Part shown: positions 1 to 42,921 of the stretch, piece by piece | How the letters are laid out: each line of letters starts with the position of its first letter | Numbering within the stretch: the first letter of the stretch is position 1 | Assembly: GCF_014698445.1 (NCBI RefSeq) | Contig: NZ_JACJSZ010000027.1 | Location: 1 to 42,921, forward strand | Length of the DNA: 42,921 nt | Direction of reading: 5' to 3' | Source of the DNA: Microcystis elabens FACHB-917 | Lineage (GTDB): Bacteria; Cyanobacteriota; Cyanobacteriia; PCC-6307; Cyanobiaceae | Notes under the pieces: model-generated | What the model was told of the DNA's origin: nothing | The model's input: only the letters and a program-made list of their open reading frames with translations | Databases searched by the model: none | Position numbers and translations under genes: made by a program

Positions 1-227
1 CCCGCTGTTGCCGTCGTCTGGTGGCGGCACTGATTGCACTGGTACCTTTTGCGGCGGTCGTCGTGGATCACGCCGAAGCTCTCACTCTCCCCACACCGCT
101 GGCAACGGAAGCCCTCGGGCCATCGGGCAAGCTCCAGGGCCGCGAGGCACTTCTCCTCTGTCCCATAGGCCTGAATGAATTCTGAGAGGGAAAACCCCTC
201 CTGGTACTGAACCTTGTTCTGGGCCAC
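1..227 (-). CDS. IS1595-family transposase, N-terminal part (cut by window edge)
   Basis: Read leftward from a GTG at 225-227, the frame gives about 75 residues and runs off the window. It shows the IS1595/ISXO2 N-terminal zinc ribbon: a FSLSEFIQAYGTEEKC start, then RWPEGFRCQRCGE, and later a second cysteine pair in CNQCRHQT. This domain precedes the DDE catalytic domain, which lies outside the window. A GGAGG sits a few bases upstream of the GTG and supports this start. The element abuts a truncated hsdS reading the other way, so its insertion or a deletion beside it probably removed the front of that gene. Whether the rest of the transposase is intact cannot be seen. Confidence 0.85.
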   Translation of the reverse strand, partial: MAQNKVQYQEGFSLSEFIQAYGTEEKCLAALELARWPEGFRCQRCGESESFGVIHDDRRKRYQCNQCRHQTTATA

Positions 228-278
228 GCGAGGGTCCTCCACTAGTTCACCAGTACCAACCTAGCGTCTGGTTGGCGG

Positions 279-971
279 GTGGCCAGGGGCTTGCGGCGCT
301 TTGTTGCTGATCAGGAAACTGAATGGTTTAAGGCCGAAGGAATACCAGTGATTCGGATGAGCAATTTGCGGCGGGGGTATCTCGATATCTCGGAAGCGGT
401 CCGGGTAGGTGCAGAGCATTGCCTCTCAGATTATCAACTCGGTGAAGGTGACATTCTATACGGGTTATCAGGAAGTATTGGCTCGACCGGTAGCCTTGGA
501 AACTTTGCGGTGGTTCGCCAGTCTGATCTGCCCGCGCAGCTAAACCAGCGAGTGGCCCGATTCCGGCCGAACAAATCAACTGTCGCATGTGATTTCTTGG
601 TCTTGCTGCTTCAGACTTCAGTTTTCTACGAACAAGTGTTGTCTGACACTACTGGAACAGCCCAATTCAATGTAAGCACGAATGACGTTGGAAGGGTGGC
701 TTTCGCGCTGCCTTCCCTGCCTGAGCAAGTACGGATCGTGAGCAGCGTTGCTGAAGCTATTTCCCCCCTCAACATCACCACCTCCCGCCTCGAACGCGAA
801 ATCGACCTCCTCCGCGAATACCGCACCCGGCTCGTCGCCGATGTGGTGACAGGCAAGCTCGATGTACGCGAGGCCGCAACCCGGTTGCCGGACGAAGAAC
901 TGCTCCCTGATCCAGCTGACGTGGACGATGAACCTGACGACCTGCCCATCGAAGAGGAGGCCGACTCATGA
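279..971 (+). pseudogene. hsdS: Type I restriction specificity subunit HsdS, C-terminal half only
   Basis: About 230 residues matching the second target-recognition domain and the following conserved helix of HsdS. Visible features are GIPVIRMSNLRRGYLD, the SGSIGSTG turn, the PSLPEQVRIVSSV motif that opens the spacer helix, and LLREYRTRLVADVVTGKLDVRE at the distal helix. Complete HsdS proteins are roughly 400-450 residues with two recognition domains; here the first is missing and an IS1595-family element lies just upstream. The GTG at 279 merely opens the remaining frame and is unlikely to be a native start. The acidic tail overlaps the next gene by ATGA. A half-HsdS could in principle dimerise, but no promoter or proper start is seen. 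Confidence 0.8.
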
Positions 972-1168
972 ACAGTGAGCCCAGCCGGGACTGCCTCCTG
1001 AGTCTGTTGCATGAGCTGTGTGCCCTGCCCTATGAGACAGAACGGGTCGCGTTTCACAGCGGGCGCCATTGCACGGGCGGAACCTGGCGCGGCCCCCAAG
1101 CAGATGCGCTATCTGCCCTTCTGGGCCTCGGCCCCAAGGGGGGGGGGCGGCATGAGCCAGGTACTTGA
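968..1168 (+). pseudogene. Remnant of an AlbA_2/AAA_4-type gene of the type I R-M operon
   Basis: The ATG overlaps the hsdS stop (ATGA), the usual coupling in such operons. The first ~29 residues (ending in LLHELCALPYETERVAF) resemble the start of Schlafen/AlbA_2 ATP-binding proteins that often lie between hsdS and hsdR. After that the similarity ends, the frame becomes glycine-rich low complexity, and it stops at 66 residues where the family needs several hundred. A run of ten G (1138-1147) and a repeated 21-base sequence (1161-1181, 1251-1271) lie in or just after the remnant. The family call rests on the N-terminus only. Confidence 0.5.
1138..1147 (+). repeat. Homopolymeric G10 tract
   Basis: Ten consecutive G lie inside the degenerate reading frame between hsdS and hsdR, about 180 bases before the hsdR ATG. 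Tracts of this kind are slippage-prone and underlie phase variation in some restriction loci. Here the surrounding gene is already broken, so any effect would be on upstream frame choice or transcription of hsdR. Confidence 0.9.
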
Positions 1169-1271
1169 TGGGTACTTGATCAGGAGGGGGGCCGGCGGCC
1201 ACGAAAGCCGGGCCATCGCCAGTGTTTCCAGGCATTCAGCCAGCCGCGCGGTACTTGATGGACACTTGATC
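1161..1271. repeat. Imperfect 21-base direct repeat before hsdR
   Basis: Two copies (1161-1181 and 1251-1271) start 90 bases apart and differ at two positions. Each copy is itself a near-tandem of a TACTTGAT unit. They lie in the non-coding gap directly upstream of hsdR. They could be operator half-sites, mobile-element scars or leftovers of a duplicated segment; the sequence does not decide. Confidence 0.75.
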
Positions 1272-1324
1272 GAAGGCCCTGGGAGGCTCCCCGGCCTGGG
1301 CCTGACGAACGCGGAGGCTGCGCC

Positions 1325-4300
1325 ATGTCCACCGACATCAGCGAAAAGGGCCTGGAAGGGCTGATCGTGCGGGCCATGACCGGCCGCACCGACCTGCTCG
1401 TGCCGCCCCATACGCCCACCGGCTTCGACGCACCCGTCGCCGGCGGCACGGGCTGGTTGCTCGGCGACCCCAGGCATTACGACCGCGGCTTCTGCATCGA
1501 CCTGGTGCAGCTGCGCGGCTTTCTTGAGCTCAGCCAACCCAAGGTGGCCGAGGCACTGGGCCTCGACACCGATGGCCCCGCGCGGCGGCAGTTCCTAGCC
1601 CGCCTGTCGGGCGAGATCGGCAAGCGCGGCGTCATCGACGTGCTCCGCAAGGGTGTCTCCCACGGGCCGCACCACCTGCAGCTCTTCTACGGCACGCCCT
1701 CGCCGGGCAACGCCAGGGCGGCGGAGCTGCACGCCCAGAATCGCTTCTCGGTATCGCGCCAATTCGCCTACAGCAATGACGAGACCCGCCGCGCTCTCGA
1801 CCTGGGCCTGTTCATCAACGGCCTGCCCGTGGCCACCTTCGAGCTGAAGAACAGCCTCACCAAGCAAACCGTCACCGATGCGGTGGAGCAGTACAAGCGC
1901 GACCGCGATCCACGCGAGCCACTGTTTGCCTTCGGCCGCTGCGTGGTGCATTTCGCCGTCGACGACAGCGAGGTGCGGATGTGCACCGAACTCAAGGGCA
2001 AGGGGTCGTGGTTCCTGCCCTTCAACCAGGGGCACCACGACGGCGCCGGCAACCCGCCCAACCCCGACGGACTCAAGACCGACTACCTGTGGAAAGAGGT
2101 GCTTACGCCGGCGGGGCTCACCGATATCCTCGACAACTACGCCCAGATTGTGGAGGAGAAGGATCCACGCACCGGCAAGAAGAAACGCAAGCAGGTGTGG
2201 CCGCGTTTCCACCAGCTCCAGCTCGTGCGCCAGGCGCTCGCCGATGTGGCTCTCCATGGCGCTGGCAAGCGCTACCTCATTCAGCACTCGGCGGGTAGCG
2301 GCAAGAGCAACTCGATCGCCTGGCTCGCCCACCAGCTGATCGGGCTCAAGCGCGATGGTGATCCCGACGGACCTGAGATCTTCGACTCCGTAATCGTCGT
2401 CACCGACCGGCGCATCCTCGACAGCCAGATCCAGGCCACGATCAAGCAGTTCATGCAGGTGGGTGCCACCGTTGGCCACGCTCAACGCTCAGGCGATCTG
2501 CGCAAGTTCATCGAAGAGGGCCGCAAGATTATCGTATCGACTGTGCAGAAGTTTCCCTTTATCCTTGATGAGATTGCTTCTGAAGCTGGCAAGTCCTTCG
2601 CGATCCTCATCGATGAAGCGCACTCCAGCCAGGGTGGCAAAACCTCGGCCGCGATGAGTGAAGCGCTCGGGGGCCGTGCCGCCGCCAACGCTGCCGCTGC
2701 CACCGATACAGACGATTCGGGGCCCGACCCGGAAGACACGGTGAACGAGGCACTCGAGCGCCGCATGGCTGCGCGCAAGATGCTCACCAACGCCAGCTAC
2801 TTCGCGTTCACCGCCACGCCCAAGAACAAGACGCTCGAGATGTTCGGCGAGCCCCTGCCCCCAGATGGTGAGGGCAAGATCAAGCATCGGCCCTTCCACA
2901 GCTACACGATGAAGCAAGCCGTGGATGAGGGCTTCATCCTCGATGTGCTCAAAGCTTACACACCGGTTGAGAGCTACTACAAACTTGTGGCCAAGGTCGA
3001 AGACGATCCCGAGTTCGACACCAAGAAGGCCAAGAAGAAGCTCCGGCGCTATGTGGAGAGCCACGACCATGCGATCCGACTCAAGGCCGAGATCATGGTT
3101 GACCACTTTCACGAGCAGGTGATCGCGAAGGGCAAGATCGGCGGCGAAGCACGGGCCATGCTGATCTGCAATGGCATTGAGCGTGCGATTCAATATTTCT
3201 ACGCCTTCAAGGCCTATTTGCTTGAACGCAAAAGCCCCTACAAGGCGATCGTGGCGTTCTCAGGCGAGCAAGAGTTTAGCGGTGACAAAGTCAGCGAGGC
3301 ATCTCTCAACGGCTTTTCGAGCGCCGAGATCGCCGACAAGATCCAGGAGGATCCTTACCGGTTCCTCATCTGCGCCGACAAGTTCCAGACCGGTTACGAC
3401 GAGCCTCTGTTGCACACGATGTATGTCGACAAGCCGCTCTCTGGCGTCAAGGCGGTGCAGACCCTCTCGCGCCTCAACCGTGCCCACCCCAAGAAGCACG
3501 ATTGCTTCGTGCTCGATTTCCAGAACAACATCGAGGGTGTGAAAACTGCCTTCCAGGCTTACTACCGCACCACGTTGCTGGCCGAGGAGACCGACCCCAA
3601 CAAGCTGCACGACCTCAAGGCGGCGCTCGACGCTTCCCAGGTGTACGCACAGGCCCAGGTGCTCGAGGTTGTGGAGAACTTCCTTTCCGGGGCGGACCGG
3701 GAGACGCACATCGATCCGATTCTTGACGCCTGCAGGGCGGTGTATGAGGAGCAGCTCGATGAGGACGGGCAGGTTGAGTTCAAGGGCAAGGCCAAAGCCT
3801 TCTGCCGCACCTATGCCTTTCTCTCGTCGGTGATCGCCTACAGCAACGCCGAGTGGGAGAAGCTCTCGATTTTCCTGGACCTGCTCACCCCCAAGCTGCC
3901 CGCGCCAAAAGAAGAGGATCTCGCCCATGGCATCCTCGAAGCCATCGACATGGACAGCTACCGAGCGGAGAAACAGGCTGCCATCAAGATCGCTCTTGCT
4001 GATGAAGATGCCGAGGTTGAACCGGTGCCAACTGATGCAGGCGGCAGGAAGCCGGAGCCCGAGCATGATCGGCTCAGCAATATTCTGCAGGCTTTCAATG
4101 ATCAGTTCGGCACATTGTTCGACGACGGCGATCGCGTGGTGCGCCGCATCCGAGATGACATCGCCCCTAAGGTTGCCGCCGATGCCGCCTTCCAGAATGC
4201 CAAGGCCAATACACCACACACCGCACGCATGGCGCATGATGCTGCTCTCGGCCGAGTCATGCAGCTTCTACTGAAGGACGACACCCAGGTTTACAAGCAG

Positions 4301-4366
4301 TTTGTCGAGAATGAGTCGTTCCGTAGGGCGGTTACGGATATGGTCTTTACAATCGCGAACCAGTAA
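1325..4366 (+). CDS. hsdR: Type I restriction enzyme, motor/nuclease subunit HsdR
   Basis: A 1013-residue protein of normal family length. The N-terminal nuclease domain has the PD-(D/E)XK pattern, with D near residue 159 and the ELK triad near 173-175. The SF2 translocase follows: Walker A in QHSAGSGKS near 318-326, DEAH in ILIDEAHSSQGG near 430, FTATPKNKTLEMFG as motif III, and QTLSRLNRAHPKK as motif VI. It would translocate DNA and cut distantly when bound to HsdM and HsdS. The reading frame looks intact, but the only HsdS visible is truncated and no hsdM lies in the window, so the complex is probably not functional from this locus. The ATG at 1325 is the first plausible start before the nuclease domain. 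Confidence 0.93.
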   Translation: MSTDISEKGLEGLIVRAMTGRTDLLVPPHTPTGFDAPVAGGTGWLLGDPRHYDRGFCIDLVQLRGFLELSQPKVAEALGLDTDGPARRQFLARLSGEIGKRGVIDVLRKGVSHGPHHLQLFYGTPSPGNARAAELHAQNRFSVSRQFAYSNDETRRALDLGLFINGLPVATFELKNSLTKQTVTDAVEQYKRDRDPREPLFAFGRCVVHFAVDDSEVRMCTELKGKGSWFLPFNQGHHDGAGNPPNPDGLKTDYLWKEVLTPAGLTDILDNYAQIVEEKDPRTGKKKRKQVWPRFHQLQLVRQALADVALHGAGKRYLIQHSAGSGKSNSIAWLAHQLIGLKRDGDPDGPEIFDSVIVVTDRRILDSQIQATIKQFMQVGATVGHAQRSGDLRKFIEEGRKIIVSTVQKFPFILDEIASEAGKSFAILIDEAHSSQGGKTSAAMSEALGGRAAANAAAATDTDDSGPDPEDTVNEALERRMAARKMLTNASYFAFTATPKNKTLEMFGEPLPPDGEGKIKHRPFHSYTMKQAVDEGFILDVLKAYTPVESYYKLVAKVEDDPEFDTKKAKKKLRRYVESHDHAIRLKAEIMVDHFHEQVIAKGKIGGEARAMLICNGIERAIQYFYAFKAYLLERKSPYKAIVAFSGEQEFSGDKVSEASLNGFSSAEIADKIQEDPYRFLICADKFQTGYDEPLLHTMYVDKPLSGVKAVQTLSRLNRAHPKKHDCFVLDFQNNIEGVKTAFQAYYRTTLLAEETDPNKLHDLKAALDASQVYAQAQVLEVVENFLSGADRETHIDPILDACRAVYEEQLDEDGQVEFKGKAKAFCRTYAFLSSVIAYSNAEWEKLSIFLDLLTPKLPAPKEEDLAHGILEAIDMDSYRAEKQAAIKIALADEDAEVEPVPTDAGGRKPEPEHDRLSNILQAFNDQFGTLFDDGDRVVRRIRDDIAPKVAADAAFQNAKANTPHTARMAHDAALGRVMQLLLKDDTQVYKQFVENESFRRAVTDMVFTIANQ

Positions 4367-4531
4367 CTGCCTGGGTGGCCCGGGCTAACATCACGATTCA
4401 GCGGACGGGGCTCATGATTGCATCTGAATGCAACTTGTTGCGGCCCGCCGCTGATCTTGAGCGTTGGGCTTACCATCAAAAGTGATCGATCAGACAAGGT
4501 CCTGGAGTAAGCTTGAAATCAACGATGAAAA
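4367..4531. other. Intergenic gap after hsdR
   Basis: No gene is seen. A small inverted repeat (4418-4433, six-base arms around CTGA) could form a weak hairpin, but it has no following T tract and is not a convincing terminator. Base composition falls from the high GC of hsdR to clearly lower GC entering the next gene. Confidence 0.5.
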
Positions 4532-5242
4532 ATGACTGACAGAAAGCTGAAAGACTTACCCGGAGAAGCCATAAGCGATTTGCCTATTGAGGATGTTGCT
4601 CTTGTAGTTCTTCAAGACCTACACGAGCACAAACAGCTTGTCAGGCAAAGTTGGTTCAATGATGCGAAATGCTACTTTGGAGAAGGGTCGCACTTGTAGA
4701 TCCTAATTGAGGTTTGGGCATGGCTGCAAGCTAGGGCTCAAATTGCCTCATGCCCATACGCATTGCAAGAGAAAGTAATCGTAACTAGAGCTGGAAGACG
4801 TTCTGCCATTCAATCATGCCTTCAGGCGATAATTGCAGGCGAAAGACTGGGGCTCCACCTCCATCCATCATTGGCGGGTAAAATTAGACCGATATTTCTG
4901 ATAGGTGATTACGAGACGTCATCTTTTAAGGCAATGAAAGAAGTAGAGGTGCGTGTTCGGCAATTGAGCAATCTCCCTGACAGCTCAGTAGGAGTAGCTC
5001 TGATGCAGAAAGCCTTTGAAGTTGCGAAAGGCCCATTGAAAAACCCATCACATGAAAATGGCGAGAAACAAGCTCGGTCTGATTTATTTGCGGGGGCTAC
5101 AGGAAGCTTCAAGAATCCTGCCAGCCACAGAGATGTATCCTACGACGACCCCATTGAAGCCAGTGAAGTCATAACGACGGCTGATCTATTGATGCAAATT
5201 CTCGATCAGGTAGAACGCGATATTGATGGTTGGCAGAAGTAA
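4532..5242 (+). pseudogene. TIGR02391 (Ymh)-family protein interrupted by one in-frame TAG
   Basis: The ATG at 4532 opens 55 codons (DLPIEDVALVVLQDLHEH segment) and stops at TAG 4697-4699. The same frame then continues without shift through EVWAWLQARAQIA, VIVTRAGRR and the family's hallmark C-terminus with LFAGATGSFKNPASHRDV to the stop at 5240-5242. Ignoring the TAG, the protein is about 236 residues with the N-terminal, middle and HEPN-like C-terminal blocks of TIGR02391 in order, so this looks like a single nonsense mutation in an otherwise whole gene. A TTG at 4763 could start the C-terminal piece alone (159 residues). The family is uncharacterised and often found in defence or mobile islands. 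GC is well below the flanks, suggesting transfer. Confidence 0.7.
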
Positions 5243-5375
5243 TCGAAAGCCCAACGAATCGTCGCCGGACACTTCGCCGATGCTCCCTTCTGGCCCGAGG
5301 GAATGAACGGCACTGTCCGTGGGGAGGCGGCCTAGCCTTCGGCCCTTCGTCGTCGCCTGTGTTGGTGCCCAGCTC

Positions 5376-6092
5376 ATGCACCTGATGGTGGTGGGCGCCA
5401 GCCGCGGGCTTGGCCGGGCCTTTGTCGAGGGTCTGGGCCGCACCGGCGACACGGTGATCGGCGTCTCACGGCGCCGGCCCGATGGCCTGCGGCTGCCGGA
5501 GGGCGTCCCGCTCGCCTGGATCGAGGCCGATCTGGCGGAGCCGCTGGCGGCGGCCCGGTGGATCGAGCAGCAGGCGCCCGCCCAGCTGGACGTGCTCCTT
5601 GACAACCTCGGCGTCTGGGAAGCGAACGCCTTCAGCGAGGCCTACAGCTTCCTGGAGGATCCCGACGACAGCATCCTCGAGATGGTGGCCATCAACATCA
5701 CCGGCACCCTGATGCTGCTGCGGCGGCTGATCCCGCGGCTGCTCGACTCCCCCCGCCCCCAGCTGATCCTCACGGGCTCCACCTCCGGCCTGCACCGGAG
5801 CGGGCAGCCGGAGATGACCTTCGGCGCCTCGAAATTCGCCCTCACCGTCATCGCCGACGCCCTGCGGGAGAGCTTCCGGGACCGGCAGCTGGCGGTCACC
5901 TGCCTGCAGCTGGGCTACCTCAACACCGACGACGGCCTGGAGATGCCCCGCGAGGCGGCCGCCGGCCGCGGTGAGGGCCGCCAGATCTATCTGCACGACG
6001 TGGTCACGATGGTCTTGGCCCTGCTGCAGCTGTCCCCCGCCTCCTTCGTGCGCGAGCTGGTGCTGCCCGCCATCGGGGATGCACGCTTCTGA
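5376..6092 (+). CDS. SDR-family oxidoreductase with Phe at the catalytic Tyr position
   Basis: Classical short-chain dehydrogenase of about 238 residues. The N-terminal dinucleotide site VVGASRGLGRAF has the G-x3-G-x-G pattern. LLDNLGVWEA holds the position of the NAG motif, and GSTSG gives the active-site serine region. The YxxxK motif reads FGASK, so the general-acid tyrosine is replaced by phenylalanine, which usually lowers or abolishes dehydrogenase activity. Substrate is not predictable. The ATG at 5376 is preferred because it starts directly at the first beta strand; a longer frame from 5319 adds 19 residues without family character. It converges with proB, whose stop lies six bases away. 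Confidence 0.8.
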   Translation: MHLMVVGASRGLGRAFVEGLGRTGDTVIGVSRRRPDGLRLPEGVPLAWIEADLAEPLAAARWIEQQAPAQLDVLLDNLGVWEANAFSEAYSFLEDPDDSILEMVAINITGTLMLLRRLIPRLLDSPRPQLILTGSTSGLHRSGQPEMTFGASKFALTVIADALRESFRDRQLAVTCLQLGYLNTDDGLEMPREAAAGRGEGRQIYLHDVVTMVLALLQLSPASFVRELVLPAIGDARF

Positions 6093-6098
6093 CGGCGT

Positions 6099-7238
6099 TC
6101 AGGCCGACAGGCAGGTGAGCACCAACTGGTCCCGGTGCACCACCGCATCCCCCACCGGCCCCAGCCGGCGGCGCACCTCCTCGCTGCTGAGGCCCATGAT
6201 CAGGCGCAGCTCCTCGCTGCTCAGGGTGCTCAGGCCCCGGCCCAGTTCGCGGCCATCGCTGGCCAGCACCCGTACCGCCTCGCGCCGCGAGAAGTGACCC
6301 TCCACCTCGCGGATGCCCACCGCCAGCAGGGAGGCCCCCTGCTGCAGCAGGGCCCGTTCGGCGCCCGCGTCCACCCGCACGCTGCCCTTGACGAGCAGGG
6401 CATGGGCCAGCCAGCTCTTGCGGTCGGCCAGGGGGGTGGCGCTGGGCTGGAAGACGGTGCCCAGCTTCTCGCCGGCGAACAGGGCATCGAGCACCGCCGG
6501 ATCGCGGCCATCGGCCAGGCGCACGCGGATGCCGCTGGAGGTGGCGATGCGGGCCGCTGCCAGCTTGGTGGTCATGCCGCCGGTGCCCCACTGCCCTCCC
6601 CCCTCGGCCACGTGGCTGAGGCGCTCAAGCTCGGCCAGGTCGCGCACCTCCTCGATCGGGCTGGCATCGGCATCGGTGCGGGGGTTGCCGGAATAGAGAC
6701 GGTCGACGTCGGTGAGCAGCACCAGTTCATCGGCACCGATCGCCACCGCCACCAGGGCCGAAAGGGTGTCGTTGTCGCCGAAGCGCAGTTCATCGGTGGC
6801 CAGGGTGTCGTTCTCGTTCACCACCGGCAGGACGCCCCAGGCCAGCAGCTGCTCCAGGGTGCGGCAGGCGTTCTGGTAGCGGCGCCGGGAAGCCAGATCG
6901 CTGCGGGTGAGCAGCACCTGGGCCACCGCCATCCCCCGGACCGCGAAGGCGTCCTGGTAAAGGGCCATCAGGCGCCCCTGCCCGACGGCGGCGGCCGCCT
7001 GCAGGGCCACCACCTCGCTGGGGCGCCGAGGGAAGCGGAGCGCCTCGCAGCCCAGCCCCACGGCCCCGCTGGTCACCAGAGCCAGCTGGTCGCCCCGGCG
7101 CCGCTGGCGGCCGAAGCTGGCGGCCAGGTCGGCGATCACCGCCGCCGTCGGGCGCTCGGCGGTGCCCCGCAGCAGGCTGGTGCCCACCTTGATGACGCGC
7201 CGCAGTCCGCCTGCGGCGGGCGTGACGGAGCCTGTCAT
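6099..7238 (-). CDS. proB: Glutamate 5-kinase
   Basis: Catalyses ATP-dependent phosphorylation of glutamate, the first step of proline synthesis. The 379 residues show the amino-acid kinase fold (VIKVGTSLLRG, LALVTSGAVGLG, NENDTLATDELRFGDNDTL, VLLTDVDRLY, GTGGMTTKLAAA) followed from about residue 280 by a C-terminal PUA domain, the normal bacterial architecture. Its ATG overlaps the stop of the upstream yqeG-like gene by one base (TGATG), so it is the last gene of a translationally coupled run with GNAT, ruvX and DUF3727. No proA is visible nearby. Confidence 0.95.
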   Translation of the reverse strand: MTGSVTPAAGGLRRVIKVGTSLLRGTAERPTAAVIADLAASFGRQRRRGDQLALVTSGAVGLGCEALRFPRRPSEVVALQAAAAVGQGRLMALYQDAFAVRGMAVAQVLLTRSDLASRRRYQNACRTLEQLLAWGVLPVVNENDTLATDELRFGDNDTLSALVAVAIGADELVLLTDVDRLYSGNPRTDADASPIEEVRDLAELERLSHVAEGGGQWGTGGMTTKLAAARIATSSGIRVRLADGRDPAVLDALFAGEKLGTVFQPSATPLADRKSWLAHALLVKGSVRVDAGAERALLQQGASLLAVGIREVEGHFSRREAVRVLASDGRELGRGLSTLSSEELRLIMGLSSEEVRRRLGPVGDAVVHRDQLVLTCLSA

Positions 7239-7747
7239 CAGCCGGGAACCGAGCCCACCCAGCGGGCCATGCGCAGTTCCAGGTTCTGCAGCCGGTCCTG
7301 GCGGCAGGGTTCACCGTCCGGGTCGATCGGCTTCACCAGCACCGTGAACAGACCCATGCGGTTGCCCACCAGCACGTCGGTGAACAGCCGGTCACCCACC
7401 AGGGCCACCTCGGCCGGCGGCAGGGCGAGCTCCTGCAGCACCTTGCGCAGGGCGGCGCGGCGCGGTTTGCCCGCGGAGGTGGTGAAGGGAAGCCCCATCG
7501 TGTCGGCCACCGCACCGATGCGGCGCCGGGAGGGGTTGTTGCTGAGCAGATGCAGAGGCATCCGCTCGCGGGCATGGCGCAGCCACACCTCGGCCTGCAC
7601 GGGCATGGTGGCCTGGCGGCGGGGAAGGAGGGTGCGATCGACGTCGAGCACCAGGGCGCGAATGCCACGGTCGACGAGCTCCTGCAGGGGCAGGTGGGCC
7701 AGGGAGGTCCCCAGCAGCCAGTCGGGCGTGAGCAGGTCGCGCAGCAT
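7238..7747 (-). CDS. YqeG-family HAD phosphatase (subfamily IIIA)
   Basis: A 169-residue protein with the HAD nucleophile motif in ALVLDVDRTLLPRR (D-x-D), a motif II region LHLLSNNPSRRR, and motif IV around EVALVGDRLFTDVLVGNRMG. This matches the YqeG/GEP4-like IIIA subfamily; members in eukaryotes are phosphatidylglycerophosphate phosphatases, and the cyanobacterial copy may act there too, which is inference. Start and stop each overlap a neighbour by one base (TGATG at both junctions), so it is co-translated with the DUF3727 gene and proB. Confidence 0.85.
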   Translation of the reverse strand: MLRDLLTPDWLLGTSLAHLPLQELVDRGIRALVLDVDRTLLPRRQATMPVQAEVWLRHARERMPLHLLSNNPSRRRIGAVADTMGLPFTTSAGKPRRAALRKVLQELALPPAEVALVGDRLFTDVLVGNRMGLFTVLVKPIDPDGEPCRQDRLQNLELRMARWVGSVPG

Positions 7748-8295
7748 CAGTCGTCGCTCTCCCGTTCCTCCAGCTCGGCCTCGATACGCGGCTGGACCCG
7801 CTCGAATTCCTCCCCCTCCACCATCACCGCATCGGCACCGTCCATGCGGGCCACCACGAAGAAGGGATCCAGGGGGATGTAGAGGCCGTACTCCTCGTCG
7901 CCGGCCATGAAGCTCACCAGCAGCTCGTAGGTCTCGCTGTCATCGTCGCCGTCCTCGTCCTCGAGGTCGTCGGGATCGGGCTCCTCCAGTTCGCCGCTGA
8001 CGGTGAGGGTGACGGCGGAACGCACCAGGGTGAGGTCGTGCTCCTGGAGCACCACATCCGCCACCGAGAGGATCGGCTCGGTGGCATCGACGGTCTCCAC
8101 CAGTTCGGGGTCGTCGTCTTCCCGCAGCCGGAACAGGCAGACCGGGGTGTCCACCGGGGTCAGCAGGGCGTAGTCGTGGCCGTCGAGGGGAATCAGCTGC
8201 TCCAGGAAGCAGAGCAGCTGGCGACCGCTGCCGTCCCGCACCTGCACGGTGGGCACATCACCGGAGCCCGTCATGGCAGAGGGGTCGGAAGCCAT
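7747..8295 (-). CDS. DUF3727 cyanobacterial protein
   Basis: About 182 residues. The core includes LLCFLEQLIPLDGHDYALLT, DTPVCLFRL, a long acidic stretch (DPDDLEDEDGDDD) and GLYIPLDPFFVVARMDGADA. This is the DUF3727 family found in cyanobacteria and plastid lineages; its function is unknown. I chose the ATG at 8293-8295; another ATG at 8272-8274 gives MTGSGDVPTVQ and is equally plausible. Longer frames would run into ruvX and lose family character. It lies between ruvX and yqeG, overlapping the latter by TGATG. Confidence 0.8.
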   Translation of the reverse strand: MASDPSAMTGSGDVPTVQVRDGSGRQLLCFLEQLIPLDGHDYALLTPVDTPVCLFRLREDDDPELVETVDATEPILSVADVVLQEHDLTLVRSAVTLTVSGELEEPDPDDLEDEDGDDDSETYELLVSFMAGDEEYGLYIPLDPFFVVARMDGADAVMVEGEEFERVQPRIEAELEERESDD

Positions 8296-8314
8296 CAAGA
8301 GGAAGCGGGTTCCC

Positions 8315-8833
8315 TCAGAATGGACCAACACCGGCCCGACCGCCCACGGCGATGGCCGCCGGGACGACCGGATCGGCCGCGGACAGGGCGGAATCCAGTG
8401 GCTCGGGCCCGTCCCGCAGCCACTGCTCCAGCAGCAGCACCGCCGCGGCGCTGTCGAGCCGGCCGCTGCGGTCCCCGTGCAGACCGAAGCGCTCGCCGGC
8501 CGCCCAGCTGCTGGCGTGCTCATCCACCCAGGCCAGGGGCAGGGGCTGGCCCAGGGCCACCAGGGCCCGCTCGAGCCGCAGCCCGTAGCGGCGGCAGTGA
8601 ATCCCCTGGGGGGTGGGCCGCTGGGCGGCATCGAGCGGCAGGCCCACCACCAGCGCCGCCACCCGCCGCTGGCATACCAGCGCCAGCAGGCGATCCAGGT
8701 CGTCCTGAAACGCCCCCCGGGCCAGGGCCGGCAGGGGTGTCACCGTGAGCCCAAGGGGATCGCAGCCGGCCAGGCCGATGCGTCGGCGCCCCACGTCCAG
8801 GGCCAGCACCGACCGCGGCCGGGGCGGCGCCAT
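8315..8833 (-). CDS. ruvX: RuvX/YqgF Holliday junction resolvase-like protein
   Basis: 172 residues with RNase H-like fold motifs: VLALDVGRRRIGLAG at the N-terminus with the first catalytic Asp, ALVVGLPLDAAQRPTPQG in the middle, WVDEHASSWAA with the acidic Glu region, and LDSAAAVLLLEQWL carrying the last Asp. The family is linked to pre-16S rRNA 5' end processing and to Holliday junction resolution in different bacteria. Its ATG directly follows the stop of the GNAT gene (TGAATG), and the DUF3727 gene follows, an arrangement I know from picocyanobacteria. Confidence 0.9.
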   Translation of the reverse strand: MAPPRPRSVLALDVGRRRIGLAGCDPLGLTVTPLPALARGAFQDDLDRLLALVCQRRVAALVVGLPLDAAQRPTPQGIHCRRYGLRLERALVALGQPLPLAWVDEHASSWAAGERFGLHGDRSGRLDSAAAVLLLEQWLRDGPEPLDSALSAADPVVPAAIAVGGRAGVGPF

Positions 8834-9925
8834 TCAGCGAAGCACCAGGGGCGAGGCGGGCAGGCTGCCGAAGGGCCCACTCGGGGTGGGCATGGGCCGA
8901 CGCCGCGGCTGCAGCTGCTCCAGCACCGCCTCGATGCGGCGCGCCGCCCGCTTGGCCGGCTGGCCCTCCTGCCGTCGCCAGACGCTGCGGGCCATCAGCA
9001 CCTCCTCACCGTGGGCCTCGGCACCGAGGACCCGCAGCCACTGCTGGCGGTCGTCGTCACCCACCTCGCAGCGCAGCCAGAGGCCACCGCCACCCCGGCC
9101 GATGCGGTGCAGCAACGACTCGGCCGCAGGCCCAAGCAGGTGGCCCCAACCGGGGTGGACGCTCAGCTCCACCGCCTGGCCACCGCCGGGATGCTCATCG
9201 AGCAGACGCACGCCGGCCACGGCTTCGTTGCGGACGGCATCCACCAGCATCCAGCCCTGGCCGCGGCTCTGGTCGAGCAGGTCTTCGATGCGGCGGTCCT
9301 GGAGCTGGCGCAGGTGGGCCGGACAGGTGGCCTGCTCCAGGTGCCACAGCAGCGGGGCGGTGCGGCGGTTGAGTGGACGCAGCAGCAGATCGGACGGCGG
9401 TACGGGGGCGGAACGCTGGGCGGACGGCTGCCAGCGCCAGAGGCGATCGGTGCGCTGGGGCTGGAAACCCTGCTCCCGCAGGGTGGCGAGCCGGGACGTG
9501 TCAAGGCTGGAGGCGGTGGCGATCCAGCTGGCGGCGCCCTTCACCCGGCCGATGGCCTGGCGCAGCAGATCCCCGGCGAGTTCCGCCCCCTCGGTGGCGC
9601 CGAGGGCCAGGCGAAGATGCTGCACCTGCCAGCAGGTGCAGCTGCGGTTGAGCCGGCGGCAGACGATCAGACCGAGGGCCTGCTGGCGGGTGAGTCCCTG
9701 GCGCTGCAGCGCCACCAGCACCTGGGCGGACACCGGCCGGCGACTGGTCAGCGCCGTGAGCAGCCGCTCCGGCAGAGCCAGCAGCAGGGAGCGCTGCAGC
9801 AGCGGCTGCAGCGGCAGGAAGGCGGGATCGTCCAGCAGAGGCAGGTGCCACCCCTGCAGCGGCTCCACCGTCCAGGTGGGGGAGGTTCTGCCCTGGGCAG
9901 GCACTGGCACGGCAGGCACTGGCAC
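8834..9925 (-). CDS. GNAT-family N-acetyltransferase, cyanobacterial
   Basis: About 363 residues. The C-terminal half looks like a GNAT domain: LLRPLNRRTAPLLWHLEQ, EAVAGVRLLDEHPGG, VELSVHPGWGHLLG and a Gln/Leu-rich helix after it. The N-terminal ~170 residues (LLQRSLLLALPERLLTAL and following) resemble a second, weaker acyltransferase-like half, so a tandem GNAT is possible. Substrate is unknown. The GTG at 9923-9925 lies in a small GGCACTGGCACGGCA repeat that contains a second in-frame GTG (9908-9910), so the start is uncertain by a few residues. Its stop abuts ruvX, making it the first gene of the five-gene run. Confidence 0.65.
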   Translation of the reverse strand: MPVPAVPVPAQGRTSPTWTVEPLQGWHLPLLDDPAFLPLQPLLQRSLLLALPERLLTALTSRRPVSAQVLVALQRQGLTRQQALGLIVCRRLNRSCTCWQVQHLRLALGATEGAELAGDLLRQAIGRVKGAASWIATASSLDTSRLATLREQGFQPQRTDRLWRWQPSAQRSAPVPPSDLLLRPLNRRTAPLLWHLEQATCPAHLRQLQDRRIEDLLDQSRGQGWMLVDAVRNEAVAGVRLLDEHPGGGQAVELSVHPGWGHLLGPAAESLLHRIGRGGGGLWLRCEVGDDDRQQWLRVLGAEAHGEEVLMARSVWRRQEGQPAKRAARRIEAVLEQLQPRRRPMPTPSGPFGSLPASPLVLR

Positions 9926-10001
9926 GGCAGACGGGGTGGAGAGGGGGGCGTGGGCGGAGCGTGAGGGACGCCGCTGTCTCTGGCGTCGATGTCTTCTGAT
10001 T

Positions 10002-11180
10002 CTACGTGGGACGCACCAGCACCAGAGGCGTACGTTCGTTGGCGTTGCCGGCGGGATTGGGGCGCAGGGCCCGCATCAGCAGGGCTTCGTCGGTGCCGCC
10101 GCTGGCGGCCAGCACCTTCACCCGTCCCAGGTCGTTGACGTCCACCACCGCCACCGCCACCCCGAGGGCCGACGCCATCCGCTCGCACCAGGCGGCCGGC
10201 TGGTCCGGTCCGAGCACGATCGTCTGGTCGTAGGGCGGCGTGGTGCCGGTGATGTCGTCGATCAGACGGGCCTGCTCACCGGCCAGCCGATAGAACCAGC
10301 CCTTGCTGCCCACCAGTTTCAGGGCGGTGCCCACCACCCAGGCCACCAGCACCCGTGCGGGGCCGGAGACATCGATCAGCGTCTGGAGGCCGCAGGCCGT
10401 GGCCAGGGAGCTGGTGGGGTGGAAGGCCCGGCAGAGCAGGCGGGCCAGGAAGGAGGGTTCGACCGTGGACGGGTGGTGGTAGCGCCCCTGGATCACCGCC
10501 AGGGGCGTCTCGCCGATGGTGAGCACATCCCCGGGCTGCAGCAGCCCCTCGGTGTAGCGCCGCAGGACCGCCAGAGGATCGTCGAGAACCCCGAGCAGGT
10601 GGGTGCGCACGGGCAGCACCCGGCAGCGTTCCCCCTCGCGCCAGCCCGGGTCGGCCGGATCCCCCGGCTCCGGTTTCTGCAGCGGCAGCAGGATCCCCTG
10701 GCGCCGCTGCAGCCGCCCGAAGGGCCCGTAGTTCACCCAGTGGATATCCATCCAGAGGGTATCGAGCACGCTCTCCAGGTCGAGGCCGCCGGGCCCGGTG
10801 AGATTGAGGCGGATGTGGGCGGCGGTGGTCTTGCGGCCCTTGACGATGTAGGCGGCCCAGTAGCCGTCGGGACGGGCCTCCTCATCGGGGTGCAGCGGCG
10901 TGATCCGCAGTTCGTGACCCACCTGGCTGACGTCGCTGCGGCCCAGCAGCGTGGGCACCACGGTGATTTCGGGCACCATCACCTCCATGCGGGGGTGGGG
11001 GTTGCGGATGCTGACCTCGCCGGTGATCTCCAGGCCCTGGGCCCGACGTCGCACCTGGAAGGCGCCCGGCAGCAGCTGCAGGGGGGAGGCGGGCCGCAGG
11101 CGGTGGCGCAGTTCAAGCACCATCAGCCCCAGGCCGAGGAGCAGCAGCAGGACCAGCAGGAAGGAAACGGGGAACGGCAA
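10002..11180 (-). CDS. Membrane-anchored CofE-like (F420-0:gamma-glutamyl ligase family) protein
   Basis: About 392 residues from a TTG at 11178-11180. An N-terminal transmembrane segment (PFPVSFLLVLLLLLGLGLMV) precedes a domain with LLQPGDVLTIGETPLAVIQG, GSKGWFYRLAGEQARLIDD and VAVAVVDVNDLGRVKVLAAS, which resemble CofE/FbiB-type ligases. In cyanobacteria such proteins are annotated as F420-0 ligases though the full F420 pathway is often absent, so the real substrate is unclear. No ATG fits before the membrane segment; longer frames enter the divergent phoH. The start is therefore inferred. Divergent from phoH with a gap of about 85 bases that must hold both promoters. Confidence 0.6.
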   Translation of the reverse strand: MPFPVSFLLVLLLLLGLGLMVLELRHRLRPASPLQLLPGAFQVRRRAQGLEITGEVSIRNPHPRMEVMVPEITVVPTLLGRSDVSQVGHELRITPLHPDEEARPDGYWAAYIVKGRKTTAAHIRLNLTGPGGLDLESVLDTLWMDIHWVNYGPFGRLQRRQGILLPLQKPEPGDPADPGWREGERCRVLPVRTHLLGVLDDPLAVLRRYTEGLLQPGDVLTIGETPLAVIQGRYHHPSTVEPSFLARLLCRAFHPTSSLATACGLQTLIDVSGPARVLVAWVVGTALKLVGSKGWFYRLAGEQARLIDDITGTTPPYDQTIVLGPDQPAAWCERMASALGVAVAVVDVNDLGRVKVLAASGGTDEALLMRALRPNPAGNANERTPLVLVRPT

Positions 11181-11265
11181 GCCGATACGTCGGGGAATGT
11201 CCGGCCGGAGCGTAGATGCACCCGCGGACCTAGCTTCGGCCCCATGGAACCGGCAGGTCACTGGC

Positions 11266-12645
11266 ATGCGCAAGACCTTCGTGCTCGACACCAACGTGTT
11301 GCTGCATGATCCCCAGGCCCTGAACCGGTTCGAGGACAACCAGGTGGTGATCCCGATCGAGGTGGTCGAGGAGATCGACCGCTTCAAGCGGGACCCCTCC
11401 GAGAAGGGCCGCAACGCTCGCCAGGTGTCGCGCCTGCTGGATCAGCTGCGCGAGCAGGGCAACCTGGCCGAAGGGGTGCCCATCGACGGCGACAGCGGCG
11501 GCACCCTGAAGGTGGTGTTCTGCCGCAGCGAGACCCTGCGCCAGCTCCCCCCGGAGCTGAAGGCGGGCAACGGCGACAACAACATCCTGGCCGTGGCCCT
11601 GGAGCAGCGCCTGCAGGAGGTGGTGGGCAGCCAGCCGCCGGTGGTGCTCGTCACCAAGGACACCAACCTGCGCATCAAGGCCGATGCGGTGGGCCTGATC
11701 GCCCAGGACTACACCACCGACAAGGTGGACATGGCGGACCTCTACCCGGGCTTCTGCGAACGCTGGCTGGGCGCCGAACTGATGGACCGGGTGAAGGCCG
11801 GCGACGGCCTGCCGGCGGACGTCATTCCCGAGCAGCCGGTTCCCGTCGCCCCGCTGCAGGCGAATGAGGGGGTGACCCTGGTGGATCTGGCCCAGCCGGC
11901 CCACACTCTGCTGGCCCGCTTCAACGGCCGCACCGGGACCCTGCAGCCTCTGCAGAAGTCAGCCAAGGCGAAGATGGGTCGCATCCAGCCCCGCAACCGG
12001 GAGCAGTCCTTCGCCCTCGATCTGCTGCTCGATCCGGCGGTCGCCCTGGTGACCCTGGTGGGCAAGGCCGGCACCGGCAAGACCCTGCTGGCCCTGGCGG
12101 CGGGTCTGCACCAGGTGGCCGACGAGCACCTCTACGAACGGCTGCTCGTGACCCGCCCAGTGATCTCCCTGGGCAAGGAGATGGGCTTCCTGCCCGGGGA
12201 TCTGGAGGAGAAGATGGCCCCCTGGATGCAACCGATCGTCGACAACCTCGACTTCCTGCTCGGTGGCGACGAGGGCCAGACCGCCAGGGGGGGCCACCGC
12301 CCGCCCCGCAGCAACTGGAGCGACCTCAAGGGCATGGGCCTGCTGGAAGTGGAGGCGATCAGCTACATCCGGGGCCGCTCGATCCCCCGCCAGTTCATGG
12401 TGGTGGACGAGGCCCAGAACCTCACTCCCCATGAGGTGAAGACGATCGTCACCCGGGTGGGGGAAGGCACCAAGATCGTGCTCACCGGCGACCCCTACCA
12501 GATCGACAATCCCTACGTCGATGCGGAGAGCAACGGGCTCACCTGGCTGGTGGAGCGCTTCAAGGGCCAGCTGCTCTCGGGCCACATCACCCTGATGCGT
12601 GGGGAACGCTCCGAACTGGCCGAGCTGGCCGCCAACCTGCTCTGA
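11266..12645 (+). CDS. phoH: PIN domain-PhoH ATPase (YlaK type)
   Basis: 459 residues. An N-terminal PIN-like nuclease domain (KTFVLDTNVLLHDP, with acidic residues near VEEIDRFK and further down) is joined to a C-terminal PhoH ATPase: Walker A in LVGKAGTGKTLLALAAG, Walker B in FMVVDEAQNLTPHE, and IVLTGDPYQIDNPYVD as the sensor region. PIN-PhoH proteins have been described as RNA helicase/ribonucleases. The ATG at 11266 begins exactly at the PIN strand; upstream sequence in frame belongs to the promoter region of the divergent CofE-like gene. Confidence 0.92.
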   Translation: MRKTFVLDTNVLLHDPQALNRFEDNQVVIPIEVVEEIDRFKRDPSEKGRNARQVSRLLDQLREQGNLAEGVPIDGDSGGTLKVVFCRSETLRQLPPELKAGNGDNNILAVALEQRLQEVVGSQPPVVLVTKDTNLRIKADAVGLIAQDYTTDKVDMADLYPGFCERWLGAELMDRVKAGDGLPADVIPEQPVPVAPLQANEGVTLVDLAQPAHTLLARFNGRTGTLQPLQKSAKAKMGRIQPRNREQSFALDLLLDPAVALVTLVGKAGTGKTLLALAAGLHQVADEHLYERLLVTRPVISLGKEMGFLPGDLEEKMAPWMQPIVDNLDFLLGGDEGQTARGGHRPPRSNWSDLKGMGLLEVEAISYIRGRSIPRQFMVVDEAQNLTPHEVKTIVTRVGEGTKIVLTGDPYQIDNPYVDAESNGLTWLVERFKGQLLSGHITLMRGERSELAELAANLL

Positions 12646-12677
12646 GCCGACACACGGAGGGATTCAGGGCAGGAAGG

Positions 12678-13155
12678 TCAGGTGATGTCCCAGCAGACCG
12701 CGACCCGCAGCATGGCCTGACGGTGGTTCTCCTCGGCCTGCAGGCCCAGACACAGCACACCACTTGCCTCCCCGGTCCAGGAGCGGCGGTTGATCTGTCG
12801 GGCCGGTGTGCCCTCCCAGTCGATGGATCCCGGACTTGTGGGCCACGGCGCACTATTCGGCGAAGGCCACCGTCTCGAGGATGCTTCTGGAGGCTTCGGT
12901 CGCGGCCATGGCACGGTGGCACTGGGCGATGGCGATGACACTCAGGAGGCCCACGATGGCGGCCACGATCATCAGCTCCAGAAGCGTGAAACCCGACGCT
13001 GCGGAAGAACGCAGGCCTGCGGAGAGGGGGCCCCTGAGATGGGAGATGACCCTGGGAACCGTGGAGCGGCCGGTCCGCTGGAGAACGCCGCGGACACACG
13101 GGGAATGGACTTCAGGGCAAAGGCTCTGGGGCATCTCGGGCGCGGGTGTCACCAT
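12678..13155 (-). pseudogene. Type IV pilin-like gene broken by TAG and a frameshift
   Basis: Read leftward, the prepilin motif appears as SAASG followed by FTLLELMIVAAIVGLLSVIA, the peptidase cleavage site and hydrophobic helix of a type IV pilin. The same frame then runs through TEASRSILETVAFAE to TAG at 12853-12855 and continues with CAVAHKSG, as expected if the TAG replaced a sense codon. Shortly after, the pilin-like C-terminus (GSIDWEGTPARQ, SGVLCLGLQAEEN, LRVAVCWDIT) is in another frame, ending at 12678. Two lesions are therefore needed to restore a ~150-residue pilin. The start is uncertain; leader candidates include an ATG near 13155. It lies alone between phoH and fumC. Confidence 0.65.
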
Positions 13156-13349
13156 CCTTGTCGGCCGGGGGAAGTCGGTCCTGAAGTTGAACCTCAAGCC
13201 AAGAAAGGCTGATTCTGATGAGCAAGCCAACCGAAGATCGTCCGACGGGACAAACTCCAGTGACGGTCAGCGTGGGTGATGTCGTGAAGCTTACGGACGA
13301 TCCAGAGAAATCAACCCTGCCGCTCGTCCCGGCCCTTCAGCCTCCGGAC

Positions 13350-14728
<1,379 letters not shown>

Positions 14729-14729
<1 letters not shown>

Positions 14730-15322
14730 CAGCGGGACGCCACCACTTCGCTGTTGAGTTCGTTGAAGCTCAAGGTGGCGCTGTTCCCCGAACCGGGCGC
14801 CATCGGAATGCCGGTGGCTGAGCTCACGGCCGTGTTGATGGCATCCACACTCACCTGGCCGTGGCGGTCGAAGACGACCCGGCCAGTGCCGTCGATCACC
14901 ACCACCTGGGGAATCGTGCCGTCCCAGTAGCGGGCGGGATCGGCCGCGCCCGTATCGGGTCGGTTCTGGAGCGGATCGGTGACCAGCGGGATCAGGTCGA
15001 TGGCGTTGCCCCAGACCCGCTGCAGCTCCGACACCACCGGCGCGAACTGCTTGCTGACGCGGCTGTCGTCGAGGTAATAGACGAGGACCGCCACCCGGTG
15101 CTCCTCCAGGGACTGGGCCAGGCTGCTGCGGGGCGGCACCAGGGAGCCGTTGCCGGCGTAGAGGGCGAAGATGTTGCCGTCGTAGCGGTCGTTCTCCAGG
15201 CTGGCCGCCGCCTCCCCCGGGGCCCAGACCAGCCCGAGCACCACGGTCAGCAGCAGGGCCCAGAGGCCGGCGAGGGGCCGGGAGCGCGAGCGGAGCAAGG
15301 GGGAACGGGCAGTTGGCGCCAT
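14729..15322 (-). CDS. Thylakoid thioredoxin-like photosystem I accumulation factor
   Basis: 197 residues. A basic, hydrophobic N-terminus ([18 protein letters not shown]) serves as signal or anchor. The rest is thioredoxin-like: [57 protein letters not shown]. The CxxC of active thioredoxins is absent; the corresponding position lies near [10 protein letters not shown]. This matches the cyanobacterial family annotated as a thylakoid membrane photosystem I accumulation factor. It is coupled by TGATG to fumC. Confidence 0.75.
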
Positions 15323-15344
15323 TGTGCCGTGGGGCCCGGCCGCC

Positions 15345-17057
15345 TCAGCTGCGGTTCAGGCTGCGGCCCATCCCCTGGACGATGCCACGACCCACCAGGC
15401 CGATCGCCCGGCCGAGCACCTGGGTCAGGAGCACCACCAGGAGGTCGCCAAGGCGTTTGAGGAGGCTGCGGAGCTGGGGACCCAGGGCATCGCGGGCCTC
15501 CAGGGCCAGGGTCACCGCCTGCTGCACCCAGCCCAGCTGGCGCAGTTCGGCATCCCGGGGCTCAGTGAGATCCACGCAGTCGATGGCGCCCTCGCCCAGG
15601 CGAAACAGGGGTCGCCGGCTCTCATAGAGATGGACGGGGCGCTCGAACCAGCTGGTCCAGCGCTGCTGGGCATTGAGCTGGTTGCGCAGCCGTTCCAGGT
15701 TGCGGGTGGCGAGCAGCTCGGGGCGCAGCAGGTAGCGCCGCAGCTCGGGCCACTCGGCGCAGACCGCCAGCACCTCGGCGCTGATCAGCTCGGCACTGCG
15801 CACCAGCCAGTTGCTGAGCAGCAGTTCGAGGTAGAGGACCGCCTGGGGCTCATCCGGAGCCATCAGCCGGCCGTCCACCAGCAGCGGACGGGCCTGCAGC
15901 AAGGGGCTGAGCATGGCGGCGGGTTCGGGCAGCTCCAGGTCATCGACATCGAAGCGGCTGCGGTGCAGCAGGGTCTCGGCCACCGGGCAGAGCCGGCCCT
16001 CCATCGGCAGCTGCACATAGGACCCGGCCATGGAGCGCAGGGCCTGCTGGCGCAGCTCGGGCTGGAGCTCCCGCCAGAGCCGCTCGAGCTGCTCGCCCCG
16101 GGGATCGTCCTGCAGCAGCCGCTGGCGCAGTCGGTCGAACTGCTCCAGCAGCCCCAGCAGCAGGTCGTTGCGGCGGGAGGCCTGGAGGCCGTCGAGGGCC
16201 AGCAGCTGGCCGCTATTGTTGCTGGGGCCGGAGGCGGCTGCTTCCCTGAGCCTGCCGCGCAGGGCCTCCCAGAGCCCTTCGGCGGTCCGCTGCCGCAGGG
16301 TGATCGCCACGCTCCGGGCGGCGGGGCTCGCCTCGACCCCGGGTTCGGCGGGAGCGGAAGCGACGGCGGGCGCTCCGCCCTCGCCGTCGAAAGGCTGGCC
16401 CCAGGCCAGGCTCACCGGCCCCCAGAGCCAGAGCAGCAGCCGCCGGGCCATCCGCAGCTCCCGTACCCGGCCCTGCAGCAGCAGCAACGGCAGCAGATCG
16501 ACCGGCGGGGGATCCAGCAGGCGCAGGCAGAGGCGGAGTTCGGCATCGATCTGCTGCAGGCCGCTCAGCAGCAGCCACTGGCCCAGGCCCATCGGCATGG
16601 AGGGGGCGGGGTCGTCGCCGGGCCGCGCCGCGGCGATGGCCAGGACCCGGCCGCCGGCCAGCAGGGTGGTGACCGCCTGCCGCAGGCTGTCGACATCGGC
16701 CTGCTCGAGCAGCCCCTGGGCCGGCAGCTGCAGCAGCACATCGCTGGCGTAGCGGTGGTTCGCGGGCAGCAGCAGCAGCAGCGGCGCCGGGTGCCAGCGC
16801 TCCAGCAGCCGGCGGCTCTCGGCGTCGAGGGCCTGGGGTTCGGGCAGGCTGCCCAGGCACCAGAGGACGAGCTGGGGTGCCCCCTGGACCTCCTCGGGGC
16901 CCACCACACGGCTGCCGCCCCAGCCGTCCGGATCGCCACCGCCGTCTTTGTCGCCGCTGCGGCCTGGGGGCTCGAGCCAGCTGGTGAGGCCCGCTCGCTC
17001 AAGGGGGTCGGCGAACAGCAGCAGCTGGGGAAGGGGCCGTGCTGGACGTCGTCCCAC
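15345..17057 (-). CDS. DUF3685 (Ycf55-related) cyanobacterial protein
   Basis: 570 residues from a GTG at 17055-17057. The N-terminal ~150 residues look like a degenerate receiver/response-regulator fold (LPQLLLFADPLERAGLTSWL, PQLVLWCLGSLPEPQALDA, LLLLPANHRYASDVLLQLPA), and the C-terminal half carries the DUF3685/Ycf55-like helical region (LNAQQRWTSWFERPVHLYES, GEGAIDCVDLTEPRDAELRQ, LLKRLGDLLVVLLTQVLGRA). Leucine- and glutamine-rich helices fill the middle. Function is unknown. It ends 22 bases before the photosystem I factor gene and is followed upstream by fur. Confidence 0.7.
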   Translation of the reverse strand: MGRRPARPLPQLLLFADPLERAGLTSWLEPPGRSGDKDGGGDPDGWGGSRVVGPEEVQGAPQLVLWCLGSLPEPQALDAESRRLLERWHPAPLLLLLPANHRYASDVLLQLPAQGLLEQADVDSLRQAVTTLLAGGRVLAIAAARPGDDPAPSMPMGLGQWLLLSGLQQIDAELRLCLRLLDPPPVDLLPLLLLQGRVRELRMARRLLLWLWGPVSLAWGQPFDGEGGAPAVASAPAEPGVEASPAARSVAITLRQRTAEGLWEALRGRLREAAASGPSNNSGQLLALDGLQASRRNDLLLGLLEQFDRLRQRLLQDDPRGEQLERLWRELQPELRQQALRSMAGSYVQLPMEGRLCPVAETLLHRSRFDVDDLELPEPAAMLSPLLQARPLLVDGRLMAPDEPQAVLYLELLLSNWLVRSAELISAEVLAVCAEWPELRRYLLRPELLATRNLERLRNQLNAQQRWTSWFERPVHLYESRRPLFRLGEGAIDCVDLTEPRDAELRQLGWVQQAVTLALEARDALGPQLRSLLKRLGDLLVVLLTQVLGRAIGLVGRGIVQGMGRSLNRS

Positions 17058-17120
17058 GTTGCCAACGACATGATCGCCCGACCTTAACCAAGGCCCGGGC
17101 CTTTCTCCAGTACCGACCTT

Positions 17121-17615
17121 TCAGACGGAGCGGGGACGGCCCGAGAGGTGCAGGGTGTACGACTCGATCGCATAGCCCGTCTGGTCCTCGATCTGCCGGA
17201 GGAGGTCGTCGGGGAGCAGAACGTCGAGGTCGTGAATGTCGCCGGACTGAGTGCAGGTCAGATGGCTGTGGGGATCGGCGCGGTAGCCATAGAGACGACC
17301 ACTGGCCCGCTCGATGCATTCGATCACGCCGGCCGATTGCAACGCCTCGAGATTCTGGTAGACGGAGGTGTGGCCGATGGGGCGGCCCTGGTTATTGAGC
17401 TTATCGAAGATGTCGCGGGCGGAAAGATGGCTCTTCTCGTGCCAGAGAAGATCCAGCACCATGCGCCGCTGGCGGCTCAGCCGCATGCCCAGCTCCCGGC
17501 AGCGCAGGTAGACCTCCTCCACCCGGGACGGGGCCTTGGCCACCGGTTGGCGATCACCGGACTCGCCGCGGCCGTGGGAGGCCGCGGGGGATGGGGTGGT
17601 CGTGGGGGAAGGCAA
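17121..17615 (-). CDS. Fur/PerR-family transcriptional regulator
   Basis: 164 residues. After a Pro/Ser-rich N-terminal extension comes the winged helix (LRCRELGMRLSRQRRMVLDL, GRPIGHTSVYQNLEALQSAG) and a dimerisation domain with RADPHSHLTCTQSGDIHDLD. In the family the HxHxxCxxC segment supplies a structural zinc; here only the first Cys is present (CTQSG) and no C-terminal CxxC is seen. This resembles cyanobacterial FurC/PerR-type members rather than Fur or Zur. Metal and regulon cannot be assigned. The frame may start later than 17615, because the first ~28 residues are not conserved family sequence. Confidence 0.85.
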   Translation of the reverse strand: MPSPTTTPSPAASHGRGESGDRQPVAKAPSRVEEVYLRCRELGMRLSRQRRMVLDLLWHEKSHLSARDIFDKLNNQGRPIGHTSVYQNLEALQSAGVIECIERASGRLYGYRADPHSHLTCTQSGDIHDLDVLLPDDLLRQIEDQTGYAIESYTLHLSGRPRSV

Positions 17616-17692
17616 TCGGTGCCTCTATCACATTGGCTCCGTTATAGAGCAGTTGCCCGGACACCGGCATGGCCCAGATCCGCGGTCCGGCA

Positions 17693-18454
17693 TCAGGCGA
17701 TCGGCAGCCGCAGGGGATCCTGCAGCCGACCGTCACCGAGGGCCTGCAGCGCCTCGGCCAGCTCCACCCGACCGTCGTAGAGCGCCCGGCCCACGATCAC
17801 CCCCTCGACTCCGAGGGGCTCGAGGCTCAGGAGGCTGAGCAGATCGGTGAGGCTGCCCACACCGCCCGAGGCGATCACCGGCAGGGAGGTGGCCTGGGCC
17901 ATGGCCCGCAGGGCCGTCAGGTTGGGGCCCTCCAGGGTGCCGTCGGTAGCGATGTCGGTACTGATGATCGCCGCCACGCCGGTGCCCTCCAGGCTGGCGG
18001 CCAGGGCCGTGGCCTCCACCGTGCTCTGCTCGATCCAGCCGCGGGTGGCCACCCGGCCGTCGTTGGCATCGATCCCCACCACGATCCGTCCCGGGTGGCG
18101 GCCGGCCAGATCGAGCACCAGCGCCGGATTCTCCACGGCGACCGTGCCCAGGATCACCCGGTCCACACCCCAGCCCAGCAGCTGCACGACCCGCTCCGCC
18201 GAACGCACCCCTCCCCCCAGCTGCACCGGGATCTCCAGGGCCGCGGCGATGGCCTGGACGGCGCCGTCATTGCGGGGTTCGCCGCTTCTGGCTCCATCGA
18301 GATCCACCAGGTGCAGACGTGTGGCCCCCTGGCGCTGCCACTCCAGGGCCTGGGCCACCGGATCGTCGCTGAAGCGCGTGACCCGCCCGTAATCCCCCTG
18401 ATGCAGACGCACGCAATGGCCGTCGAGCAGATCGATGGCGGGGATGACTTGCAT
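17693..18454 (-). CDS. hisA: Phosphoribosylformimino-AICAR isomerase HisA
   Basis: Fourth step of histidine synthesis: isomerisation of ProFAR. The 253 residues form a (beta-alpha)8 barrel with [20 protein letters not shown] (first catalytic Asp), [71 protein letters not shown] (second catalytic Asp) and [18 protein letters not shown]. The ATG at 18452-18454 matches the usual N-terminus; an ATG five codons earlier (18467-18469) is also possible. Divergent from the small gene at 18524. Confidence 0.95.
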
Positions 18455-18523
18455 GGAAAGGGAGGACATTGCCGCTCGCGGCTCCATCCTGTGCCATGAC
18501 GCCGCCCGGATGATGCGGACCTG

Positions 18524-18763
18524 ATGGCCCCCTCCCCTCCCGATCTCGCCCCCCTCGATCTCGCCCCCCTCGATCTCGACCCGGACGACTGGCGCCGCCT
18601 GCGGGATGCGCTCCGCTACCAGGGCCGCGATCTCCATCACCGCTCCTATGCGGTGGACGCCCGACGCCGGGAACTGCTGTGGGAGGAGATGGACCGCTGC
18701 CTGGCGCTGGCCGATCGCATCGAGCGGCATCTCGCGGGACTCGGCGAGGCCGATGCGGGCTGA
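18524..18763 (+). CDS. Small acidic/basic cyanobacterial protein of unknown function
   Basis: 79 residues: a Pro/Leu/Asp repeat at the N-terminus ([15 protein letters not shown]), then a charged helical part ([40 protein letters not shown]). No domain recognised. It overlaps the next gene by 11 bases, so the two are probably an operon. The repeated N-terminus comes from a 15-base tandem repeat and may vary in length. Confidence 0.6.
18530..18574 (+). repeat. 15-base tandem repeat in the 5' end of a small gene
   Basis: Two perfect 15-base units (18545-18559 and 18560-18574, each CTCGCCCCCCTCGAT) follow a degenerate copy (18530-18544). A further diverged copy begins at 18575. The period keeps the reading frame and encodes a five-residue LAPLD unit. 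Confidence 0.85.
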
Positions 18764-19547
18764 GAGGACGGGGCCTCACACCATCTCCCGGAGGCGGAGC
18801 GGCCACCGGCTGCGGCTCCTCGCCCTGCTGCTGCCCTTCGGCGGTGGCGATACGACGCTGGCCCAGCCCCTGGCGCCGCCTCCGCTGGCCCCGCCGGCGC
18901 CACCGCCCCGCCCCCTGCTGGGCCCCGATGGTCCCGATCCCCGCGACCGGCCGCCCCCCCTGGCGCCCCCGGGTTCGGTGATTCCGCCGATCAACCGCCC
19001 CGATGCCCGGCTGGAGGCGGCCCTGCGGGCCCGCCTGTTCGCCGGCCCGCTGGCGTCCACCCCGGCAGCGGCCGGCGATCCCGACCAGACCGAGTGGGAG
19101 CAGGCCCGTGCGACCGCCACCCGGCCGGTCTGCGCCGATGTGGGGCCGCTCCGCTACCTCCACAACCGCATCGACCTGGACGGTGACGGCCGCCTGGAGA
19201 CGGTGGCGGTGGTGGTGGGCTCCTACGCCTGCTCCAGCGGCGGCTGCAGCCTGCTGATCTTCCGCGACAACGACGGCAGCCTGGAGCTGGTGGCGGAGAA
19301 CGGCCTGTTCCAGTCGCCCCTGACGGTGGTCAGCAACCGCCACCGCGGCTGGCTGGACTTCACCATGCCCGCCAGCCTGCACGGCGCCCCCGATGGCCTC
19401 AAGGAGCTGCGCTTCGACGGGCGCACCTACCGGCCGGTGCCGCTGCCGGTGGCCGAGGGAAGCGGCGGGCCCCCCGGGACGGTGGTGCTGGAACTGCTGC
19501 CCCTGCCCTTCGAGCAGCTCGGCCTGCCCCTGCCCTGCGGCCCCTGA
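18753..19547 (+). CDS. Exported protein with an Asp/Gly calcium-loop-like motif
   Basis: 264 residues from the ATG at 18753, which overlaps the preceding gene by 11 bases. A basic N-terminus and hydrophobic stretch ([20 protein letters not shown]) look like a signal peptide. A Pro-rich linker ([20 protein letters not shown]) follows, then a folded part with [20 protein letters not shown], an EF/VCBS-like DxDGDGR loop, and two Cys in [12 protein letters not shown] do not recognise a named family; role unknown, probably periplasmic or lumenal. Confidence 0.6.
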
Positions 19548-19585
19548 TCCGGGCCGGCCGCTTGAATGGCGCTCACCGATGCGGC

Positions 19586-20509
19586 ATGGCGATGAGGATC
19601 CTGGTGATGGGCGGCACCCGTTTCGTGGGCCTTCCGCTGGTCGGACGGCTGCTGGCGGCGGGCCACGAGCTGAGCCTGTTCACCCGCGGCCGCCAGCCGG
19701 TGCCGGCGGGGGTGGAGCATCTGCAGGGCGACCGCAGCAGCGCCGAGGGTCTGGCGGTCCTGCAGGACCGCCCCTTCGACGTGATCGTCGACAGCTCCGG
19801 GCGGACCCTGGAGGACACCCGCCAGGTGATCGACCGCACCGGCCCCCCGTCCCACCGGCTGGTGTACGTGAGCTCCGCCGGGGTCTACGCCGACAGTGAG
19901 CTCTGGCCCCTCGACGAGGACGCCCCCACCGATCCCCAGAGCCGCCACGCCGGCAAGCTGGACACCGAAGCCTGGCTGCGCCGGGAGGGCATCCCCTTCA
20001 CCAGCTTCCGGCCCACCTACATCGTCGGTCCCGGCAACTACAACCCGGTGGAGAGCTGGTTCTTCGATCGCATCGTGCACGGCCGGCCGGTGCCCCTCCC
20101 CGGCGACGGCAGCACCATCACCCAGCTGGGCCACGTGAGTGATCTGGCCGCCGCCATGGCCCGCTGCATCGAGGTGGAGGCCGCCACCAACCGCATCTAC
20201 AACTGCACCGGCTCCCAGGGCATCAGCTTCCGGGGCCTGGTGGCGGCCGCCGCCCGCGCCTGCGGCACCGATCCCGAGACGGTGGAGATCCGCAGCTTCG
20301 ATCCCTCCGGCCTCGACAGGAAGGCCCGCAAGGCCTTCCCCCTGCGCCTGGCCCACTTCCTCACCGACACCCACCGGGTGCGGCGCGAGCTGGCCTGGGA
20401 GCCGGCCTTCGACCTGGAGGCCACCCTCTCCGACAGCTACGCCAACGACTACGCCCTGCGGATGCATACCACGCCCGACTTCAGCGGCGATGCGGCCCTG
20501 CTGGGCTGA
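19586..20509 (+). CDS. CSP41-like NAD-dependent epimerase/dehydratase family protein
   Basis: About 307 residues, an atypical SDR. The nucleotide site is ILVMGGTRFVGLPLVGRLLA. LVYVSSAGVYADSELWPLDE replaces the catalytic YxxxK region, as in the chloroplast stem-loop RNA-binding protein CSP41 group; then FRPTYIVGPGNYNPVESWFF and STITQLGHVSDLAAAMARCI. Plant members bind and cut RNA and support plastid transcription/translation; the cyanobacterial role is inferred. The ATG at 19586 (MAMRIL) or 19592 (MRIL) starts at the first strand. Confidence 0.82.
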   Translation: MAMRILVMGGTRFVGLPLVGRLLAAGHELSLFTRGRQPVPAGVEHLQGDRSSAEGLAVLQDRPFDVIVDSSGRTLEDTRQVIDRTGPPSHRLVYVSSAGVYADSELWPLDEDAPTDPQSRHAGKLDTEAWLRREGIPFTSFRPTYIVGPGNYNPVESWFFDRIVHGRPVPLPGDGSTITQLGHVSDLAAAMARCIEVEAATNRIYNCTGSQGISFRGLVAAAARACGTDPETVEIRSFDPSGLDRKARKAFPLRLAHFLTDTHRVRRELAWEPAFDLEATLSDSYANDYALRMHTTPDFSGDAALLG

Positions 20510-20569
20510 AGGTCAGGGGCCATCCACGGGGGACAGAATGGCGTCATGCTTTGACGGCTGTCCCTGGGG

Positions 20570-21181
20570 ATGCGTCAGGAGATCCGCCATGGCTGGCGGC
20601 TCCTGGACGATCGCAGGAAGGGAGTCAGGTTCGACCGCGCCGTGGCAGAACCTCCTGCGGATGGCCTCGGCCGACGCCCCTCCGTGATCGGCCTGACGCA
20701 GCCGATCATGTCCAGCGCGTTCTTCGAGAGCAAACGCGCGAACATCTGCCGCGGAGTGGCCCTGCTGGATCGCGGCCTGATCGCCCCAGACGGCAGGTGG
20801 TCCTTCTGGCACCGCGTCGGCCATCCCTGGGCAGCCAACGGGTTCCAACCGGGACGCAACATCGTCGCCGGCAGGCTCGTGGCCCTCCATGGCGGCGGTC
20901 TCTGCCAGCTGTCTTCGTTGGTGTATCACCTGGGCCTGCTGGGTGGATTGAGCGTGCTGGAGCGCCATCCCCACGGCCTGGACATCTACCGGGAGGAGGA
21001 ACGCTTCACGCCCATGGGCGCCGACGCCACGGTGGAGTGGAGATTCAAGGACCTGCGACTCCACAACCCCCACCCCTTCCCTGTCGCCTTGGGATTCCGG
21101 GTGGAGCGCAGCCAATTGATCGGCGAGCTCCGTGCGTTCGGCGACCTGACGGCCTGCGACGCGTCAGTTTTGAGCGGGTGA
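20570..21181 (+). CDS. VanW-family protein
   Basis: 203 residues with the VanW core: PDGRWSFWHRVGHPWAANGF, GRLVALHGGGLCQLSSLVYH, LERHPHGLDIYREEERF and GADATVEWRFKDLRLHNPHP. VanW-type domains occur in envelope proteins, some linked to glycopeptide resistance clusters, but the biochemical role is unknown. Unlike many family members, no signal peptide or peptidoglycan-binding repeats are seen, so it is a minimal cytoplasmic-looking version. It ends 90 bases before the 3' end of the convergent pgsA. Confidence 0.75.
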   Translation: MRQEIRHGWRLLDDRRKGVRFDRAVAEPPADGLGRRPSVIGLTQPIMSSAFFESKRANICRGVALLDRGLIAPDGRWSFWHRVGHPWAANGFQPGRNIVAGRLVALHGGGLCQLSSLVYHLGLLGGLSVLERHPHGLDIYREEERFTPMGADATVEWRFKDLRLHNPHPFPVALGFRVERSQLIGELRAFGDLTACDASVLSG

Positions 21182-21270
21182 ACCTCGATACACCCTGGGT
21201 GCAGGTCGACACGATGGTCAACCGGCGACGTCTGGTCTCCACGGCTACGAACAGCGGCAGGGTCTCCAGG

Positions 21271-21831
21271 TCAGCCCCTGGGGGCGGCCTGCAGATACCC
21301 CAGGGCCGAGCTGAGCGCCAGCAGCAGGGACGGCCAGAACAGCCACCAGCCGGCGGTGTGGAGCCCGGCCACGAGTCCCGCGCCCTGCCCCAGGCCCCAG
21401 GCCGGCGGCCAGAGCAGCAGCAGCAGCGACAGGAACTGCAGGATCGTCTTGGCCTTGCCCCCCGCCGAGGCGGGGCCGCCGCTGCCCTGGCCGGCCCGCC
21501 AGCCGGAGATCAGCAGCTCCCGGGCCAGCAGCAGCCACACCGCCCACAGGGGCAGGCCGTCCGTGTGGGCCAGCCAGAGCAGCGGGGCGCTGATCAGGAT
21601 CTTGTCGGTGAGGGGATCGAGCCGCGCCCCCCACACCGAGCCGCCGCCGGCCCGGCGGGCCAGGACGCCGTCGGCCCAGTCGCTCAGGCCTCCCAGCAGC
21701 AGCAGCCCCCAGGCCAGGGCGGGCCGGCCGCCGGCCAGGGCCAGCAGCAGGGGCAGCCCCAGCACGGCACGGGCCAGCGTCAGCAGGTCGGCAAGGCGTC
21801 GCAGGGGAGGGGTCCCGTTCAGCAGCAGAAT
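21271..21831 (-). CDS. pgsA: CDP-alcohol phosphatidyltransferase (PgsA-like)
   Basis: About 186 residues with several membrane segments and the family motif as DWADGVLARRAGGGSVWG followed by ARLDPLTDK (pattern D-x2-D-G-x2-A-R...G-x3-D-x3-D, all acidic residues present). PgsA makes phosphatidylglycerolphosphate, precursor of phosphatidylglycerol, which photosystems need. No ATG, GTG or TTG fits near the first residues (PPLRRLADLLTLARA); the start given is an ATT at 21829-21831 and could instead be one of the following CTG codons, so it is provisional. Head-to-head with the CBS gene, 21 bases apart. Confidence 0.8.
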   Translation of the reverse strand: MLLLNGTPPLRRLADLLTLARAVLGLPLLLALAGGRPALAWGLLLLGGLSDWADGVLARRAGGGSVWGARLDPLTDKILISAPLLWLAHTDGLPLWAVWLLLARELLISGWRAGQGSGGPASAGGKAKTILQFLSLLLLLWPPAWGLGQGAGLVAGLHTAGWWLFWPSLLLALSSALGYLQAAPRG

Positions 21832-21852
21832 GCCATCACCGAGGAGATCCGC

Positions 21853-22320
21853 ATGGTCGTCGAGCGCAGCGTGGCCGAGGTGATGACCAGCCCTGTGCTG
21901 AGTGTCACCACCACCACGCCCCTGCAGGAAGCCGTGCAGCTGATGAGCGACCACCACATCAGCGGCCTGCCGGTGCTCGATGAGCTCGGGGCGCTGGTGG
22001 GCGAACTCAGCGAGCAGGACCTGATGGTGCGCGAGAGCGGCTTCGACGCCGGCCCCTACGTGATGCTGCTTGATGCCGTCATCTACCTGCGCAACCCGCT
22101 GGACTGGGACAGGCAGGTGCACCAGGTGCTGGGCAGCACGGTGGGGGACGTGATGGGCTCCAAGCCCCACAGCTGCCCCGTCGGCACCAGCCTGCCGGCG
22201 GCGGCCCGTCTGCTCCACGACCGCGGCACCCAGCGGCTGTTCGTGCTCGACGACAAGGAGGCCCTGGTCGGGGTGCTCACCCGCGGCGACGTGGTGCGGG
22301 CCCTGGCCGCCGAGGTCTGA
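21853..22320 (+). CDS. Tandem CBS-domain protein
   Basis: 155 residues made of two CBS modules: VAEVMTSPVLSVTTTTPLQE with MSDHHISGLPVLDELGALVG, and VGDVMGSKPHSCPVGTSLPA with LLHDRGTQRLFVLDDKEALV then GVLTRGDVVRALA. Such pairs bind adenosine nucleotides and act as energy sensors for a partner, which is not evident here. ATG at 21853 is preferred because the first module starts six residues later. Confidence 0.85.
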   Translation: MVVERSVAEVMTSPVLSVTTTTPLQEAVQLMSDHHISGLPVLDELGALVGELSEQDLMVRESGFDAGPYVMLLDAVIYLRNPLDWDRQVHQVLGSTVGDVMGSKPHSCPVGTSLPAAARLLHDRGTQRLFVLDDKEALVGVLTRGDVVRALAAEV

Positions 22321-22981
22321 CGCCGGAGCGGCGGGACGTCGCGGTCCAGGGAACCACCGCCCCGTCGGCCAGCAGCCAGAGCCGCTCGCCGTCCGGGCAG
22401 GGATGGCCGCCGGTGAGGGCGCCGAAGGCCGGCAGCACCAGCTGCTCGGCGACGGGGTCGTAGGCGAAGCAGGGCAGGCGCAGCCGGTCGGCGCCCCCGC
22501 CCACCAGGGCGACGGGGTGGCGATGGCCGCAGAGGTTGAGACGGCCGGGGCTGGGCTCGGGGGCATGGCTCAGCCACAGGGGGCCGAGGGCCAGCGACGG
22601 CTCCTGCGCCAGCCCTTCGAGCCAGCACCCCCGCTCGTGGTTGCCACCGACCAGCCGCAGCGGGCAGCCCAGCAGGTCCGGCAGGGCTTGCAGCTTCTGG
22701 CGCAGCTCGGCCGTCAGGCCCAGGCGGCTGTGGATCAGATCCCCCAGCACCACGACCTGGGCGGGCCTGAGGCCATGGGCCACCGCCAGCAGGACGTTGA
22801 GGGTGGCTCCATCGCCGTCGCTGGGGAGCGGGATGCCCCGGCTCTGGAAGCTCTCCGCCTTGCCCAGGTGCAGATCCGCCACCAGCAGCAGCCCCTGCTG
22901 GGGATCCCACACGGCCCGCTGGCCCAGCAGCTGGAGCCGGTGGCCCCGCCAGAGAAACTCGGCCGAACCCGCCGCATTCAT
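22277..22981 (-). CDS. PdeM-like metallophosphoesterase
   Basis: About 234 residues. The calcineurin-like metal-site motifs are in order: LLLVADLHLGKAESF, VVVLGDLIHSRLG, LVGGNHERG and LNLCGHRHPVAL. The protein matches the ligase-associated DNA damage response endonuclease PdeM group, which usually sits with an ATP-dependent ligase, exonuclease and helicase; none is near here. Its last ~14 residues are encoded antisense to the end of the CBS gene. The ATG at 22979-22981 (MNAAG) is favoured; an upstream ATG gives 12 more residues. Confidence 0.8.
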   Translation of the reverse strand: MNAAGSAEFLWRGHRLQLLGQRAVWDPQQGLLLVADLHLGKAESFQSRGIPLPSDGDGATLNVLLAVAHGLRPAQVVVLGDLIHSRLGLTAELRQKLQALPDLLGCPLRLVGGNHERGCWLEGLAQEPSLALGPLWLSHAPEPSPGRLNLCGHRHPVALVGGGADRLRLPCFAYDPVAEQLVLPAFGALTGGHPCPDGERLWLLADGAVVPWTATSRRSGVRPRRPGPAPRRRG

Positions 22982-23070
22982 GGTGAAACCGTCAACGTGC
23001 TGATGGGGGCGGGCCATCGGAGAGCTCCCCCATCGTGTCCGACGACCATCGAACCAGCGCGAGGTACCCG

Positions 23071-25200
23071 ATGGCGTCCAGCCAGCCGAAGGCCAGCACC
23101 GACTTGAGGGCTTGCCTGCTGCGACTGGCGCCCTACCTGGTGGGGCGGACCCGACGGGGTGTGGTGGGCAGCAGCCGCTATGCCCAGAAGCTGCGGCAGG
23201 CGATCCGCGCCGCCGCCGATGCCGGGCTCGGCCCCGTGCTGATCAGCGGCGAACCCGGCCTCGAGAAGGACAACCTCGTCGCCCTTATCCACTACGGCTC
23301 GTCGGCCCGTAAGCAGCTGCTGGTGCGGCTCAACTGCGCCCTGCTGCGTGCCGATGGAGCCGAACTGTTCGCGGCCGGTGCCGATGGCGTGTCCCTGATC
23401 GCGTGCCTCGGCGACGGTGGTCTGCTGCTGGATCAGATCGACAGGGCCGATCCCCAGCTGCGGCCGGCCCTACTGGAGCTGGCCCGCAGCGGTGGCTGGA
23501 CCTCGCCCGATGACGGCCGGACGCACCATTTCCCGGGGCGGGTGTTCCTCACCGCCGAAGCCACGGCACCCGATTTCGATGCCTGCTGCCGCCACATCCG
23601 GGTGCCGCCCCTGCGGGTGCGGCACCCGGACCTGGGCGAATGGCTGCGCTACGGGGTGCGCCAGAAGGCGCGCAGACTGGGCTGGGCGGCGCCCCCCGCG
23701 GTGAGCGAGGGGCTGATCAAACGGCTGCAGACCTACGACTTCCCCGGCAACATCCGCGAACTCACCCTGGTGATCGAGCGGGCACTGCGTCAGTGCGCCG
23801 AGGACCAACCCGCCGTCCTCCCCGACGAGGTGTTCTGGACCGGGCGCCGCCCCCAGCGCGCCCGCTTCGATCTCTGGCGCTGGAAGTCCCAGCTGCGCGA
23901 GGTGATGCGTTCGCCGCTGCTCTGGAACGGCCTTCTGTTCGGCCTGGTGAGCTGGCTGTTCGTCCTGGTGAACCTCTGGCTCTGGCTCGGCCCCCAGGAC
24001 CGTCAGCACAACGGGGCCCTCAACCTGTTCTGGGCCTGGTGGTGGCCGCTGATCCTGCTGACCTACCCGGTGGTGGGACGGCTGTGGTGCTCGTTCTGTC
24101 CGTTCATGGTCTGGGGGGAGATCGTCCAGCGGCTGGCCGGGGCCCTGGGTTGGCAGCCCGCCCGCTGGCCCCGGGGCGACAGCGATGCCTGGGCGGCGCC
24201 GATCCTGGCGGCCGGCTTCGCGGCAATCCTGCTCTGGGAGGCGGTGTGGAACCTGGAGAACACGGCCTGGCTGAGCAGCTGCCTGCTGCTGCTCATCACC
24301 CTTGGTGCCGTGGTCGGTTCCCTGCAGTTCGAGAAGCGCTTCTGGTGCCGCCATCTCTGCCCGGTCGGGGGCATGAACGCTCTGTTCGCCAAGCTGGCGA
24401 TCAGCGAACTGCGGGCCCAGGCGGGCACCTGCAGCGGCAGCTGCAGCAGCTATGCCTGCTTCAAGGGAGGGCCCGCCGAGGGGGAGGGCCTCGCCACCGC
24501 CGGTTGTCCCCTTGGCACCCACCCGGCCCACCTCGAGGACAACCGCAACTGCGTCCTGTGCCTCACCTGCGCCCAGGCCTGTCCCCATCGCTCGGTGCAG
24601 CTGCGGCTGCGGCCTCCCGGCGCGGATCTGCAGCGCGACATGGACCCGCCCGCCGGGGAGGCGGGCCTGATCCTGGTGCTGGCCGGTGGGGTGTGCCTGC
24701 ACCACTGGCAGCGGCTGCTGGGAGGCGTGGCCTTCGCCCCCGACAGCCTGGTCACTGGCCCCCTGCTGCCGCGGCTGGCCATCGCGGCCCTGGTCCTGGC
24801 TCTGCCGGCGGGGGCTTTTCTGCTGGTTCGCCACCTGCGCGGCTGGGGGCGGCGTCCGGCGGTGGCCGCCTCCCGGCTGCGGCTGTCCCTCTACGCCCTG
24901 CTGCCGCTGCTGTGGGCCCTGATGCTGGCCGACCACCTGCCGCTGGGGATGGGGGAGGCGGGGCTGCTGCTGCCGGTGAGCGCCGGCCCGTTCTGGCCCG
25001 GGCTGGCCACCCGCCTCCCCGCCTGGAGTGCCGACGGCCACTTGATCGGCTTCTGCCAGAGCCTGGTGGTGGCGGTGGGTGTGGCGGGGTCGGTGGTGCT
25101 GCTGCGGCGACTGCTGCAACCCCAGCGCTGGGGCTGGCTGGCGCTGAGCTGGCTGGCCCTGGGGCTTGGGGTGGGGAGCCGCTGGCTGGTGGCGGGCTAA
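23071..25200 (+). CDS. AAA+ (sigma54-activator-like)/polyferredoxin membrane fusion protein
   Basis: 709 residues. Residues ~20-265 resemble the AAA+ domain of NtrC-type activators, ending with TYDFPGNIRELTLVIERALR. The Walker A is altered (LISGEPGLEKDNLVALIHYG) and the GAFTGA sigma54-contact loop is missing (GADGVSLI). From ~285 it is a NapH/CcoG-like membrane protein: hydrophobic segments, CSFCP, CRHLCPVGGMN, then CSGSC...CFKG and a 4Fe-4S site CVLCLTCAQACP near 493, and further membrane helices to the C-terminus. Cyanobacteria lack sigma54, so a direct sigma54 role is unlikely; an electron-transfer or redox-sensing ATPase is more plausible. The ATG at 23071 has GAGG six bases upstream. Conserved in cyanobacteria as far as I recall; function unknown. 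Confidence 0.8.
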   Translation: MASSQPKASTDLRACLLRLAPYLVGRTRRGVVGSSRYAQKLRQAIRAAADAGLGPVLISGEPGLEKDNLVALIHYGSSARKQLLVRLNCALLRADGAELFAAGADGVSLIACLGDGGLLLDQIDRADPQLRPALLELARSGGWTSPDDGRTHHFPGRVFLTAEATAPDFDACCRHIRVPPLRVRHPDLGEWLRYGVRQKARRLGWAAPPAVSEGLIKRLQTYDFPGNIRELTLVIERALRQCAEDQPAVLPDEVFWTGRRPQRARFDLWRWKSQLREVMRSPLLWNGLLFGLVSWLFVLVNLWLWLGPQDRQHNGALNLFWAWWWPLILLTYPVVGRLWCSFCPFMVWGEIVQRLAGALGWQPARWPRGDSDAWAAPILAAGFAAILLWEAVWNLENTAWLSSCLLLLITLGAVVGSLQFEKRFWCRHLCPVGGMNALFAKLAISELRAQAGTCSGSCSSYACFKGGPAEGEGLATAGCPLGTHPAHLEDNRNCVLCLTCAQACPHRSVQLRLRPPGADLQRDMDPPAGEAGLILVLAGGVCLHHWQRLLGGVAFAPDSLVTGPLLPRLAIAALVLALPAGAFLLVRHLRGWGRRPAVAASRLRLSLYALLPLLWALMLADHLPLGMGEAGLLLPVSAGPFWPGLATRLPAWSADGHLIGFCQSLVVAVGVAGSVVLLRRLLQPQRWGWLALSWLALGLGVGSRWLVAG

Positions 25201-25814
25201 CGGCTCCCGCAGAGCCGCTGCTTCTTGGTGAGGTGGTGGGCGGCGCCGAGGCTGTTGCCCAGCAGCAGGCGCTCGGTGCCGCGGCTGCCGCGCCAGGCGT
25301 TGCAGGTGGAGAGGGTGTCAAAGGCGAGGGCGACGGGGGGAAGCGCGGCCGCCAGCAGCGTGGCTCCTCCCAGGGCCAGCACCACGGCCAGGTCCATCCG
25401 GCTGCGCCGCACGGCCGCACCCGGCGCCGGTCCTTGCCAGCAGCCGTCGGCGATGGCGGACACGTGGCGCACCTGGGGCGGCCGCCCCAGGTAGACCCAG
25501 GCATCGCGGCCATCGGCCAGGGGCAGGGGCCGGCGGTCGTAGAGGCGGGGGTAGCCCTCCAGCCGATCCAGCCGGGCCAGCCCGGCGGCATCCACCCGAT
25601 ACACCTCTCCCCGCACGACGCCCTCGCCGGGCACGGCCATCGGGAAGGGGCCCAGGTCGTGGAGCACCACGTCCGGCAGCACCGCCTCCCCCAGGAAGGG
25701 CGCATCCAGCAGCCAGTGGTGGTTGCCGTGGCCGCGCTTGAGCGTGCCGTAGACGAAGACCAGCTCGGGATGGCTGTGCACGGCTCGGGCCAGGGCTGCG
25801 GGGCCTCTGGCCAT
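25197..25814 (-). CDS. GGCT/AIG2-like protein fused to a membrane segment and Cys tail
   Basis: About 205 residues. The N-terminal ~125 form a gamma-glutamylcyclotransferase-like domain: LVFVYGTLKRGHGNHHWLLD, MAVPGEGVVRGEVYRVDAAG, LARLDRLEGYP and DAWVYLGRPP. After RRSRM a hydrophobic segment (DLAVVLALGGATLLAAALPP) leads to a ~40-residue tail with two Cys (DTLSTCNAWRGSRG, KKQRLCGSR). That second part looks like a separate small exported cyanobacterial protein, so this may be a fusion, or a stop between the two has been lost. The 3' end overlaps the AAA+ fusion gene by four bases. Start at ATG 25812-25814. Confidence 0.7.
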   Translation of the reverse strand: MARGPAALARAVHSHPELVFVYGTLKRGHGNHHWLLDAPFLGEAVLPDVVLHDLGPFPMAVPGEGVVRGEVYRVDAAGLARLDRLEGYPRLYDRRPLPLADGRDAWVYLGRPPQVRHVSAIADGCWQGPAPGAAVRRSRMDLAVVLALGGATLLAAALPPVALAFDTLSTCNAWRGSRGTERLLLGNSLGAAHHLTKKQRLCGSR

Positions 25815-25840
25815 AATGCGTCCGACACGCACTTATTTCC

Positions 25841-25924
25841 ATGACGATCGCCCTGCTGGTGGCGCTGCTGGGTTCCCTGGTGCTGATGGGCTGGATCGTG
25901 AAGCGCCTGGAGAAGGCCTCCTGA
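25841..25924 (+). CDS. 27-residue single-span membrane peptide
   Basis: ATG at 25841 to TGA at 25922-25924. The peptide is one hydrophobic helix (TIALLVALLGSLVLMGWIV) with a basic/charged C-terminus (KRLEKAS). Size and shape are like the small subunits of photosynthetic or NDH-1 complexes, but I cannot match it to a known one (not PetG, PetL, PetM, PetN, PsbT or NdhP/Q by eye). It lies just upstream of the divergent GGCT gene and two bases from the convergent PhzF stop. Too short to be certain it is translated. Confidence 0.45.
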   Translation: MTIALLVALLGSLVLMGWIVKRLEKAS

Positions 25925-25925
25925 G

Positions 25926-26759
25926 TCAGGGCCCCAGGCGGCGCACCTGCCCCGCCACCCGGACCGATGCGCCGGGCATGGACGGAATGTCGGCCTCAAG
26001 CAGGGAGCGACAGCCCATGTCCTCCCCCTGCACCACCGTGATCGAGCCGCCGTGGGGCCATCCCAGACGTCCCAGGTGGCCGGCCAGGGCCGCGGTGGCC
26101 GCACCGGTGGCCGGATCCTCAAAGACACCCCCGACGGCGAAGGCGTTGCGGCTGTGGAACAGCCGGGGACCCTCCGCCCACACCAGCAGCAGGGTCAGCA
26201 GGCCCGCCGCCGCCATCAGCCGGGCCCCGTCCTCCATGACGTAGTGCATTGCGGCCAGATCCTGGCGGCGGCGCAGGGCGAGCAGCAGGTGGTCGGCGCC
26301 GGCGTGGACGATGGCGGGGGGCAGGGCCGGATCCAGGTCGTTGGCGTCGTAGCCGAACAGCTGCAGGGCGGCCGCGAGCAACTCCGGTGCCGCCGGAGCG
26401 CTGCGGGTGGGGGGCGACTGCAGGGCAGCGCTCCAGCGCTCCCCCCGCCGCCGGCCCTCCACCGTGATCTCCGCCTGGTTGAGCGTCAGCGGGAACACCC
26501 CATCGCCGCAGCGCTCGGCCAGGGCGGCCGCGAGGGCGACGGTGGCATGGCCGCAGAAGGGCACCTCGGCCGCCGGGGAGAAGTAGCGCACCCGCCAGCC
26601 CGGCCCCTGTGGCGCGGCGAAGACGGTTTCCGAGTAGCCCACCGCAGCGGCGATCCGCTGCATCTCCACCGCCTCTGGCAGCCGCTCGTCGATGACCACG
26701 CCGGCCGGGTTGCCGCCCCGGTCGCCGTCGCTGAAGGCCGCCAGGCGCTGAAGGGTCAT
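25926..26759 (-). CDS. PhzF-family isomerase
   Basis: 277 residues. Typical PhzF/diaminopimelate-epimerase fold motifs: LAAFSDGDRGGNPAGVVID, AVGYSETVFAAPQ with the catalytic Glu, VRYFSPAAEVPFCGHATVAL, and FEDPATGAATAALAGHLGR in the second half. Substrate in cyanobacteria is not known. The ATG at 26757-26759 (MTLQRLAAF) matches the usual start; longer frames add arginine-rich non-family sequence. Upstream is the NYN-domain gene in the same direction. Confidence 0.85.
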   Translation of the reverse strand: MTLQRLAAFSDGDRGGNPAGVVIDERLPEAVEMQRIAAAVGYSETVFAAPQGPGWRVRYFSPAAEVPFCGHATVALAAALAERCGDGVFPLTLNQAEITVEGRRRGERWSAALQSPPTRSAPAAPELLAAALQLFGYDANDLDPALPPAIVHAGADHLLLALRRRQDLAAMHYVMEDGARLMAAAGLLTLLLVWAEGPRLFHSRNAFAVGGVFEDPATGAATAALAGHLGRLGWPHGGSITVVQGEDMGCRSLLEADIPSMPGASVRVAGQVRRLGP

Positions 26760-26830
26760 GGCAGGGGTGGGACGGCGGCGCTGCCCGGCAGTCTGCCGGC
26801 CTGGCGAACGGGGGGCCTCCGCCGCCGGCC

Positions 26831-27637
26831 TCAGTCGTCCTCCCTGGCGCGCACGTGAAGGCTCCGTTGATGGCTCCCGGGAACTGCTCGCTCCTCCATC
26901 GCGAAGAGGGCGGGGCAGCCGCGCACCAGGTCGGAGAGCTTGCGGAAACCATAGAGGCGGGTGTCGAAATCGGGCTGGATCTTTTGCAGGTAGCTGCCGA
27001 AGGTGCCCAGGTGCGCCCATCCCGAATCATCCGCCGAGCGGTCCAGGGCCTCCATCAGGAACTCGACCGGGATGGCGGGATGGTCGGCAGGGGCTTCGGA
27101 GACGCGGGCGGGACGGGACTCCCCGGCCCCGGCGCCGCTGTCCCCCTGGCGGGAGGCCGTCCGCAGCACCTCGGTGAGCAGGAATTTGTAGCAGGCATTT
27201 CGGAAGGCGGCCGGGGTCTTTTCCTCGCCGAAGCCGTACACCAGCAGGCCCTCCTCCCGCAGACGGACCGCCAGGCCGGTGAAATCGCTGTCGCTGGTCA
27301 CCAGGCAGAAGCCATCGAAGCGCCGGGTGTAGAGCAGATCCATCGCGTCGATGATCAGGGCGCTGTCGGTGGCGTTCTTGCCGGCGGTGTAGGCGAACTG
27401 CTGCACCGGCTTGATCGAGAACCGGTTGAGCAGGACCTTCCAGGAGGCGCTCTGGGTGGAGGTGAAATCGCCGTAGATGCGCCGCACGCTCGCCTCGCCG
27501 AAGCGTGCCACCTCCTCCAGCACCGCTTCGATCACTGCCGCCCGGGCGTTGTCGGCGTCGATCAGCACCGCCAGGCGCCGGGCCGTGTCCTCGGAGGGGT
27601 CGCCGGCCGGGCGCTGCTCAGCCGATGGTGATGCCAT
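26831..27637 (-). CDS. NYN-domain (LabA/DUF88-like) RNase-like protein with LOTUS-like C-terminus
   Basis: 268 residues. The NYN domain has LAVLIDADNARAAVIEAVLE, SVRRIYGDFTS, AYTAGKNATDSALIIDAMDL and FCLVTSDSDFTGLAVRLREE, with the Asp set of PIN-like nucleases. After a linker the C-terminus (SGWAHLGTFGSYLQKIQPDF, LYGFRKLSDLVRG) looks like an OST-HTH/LOTUS RNA-binding domain, a common pairing. LabA-type proteins affect circadian output in cyanobacteria, but this assignment is only family-level. Confidence 0.85.
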   Translation of the reverse strand: MASPSAEQRPAGDPSEDTARRLAVLIDADNARAAVIEAVLEEVARFGEASVRRIYGDFTSTQSASWKVLLNRFSIKPVQQFAYTAGKNATDSALIIDAMDLLYTRRFDGFCLVTSDSDFTGLAVRLREEGLLVYGFGEEKTPAAFRNACYKFLLTEVLRTASRQGDSGAGAGESRPARVSEAPADHPAIPVEFLMEALDRSADDSGWAHLGTFGSYLQKIQPDFDTRLYGFRKLSDLVRGCPALFAMEERAVPGSHQRSLHVRAREDD

Positions 27638-27723
27638 CCCATGGGCCCCGGAGGCCTCCTGAACCTACCGGTGCCGCGCCCGCGTGTCCCCGGATGCCGT
27701 CGTCGCAAGGAGCCGCCGGGAGA

Positions 27724-28758
27724 ATGGCCACCATGCTCGTGCCCCTGATCGCCGCCGCCCCCCCGCCCCTGCTGTCCTGCCCGGCTGCGGCGGGTGTGGA
27801 GGTGGCGAGCTGGGAGGTGGTGGCCAGCGCCAGCCTGCCGCGCAGCGGGCCGGACGGGGAGCCGTCGGGCGGCTTCTCGGCTGCCAGCTACGACACCCGC
27901 AGCGACGTCCTGCTGCTGCTCAGCGATGCCCCCCGGGGCAGCGTGGCCGCCTGGAGCGGCGTCCGTCGCCTGGGCCAGGTGCCGCTGCGGCCCCTGTTCC
28001 GGCTGGAGCTGAAGGGATCACCGCAGGTCCCGTTGCCGGCGGAGATCGATGCCGAAGGGCTGGTGGTGCTCGGCGAGCGGCTCTGGGTGGCCAGCGAGGG
28101 GCGCCGCAGCAGCGCCCGGCCCCCCCAGCTGCTGTCCTTCGAGCGCAGCAACGGCGTGCTGCGCCAGGCCCTCCCCGTGCCGGCCGACTGGCAGCCGGCC
28201 CCGGGACAGGGGCTCGCCACCAACCAGGGGCCGGAATCCCTGGCCCTGCTGCGCCGCCCCGGTCAGGGGGACGTGCTGCTGATGGCCTCGGAATCGGCAC
28301 TGCTGCAGGACCCGCCGGGCCAGGTGAGGCTGCTCGGCTGGTCGCTGCAGCCCCAGGGGCCGACGGCCCGACCCCTGGCCCGGCTGGCCATCCCCACCGG
28401 GGAAGGCTGGGGACTGACCGATCTGCTGGTGGTCGATGGGGCCGGACCGGCTCCAGGCCTGCTCGGCCTGCTGCGGCGCTACGAGGCTCCCGACCGCTGG
28501 CACATCCGGCTGGCCCACTATCCGCTTCCCGGGGACCGGGCCGATCCGGCGGTGGTGCTGGAGCCGATCCGCCAGTGGGATCTGATCGCGGCCGGCCTCC
28601 CCTCCGACAACTGGGAAGCCATGACCCCGGGGCCTGTCCAGGCCGATGGCCGCCCCAGCCTGCTGCTGGCAGCTGACGACAACTTCAGCGCCCTCCAGGA
28701 CAACCGTCTCGCCCTGCTGGCACCCCGCCCCAGCGCACCCTGCCCCCCCCAGCGATGA
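27724..28758 (+). CDS. Exported phytase-like esterase
   Basis: 344 residues. A hydrophobic N-terminus (MLVPLIAAAPPPLLSCPAAA) suggests export. The body has the repeated loops of the 'esterase-like activity of phytase' family: GGFSAASYDTRSDVLLLLSD, VPLPAEIDAEGLVVLGERLW, NQGPESLALL and SDNWEAMTPGPV, including acidic residues typical of calcium-bound beta-propeller phosphoesterases. Its TGA overlaps the ATG of phoX (ATGA), so the two are translated together. This context suggests a role in using organic phosphate. Confidence 0.78.
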   Translation: MATMLVPLIAAAPPPLLSCPAAAGVEVASWEVVASASLPRSGPDGEPSGGFSAASYDTRSDVLLLLSDAPRGSVAAWSGVRRLGQVPLRPLFRLELKGSPQVPLPAEIDAEGLVVLGERLWVASEGRRSSARPPQLLSFERSNGVLRQALPVPADWQPAPGQGLATNQGPESLALLRRPGQGDVLLMASESALLQDPPGQVRLLGWSLQPQGPTARPLARLAIPTGEGWGLTDLLVVDGAGPAPGLLGLLRRYEAPDRWHIRLAHYPLPGDRADPAVVLEPIRQWDLIAAGLPSDNWEAMTPGPVQADGRPSLLLAADDNFSALQDNRLALLAPRPSAPCPPQR

Positions 28759-30962
28759 ACCGACGCGACCTGCTCTCCCTGCTCGGCATCGGGGCCTGCT
28801 CCTTCGCCGGCGTCGCCCTGCCTCCGGCAGCCCCCGGGAGGGCGGCCACCCCCAGGCCCGGGGCCTCCCCGACCCCCGCAGCGGCCCCGCCGGTCTCCCC
28901 CCCCTTTCCGACCGTTCCCACCCCCCTGCCGGTGCCCGGCGACGGACTCGACGCGGCGGAGCAGCGCCGCCGTTACGCCCGCATCGAACTGGAGGACCGG
29001 CTGGTGCTGCCGGACGGCTTCCGCGCCGACCTGGTTGCGGTCTGGGGAGATCCCGTGGCCGAGGGCCGCTTCGGCTTCAACAACGACCACCTCTCCTTCC
29101 TGCCCCTGGAGGCGGACCGGGCCCTGCTGACGGTGAACTTCGAATACATCAGCGCCCGGTCCTGGCGGGAGGGCTACGCCGAGGCGGTGGGCGGCACGCT
29201 CCCCTTCGAGGCCGTGATCGAGGCCCTGACCGCCCGGGGCGGCCGGGTCGATGCCACCGGCCTGGCGGCGGACGACCCGCTGCTGGAGCCCATCCGCCGG
29301 CTGGCGGCGGCGGGGATGGCCGACCTGGGTGTCGGCGTGATCGAGCTGGAGCGACAGCCGGGCGGTCCCTGGCGGCGCCGCCCCGGCGGATTCGATCGGC
29401 GCATCACCGGCCTGAGCGGCTGGCGCGACCCCGCTCGGTGCCTGCGCACCTCGGGGCCGGCGGCGGCCGTGTTCCGCCGCCGGCAGCGGCTCGGCTACGA
29501 CGACGGACTCGGGGACGCCATCATCGGCAGCTTCGCCAACTGCGCCGGCGGCGAGACCCCCTGGGGCACGGTGCTGAGCGCCGAGGAGAACATCCAGAGC
29601 CAGGTGGCCGAGGCCGTCCATGCCGACGGGTCCTCCGTCTCCCCCGCCGCCCGCCCCTTCGCCTACGACGGCCAGCGCCTCGAAGGCCTCGGCAACCCCT
29701 TCGGACTGGCGGGCAACAAGTACGGCTGGATGGTGGAGATCGACCCGCGCCGGCCGGAGCGTCCCGCCGTCAAGCACAGCTGGCTGGGCCGCTTCCGCCA
29801 CGAGGCGGTGGCGGTGAAGGCCGTCGCCGGCCAGCCCCTGATCGTCTATTCCGGCTGCGACCGCCACGGCGGCCACCTCTACCGCTTCGTCAGCGACGCG
29901 CTGATCCGCGATCCGGCCGACCCGGCCAATTCGGAGCTGTTCAGCGCCGGCCGCCTTGAGGTGGCCCGCTTCGATCCGCCCGGCCCGGACGCCGGCGAGG
30001 GCCGGGGCCGCTGGCTGCCCCTGGAGCCCACCACCCCGGTGGCGCCGCTGAACCCCGGCCATTTCGCCCGCTTCGGGGTGGAGCAGGCGGTGCTGCTGCC
30101 CCACAGCGATCGCCGCCGGCCGGGCGCCGAAGCCTTCGCCAGCGACGTGGCCGTGGCAGCGTACCGGCGCCGCTTCGCCACCCTGGCCGACCTCTACCCC
30201 GGGGAGGGGGAGGAGCGGATGGGGGCGATCCTGATCGATGCCCACCTGGCCGCCTGCGCCATCGGCGCCACCCCCGCAGCCCGGCCCGAGGACACGGTGA
30301 TCGATCCGCTCAGCGGCGACCTGCTGATCGCCTTCACCGCCGGTGGCGGCAGCGGCGACGGCCGGGCCGACCCGGCCATCTTCCGCGGGCCAGCCGGCCA
30401 GGCGAGCTGGCCCTACGGCTGGATCATGGGCCTGGCTGACGACGGCCCGACCCGGGCGGGTTCCTTCCGCTGGCGGCTGGTGGCCACCGGCGGGCCCCCC
30501 TGGCAGGGGGGCCTGGGTTTCGCCAATCCCGACAACCTCGCCGTCGACCGGCAGGGAACCATCTGGATGGTCACCGACCGTTCGATGAAGTCGTCCGATC
30601 TCGATCTGTTCGGCAACAACAGCTGCTGGGTGCTGCCGACCCGCGGTCCCCGGGCCGGCGAAGCCTTCTGCTTCGCCACCGGACCGATGGAATGCGAGTT
30701 CTGTGGCCCCTGCTTCGACCGTGAGGAAGCCACCCTGTTCCTGGCGGTGCAGCACCCGGGGGAGGACCACGGCACCCGCCCCTCTCCGGAGGCGCGTGAG
30801 GCCCAGGCCCACCGGCTGGTGGACCGCTCCGGCAGGTCCTTCGAGCAGCTGCGCTGGGTGCCCCAGGGCTCCAACTGGCCCTCCGGCGTCCCCGGCCGGG
30901 CCCCGCGCCCCGGGGTGGTGGCGATCCGGCGGCTGGCGGGCGGGCCGCTGCTGGAGGGCTGA
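28755..30962 (+). CDS. phoX: PhoX-family alkaline phosphatase
   Basis: 735 residues. The N-terminus NRRDLLSLLGIGACSFAGVA is a Tat-like twin-arginine signal, normal for PhoX. Family motifs: FGFNNDHLSFLPLEADRALL, TVNFEYISARSW, FANCAGGETPWGTVLSAEEN, KYGWMVEIDP, DNLAVDRQGTIWMVTDR and CEFCGPCFDREEATLFLAVQ. PhoX is an iron/calcium-dependent periplasmic monoesterase for phosphate scavenging. It is translationally coupled to the phytase-like gene. No clear Pho box was identified upstream of the pair. Confidence 0.9.
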   Translation: MNRRDLLSLLGIGACSFAGVALPPAAPGRAATPRPGASPTPAAAPPVSPPFPTVPTPLPVPGDGLDAAEQRRRYARIELEDRLVLPDGFRADLVAVWGDPVAEGRFGFNNDHLSFLPLEADRALLTVNFEYISARSWREGYAEAVGGTLPFEAVIEALTARGGRVDATGLAADDPLLEPIRRLAAAGMADLGVGVIELERQPGGPWRRRPGGFDRRITGLSGWRDPARCLRTSGPAAAVFRRRQRLGYDDGLGDAIIGSFANCAGGETPWGTVLSAEENIQSQVAEAVHADGSSVSPAARPFAYDGQRLEGLGNPFGLAGNKYGWMVEIDPRRPERPAVKHSWLGRFRHEAVAVKAVAGQPLIVYSGCDRHGGHLYRFVSDALIRDPADPANSELFSAGRLEVARFDPPGPDAGEGRGRWLPLEPTTPVAPLNPGHFARFGVEQAVLLPHSDRRRPGAEAFASDVAVAAYRRRFATLADLYPGEGEERMGAILIDAHLAACAIGATPAARPEDTVIDPLSGDLLIAFTAGGGSGDGRADPAIFRGPAGQASWPYGWIMGLADDGPTRAGSFRWRLVATGGPPWQGGLGFANPDNLAVDRQGTIWMVTDRSMKSSDLDLFGNNSCWVLPTRGPRAGEAFCFATGPMECEFCGPCFDREEATLFLAVQHPGEDHGTRPSPEAREAQAHRLVDRSGRSFEQLRWVPQGSNWPSGVPGRAPRPGVVAIRRLAGGPLLEG

Positions 30963-30974
30963 AGCGGACCGTCC

Positions 30975-31739
30975 TCAGGCGCTGCCGGCGTCAAGGGAAC
31001 GCTCGATCTGATCGAGGGCCTCATCCAGAGGCTCGATCGCGGTCGCCATGGCGGCATCGCTGGCCTCGGTGCTGGGCCACTGGCGATCGATCTGGCGGCG
31101 CAGCTGCTGCAGTCCGCCGTCGATGGCCTCCAGCCGGGTGGACAGGGCCAGAAGCCGGGCCTCCCGCTCGTCCATCCCCTGCCGCGCCGCCTGCAGATTG
31201 CGGCGCAACTGGTCGACCAGCCGTCGGCGCTCCTGGCGGAGGGGCCCCTCCGCCTCCCGTCGCAGGGCCTTCTCCTCCCGCGCCAGGCGTCGCGCCAGGT
31301 CCTCCGGATCGAGGCGCTGCCCTCCGCCGGATTCCAGCAGGGGCCGCCGTTCCTGCAGCCGTTCCGGCAGCTGCTGCAGCCGCTCGCAGCAGAGCTGGAC
31401 ACTGCCCAAAGCCTCCAGATGGCCCGGGTCCGTGAAGCGGGCCAGGGCCTCCTCCCGCAGGCCCAGCGCCGTCACCGCCAGGCCGCCGGCCCGCTCCAGG
31501 ACCTCCTCCAGTCCCGCATCGAGCCGCCGGTCATGGAGCCGCTGGCTGCGGCTGCGCCGTCCGGCCATCCCCGCGCGGGCCAGCAGGGCCGCACAGGCGA
31601 CGCTCAGCCCGACCGCCGCCGCAAGGGCCACCGGAAGGGCCACCCCGGCGGCCCGCACCAGCAGCACCAGGGCGGCACCGCCGACGCAGACCGCCAGGGG
31701 ATGGTCGAGCGGGTTGGCCCAGCCGAACGACGCCGCCAT
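30975..31739 (-). CDS. Two-span membrane protein with long coiled coil
   Basis: 254 residues. Two hydrophobic helices near the N-terminus (LAVCVGGAALVLLVRAAGVA and ALAAAVGLSVACAALLARAG) precede a charged, Arg/Glu/Leu-rich region of about 180 residues predicted as coiled coil (LARRLAREEKALRREAEGPL, LSTRLEAIDGGLQQLRRQID). No family name is assigned. Its ATG overlaps the stop of the VWA lipoprotein gene (TGATG), so the two products are likely made together. The shape recalls XpaC-type partners of TelA-like systems, but this is only analogy. Confidence 0.6.
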   Translation of the reverse strand: MAASFGWANPLDHPLAVCVGGAALVLLVRAAGVALPVALAAAVGLSVACAALLARAGMAGRRSRSQRLHDRRLDAGLEEVLERAGGLAVTALGLREEALARFTDPGHLEALGSVQLCCERLQQLPERLQERRPLLESGGGQRLDPEDLARRLAREEKALRREAEGPLRQERRRLVDQLRRNLQAARQGMDEREARLLALSTRLEAIDGGLQQLRRQIDRQWPSTEASDAAMATAIEPLDEALDQIERSLDAGSA

Positions 31740-33454
31740 CAGAACGCCATCTGCAGATCCTCCATCCGGCGCCGGATGCTGTCAGCCGTGCCGGAGGTGA
31801 AGTCGCCGCCGTTGCTCTCGGCGATGCGGCGCAGCACGTCGGCGTCGAAATCGCCTGCGTTGCCATAGCCCATCGTGAACACACCGATGCGCTCGTCGCT
31901 GGCGAAGCCGCTGCGCCTCAGCTCCCCGCCGAGGGCCTCGAGGGAGAGGCGGGAGCCGTTGTCCTGGCCATCGGTGAGGACCACCACCGCCAGGATCTCC
32001 CCGGGGCGCCGGGTGGAGCGCAGCCAGTCGCGACCCTGCCGGATGGCGTCATAAAGCACGGTGCCGCCCTCCGCCTGCAGCGAGGCGATGAACCGACCGG
32101 CCCGTTCGCCGTCCTGGCCACCCCCCCGCACCACCACCGGGGGGCGCAGCTGGTTGTCGAAATCGAACAGCCCCAGAGTGTCCCGTGGGCCGATCTGGGC
32201 CAGGTAGGCCTGCAGGCTGCGCTGGGCCGCCGGCAGCTTCTCCCCCTTCATCGACCCGGAGCTGTCCACCACCAGGGCCACCCGGGAGGGCTTCTTGGCC
32301 TGGTTGCGCCAGAGGGTGATGATCGCCTCCACCACGTCCGGTTCCGGGGCCCGCAGCGAGTCGTACACGGCCCCGGGGTCGGCGCCGTAGGCCGCGGTGA
32401 CGCGGCTGGGGGGCACCGCCGGATTGGCCGGCCGCAGCCCCTGGTCGGCCGCCAGGCGCTGCACGACCGCACGCTGGAGGCGCTCGATGATCAGCAGGGC
32501 CGCCTGCTTCTCCTGCGGCGACACCCACGGGGCCTCCGGAAGGATCGCCCGCATGGTGCTGGCATAGGTGGCCCGGGGGTACACCGCCTGGAGGGGCTCC
32601 TGGCCCCCCTGGCGGGAGGCGTTCACCGCCACCACCGAGGACTCATAGACCGAACCCACCGAGGCCCAGAAGGGCCCGTTGCGCTGCATGGCCCTGGCGA
32701 GTTCGTCGGTGGAGCTGCCGTAGCGGGTGACGTGGCGCTGGATCGCCGCCACCTGGGCACCGTGGGCCTGGACATCCGCCAGGGTGAGCGCTTCGGGCCG
32801 CTTGCCGGCCACCTCGGCCACCATCGCGACCACGGTCTGGAGTCCGGAGTTGGAACGGGTGGGGGCGGTGTGCACGAAGCGGATCGGCTGGGAGGGTCCG
32901 GCCGGATCCAGCTGGCGATGGTCGCTGCTGCGGGCCAGGGCGGAGAAGGGATCGGGACGGTCGAGCCCCCTGGACAGGGCCGGGGTGGTCATGAACACCA
33001 TCGGGCTGGAGGCCAGGGCTGGCGCGTCGGCCGGCGAAGGGATCAGCTCCCGGGTGGGGGCCAGGCGCTGCAGGCGGTGGCGCAGCAGGTCGTGATAGAT
33101 CTCGCCATCCACCGAAACCAGCGTGGGGATGCGGGGATCGTCGGGCGGCTGGCCGCCCTGGAGCACGCCCCGGGCATGGCTTTCCATCTCGCTGACCACA
33201 TCGCCGCTGCCGGCGGCCCGGCAACGCAGCAGCACAGGGGTGCGGTCGGAGAGCCGTGGCGGCGCCTGGGCGATGGCCTTGGCCGCCTCATGGCAGAAGC
33301 CCTTCAGGGCGCTGCCGACGAGCATCTCCAGCTCCAGCGGCGGCGGCGCCAGCAGCTGGCAGCCGCTCAGCGACAGCCCGAGGAACGCGGTGCCGAGGAG
33401 GACGGAGCCGAGGAGCGCGGATCTGGGGCCGGCCAACCGCAGGGACCGTGCCAT
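31739..33454 (-). CDS. Lipoprotein with substrate-binding-like and VWA domains
   Basis: 571 residues. The signal peptide ends in a lipobox (LLGTAFLGLSLSGC), so it is a predicted lipoprotein. Residues ~30-340 look like a periplasmic solute-binding fold (LEMLVGSALKGFC, RFVHTAPTRSNSGLQTVVAM). From ~390 a von Willebrand A domain follows with an intact MIDAS: RVALVVDSSGSMKGEKL near 396 and AVVVLTDGQDNGSRLSLE, then VFTMGYGN. Such surface proteins bind ligands or metal via the VWA. It overlaps the coiled-coil membrane gene and is divergent from a second binding protein, with which it shares the RSNSG motif. Confidence 0.78.
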   Translation of the reverse strand: MARSLRLAGPRSALLGSVLLGTAFLGLSLSGCQLLAPPPLELEMLVGSALKGFCHEAAKAIAQAPPRLSDRTPVLLRCRAAGSGDVVSEMESHARGVLQGGQPPDDPRIPTLVSVDGEIYHDLLRHRLQRLAPTRELIPSPADAPALASSPMVFMTTPALSRGLDRPDPFSALARSSDHRQLDPAGPSQPIRFVHTAPTRSNSGLQTVVAMVAEVAGKRPEALTLADVQAHGAQVAAIQRHVTRYGSSTDELARAMQRNGPFWASVGSVYESSVVAVNASRQGGQEPLQAVYPRATYASTMRAILPEAPWVSPQEKQAALLIIERLQRAVVQRLAADQGLRPANPAVPPSRVTAAYGADPGAVYDSLRAPEPDVVEAIITLWRNQAKKPSRVALVVDSSGSMKGEKLPAAQRSLQAYLAQIGPRDTLGLFDFDNQLRPPVVVRGGGQDGERAGRFIASLQAEGGTVLYDAIRQGRDWLRSTRRPGEILAVVVLTDGQDNGSRLSLEALGGELRRSGFASDERIGVFTMGYGNAGDFDADVLRRIAESNGGDFTSGTADSIRRRMEDLQMAF

Positions 33455-33545
33455 GGAGCGGCGCTGAACGACACAACCATTCTGCTGGCAGCCGTGGTGG
33501 ACACGGGCGGCGGCGATCAGACTGCAGCCATCCGGACCGCGCCCC
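33455..33545. promoter_or_regulatory. Shared divergent promoter region
   Basis: The 91 bases between the ATG of the VWA lipoprotein (left) and the TTG of the second binding protein (right) must carry both promoters. I do not see clear -35/-10 pairs or an operator palindrome. The arrangement suggests joint control. Confidence 0.4.
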
Positions 33546-34589
33546 TTGGCAGCGACCCTGACCCGCCGACGCCTGCTTTCCCTTCTGATCGCCGGGGCTT
33601 CGGTGGCCCTGGCGACGGCCCCCCTCCCAGGGCTGCGGCGTCCGCTGGTGGTGGTGGTGGGTTCGGAACTGGCCGGCGCCATGGCCGAACTCGAGCCGCT
33701 GTTCGAACGTCGCCAGGGGGGCGTCGACCTGACCTGGAAGGTGCAGGGCTCCCAGGACATGGTCAACCGCGCCCTCGAGGAGGGCCCCGAGCGGCCGCGG
33801 GTGCTGATCCCCGCCAACCGCGATCTGCTCGACCAGCTGGCCGCCGAGCTGCGGGCCCGGGGCGAAGCGCCGGCGTTCCTGCAGCCCCCCGTCCCCGTCG
33901 CCCGCACCCTGCTGGTGGCCGTGGCCTGGCCGGAGCGGGCCCGGCGACTGTTCCCGCAGGGGCGTTTCTCCTGGCCGCGGCTGCAGCGGGCCTCGGCGGC
34001 GGGGCAGTGGCAGGCCGTGGGCGGCCCGGAGAGCTGGGGAAGTTTCGACCTGCGCAGCGCCGATCCGATGCGTTCCAACTCCGGCCAGCTGGCCCTGGCC
34101 CTCTGGTGCCGCGACTGGCCTGGGGGCGTGATGGGCAGCGGTGACGCCGGGGGGTCGTGTGCCGCCGCCCTGCGCCGGGCCGTCTACCGGCCGGCCCGCT
34201 CCACCGACATCCTGCTGCAGGAATTCATCAGCGGCGGCCCCAACGCAGGCGACCTGGCCCTGGTCTACGAGGCCTCGGCCCTGGCGCGCCAGGGGGAGGC
34301 CGAGCGCCGACGGCCGGGGGGGTACGTGCTGCTGTTCCCCGATCCCACCATCGAGACGGTGCTGGCGGCCGCCGTGCTGCGGGGGGAGGCGACCGGGCGG
34401 ACGGAGGACGGGGCGCGTTTCGTGGCGTTCCTGCTTTCGCCCGAGGGGCAGGGGGTGCTCGCCCGCCTGGGATTCCGCGATGCCGGCGGTAGAGGCGGCA
34501 GCCCGGCGGCCCTGGGCGTGAAGCGCCTGTCGCCGCCCTCGCCGGAGCAGCGGGAGGAGATGCTGCGCCTCTGGCAACAGGCCGGCTGA
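33546..34589 (+). CDS. Exported solute-binding-like protein (Tat-type signal)
   Basis: 347 residues from a TTG at 33546. TRRRLLSLLIAGASVALA is a twin-arginine-type signal. The body is a type 2 periplasmic binding fold (PLVVVVGSELAGAMAELEPL, VDLTWKVQGSQDMVNRALEE, FDLRSADPMRSNSGQLALAL, LQEFISGGPNAGDLALVYEA) like the SBP_bac_11 group that accompanies or is fused to VWA domains. The RSNSG motif is shared with the divergent VWA lipoprotein. Ligand unknown, and no ABC permease is adjacent, so a transport role is doubtful. No ATG or GTG fits closer to the signal. Confidence 0.72.
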   Translation: MAATLTRRRLLSLLIAGASVALATAPLPGLRRPLVVVVGSELAGAMAELEPLFERRQGGVDLTWKVQGSQDMVNRALEEGPERPRVLIPANRDLLDQLAAELRARGEAPAFLQPPVPVARTLLVAVAWPERARRLFPQGRFSWPRLQRASAAGQWQAVGGPESWGSFDLRSADPMRSNSGQLALALWCRDWPGGVMGSGDAGGSCAAALRRAVYRPARSTDILLQEFISGGPNAGDLALVYEASALARQGEAERRRPGGYVLLFPDPTIETVLAAAVLRGEATGRTEDGARFVAFLLSPEGQGVLARLGFRDAGGRGGSPAALGVKRLSPPSPEQREEMLRLWQQAG

Positions 34590-34754
34590 GGAGGCGAAGC
34601 CCCCGCCGCGGTGTTCCCGGGCACAGGGTCCCGTGCGCCAGGCCATGGACAGCGGCACCCCATGTCACCGAGGGGAAATGAAGGACAGAACGCGGAATTG
34701 CGGTCTGTTGGCTGATGCTTTCCCAGGCCTATTCAGCGCCGCAGACGTGTCACC
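34590..34754. other. Intergenic gap
   Basis: No gene, RNA or strong terminator was recognised between the binding-protein gene and the phosphoesterase gene. Confidence 0.5.
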
Positions 34755-35954
34755 ATGGCGGCCCAACCTGTCAGCCCACGCCCAGGCGACCCGGTCCCGA
34801 CGACCCGACCATCCCGACAGCCATCCCTGCCAACGGTTGTGCTCACTTGCGACGCCCTGTTCATCTCCGACCTGCATCTGGGCTCGAATCAGTGCGAGGC
34901 CAGCCATCTGGCGGCGTTCCTGGAGTGCATCCGCCCAAGAACGCTCTTTCTGGTGGGCGACATCATCGATCTGCAGGCGATCCGCTTCAACGCCAATGTC
35001 GATGCCTCCTGTCTGACTGATCGGATCGACGCCCTGTTGACCTGTGCCAAGGGAAAATCCCAGGCCCGGGAGCTCCTGCTGGAGGGACGGCTGCTGCGGG
35101 CCTCCCATCGCCGTGTGATCGAGAGGCTCGAGACCCTGCACCGGCATGGGGTAGCGATCGTCTACATCCCCGGCAACCACGACGCCTACCTGCGCCGTCA
35201 CGACGGCCTGGAGCGGACCGGGTTTGCCATCCGCCGGCAGGCCGTCTACCGCACCCCGGCGGGCCAGCGGCTGCTGGTACGCCACGGCGACGAGTACGAC
35301 CGGCTGATCCGCTTCCACACCGACGCCGCCGAAGGTCTGGCCCGCCTGCAGGAGCACTACAGCGCCGGCATCAACGGCCTGCTGTCACCCTTCAGACGCC
35401 CCAGCGGCGCAACGCTGCCGGCGGGGTGGAACGCGGAGGCGATCCTGGAAGGCGCCGTGGACCTGCTCGCCAGCCACCGGGAATGGCCGATCCCGGTGAG
35501 CCGGGGCCTCAACTCGTCCGGCGGCTTTTCGCTGGCCTTCGTGCTCGAGAGCGCCCTGAAGAGCCGCACCGGCCACGACCGGCTGATCAAGCGTGGCATC
35601 ATCCGGCATCTGCAGCGGGAACGGCACGGTCCGGAGCCCCTCGACGGGCTGATCAACGGCCACACCCACATCCCTGAAGCCACCCCTCTGGCGCTGCCGG
35701 GCACCGCCGGCGACGAGCGGGGCCCCTGCCACATCACCTACTACAACACCGGCAGCTGGGCCCGGAGCCAGCGCCGGCTGGGGCGCACGGCGCTGGTGGT
35801 CGACCCCGGCGGCCGTGTGGGAATGGTGCGCTTCGACCGGCGCCGGGGCATCGAGCCCTTCCAGCCCCCCCGTTTCCCGTTCAACACCTATCCGATGCGG
35901 CCCTGTCCGGGCTGCGGCCTGGGGGTGGCGCACCTGGAGACGGTGGACTGCTGA
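34755..35954 (+). CDS. LpxH-like metallophosphoesterase with C-terminal CxxC
   Basis: 399 residues. The metallophosphatase site is complete: ALFISDLHLGSNQ, TLFLVGDIIDLQA, VAIVYIPGNHDAYLRRH, LLVRHGDEYDRL and LINGHTHIPEA. This resembles UDP-2,3-diacylglucosamine diphosphatase-like enzymes, but the long segment between the NHD and GHTH motifs and the Cys-containing tail (YPMRPCPGCGLG, ETVDC) are unlike LpxH of lipid A synthesis. The first ~30 residues are Pro/Arg-rich and unconserved; an in-frame GTG at 34839 could be the true start. Substrate unassigned. Confidence 0.75.
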   Translation: MAAQPVSPRPGDPVPTTRPSRQPSLPTVVLTCDALFISDLHLGSNQCEASHLAAFLECIRPRTLFLVGDIIDLQAIRFNANVDASCLTDRIDALLTCAKGKSQARELLLEGRLLRASHRRVIERLETLHRHGVAIVYIPGNHDAYLRRHDGLERTGFAIRRQAVYRTPAGQRLLVRHGDEYDRLIRFHTDAAEGLARLQEHYSAGINGLLSPFRRPSGATLPAGWNAEAILEGAVDLLASHREWPIPVSRGLNSSGGFSLAFVLESALKSRTGHDRLIKRGIIRHLQRERHGPEPLDGLINGHTHIPEATPLALPGTAGDERGPCHITYYNTGSWARSQRRLGRTALVVDPGGRVGMVRFDRRRGIEPFQPPRFPFNTYPMRPCPGCGLGVAHLETVDC

Positions 35955-36086
35955 GGTCACCGGAATTCCGGACTTTGCACGTAAACATGAATGTATGCGT
36001 TCAGGGGTCGGGACGCCCAGCCGCAGGACTGCACGCTGATCGTGCATCGCTGAGCGATCAAGACGCCGTTCTGGCTGTTGGCGAAT

Positions 36087-36212
36087 TCAGAGCGACGGCA
36101 GCAGCGATGGCATCACTCCGCCGCGGTGGTGAGCGATCCAGGCCGGCTCAAGGAATTTCCAGACATCACGGCCCTGTTGCCGCAGGCTGCTGGTAACGGT
36201 GAGCAGCCGGCT
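36087..36212 (-). pseudogene. Transposase C-terminal fragment, IS66-like
   Basis: The last ~41 residues of a leftward frame (RLLTVTSSLRQQGRDVWKFL, then EPAWIAHHRGGVMPSLLPSL) resemble the C-terminal tail of IS66-type transposases. No catalytic part or upstream domain is present. It belongs to a region without other genes (35955-36522). Confidence 0.4.
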
Positions 36213-36522
36213 GCGGCAGATCCCACCCTGGCGGGATTGGACGCCATGACTGACTTTGCGCTGGATGACGGCCGGGCCGAGTCCCTTTGCGTGGTGTACA
36301 ACCCGAGGCCCGAATGCCCTGATCAGAGTGTGAACAGGGTGGAATGAAGTTCTGCCATTCCGGAGACGCAGATGCACCTCGTTGTTCCACGATGAATCGG
36401 GACGATTGACTTGTCAAGTCTTTCGCCCGATCGTGGATGTGTTGTTGGCATGGGGCCGAGAGCGGCCCAGGGTGATGGCACCGGCCGCCGGGCGGCGATT
36501 CAGGGCCGCTGCACCCTGTGGG
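36213..36522. other. Gene-free stretch beside IS debris
   Basis: No supported gene. It contains a short palindrome (36408-36420, GACTTG-T-CAAGTC) that may be an operator or the scar of a mobile element. Otherwise nothing was recognised. Confidence 0.45.
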
Positions 36523-37490
36523 GCAGAGCTGCCCAAAAGTCCGTTCAGGTCGTGCCCGGTTCCATCGCCACTCCACCCAGCGTCAACATCCCCCTGAAGT
36601 CGTAGGCCAGCTCCCTCAGTCCCTGGCGGATCGGTCGGTAGCCGCCGCGACGCAACAGGTTCATCACCACGGTGCGCAGAAACGAGAACACCGGCACACC
36701 GTTGCGATTGGCGTAGCGGTGGGCGTCCTCACCGAGCTGGGCGTCCCGGGCCGAGTGCCACTCGTTTTCAATGCTCCAGCGCTGGCGGATCAGTCGTAGC
36801 AGGGCCTCTGGGGCGGTTCGCACGGTAGCGATCAAATACAGGGTGCGTACTGCCCGCCTGCCTTTGCGGGTCACGGTGGTGCTGGTCAGCTCGATGATCC
36901 AGCTGCAGCCAGGCCAGTTCTCCCTGATGTGCTCCGGTGCCTCCTTGGCCCGCAGAACCCAGATGGTGTCACGGCCATGCTTATCGGCCTGAGCCGTTGC
37001 CGCGTAGGGGATGTGCCGTTTTCCCTGAAACTGGCTCTGGATCTGGCGATGGAGGGTCTTCTGGTTGGTTTTGTTTGACGGTCAGGAGCAGGTCGGCGCC
37101 CTGCTCCTGGCACCAGTGAAAAACGGGCGCGTGGTGTGCAGGGCATCCGCCTGGATCAGCACACCGTCAAGATCCAACGTGGGGAGCAGCTCTTTCAGGG
37201 CCGCACGCTCACTGGATTCCCCGGTGTCATAAGTCGTCTGGGCCAGGGCCACGCCAAGGGCTCGGGCGTAGACCGTCACCTGGGCAACGAACCGGTGACT
37301 GCCATCCTGGGCCTCCACCGCAGGGCCCCGCAGCGTCTTGCCGTCACACACCAGCTGCTCCAGACCCTCGCTCCCACCTGGGATCTGGCTGATCATTCAG
37401 GCCTGAAGCACCTGGCCGAATGACTGCAGGTGAGCCTTGTTAAACAGATACAGGAAGGTGGCATCAGAGGGCCAGCGCTTGAACGTCAGG
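36523..37490 (-). pseudogene. ISAs1-family transposase with several lesions
   Basis: Read leftward, pieces of an ISAs1 transposase appear in order: LTFKRWPSDATFLYLFNKAH, a TGA where a Trp codon is expected (near 37397), then LVCDGKTLRGPAVEAQDGSH and GVLIQADALHTTRPFF, then frameshifts near 37113 and 37075, and finally LIRQRWSIENEWHSARDAQL with LGEDAHRYANRNGVPVFSFL. The DDE-type catalytic blocks are recognisable but split over frames, so it is inactive. A likely terminal repeat (CAGAGCTGCCCAAAAGTCCG) starts at 36523. It is head-to-head with another ISAs1 piece. Confidence 0.8.
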
Positions 37491-37499
37491 CCCAGCAGG

Positions 37500-37622
37500 G
37501 TGACACCAGCTCGGCGCTGACACTGGCACTGGGATGCTCAAGCGTCTGCCAGAGCAGTGGAATGGCTCGCCCGTGGCAGACCACGGAGAGCGCCACAACA
37601 CAGAAGCGGTTACAGAGCACGG
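37500..37622 (-). pseudogene. IS4-like transposase fragment
   Basis: A leftward frame of about 40 residues (NRFCVVALSVVCHGRAIPLL, then WQTLEHPSASVSAELV) matches the strand region around the second catalytic Asp of IS4-type transposases. It is wedged between two ISAs1 remnants and has no start or end. Confidence 0.5.
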
Positions 37623-37624
37623 TG

Positions 37625-38287
37625 TGCAGTGCGTTTTATCGCCCAGGTGAGCCTGTACTCCAACACCCTTGGGGTGGCGATAGCCCAAAACACCTACGCC
37701 ACCGATGCCGGCGGCGAGATCGCGGCACTGCGCCAGCTGTTGGATCGCGTCGAGCTCAACGGCTTGCTGGTGCAGGCCGACGCGCTGCATGCGAACCGCC
37801 CTTTGTCCTCTACCTCGAGCAACGTGGCGCCGACTTCCTGATCGCGGTGAAACACAGTCGCCGCAAAGAGTTTCAGGTGATCTGTGATCGACTCACCTAT
37901 GGCCGTAAGGCACCGCATGAATGGAGCCAGCGCGAACGCAGGCGGGGCCGTGACCTGCGCTGGACGCTGCGGGGGATGCCTGCACCGCCCTGGGTGGTGG
38001 AGAACTGGCCGGGTAGCGCCACGATCCTGGCGGTGCGCTGCAAGGGCATCCGAGAGGGCAAGCCCGTCGATGAGACCCATTACTACGTCACGAGTTTGCG
38101 CACCACCGCAAAGGCCCTACTGCAGCATGTCCGCGACCGTTGGTCGATCGAGAACTCCTGGCACTGGCCCTGCGACACCCAACTCCGGGAGGACGCGCAT
38201 CGCTACCGCGAGAGCAACGGCGTGCAGATCATGGCCACACTCCGCAGCCTGGCTGTGAATGCCCTACGGCTCGATGGATATTGGTAG
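37625..38287 (+). pseudogene. ISAs1-family transposase, second copy, N-truncated and frameshifted
   Basis: Rightward. RFIAQVSLYSNTLGVAIAQN and LNGLLVQADALHANRP are in one frame up to about 37798; a one-base shift then gives FVLYLEQRGADFLIAVKHSR, HYYVTSLRTTAKALLQHVRD and DRWSIENSWHWPCDTQLRED to TAG at 38285-38287. The N-terminal DNA-binding part is missing. It is a different copy from the leftward one, judging by sequence differences (RWSIENSWHW versus RWSIENEWHS). Confidence 0.8.
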
Positions 38288-38402
38288 ATCACTGAGGGAC
38301 TGGCCGCTCTGGCGCATGACATCAGGGGGTCTTCTGGCACTAGTGGGCTGGCGGGAACCAGCTCAGGCACTGAATTCTGCCTGACTTCTAATGGGCCATG
38401 GG

Positions 38403-39104
38403 TCAGTCATTGGGAAAGCTAGTAGCCTTGATATCTAGAATATCAAAGGCACGCTCCAGTGCCACCTGTTTCCCTTGGGCAAGCACACCATTGAAGAGAG
38501 GGCATACATAAAATAGATTATTGTGTGTCTGGCTAGGCTCATTTTCAATTGCATGGGCTACGGCTTTTAGAACGGTTGCGCTATCACGATAGATATAGGT
38601 GCCCACCGATGCTTGATCTGAAATTACTCTTTTCTCTGCAGCTCCCACGACTCGCCCGCTTTTGTCGCTTGCCAAGTAGCTATATTGAAGATTCTGTGAT
38701 TTAAATACCAAAGCGATCGCACCTACATCCGAGTGTGCTTGAAATGCTTGCTCGATGTCTATATTAGCCTTGTAAATAATGTCGGCTAAGTCAATTATTA
38801 AAGGCAGGCAAAACTCATTCATTACTGATAGGCCGGCAAGAGCGCTCATGGCAGCTCCACGGCTGAATGTAGCAAGATAAATTATAGAGCATCCCGGATG
38901 CCATTGGCTCAGGTGCTCATGGGCGAATTGCCTTGTTTCGTAGCAATCATAGAGTACAAATGAATAGCTCTTGGCCTTAGGGGCCCACGGCCTAGAATCG
39001 AGCGCATACTTCAGAAGTGGCTGACCTTGAAAGGGCTCTAAGGCTTTTATACTTCCGTCTGCGCGCACGAAGTCCGGGCCGGCCAAAGGAACAATCACGT
39101 GCAT
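38403..39104 (-). CDS. Nucleotidyltransferase-like protein, degenerate site
   Basis: 233 residues, last gene of a leftward AT-richer operon. The fold is a sugar-nucleotide transferase: HVIVPLAGPDFVRADGSIKA, LEPFQGQPLLKYALDSRPW, FCLPLIIDLADIIYKANIDI, VVGAAEKRVISDQASVGTYI and FYVCPLFNGVLAQGKQVALE. The glycine-rich nucleotide loop is weak (PLAGPDFVRADG, lacking GxGxR), so activity is uncertain; it may be a regulatory or partner subunit. It follows the double-domain gene with a five-base gap. Related in pattern to both domains of that neighbour. Confidence 0.72.
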   Translation of the reverse strand: MHVIVPLAGPDFVRADGSIKALEPFQGQPLLKYALDSRPWAPKAKSYSFVLYDCYETRQFAHEHLSQWHPGCSIIYLATFSRGAAMSALAGLSVMNEFCLPLIIDLADIIYKANIDIEQAFQAHSDVGAIALVFKSQNLQYSYLASDKSGRVVGAAEKRVISDQASVGTYIYRDSATVLKAVAHAIENEPSQTHNNLFYVCPLFNGVLAQGKQVALERAFDILDIKATSFPND

Positions 39105-39109
39105 CGCTG

Positions 39110-40624
39110 TTAATCCGGGGAATCAAGTGATGGTGGGGCACTGCACTGCTGCAGGAATTGGCTGAGATCGTCTGGGGTTCCTAGACCAACCATCGCACCC
39201 ATTGGCACTTCAAAGACCCCAATCCGAGCACCATTTCGTATCATATAGTTATAAACGGGACAAGTGTAAAACTCGTTGTTCACGCGATCATTAGCTACCA
39301 TCATATCCAGAGCTGCTCCAACAAAATCCTTCCCCTTGGCAAATAGATATATGCCAACTGTGGCTAAGTCTGATATGGGCTTTTTCTCTGCTACTTCAAT
39401 TACAAGGCCGGCCTCGTCAACTCTGGCAAATGACCATTTGGGGTCCATGGAAAGATCACGAAAGACCAATATTGAACCATCCAGCTCGCGCTGAATACAA
39501 TCTTCAATAAAATCATTGATGTTAAAGTCGACGAGTTGGTCTGAATTGGCCACAATCATCGGCTGATCATTGTCAAACGTTCGCCTTGCCATTAAAACGG
39601 TTGACGCCGTTCCCTCTGTTAGGCGGGATACCGAAATAATACGATGGCCGCTTTCTTGTAATCTATATGCAATTTTGGGATAAGCATCAAGATGCTGTTG
39701 GCGAAGAAGGATTGTAACGGTAGCGTCTGTTGGCGTGACATTGTTTATGACGTGCTCCAGCATGAGTTGTCCGTTAACATCAATGAATGGCTTTGGCTTC
39801 TTCCACCCTGCGTTTGCAAACCGGCTTCCTTCGCCGGCGGCTGGAATGACCACATTCACTGCTTTTCGAGCAAGCATGCCTTCCCTGATCTCCTTCGCAT
39901 AGGTGGATTTCTCAAAGTCTGCAATCATTCCCGGCTTATAAAAAGAATGATATGCATGGCTTGCAATCGGCAGGTGAAGAACTTTTCCTCCTTCGAGAAT
40001 AATTTCGTTAAGTGATGACGAAATGAAGTACATGCCGTCTACTTGTGCATCGTTTAGGATGACACGTTTTGCTGCTTCAATAAAAGTAGAGGCCGTGCTA
40101 AAATAGTAGAAGCCTGCAATGGCATTGCGAGAGGCGACCTTCTTCTCAAATGTCTGGATCACCTCGCCCTGCTCGTCGCCTGCTATATAAGACCATCTGG
40201 GATGAATTGATTCAAATGTGATAACCCCGGCTGAGCAGTCGTTAGCACTGAAAATCTCAACTACCTGCGCTAGATCATCTTCGATTACTTGATCGCTATT
40301 AGTAATGATTAATGGTTTATTGATATCGAGAGTGTCTATAGCCAACAAGCATGAGCAGAGTGCGCCAGATGTTGGACCAGCCTTCTCGAAGATCCTTGCA
40401 TCTTCTCCAGCGAGAAGTCGAAGAGTGCGGTCAAGAGAGAACGAGCGAGCATCATCCGGGTCAATCACAAATATAAAACTTGCATCCTTAAATTGACGCT
40501 GTAGCTGCCTCACAACAACTTCGATCATTGCCGTGCCAGCCACCTCGATCAGCGGCTTCGGAAAGTAAAAGTCTTCTTTTAAAAAGAATGCTGAGTAGCC
40601 TGAGATCGGAATAAGGATCTGCAT
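39110..40624 (-). CDS. Tandem double nucleotidyltransferase
   Basis: 504 residues from the ATG at 40622-40624. Two NTP-transferase domains are joined. The first (1-~240) has QILIPISGYSAFFLKEDFYF, PKPLIEVAGTAMIEVVVRQL, LIITNSDQVIEDDLAQVVEI, but its nucleotide loop is degenerate. The second (from ~253) has the full VVIPAAGEGSRFANAGWKKP loop, KPFIDVNGQLMLEHVI, MIVANSDQLVDFNINDFI and a C-terminal EVPMGAMVGLGTPDDLSQFL. Only the second seems able to catalyse. It would activate a sugar or polyol phosphate with CTP, UTP or similar. Four bases separate it from the upstream HAD gene. A longer frame to 40684 adds 20 unlikely residues. Confidence 0.78.
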   Translation of the reverse strand: MQILIPISGYSAFFLKEDFYFPKPLIEVAGTAMIEVVVRQLQRQFKDASFIFVIDPDDARSFSLDRTLRLLAGEDARIFEKAGPTSGALCSCLLAIDTLDINKPLIITNSDQVIEDDLAQVVEIFSANDCSAGVITFESIHPRWSYIAGDEQGEVIQTFEKKVASRNAIAGFYYFSTASTFIEAAKRVILNDAQVDGMYFISSSLNEIILEGGKVLHLPIASHAYHSFYKPGMIADFEKSTYAKEIREGMLARKAVNVVIPAAGEGSRFANAGWKKPKPFIDVNGQLMLEHVINNVTPTDATVTILLRQQHLDAYPKIAYRLQESGHRIISVSRLTEGTASTVLMARRTFDNDQPMIVANSDQLVDFNINDFIEDCIQRELDGSILVFRDLSMDPKWSFARVDEAGLVIEVAEKKPISDLATVGIYLFAKGKDFVGAALDMMVANDRVNNEFYTCPVYNYMIRNGARIGVFEVPMGAMVGLGTPDDLSQFLQQCSAPPSLDSPD

Positions 40625-40628
40625 AGGT

Positions 40629-41252
40629 TTAAATGGCCTCAATCTCGCTGATACGGGTTGCAATCGCTTTATATGTAACGTCATCGGGTATGCCTATTCT
40701 AAGCAGGTGACCACCCGATGCTACTGCAGCTTGAATGCCGTGTTCATTATCCTCGAGAATTAAGCATTCATTTGGTTTAACATTTAAGCACTCCATCGCC
40801 TTAATGTATATTTCCGGATCGGGCTTTCCCTTCTCAACGTCTTGGTTGGATATAATTAAGTCAAGATTAGTGGATAGTGCCGAAAGCCTCATCATCGCCT
40901 CGATTGACTGCCGGACAGAATTTGAGCACACTGCTAACTTGTAACCATCATTTTTGAGGCGAGCAAGTGCATACTGGTGATTGAACACAGGTTTGCAGCG
41001 TTGATAGCTGATTTCCAGCGTGTATGCCTGTTTCAGCGCATTGAGAAAGTCGTGAAGGCCCTTTGGTAAGCCTCTTGAGCTGGAGAGTATGCGGAGCTTG
41101 TCTCGTGTTGGCAGGCCATCAAAGGTGGAGAGATGGCTCTCTCGGCTGATCGTGTATCCAAAGTGCTCAAGCGCACGATTGAGAGCGACATAATGCCAGT
41201 CCTTGGCATCAATGAGAACTCCATCCATGTCGAAAAGGATTGCCTTAATCAT
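40629..41252 (-). CDS. HAD-superfamily phosphatase/phosphomutase-like protein
   Basis: 207 residues: AILFDMDGVLIDAKDWHYVA (motif I, D-x-D), YKLAVCSNSVRQSIEAMM (motif II), NQDVEKGKPDPEIYIKAM (motif III Lys) and NECLILEDNEHGIQAAVASG (motif IV). This is the beta-phosphoglucomutase-like subgroup with a helical cap after motif I. In the operon it lies between a phosphodiesterase and the nucleotidyltransferases, so it may act on a phosphorylated intermediate. Six bases follow the GDPD gene. Confidence 0.85.
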   Translation of the reverse strand: MIKAILFDMDGVLIDAKDWHYVALNRALEHFGYTISRESHLSTFDGLPTRDKLRILSSSRGLPKGLHDFLNALKQAYTLEISYQRCKPVFNHQYALARLKNDGYKLAVCSNSVRQSIEAMMRLSALSTNLDLIISNQDVEKGKPDPEIYIKAMECLNVKPNECLILEDNEHGIQAAVASGGHLLRIGIPDDVTYKAIATRISEIEAI

Positions 41253-41258
41253 CGCGAG

Positions 41259-41912
41259 TCAGGCATTGCAGAATCGATTAGCTGCTTCCATCGGTAAATC
41301 AGTGCAGAGTTCGAAGAGTGGGCTTAGATGCAATCCCATTTCTGTAATCTCATTCCATAAGTTCACATGGCTGCGGCGATGTAGTTCTGGTGAAACTATT
41401 GCCACTCTAACCCCTTGTCCTATTAGGTCCTTCGCGGTCTTTACTTGCTGAAATAATCCGTTAAAGTTGTCAATCCATACGCCTTTGGCCATGTCTAAAA
41501 ATGTCGGCATGGGTTCGTAATCGCTAATGCGCGAATAAACGGGAAGATTTCCTTTTAAATATGCAAGGCTGTCTGGCACTGACATGTCGAAGAAAAAGAT
41601 TTGATTGGCATCAAGTCCTGCTTTTTCTAATTCTGATTTAATCATTGCTGCCAGACCGTCCGACTTAATATTTAGGCCAATGCGACCGGCTGATAGTGAC
41701 GAGGCGATTTGCTCAAGAAGCCACTCAATAGTGCTGGGTGGAGGGCTAGCTCGGGGTGGGTCGTGAGAAATAACAACCCTGCCATCCAGATCGCGTAGGT
41801 CGGTCTCGATTCCAAATCCCTCGTCTAATGCTCTTCTTAATGCTTTCGGAGAATTTTTTTCGGATTCACTTACAAACATGCCGCGATGGGCAAGTATCGA
41901 AGAGCGCTTCAT
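41259..41912 (-). CDS. Glycerophosphodiester phosphodiesterase-like protein
   Basis: 217 residues with GDPD catalytic motifs: SSILAHRGMFVSESEKNSP (His-Arg), EGFGIETDLRDLDGRVVISH then DPP (Glu, Asp and second His), and RIGLNIKSDG. The C-terminal part of the barrel is shorter than in standard GDPDs (~240-250). It would open phosphodiesters such as glycerophosphoryl compounds, or act on a related substrate. First gene of the four-gene leftward operon; its upstream region (41913-42095) presumably holds the promoter, but no clear motif was seen. Confidence 0.8.
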   Translation of the reverse strand: MKRSSILAHRGMFVSESEKNSPKALRRALDEGFGIETDLRDLDGRVVISHDPPRASPPPSTIEWLLEQIASSLSAGRIGLNIKSDGLAAMIKSELEKAGLDANQIFFFDMSVPDSLAYLKGNLPVYSRISDYEPMPTFLDMAKGVWIDNFNGLFQQVKTAKDLIGQGVRVAIVSPELHRRSHVNLWNEITEMGLHLSPLFELCTDLPMEAANRFCNA

Positions 41913-42095
41913 TCTGGCCTAGTGACTGTTCATTGATCATACACTTGGTTCCTTCCCTGACGTGTATCCTCTGCAGCATTTCTTAAATCCTGGATCTCCT
42001 TTCGTGTTTCCCGCTAGCAGCCCATTCGGCCGCCGCTCTAGCCAACCTGCTCGCGTCCCTGCCGGCACCAGCCCTGGGGCTCCAACCCCTGGAGA

Positions 42096-42398
42096 TCAAG
42101 GCCAGCCACGTTGGCTTTCTCGATCGCCAGTTCCCTGGCGGGCCCGCTCGGTCTTGCGGGATGACACCATGCCCACGCAGTAGGCGTAGAGCAGAAAGAG
42201 CGTCATCATCCGCGGGTCAAAGCCCTTCTCGCCGCGGGGATCCTTGGCCTGAGCAGGGCTCACGATCGCGGAGAGATCCAGCTCATCCACCAGGTCCAGC
42301 AGGAAATACACCTGGTGGTCTTCTGAGAGCCACTCCCGGGGTGATGGCGGCAGCAGGGTCGTCTGTCCTGGCTGCCAGGGGCGGAAGGTCTTGTGCAT
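42096..42398 (-). pseudogene. IS1182-family transposase, N-terminal fragment
   Basis: About 85 family-like residues: KTFRPWQPGQTTLLPPSPRE, WLSEDHQVYFLLDLVDELDL and DPRMMTLFLLYAYCVGMVSS then RKTERA. After that the sequence diverges (RQGTGDRESQRGWP) and stops, so the catalytic domain is missing. It lies just upstream of the sugar-nucleotide operon and reads in the same direction. Confidence 0.8.
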
Positions 42399-42496
42399 GA
42401 CCCATTCTCTCGCCCAGATGCATTGCTGTCACTGGGATCTGGGCAGATTCACGGGTGTCTGCGGAGAAGGGCGGGGTGGTCTACGCGCAACAGGCT

Positions 42497-42750
42497 CCTA
42501 GTGTGCCGTCCCGGAAATAACAGATAGAATTCGGAGTGTCGCGCTGGGTGCTCCATGGGTCTTGGTCGTCCGATGGCGCCGCTGGTCCTCGGCGAGGACG
42601 AGGTTCAGCAACTGCAGGGCATCGCCAGCTCCCGCTCGCTGCCTCACACTATTGTACAACGAGCCCAGATCGTTCTGGCCTGCGGTGCCGGTGAAACCAA
42701 CACCTCCATCGCCAAGCGAATGGGGTTGACGGGAATGACCACGCTTGCGG
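42497..42750 (+). pseudogene. IS630-family transposase, N-terminal fragment
   Basis: From an ATG at 42555: VLGEDEVQQLQGIASSRSLP and HTIVQRAQIVLACGAGETNT then SIAKRMGLTGMT, the helix-turn-helix start of IS630 transposases. Similarity ends near 42742, where another insertion sequence begins. A probable terminal sequence (GTGTGCCGTCCCGGAAATAA) lies at 42500, next to a TA, the usual IS630 target. Confidence 0.7.
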
Positions 42751-42838
42751 CCACTGCCTTTGCGCCGCTCAGGTGGCTTAAGAGTTCGCTGAAAAACCCG
42801 ACCACCTCTGCGAGAATGGGTCAACTGCCCATTCGTTG

Positions 42839-42921
42839 ATGCGAGGCCAACAGGAGCGCAGCGGCTCCTTGTTCTCCTACGTCTCGATCGAGGAGCGGTT
42901 CCCGAGCAGCCATCCGCTCAG
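42839..42921 (+). CDS. IS5/IS1182-type transposase, first 27 residues (cut by window edge)
   Basis: The ATG at 42839-42841 opens MRGQQERSGSLFSYVSIEER then FPSSHPL, the very conserved start of a DUF772-type transposase family, running off the window. It sits directly after the truncated IS630 gene, so it probably inserted into it. Confidence 0.75.
   Translation, partial: MRGQQERSGSLFSYVSIEERFPSSHPL

Follow-up and report, generated by a model that had tools for sequence, protein, structure and literature searches.

A widespread gene cassette that probably supplies a nucleotide-activated surface-glycan precursor, and an acquired copy in Microcystis elabens

A 42,921-nucleotide stretch of Microcystis elabens FACHB-917 DNA, analysed here as a whole and called the window, carries four leftward genes that differ in base composition from the DNA around them, which raises the question of what their products make together and how the genes came to lie there. 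The answer we favour, with some confidence, is that they belong to a widespread cassette whose product, a phospho-polyol or sugar activated by a nucleotide, goes into a surface glycan, and that the window holds an acquired copy. The features are as follows.

41259-41912, minus strand: GDPD-like protein, first gene of the cassette, 217 aa
40629-41252, minus strand: HAD subclass IA protein, 207 aa
39110-40624, minus strand: tandem nucleotidyltransferase-fold protein, NTN and NTC fused, 504 aa
38403-39104, minus strand: NT1, nucleotidyltransferase-like but without the NTP-binding GxGxR loop, paired with the fused layout, 233 aa
36545-38287, both strands: left flank, broken DDE transposase pieces
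42050-42921: right flank, pieces repeated in the host's own genome and reaching the contig end, read as mobile-element remnants

The four genes (38403-41912) are intact, with no internal stops in their reading frames, and the gaps between them are 6, 4 and 5 bases in gene order. The 504-aa protein was started at the ATG where its homologues begin; a start at 40684, as in its mechanical ORF, would run into the HAD gene. The cassette has a GC content of 46.3%; the window outside it has 69.3%. The left flank contains DDE_Tnp_1 fragments on both strands by Pfam, and its DNA has 16 matches in the host genome, its own included. Pieces of the right flank have 26 such matches, its own included, and this flank is therefore repeated DNA; the two ORFs tried there had no Pfam match. 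A first-pass annotation of this DNA had described four leftward genes spaced 4-6 bases apart, with a base composition unlike their flanks and mobile-element debris on either side, and these measurements agree with it, coordinates included.

Recurrence of the gene set in two layouts

From a scan that gave at least 80 loci we used 64 of the HAD family (L127-L190), picked by their HAD protein and many of them from MAGs, with 15 generic-HAD loci of the same scan (L192-L206) as controls. Among the matches listed, GDPD was present in 62/64 loci and NTC in 61/64, and neither in any of the 15 controls; the gene set is not a chance grouping. NTN was found in 52 of the 64 and is not strictly needed, because it went undetected, among the matches listed, in the other 12, of which three are on cut or very short contigs (L148 and L162, which end just after HAD, and L180, of 4107 bases); all three also count among the misses generally. 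One borderline locus from an archaeal MAG (L191), whose HAD is 39% identical, was left out of the counts; it has NTC, cupin and GDPD genes nearby. By record title the cassette loci come from Pseudomonadota, Bacteroidota, Bacillota, Spirochaetota, Campylobacterota, Verrucomicrobiota, Cyanobacteriota and others, again with many MAGs. The first-pass annotation would have been refuted had the four genes never occurred together elsewhere, but they do, across many phyla, in a slightly different form. Nor did PDB sequences or folds yield a high-identity match to a characterised enzyme of another pathway, all matches being distant.

In the common, five-gene arrangement (layout I), NTN, NTC and a small cupin are separate genes and NT1 is absent; this was seen in 40/64 loci among the matches listed, or 41 if L156 is reassigned. 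L156 has two separate genes, which leaves nine loci where NTN and NTC are fused, and all nine, among the matches listed, have NT1 and lack the cupin. The cupin profile likewise had no match in the window or in seven plasmid loci of the same layout. The exchange of cupin for NT1 is imperfect: L172 and the plasmid locus L044 have a cupin alongside a protein whose top score is to NT1. This swap of a cupin for a loop-less nucleotidyltransferase offers a natural experiment on the replacement of a pathway step.

In a tree of GDPD and HAD, the fused layout (layout II, 15/73 rows) forms one side of a branch with SH-aLRT 87, and the window groups with Tropicibacter with SH-aLRT 99. This tree was made without L001, L002, L020, L027, L028, L029, L040, L134, L168 and L171, without loci that did not have both proteins above threshold, and without GDPD parts of 170 aa or less. 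Twelve of the 39 plasmid records with a match were opened. A link to a known E. coli antigen was sought with a 1280-base GDPD-HAD stretch of Citrobacter, which had no DNA-level match in E. coli.

Folds and active-site residues of the cassette proteins

The HAD protein and the C half of the 504-aa protein have clear Pfam assignments. For the GDPD-like protein and NT1 neither Pfam nor NCBIfam gave a match at E 0.01, and they were placed by comparison with PDB sequences and, for the GDPD-like protein, also by fold.

The phosphodiesterase call of the first-pass annotation is upheld by motif and by fold. The GDPD-like protein carries the motif HR..N..ExD..H, in agreement with the GDPD motif HR(X)nEN(X)nExD(X)nHD given in a passage of PMC4926365. 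H9, R10, N20, E36, D38 and H50 are present in 50/50 rows of the family and D51 in 42/50, and the subfamily is also invariant at positions around VSPELH and WxDxF. The structure model (pLDDT 95.8) is a TIM barrel matching 2o55 with Z 19.9 and rmsd 2.5 over 204 aligned residues. Fold-search ranks 1 and 3 are titled beta-1,3(4)-glucanase, and the region of them that aligns has this N-terminal motif too. Glycerophosphodiester phosphodiesterases (2pz0, 3no3, 7e0v) share the barrel (Z 19-20 over about 200 residues) and the motif, but identity is only 14-20% in the ten best fold rows, and where GDPDs have E-x-K the family has Asn81-x-Lys83 in 50/50 rows. Asn81 is equated with the metal-ligand Glu of that pair by motif, not by residue-level structural alignment. 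Because Asn replaces the third metal ligand throughout, plain GDPD activity is uncertain.

This substitution also bears on a CDP-glycerol or teichoic-type glycerol-phosphate pathway, in which GDPD would release glycerol phosphate and NTC would turn it into CDP-glycerol. The GDPD fold, its His pair and the surface-glycan context of the genes are what such a pathway would have, but the invariant Asn speaks against it, as does the fact that known glycerol-3-phosphate cytidylyltransferases belong to a different, small family; we regard it as improbable.

The HAD protein is the most conserved member of the cassette (79.2% to Tropicibacter), with the family motif DGLPTxxK. It is a HAD protein, as first annotated, of subclass IA, and its nucleophile and acid/base Asp (D8 and D10) are invariant in 73/73 rows. 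The best PDB sequence match has E 2.5e-22. Beta-phosphoglucomutases and sugar-phosphate phosphatases (1lvh, 3kbb) resemble it in subclass, in both Asp, in Lys143 and in the Glu-Asp pair. A beta-phosphoglucomutase-like mutase would convert a sugar 6-phosphate to a beta-sugar 1-phosphate, which NTC would make into an NDP-beta-sugar, with the GDPD-like enzyme supplying or trimming the sugar phosphate. For this speak the invariant Asp pair, the many beta-phosphoglucomutases among the PDB matches, the top NCBIfam match (beta-phosphoglucomutase subfamily TIGR02009, 120 bits) and the fusion of HAD with NTC in viral loci. The scores are nevertheless below the family cut-offs, 153.35 for TIGR02009 and, with 94 bits, 189.4 for TIGR01990. 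In Lactococcus beta-phosphoglucomutase, according to a passage of PMC9171722, Arg49 holds the second (distal) phosphate; in the cassette family Thr49 occupies this position in 73/73 rows. We think a mutase unlikely, and a phosphatase appears the more likely activity. An invariant Lys52 in the HAD protein might stand in for Arg49.

The 504-aa protein is a tandem of NTN (about residues 1-250), which has a nucleotidyltransferase fold and no GxGxR loop, and NTC (about 255-494), which has the canonical GxGSR; this loop is present in the C half of 8/8 aligned tandem proteins. Counted per locus, where some loci overlap, the GxGxR loop occurs in 181/184 NTC, 0/72 NTN and 0/19 NT1 domains, and on distinct sequences in 161/164, 0/65 and 0/19. 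One of the three NTC without it, L156, is probably a misassigned NTN. The C half matches the fold of 4evw, a Vibrio cholerae nucleoside-diphosphate-sugar pyrophosphorylase from structural genomics, with Z 28.0 and 28% identity over 229 residues, and among PDB sequences NT1 matches 4evw alone (E 2.3e-7). 4evw has a single domain, whereas the window's protein is a tandem in which NTN, like NT1, lacks the loop that NTC keeps. The first-pass annotation had counted three nucleotidyltransferase domains, a count that the sequences do not support: the loop pattern suggests that the three domains are likely one NTP-using domain and two altered ones.

The same HAD and NTC domains are found in cyanophage and other viral proteins (PHROGs 3980, 29467 and 8468), where, unlike in the cassette, they are fused in one protein. 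In 71/80 IMG/VR loci, found with the HAD alignment, a single ORF encodes HAD followed by NTC, and this fusion points to consecutive steps. The GDPD-like family matches 15/80 viral loci, two of them above 60 bits, and with the tandem protein alone as query no match was confirmed among viral contigs. Of 19 phage records with a match five were opened; in cyanophages B23 and S-CAM9 the HAD-NTC genes lie among glycosyltransferase genes. Cassette proteins match six PHROGs, five of which are listed as of unknown function. The cassette is a defined enzyme set with parts also in phages, and in cyanobacteria it may bear on the cell surface that phages recognise.

Glycan-gene context and the proposed route

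The link to surface glycans that the first-pass annotation suggested is supported by the neighbours of cassette loci elsewhere. Among 102 of 130 flanking proteins scanned with Pfam (the 28 omitted include enterobacterial WavE-like and ABC-transporter genes), WavE (PF07507) is the commonest family (11/102), followed by GT2 (6/102), then sugar dehydratases and Wzx-like and ABC-2 exporters. A WavE-like gene was found in 24/64 loci among the matches listed and in 0/15 controls, with a profile built from the same loci and so favouring them, a bias of which the Pfam count is free; in the other 40/64, among the matches listed, none was seen within the fetched stretch. On two Azospirillum plasmids the WavE gene and the end of NT1 share four bases, and two Rhizobium plasmid copies have metabolic rather than glycan genes as neighbours. 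A WavE protein had no match among PDB sequences at E 1. WavE is named here as the probable partner of the cassette.

From the gene set, its conservation and phylogeny, the folds, the invariant residues and the context, which are observed directly, we infer the reactions, their order and the substrate. Release, reshaping and activation, in that order, are plausible. The GDPD-like enzyme would cleave or cyclise a phosphodiester and so yield a small phosphorylated compound, from which the HAD protein would take off one phosphate, and NTC would activate the product with an NTP. NTN may pair with NTC without binding NTP itself, and NT1 may fill the role of the cupin in layout I, which would be to isomerise, hand over or gate the substrate. 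Transfer of the residue to the glycan would fall to a transferase, often WavE. A new route, which we consider less likely, would have the Asn-type GDPD-like enzyme act on an NDP-linked or phosphodiester intermediate through attack by an adjacent hydroxyl, leaving the later enzymes a cyclic or rearranged phosphate to use, with NTN and NT1, devoid of NTP binding, recruited to a different step and cupin and NT1 interchangeable at one step.

No description of the cassette was found in the open-access literature, which leaves out most subscription journals, and its function seems undescribed so far. Annotation misses it because Pfam and NCBIfam offer no matching model for two of its proteins and only broad models for the rest, and the cassette likely makes a common surface-glycan component overlooked for that reason.

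Acquisition and possible use of the copy in the window

Among 42 genomes of the genus, the GDPD-like gene is present in that of the window only, and the nearest relative fetched is on a plasmid of Tropicibacter oceani; horizontal acquisition, which had been proposed from composition and flanks, is therefore well supported. The Tropicibacter cassette is probably not the direct donor, its GC content of 62.9% being well above the 46.3% of the copy in the window. Only short, imperfect repeats were found when a repeat flanking the insert on both sides was looked for.

There is no transferase next to the cassette in the window. The first-pass annotation had seen no glycosyltransferase in the window, and none was among the 25 families listed, of 40 matched at E 1e-5, for 61 hand-picked ORFs; positions 1-36100 have 86 ORFs of 150 aa or more, from which these were chosen. 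WavE was not matched in the host genome, and the same search also matched none of 14 control genomes. A scan for sigma-70 consensus promoters found 3 against 5.5 expected, and a terminator scan found 5 against 3.5. A role in anti-phage defence was considered and dropped, the four proteins having no PADLOC match.

The copy might be a passenger, lying between mobile-element remnants with no partner transferase and expressed weakly or not at all. Its restriction to one of the 42 genus genomes, the repeated DNA on either side, the lack of a promoter excess and the unmatched WavE (unmatched in the controls too) all fit this. Against it, the four frames are intact, the whole operon is kept, and the differences from the Tropicibacter copy are biased towards third codon positions (64.7-72.0% of third positions differ, against 8.2-40.0% of first and second). 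On balance we regard a passenger as possible but rather doubtful, and the window copy may serve surface-glycan synthesis as the cassette is proposed to do elsewhere. The third-position bias has built up over all the time since the window and Tropicibacter copies diverged, not just the time spent in this host.

The cassette and its two layouts

The four leftward genes described in the first-pass annotation lie at the coordinates claimed, with spacings of 6, 4 and 5 bases and with all four reading frames intact; the start of the 504-aa gene was placed at 40624 because its homologues start there.

41259-41912, minus strand: GDPD-like protein
40629-41252, minus strand: HAD protein
39110-40624, minus strand: 504-aa tandem protein, an N-terminal nucleotidyltransferase-like domain without GxGxR (NTN) fused to a canonical one (NTC)
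38403-39104, minus strand: NT1, a separate nucleotidyltransferase-like protein without the GxGxR loop

That these genes recur together elsewhere was borne out by a scan with the HAD alignment, which returned at least 80 loci. Every locus was searched with profiles made for each of the five domains, and gene order was then drawn. Layouts were counted over 64 HAD-family loci (L127-L190), among the matches listed, and since loci were chosen by their HAD gene, co-occurrence is conditional on HAD. Among these, 40 of 64 carry GDPD, HAD, NTN, NTC and a cupin and lack NT1, usually in the order GDPD-HAD-NTN-cupin-NTC (layout I), and 9 of 64 carry GDPD, HAD, the NTN-NTC fusion and NT1 and lack the cupin (layout II, that of the window). 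NTN was undetected beside GDPD, HAD, NTC and cupin in 7/64, and the remaining patterns or cut loci also make up 7/64; L156 has a cupin and two separate nucleotidyltransferase genes, though the script filed it as fused. None of the 15 control loci with ordinary HADs, taken from the matches listed by the same scan, has any of the partner genes. On plasmids, the window's layout was seen in the same gene order in seven of the 12 regions opened, and the cupin profile had no match in those seven.

A tree of the joined GDPD and HAD proteins was built by a quick method (73 rows; 27 of 69 inner branches starred, star level 95). Layout II forms one side of a branch with SH-aLRT 87, below the star level, and layout changes once on the tree against a mean of 13.8 when shuffled, an agreement independent of the layout-defining domains because only GDPD and HAD columns entered the tree. 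Cupin and NT1 almost never occur in one locus, which suggests that one took the other's place; the exchange is imperfect, since one HAD-family locus (L172) and a plasmid locus (L044) have the cupin together with a protein scoring best as NT1.

The component proteins

The GDPD-like protein was modeled at a mean pLDDT of 95.8, and its best PDB matches (Z up to 19.9) are GDPDs and a multidomain glucanase sharing the N-terminal motif. Seven residues (H9, R10, N20, E36, D38, H50 and K83) do not vary across 50 rows. One published account (PMC4926365) places the third metal-binding Glu of GDPDs two residues ahead of a Lys, the pair being Glu111 and Lys113 in the enzyme from Pyrococcus, and describes the Thermoanaerobacter enzyme as inactive with Ala at any of the three metal ligands. 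Whereas known GDPDs have Glu as third metal ligand, the GDPD-like family has Asn at this position in 50 of 50 rows. Mammalian PI-PLC uses an Asn as calcium ligand, and by analogy the protein could possibly be active with an altered metal site.

Both catalytic Asp residues of the HAD protein are invariant in 73 rows. Lactococcus beta-phosphoglucomutase binds the second phosphate through Arg49, as described in PMC9171722, whereas the cassette HAD has Thr49, in a loop DGLPTxxK whose Thr49 and Lys52 are invariant in 73 rows. This loop favors, without proving, a phosphatase.

Modeling of the tandem protein gave a mean pLDDT of 88.0 and pTM of 0.55, so that the halves can be believed one by one but not how they are placed relative to each other. 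The NTC half matches 4evw (Z 28.0), and the NTN half matches enzymes of the GlmU and RmlA type, at Z of about 25-26. GxGxR occurs within the first 45 residues in 181/184 NTC, 0/72 NTN and 0/19 NT1 sequences (161/164, 0/65 and 0/19 distinct sequences), and EK..IS is retained in 172/184, 60/72 and 18/19, respectively. The earlier assignment of three nucleotidyltransferase domains is thus supported for NTC but, for want of the loop, not for NTN and NT1. With motif roles that we take from the RmlA family, NTN and NT1 are taken, from sequence, to have kept the sugar side and presumably lost the triphosphate side.

Gene neighborhoods and proposed function

The first-pass annotation had proposed looking for glycosyltransferases near homologous cassettes. 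Among the 102 flanking proteins scanned (of 130 listed), WavE (PF07507) accounts for 11/102 and GT2 for 6/102, followed by sugar dehydratases, polysaccharide exporters and ABC-2 transporters. A WavE-like profile built from the cassette loci matched 24/64 loci and 0/15 controls, both among the matches listed, and 10/80 viral loci. WavE and NT1 overlap by four bases, at the end of NT1, on two Azospirillum plasmids. The copies in Rhizobium tumorigenes and K1/93 count against a surface-glycan link: they adjoin a carbohydrate kinase and isomerase operon, with no glycan genes in the stretch shown.

HAD and NTC form a single ORF, always with HAD first, in 71 of the 80 IMG/VR loci; the GDPD-like profile matches 15/80, exceeding 60 bits in just 2. 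Six PHROGs were matched, five listed as of unknown function and one as a HAD-superfamily hydrolase, and in cyanophages B23 and S-CAM9 the fusion sits amid glycosyltransferase genes. Phages seem to carry the pathway's two central steps. A Rickettsiales MAG (L188) has the fusion with a cupin and GDPD close by, so it is not confined to viruses.

The fusion argues that HAD and NTC work in consecutive steps. If the substrate were a bisphosphate, acted on by phosphatase (HAD) and then nucleotidyltransfer (NTC), the order would resemble the heptose pathway. Read most economically, the cassette would ready a phosphorylated polyol or sugar and activate it for use in a surface glycan. A description of it was not found in the open-access literature, a scope outside which most subscription journals fall. 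In kind it would be a sugar-activation module of surface-glycan loci, set apart by the gene combination, the Asn-type GDPD and the nucleotidyltransferases without the GxGxR loop.

Related arrangements were also seen. Plasmids of Hirschia baltica and Azospirillum brasilense carry a related operon, in which a GDPD-like protein and one bearing two NTC-like domains are accompanied by a class II aldolase, a phosphoribulokinase-like kinase, a further HAD and GtrA, perhaps a sister pathway supplying its own substrate. Four enterobacterial loci (L042, L173, L182, L184), with NTN undetected and an ABC exporter present, have a small protein (about 158 aa) after HAD, for which the one sequence tried had no Pfam match; in all but one of these loci there is, in addition, a 579-aa-type protein with no Pfam match.

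Origin of the window copy

The cassette has a GC content of 46.3% versus 69.3% in the remaining window, the compositional difference from which transfer had been proposed. The GDPD-like gene was found in 1 of 42 genomes of the genus, the window's own. Across the class, with a cutoff of E 1e-10, it was found in 13 of 388 genomes, a count that takes in the window's genome, and six of the 13 are far weaker matches (1e-30 to 1e-17). In the GDPD and HAD tree the window copy is sister to a Tropicibacter oceani plasmid copy (SH-aLRT 99; identities 54.4% for the GDPD-like protein, 79.2% for HAD, 61.3% for the tandem protein and 50.9% for NT1), and the copies around this pair are alphaproteobacterial, apart from a single Prochlorococcus record. 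Copies from other cyanobacteria (Nostoc, Pseudanabaena and one same-family genome) fall in the other group, the Pseudanabaena row (L160) being identical to that of L023, a locus in a genome of the window's class. It is thus very probable, as the transfer claim held, that the cassette came from elsewhere; the nearest relatives are richer in GC, at 62.9% and 61.0%.

Transposase debris had been claimed on both sides. The left flank does contain DDE_Tnp_1 pieces by Pfam, with 16 matches within the genome; the right flank has pieces with 26 such matches (own copies included in both counts), and neither of two ORFs tried there matched Pfam. Both flanks look like mobile-element remnants. Whether the window copy is functional is uncertain, because no transferase adjoins the cassette and the WavE search was uninformative, finding no match in its own genome and likewise none in 14 control genomes.

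The window is one contig (C42) of a genome totaling 3.68 Mb, and its 61 scanned ORFs include DUF3685 and DUF3727, which are cyanobacterial domains. Together with the identity of the L160 and L023 rows, they point to a cyanobacterial host. A type I restriction-modification piece (Methylase_S) lies at 279-968; HSDR_N and T1R_D3-like had one match each among the 61 ORFs, probably in the 1013-aa ORF at 1325-4363, and GC drops briefly to 0.46 at 4501-5000.
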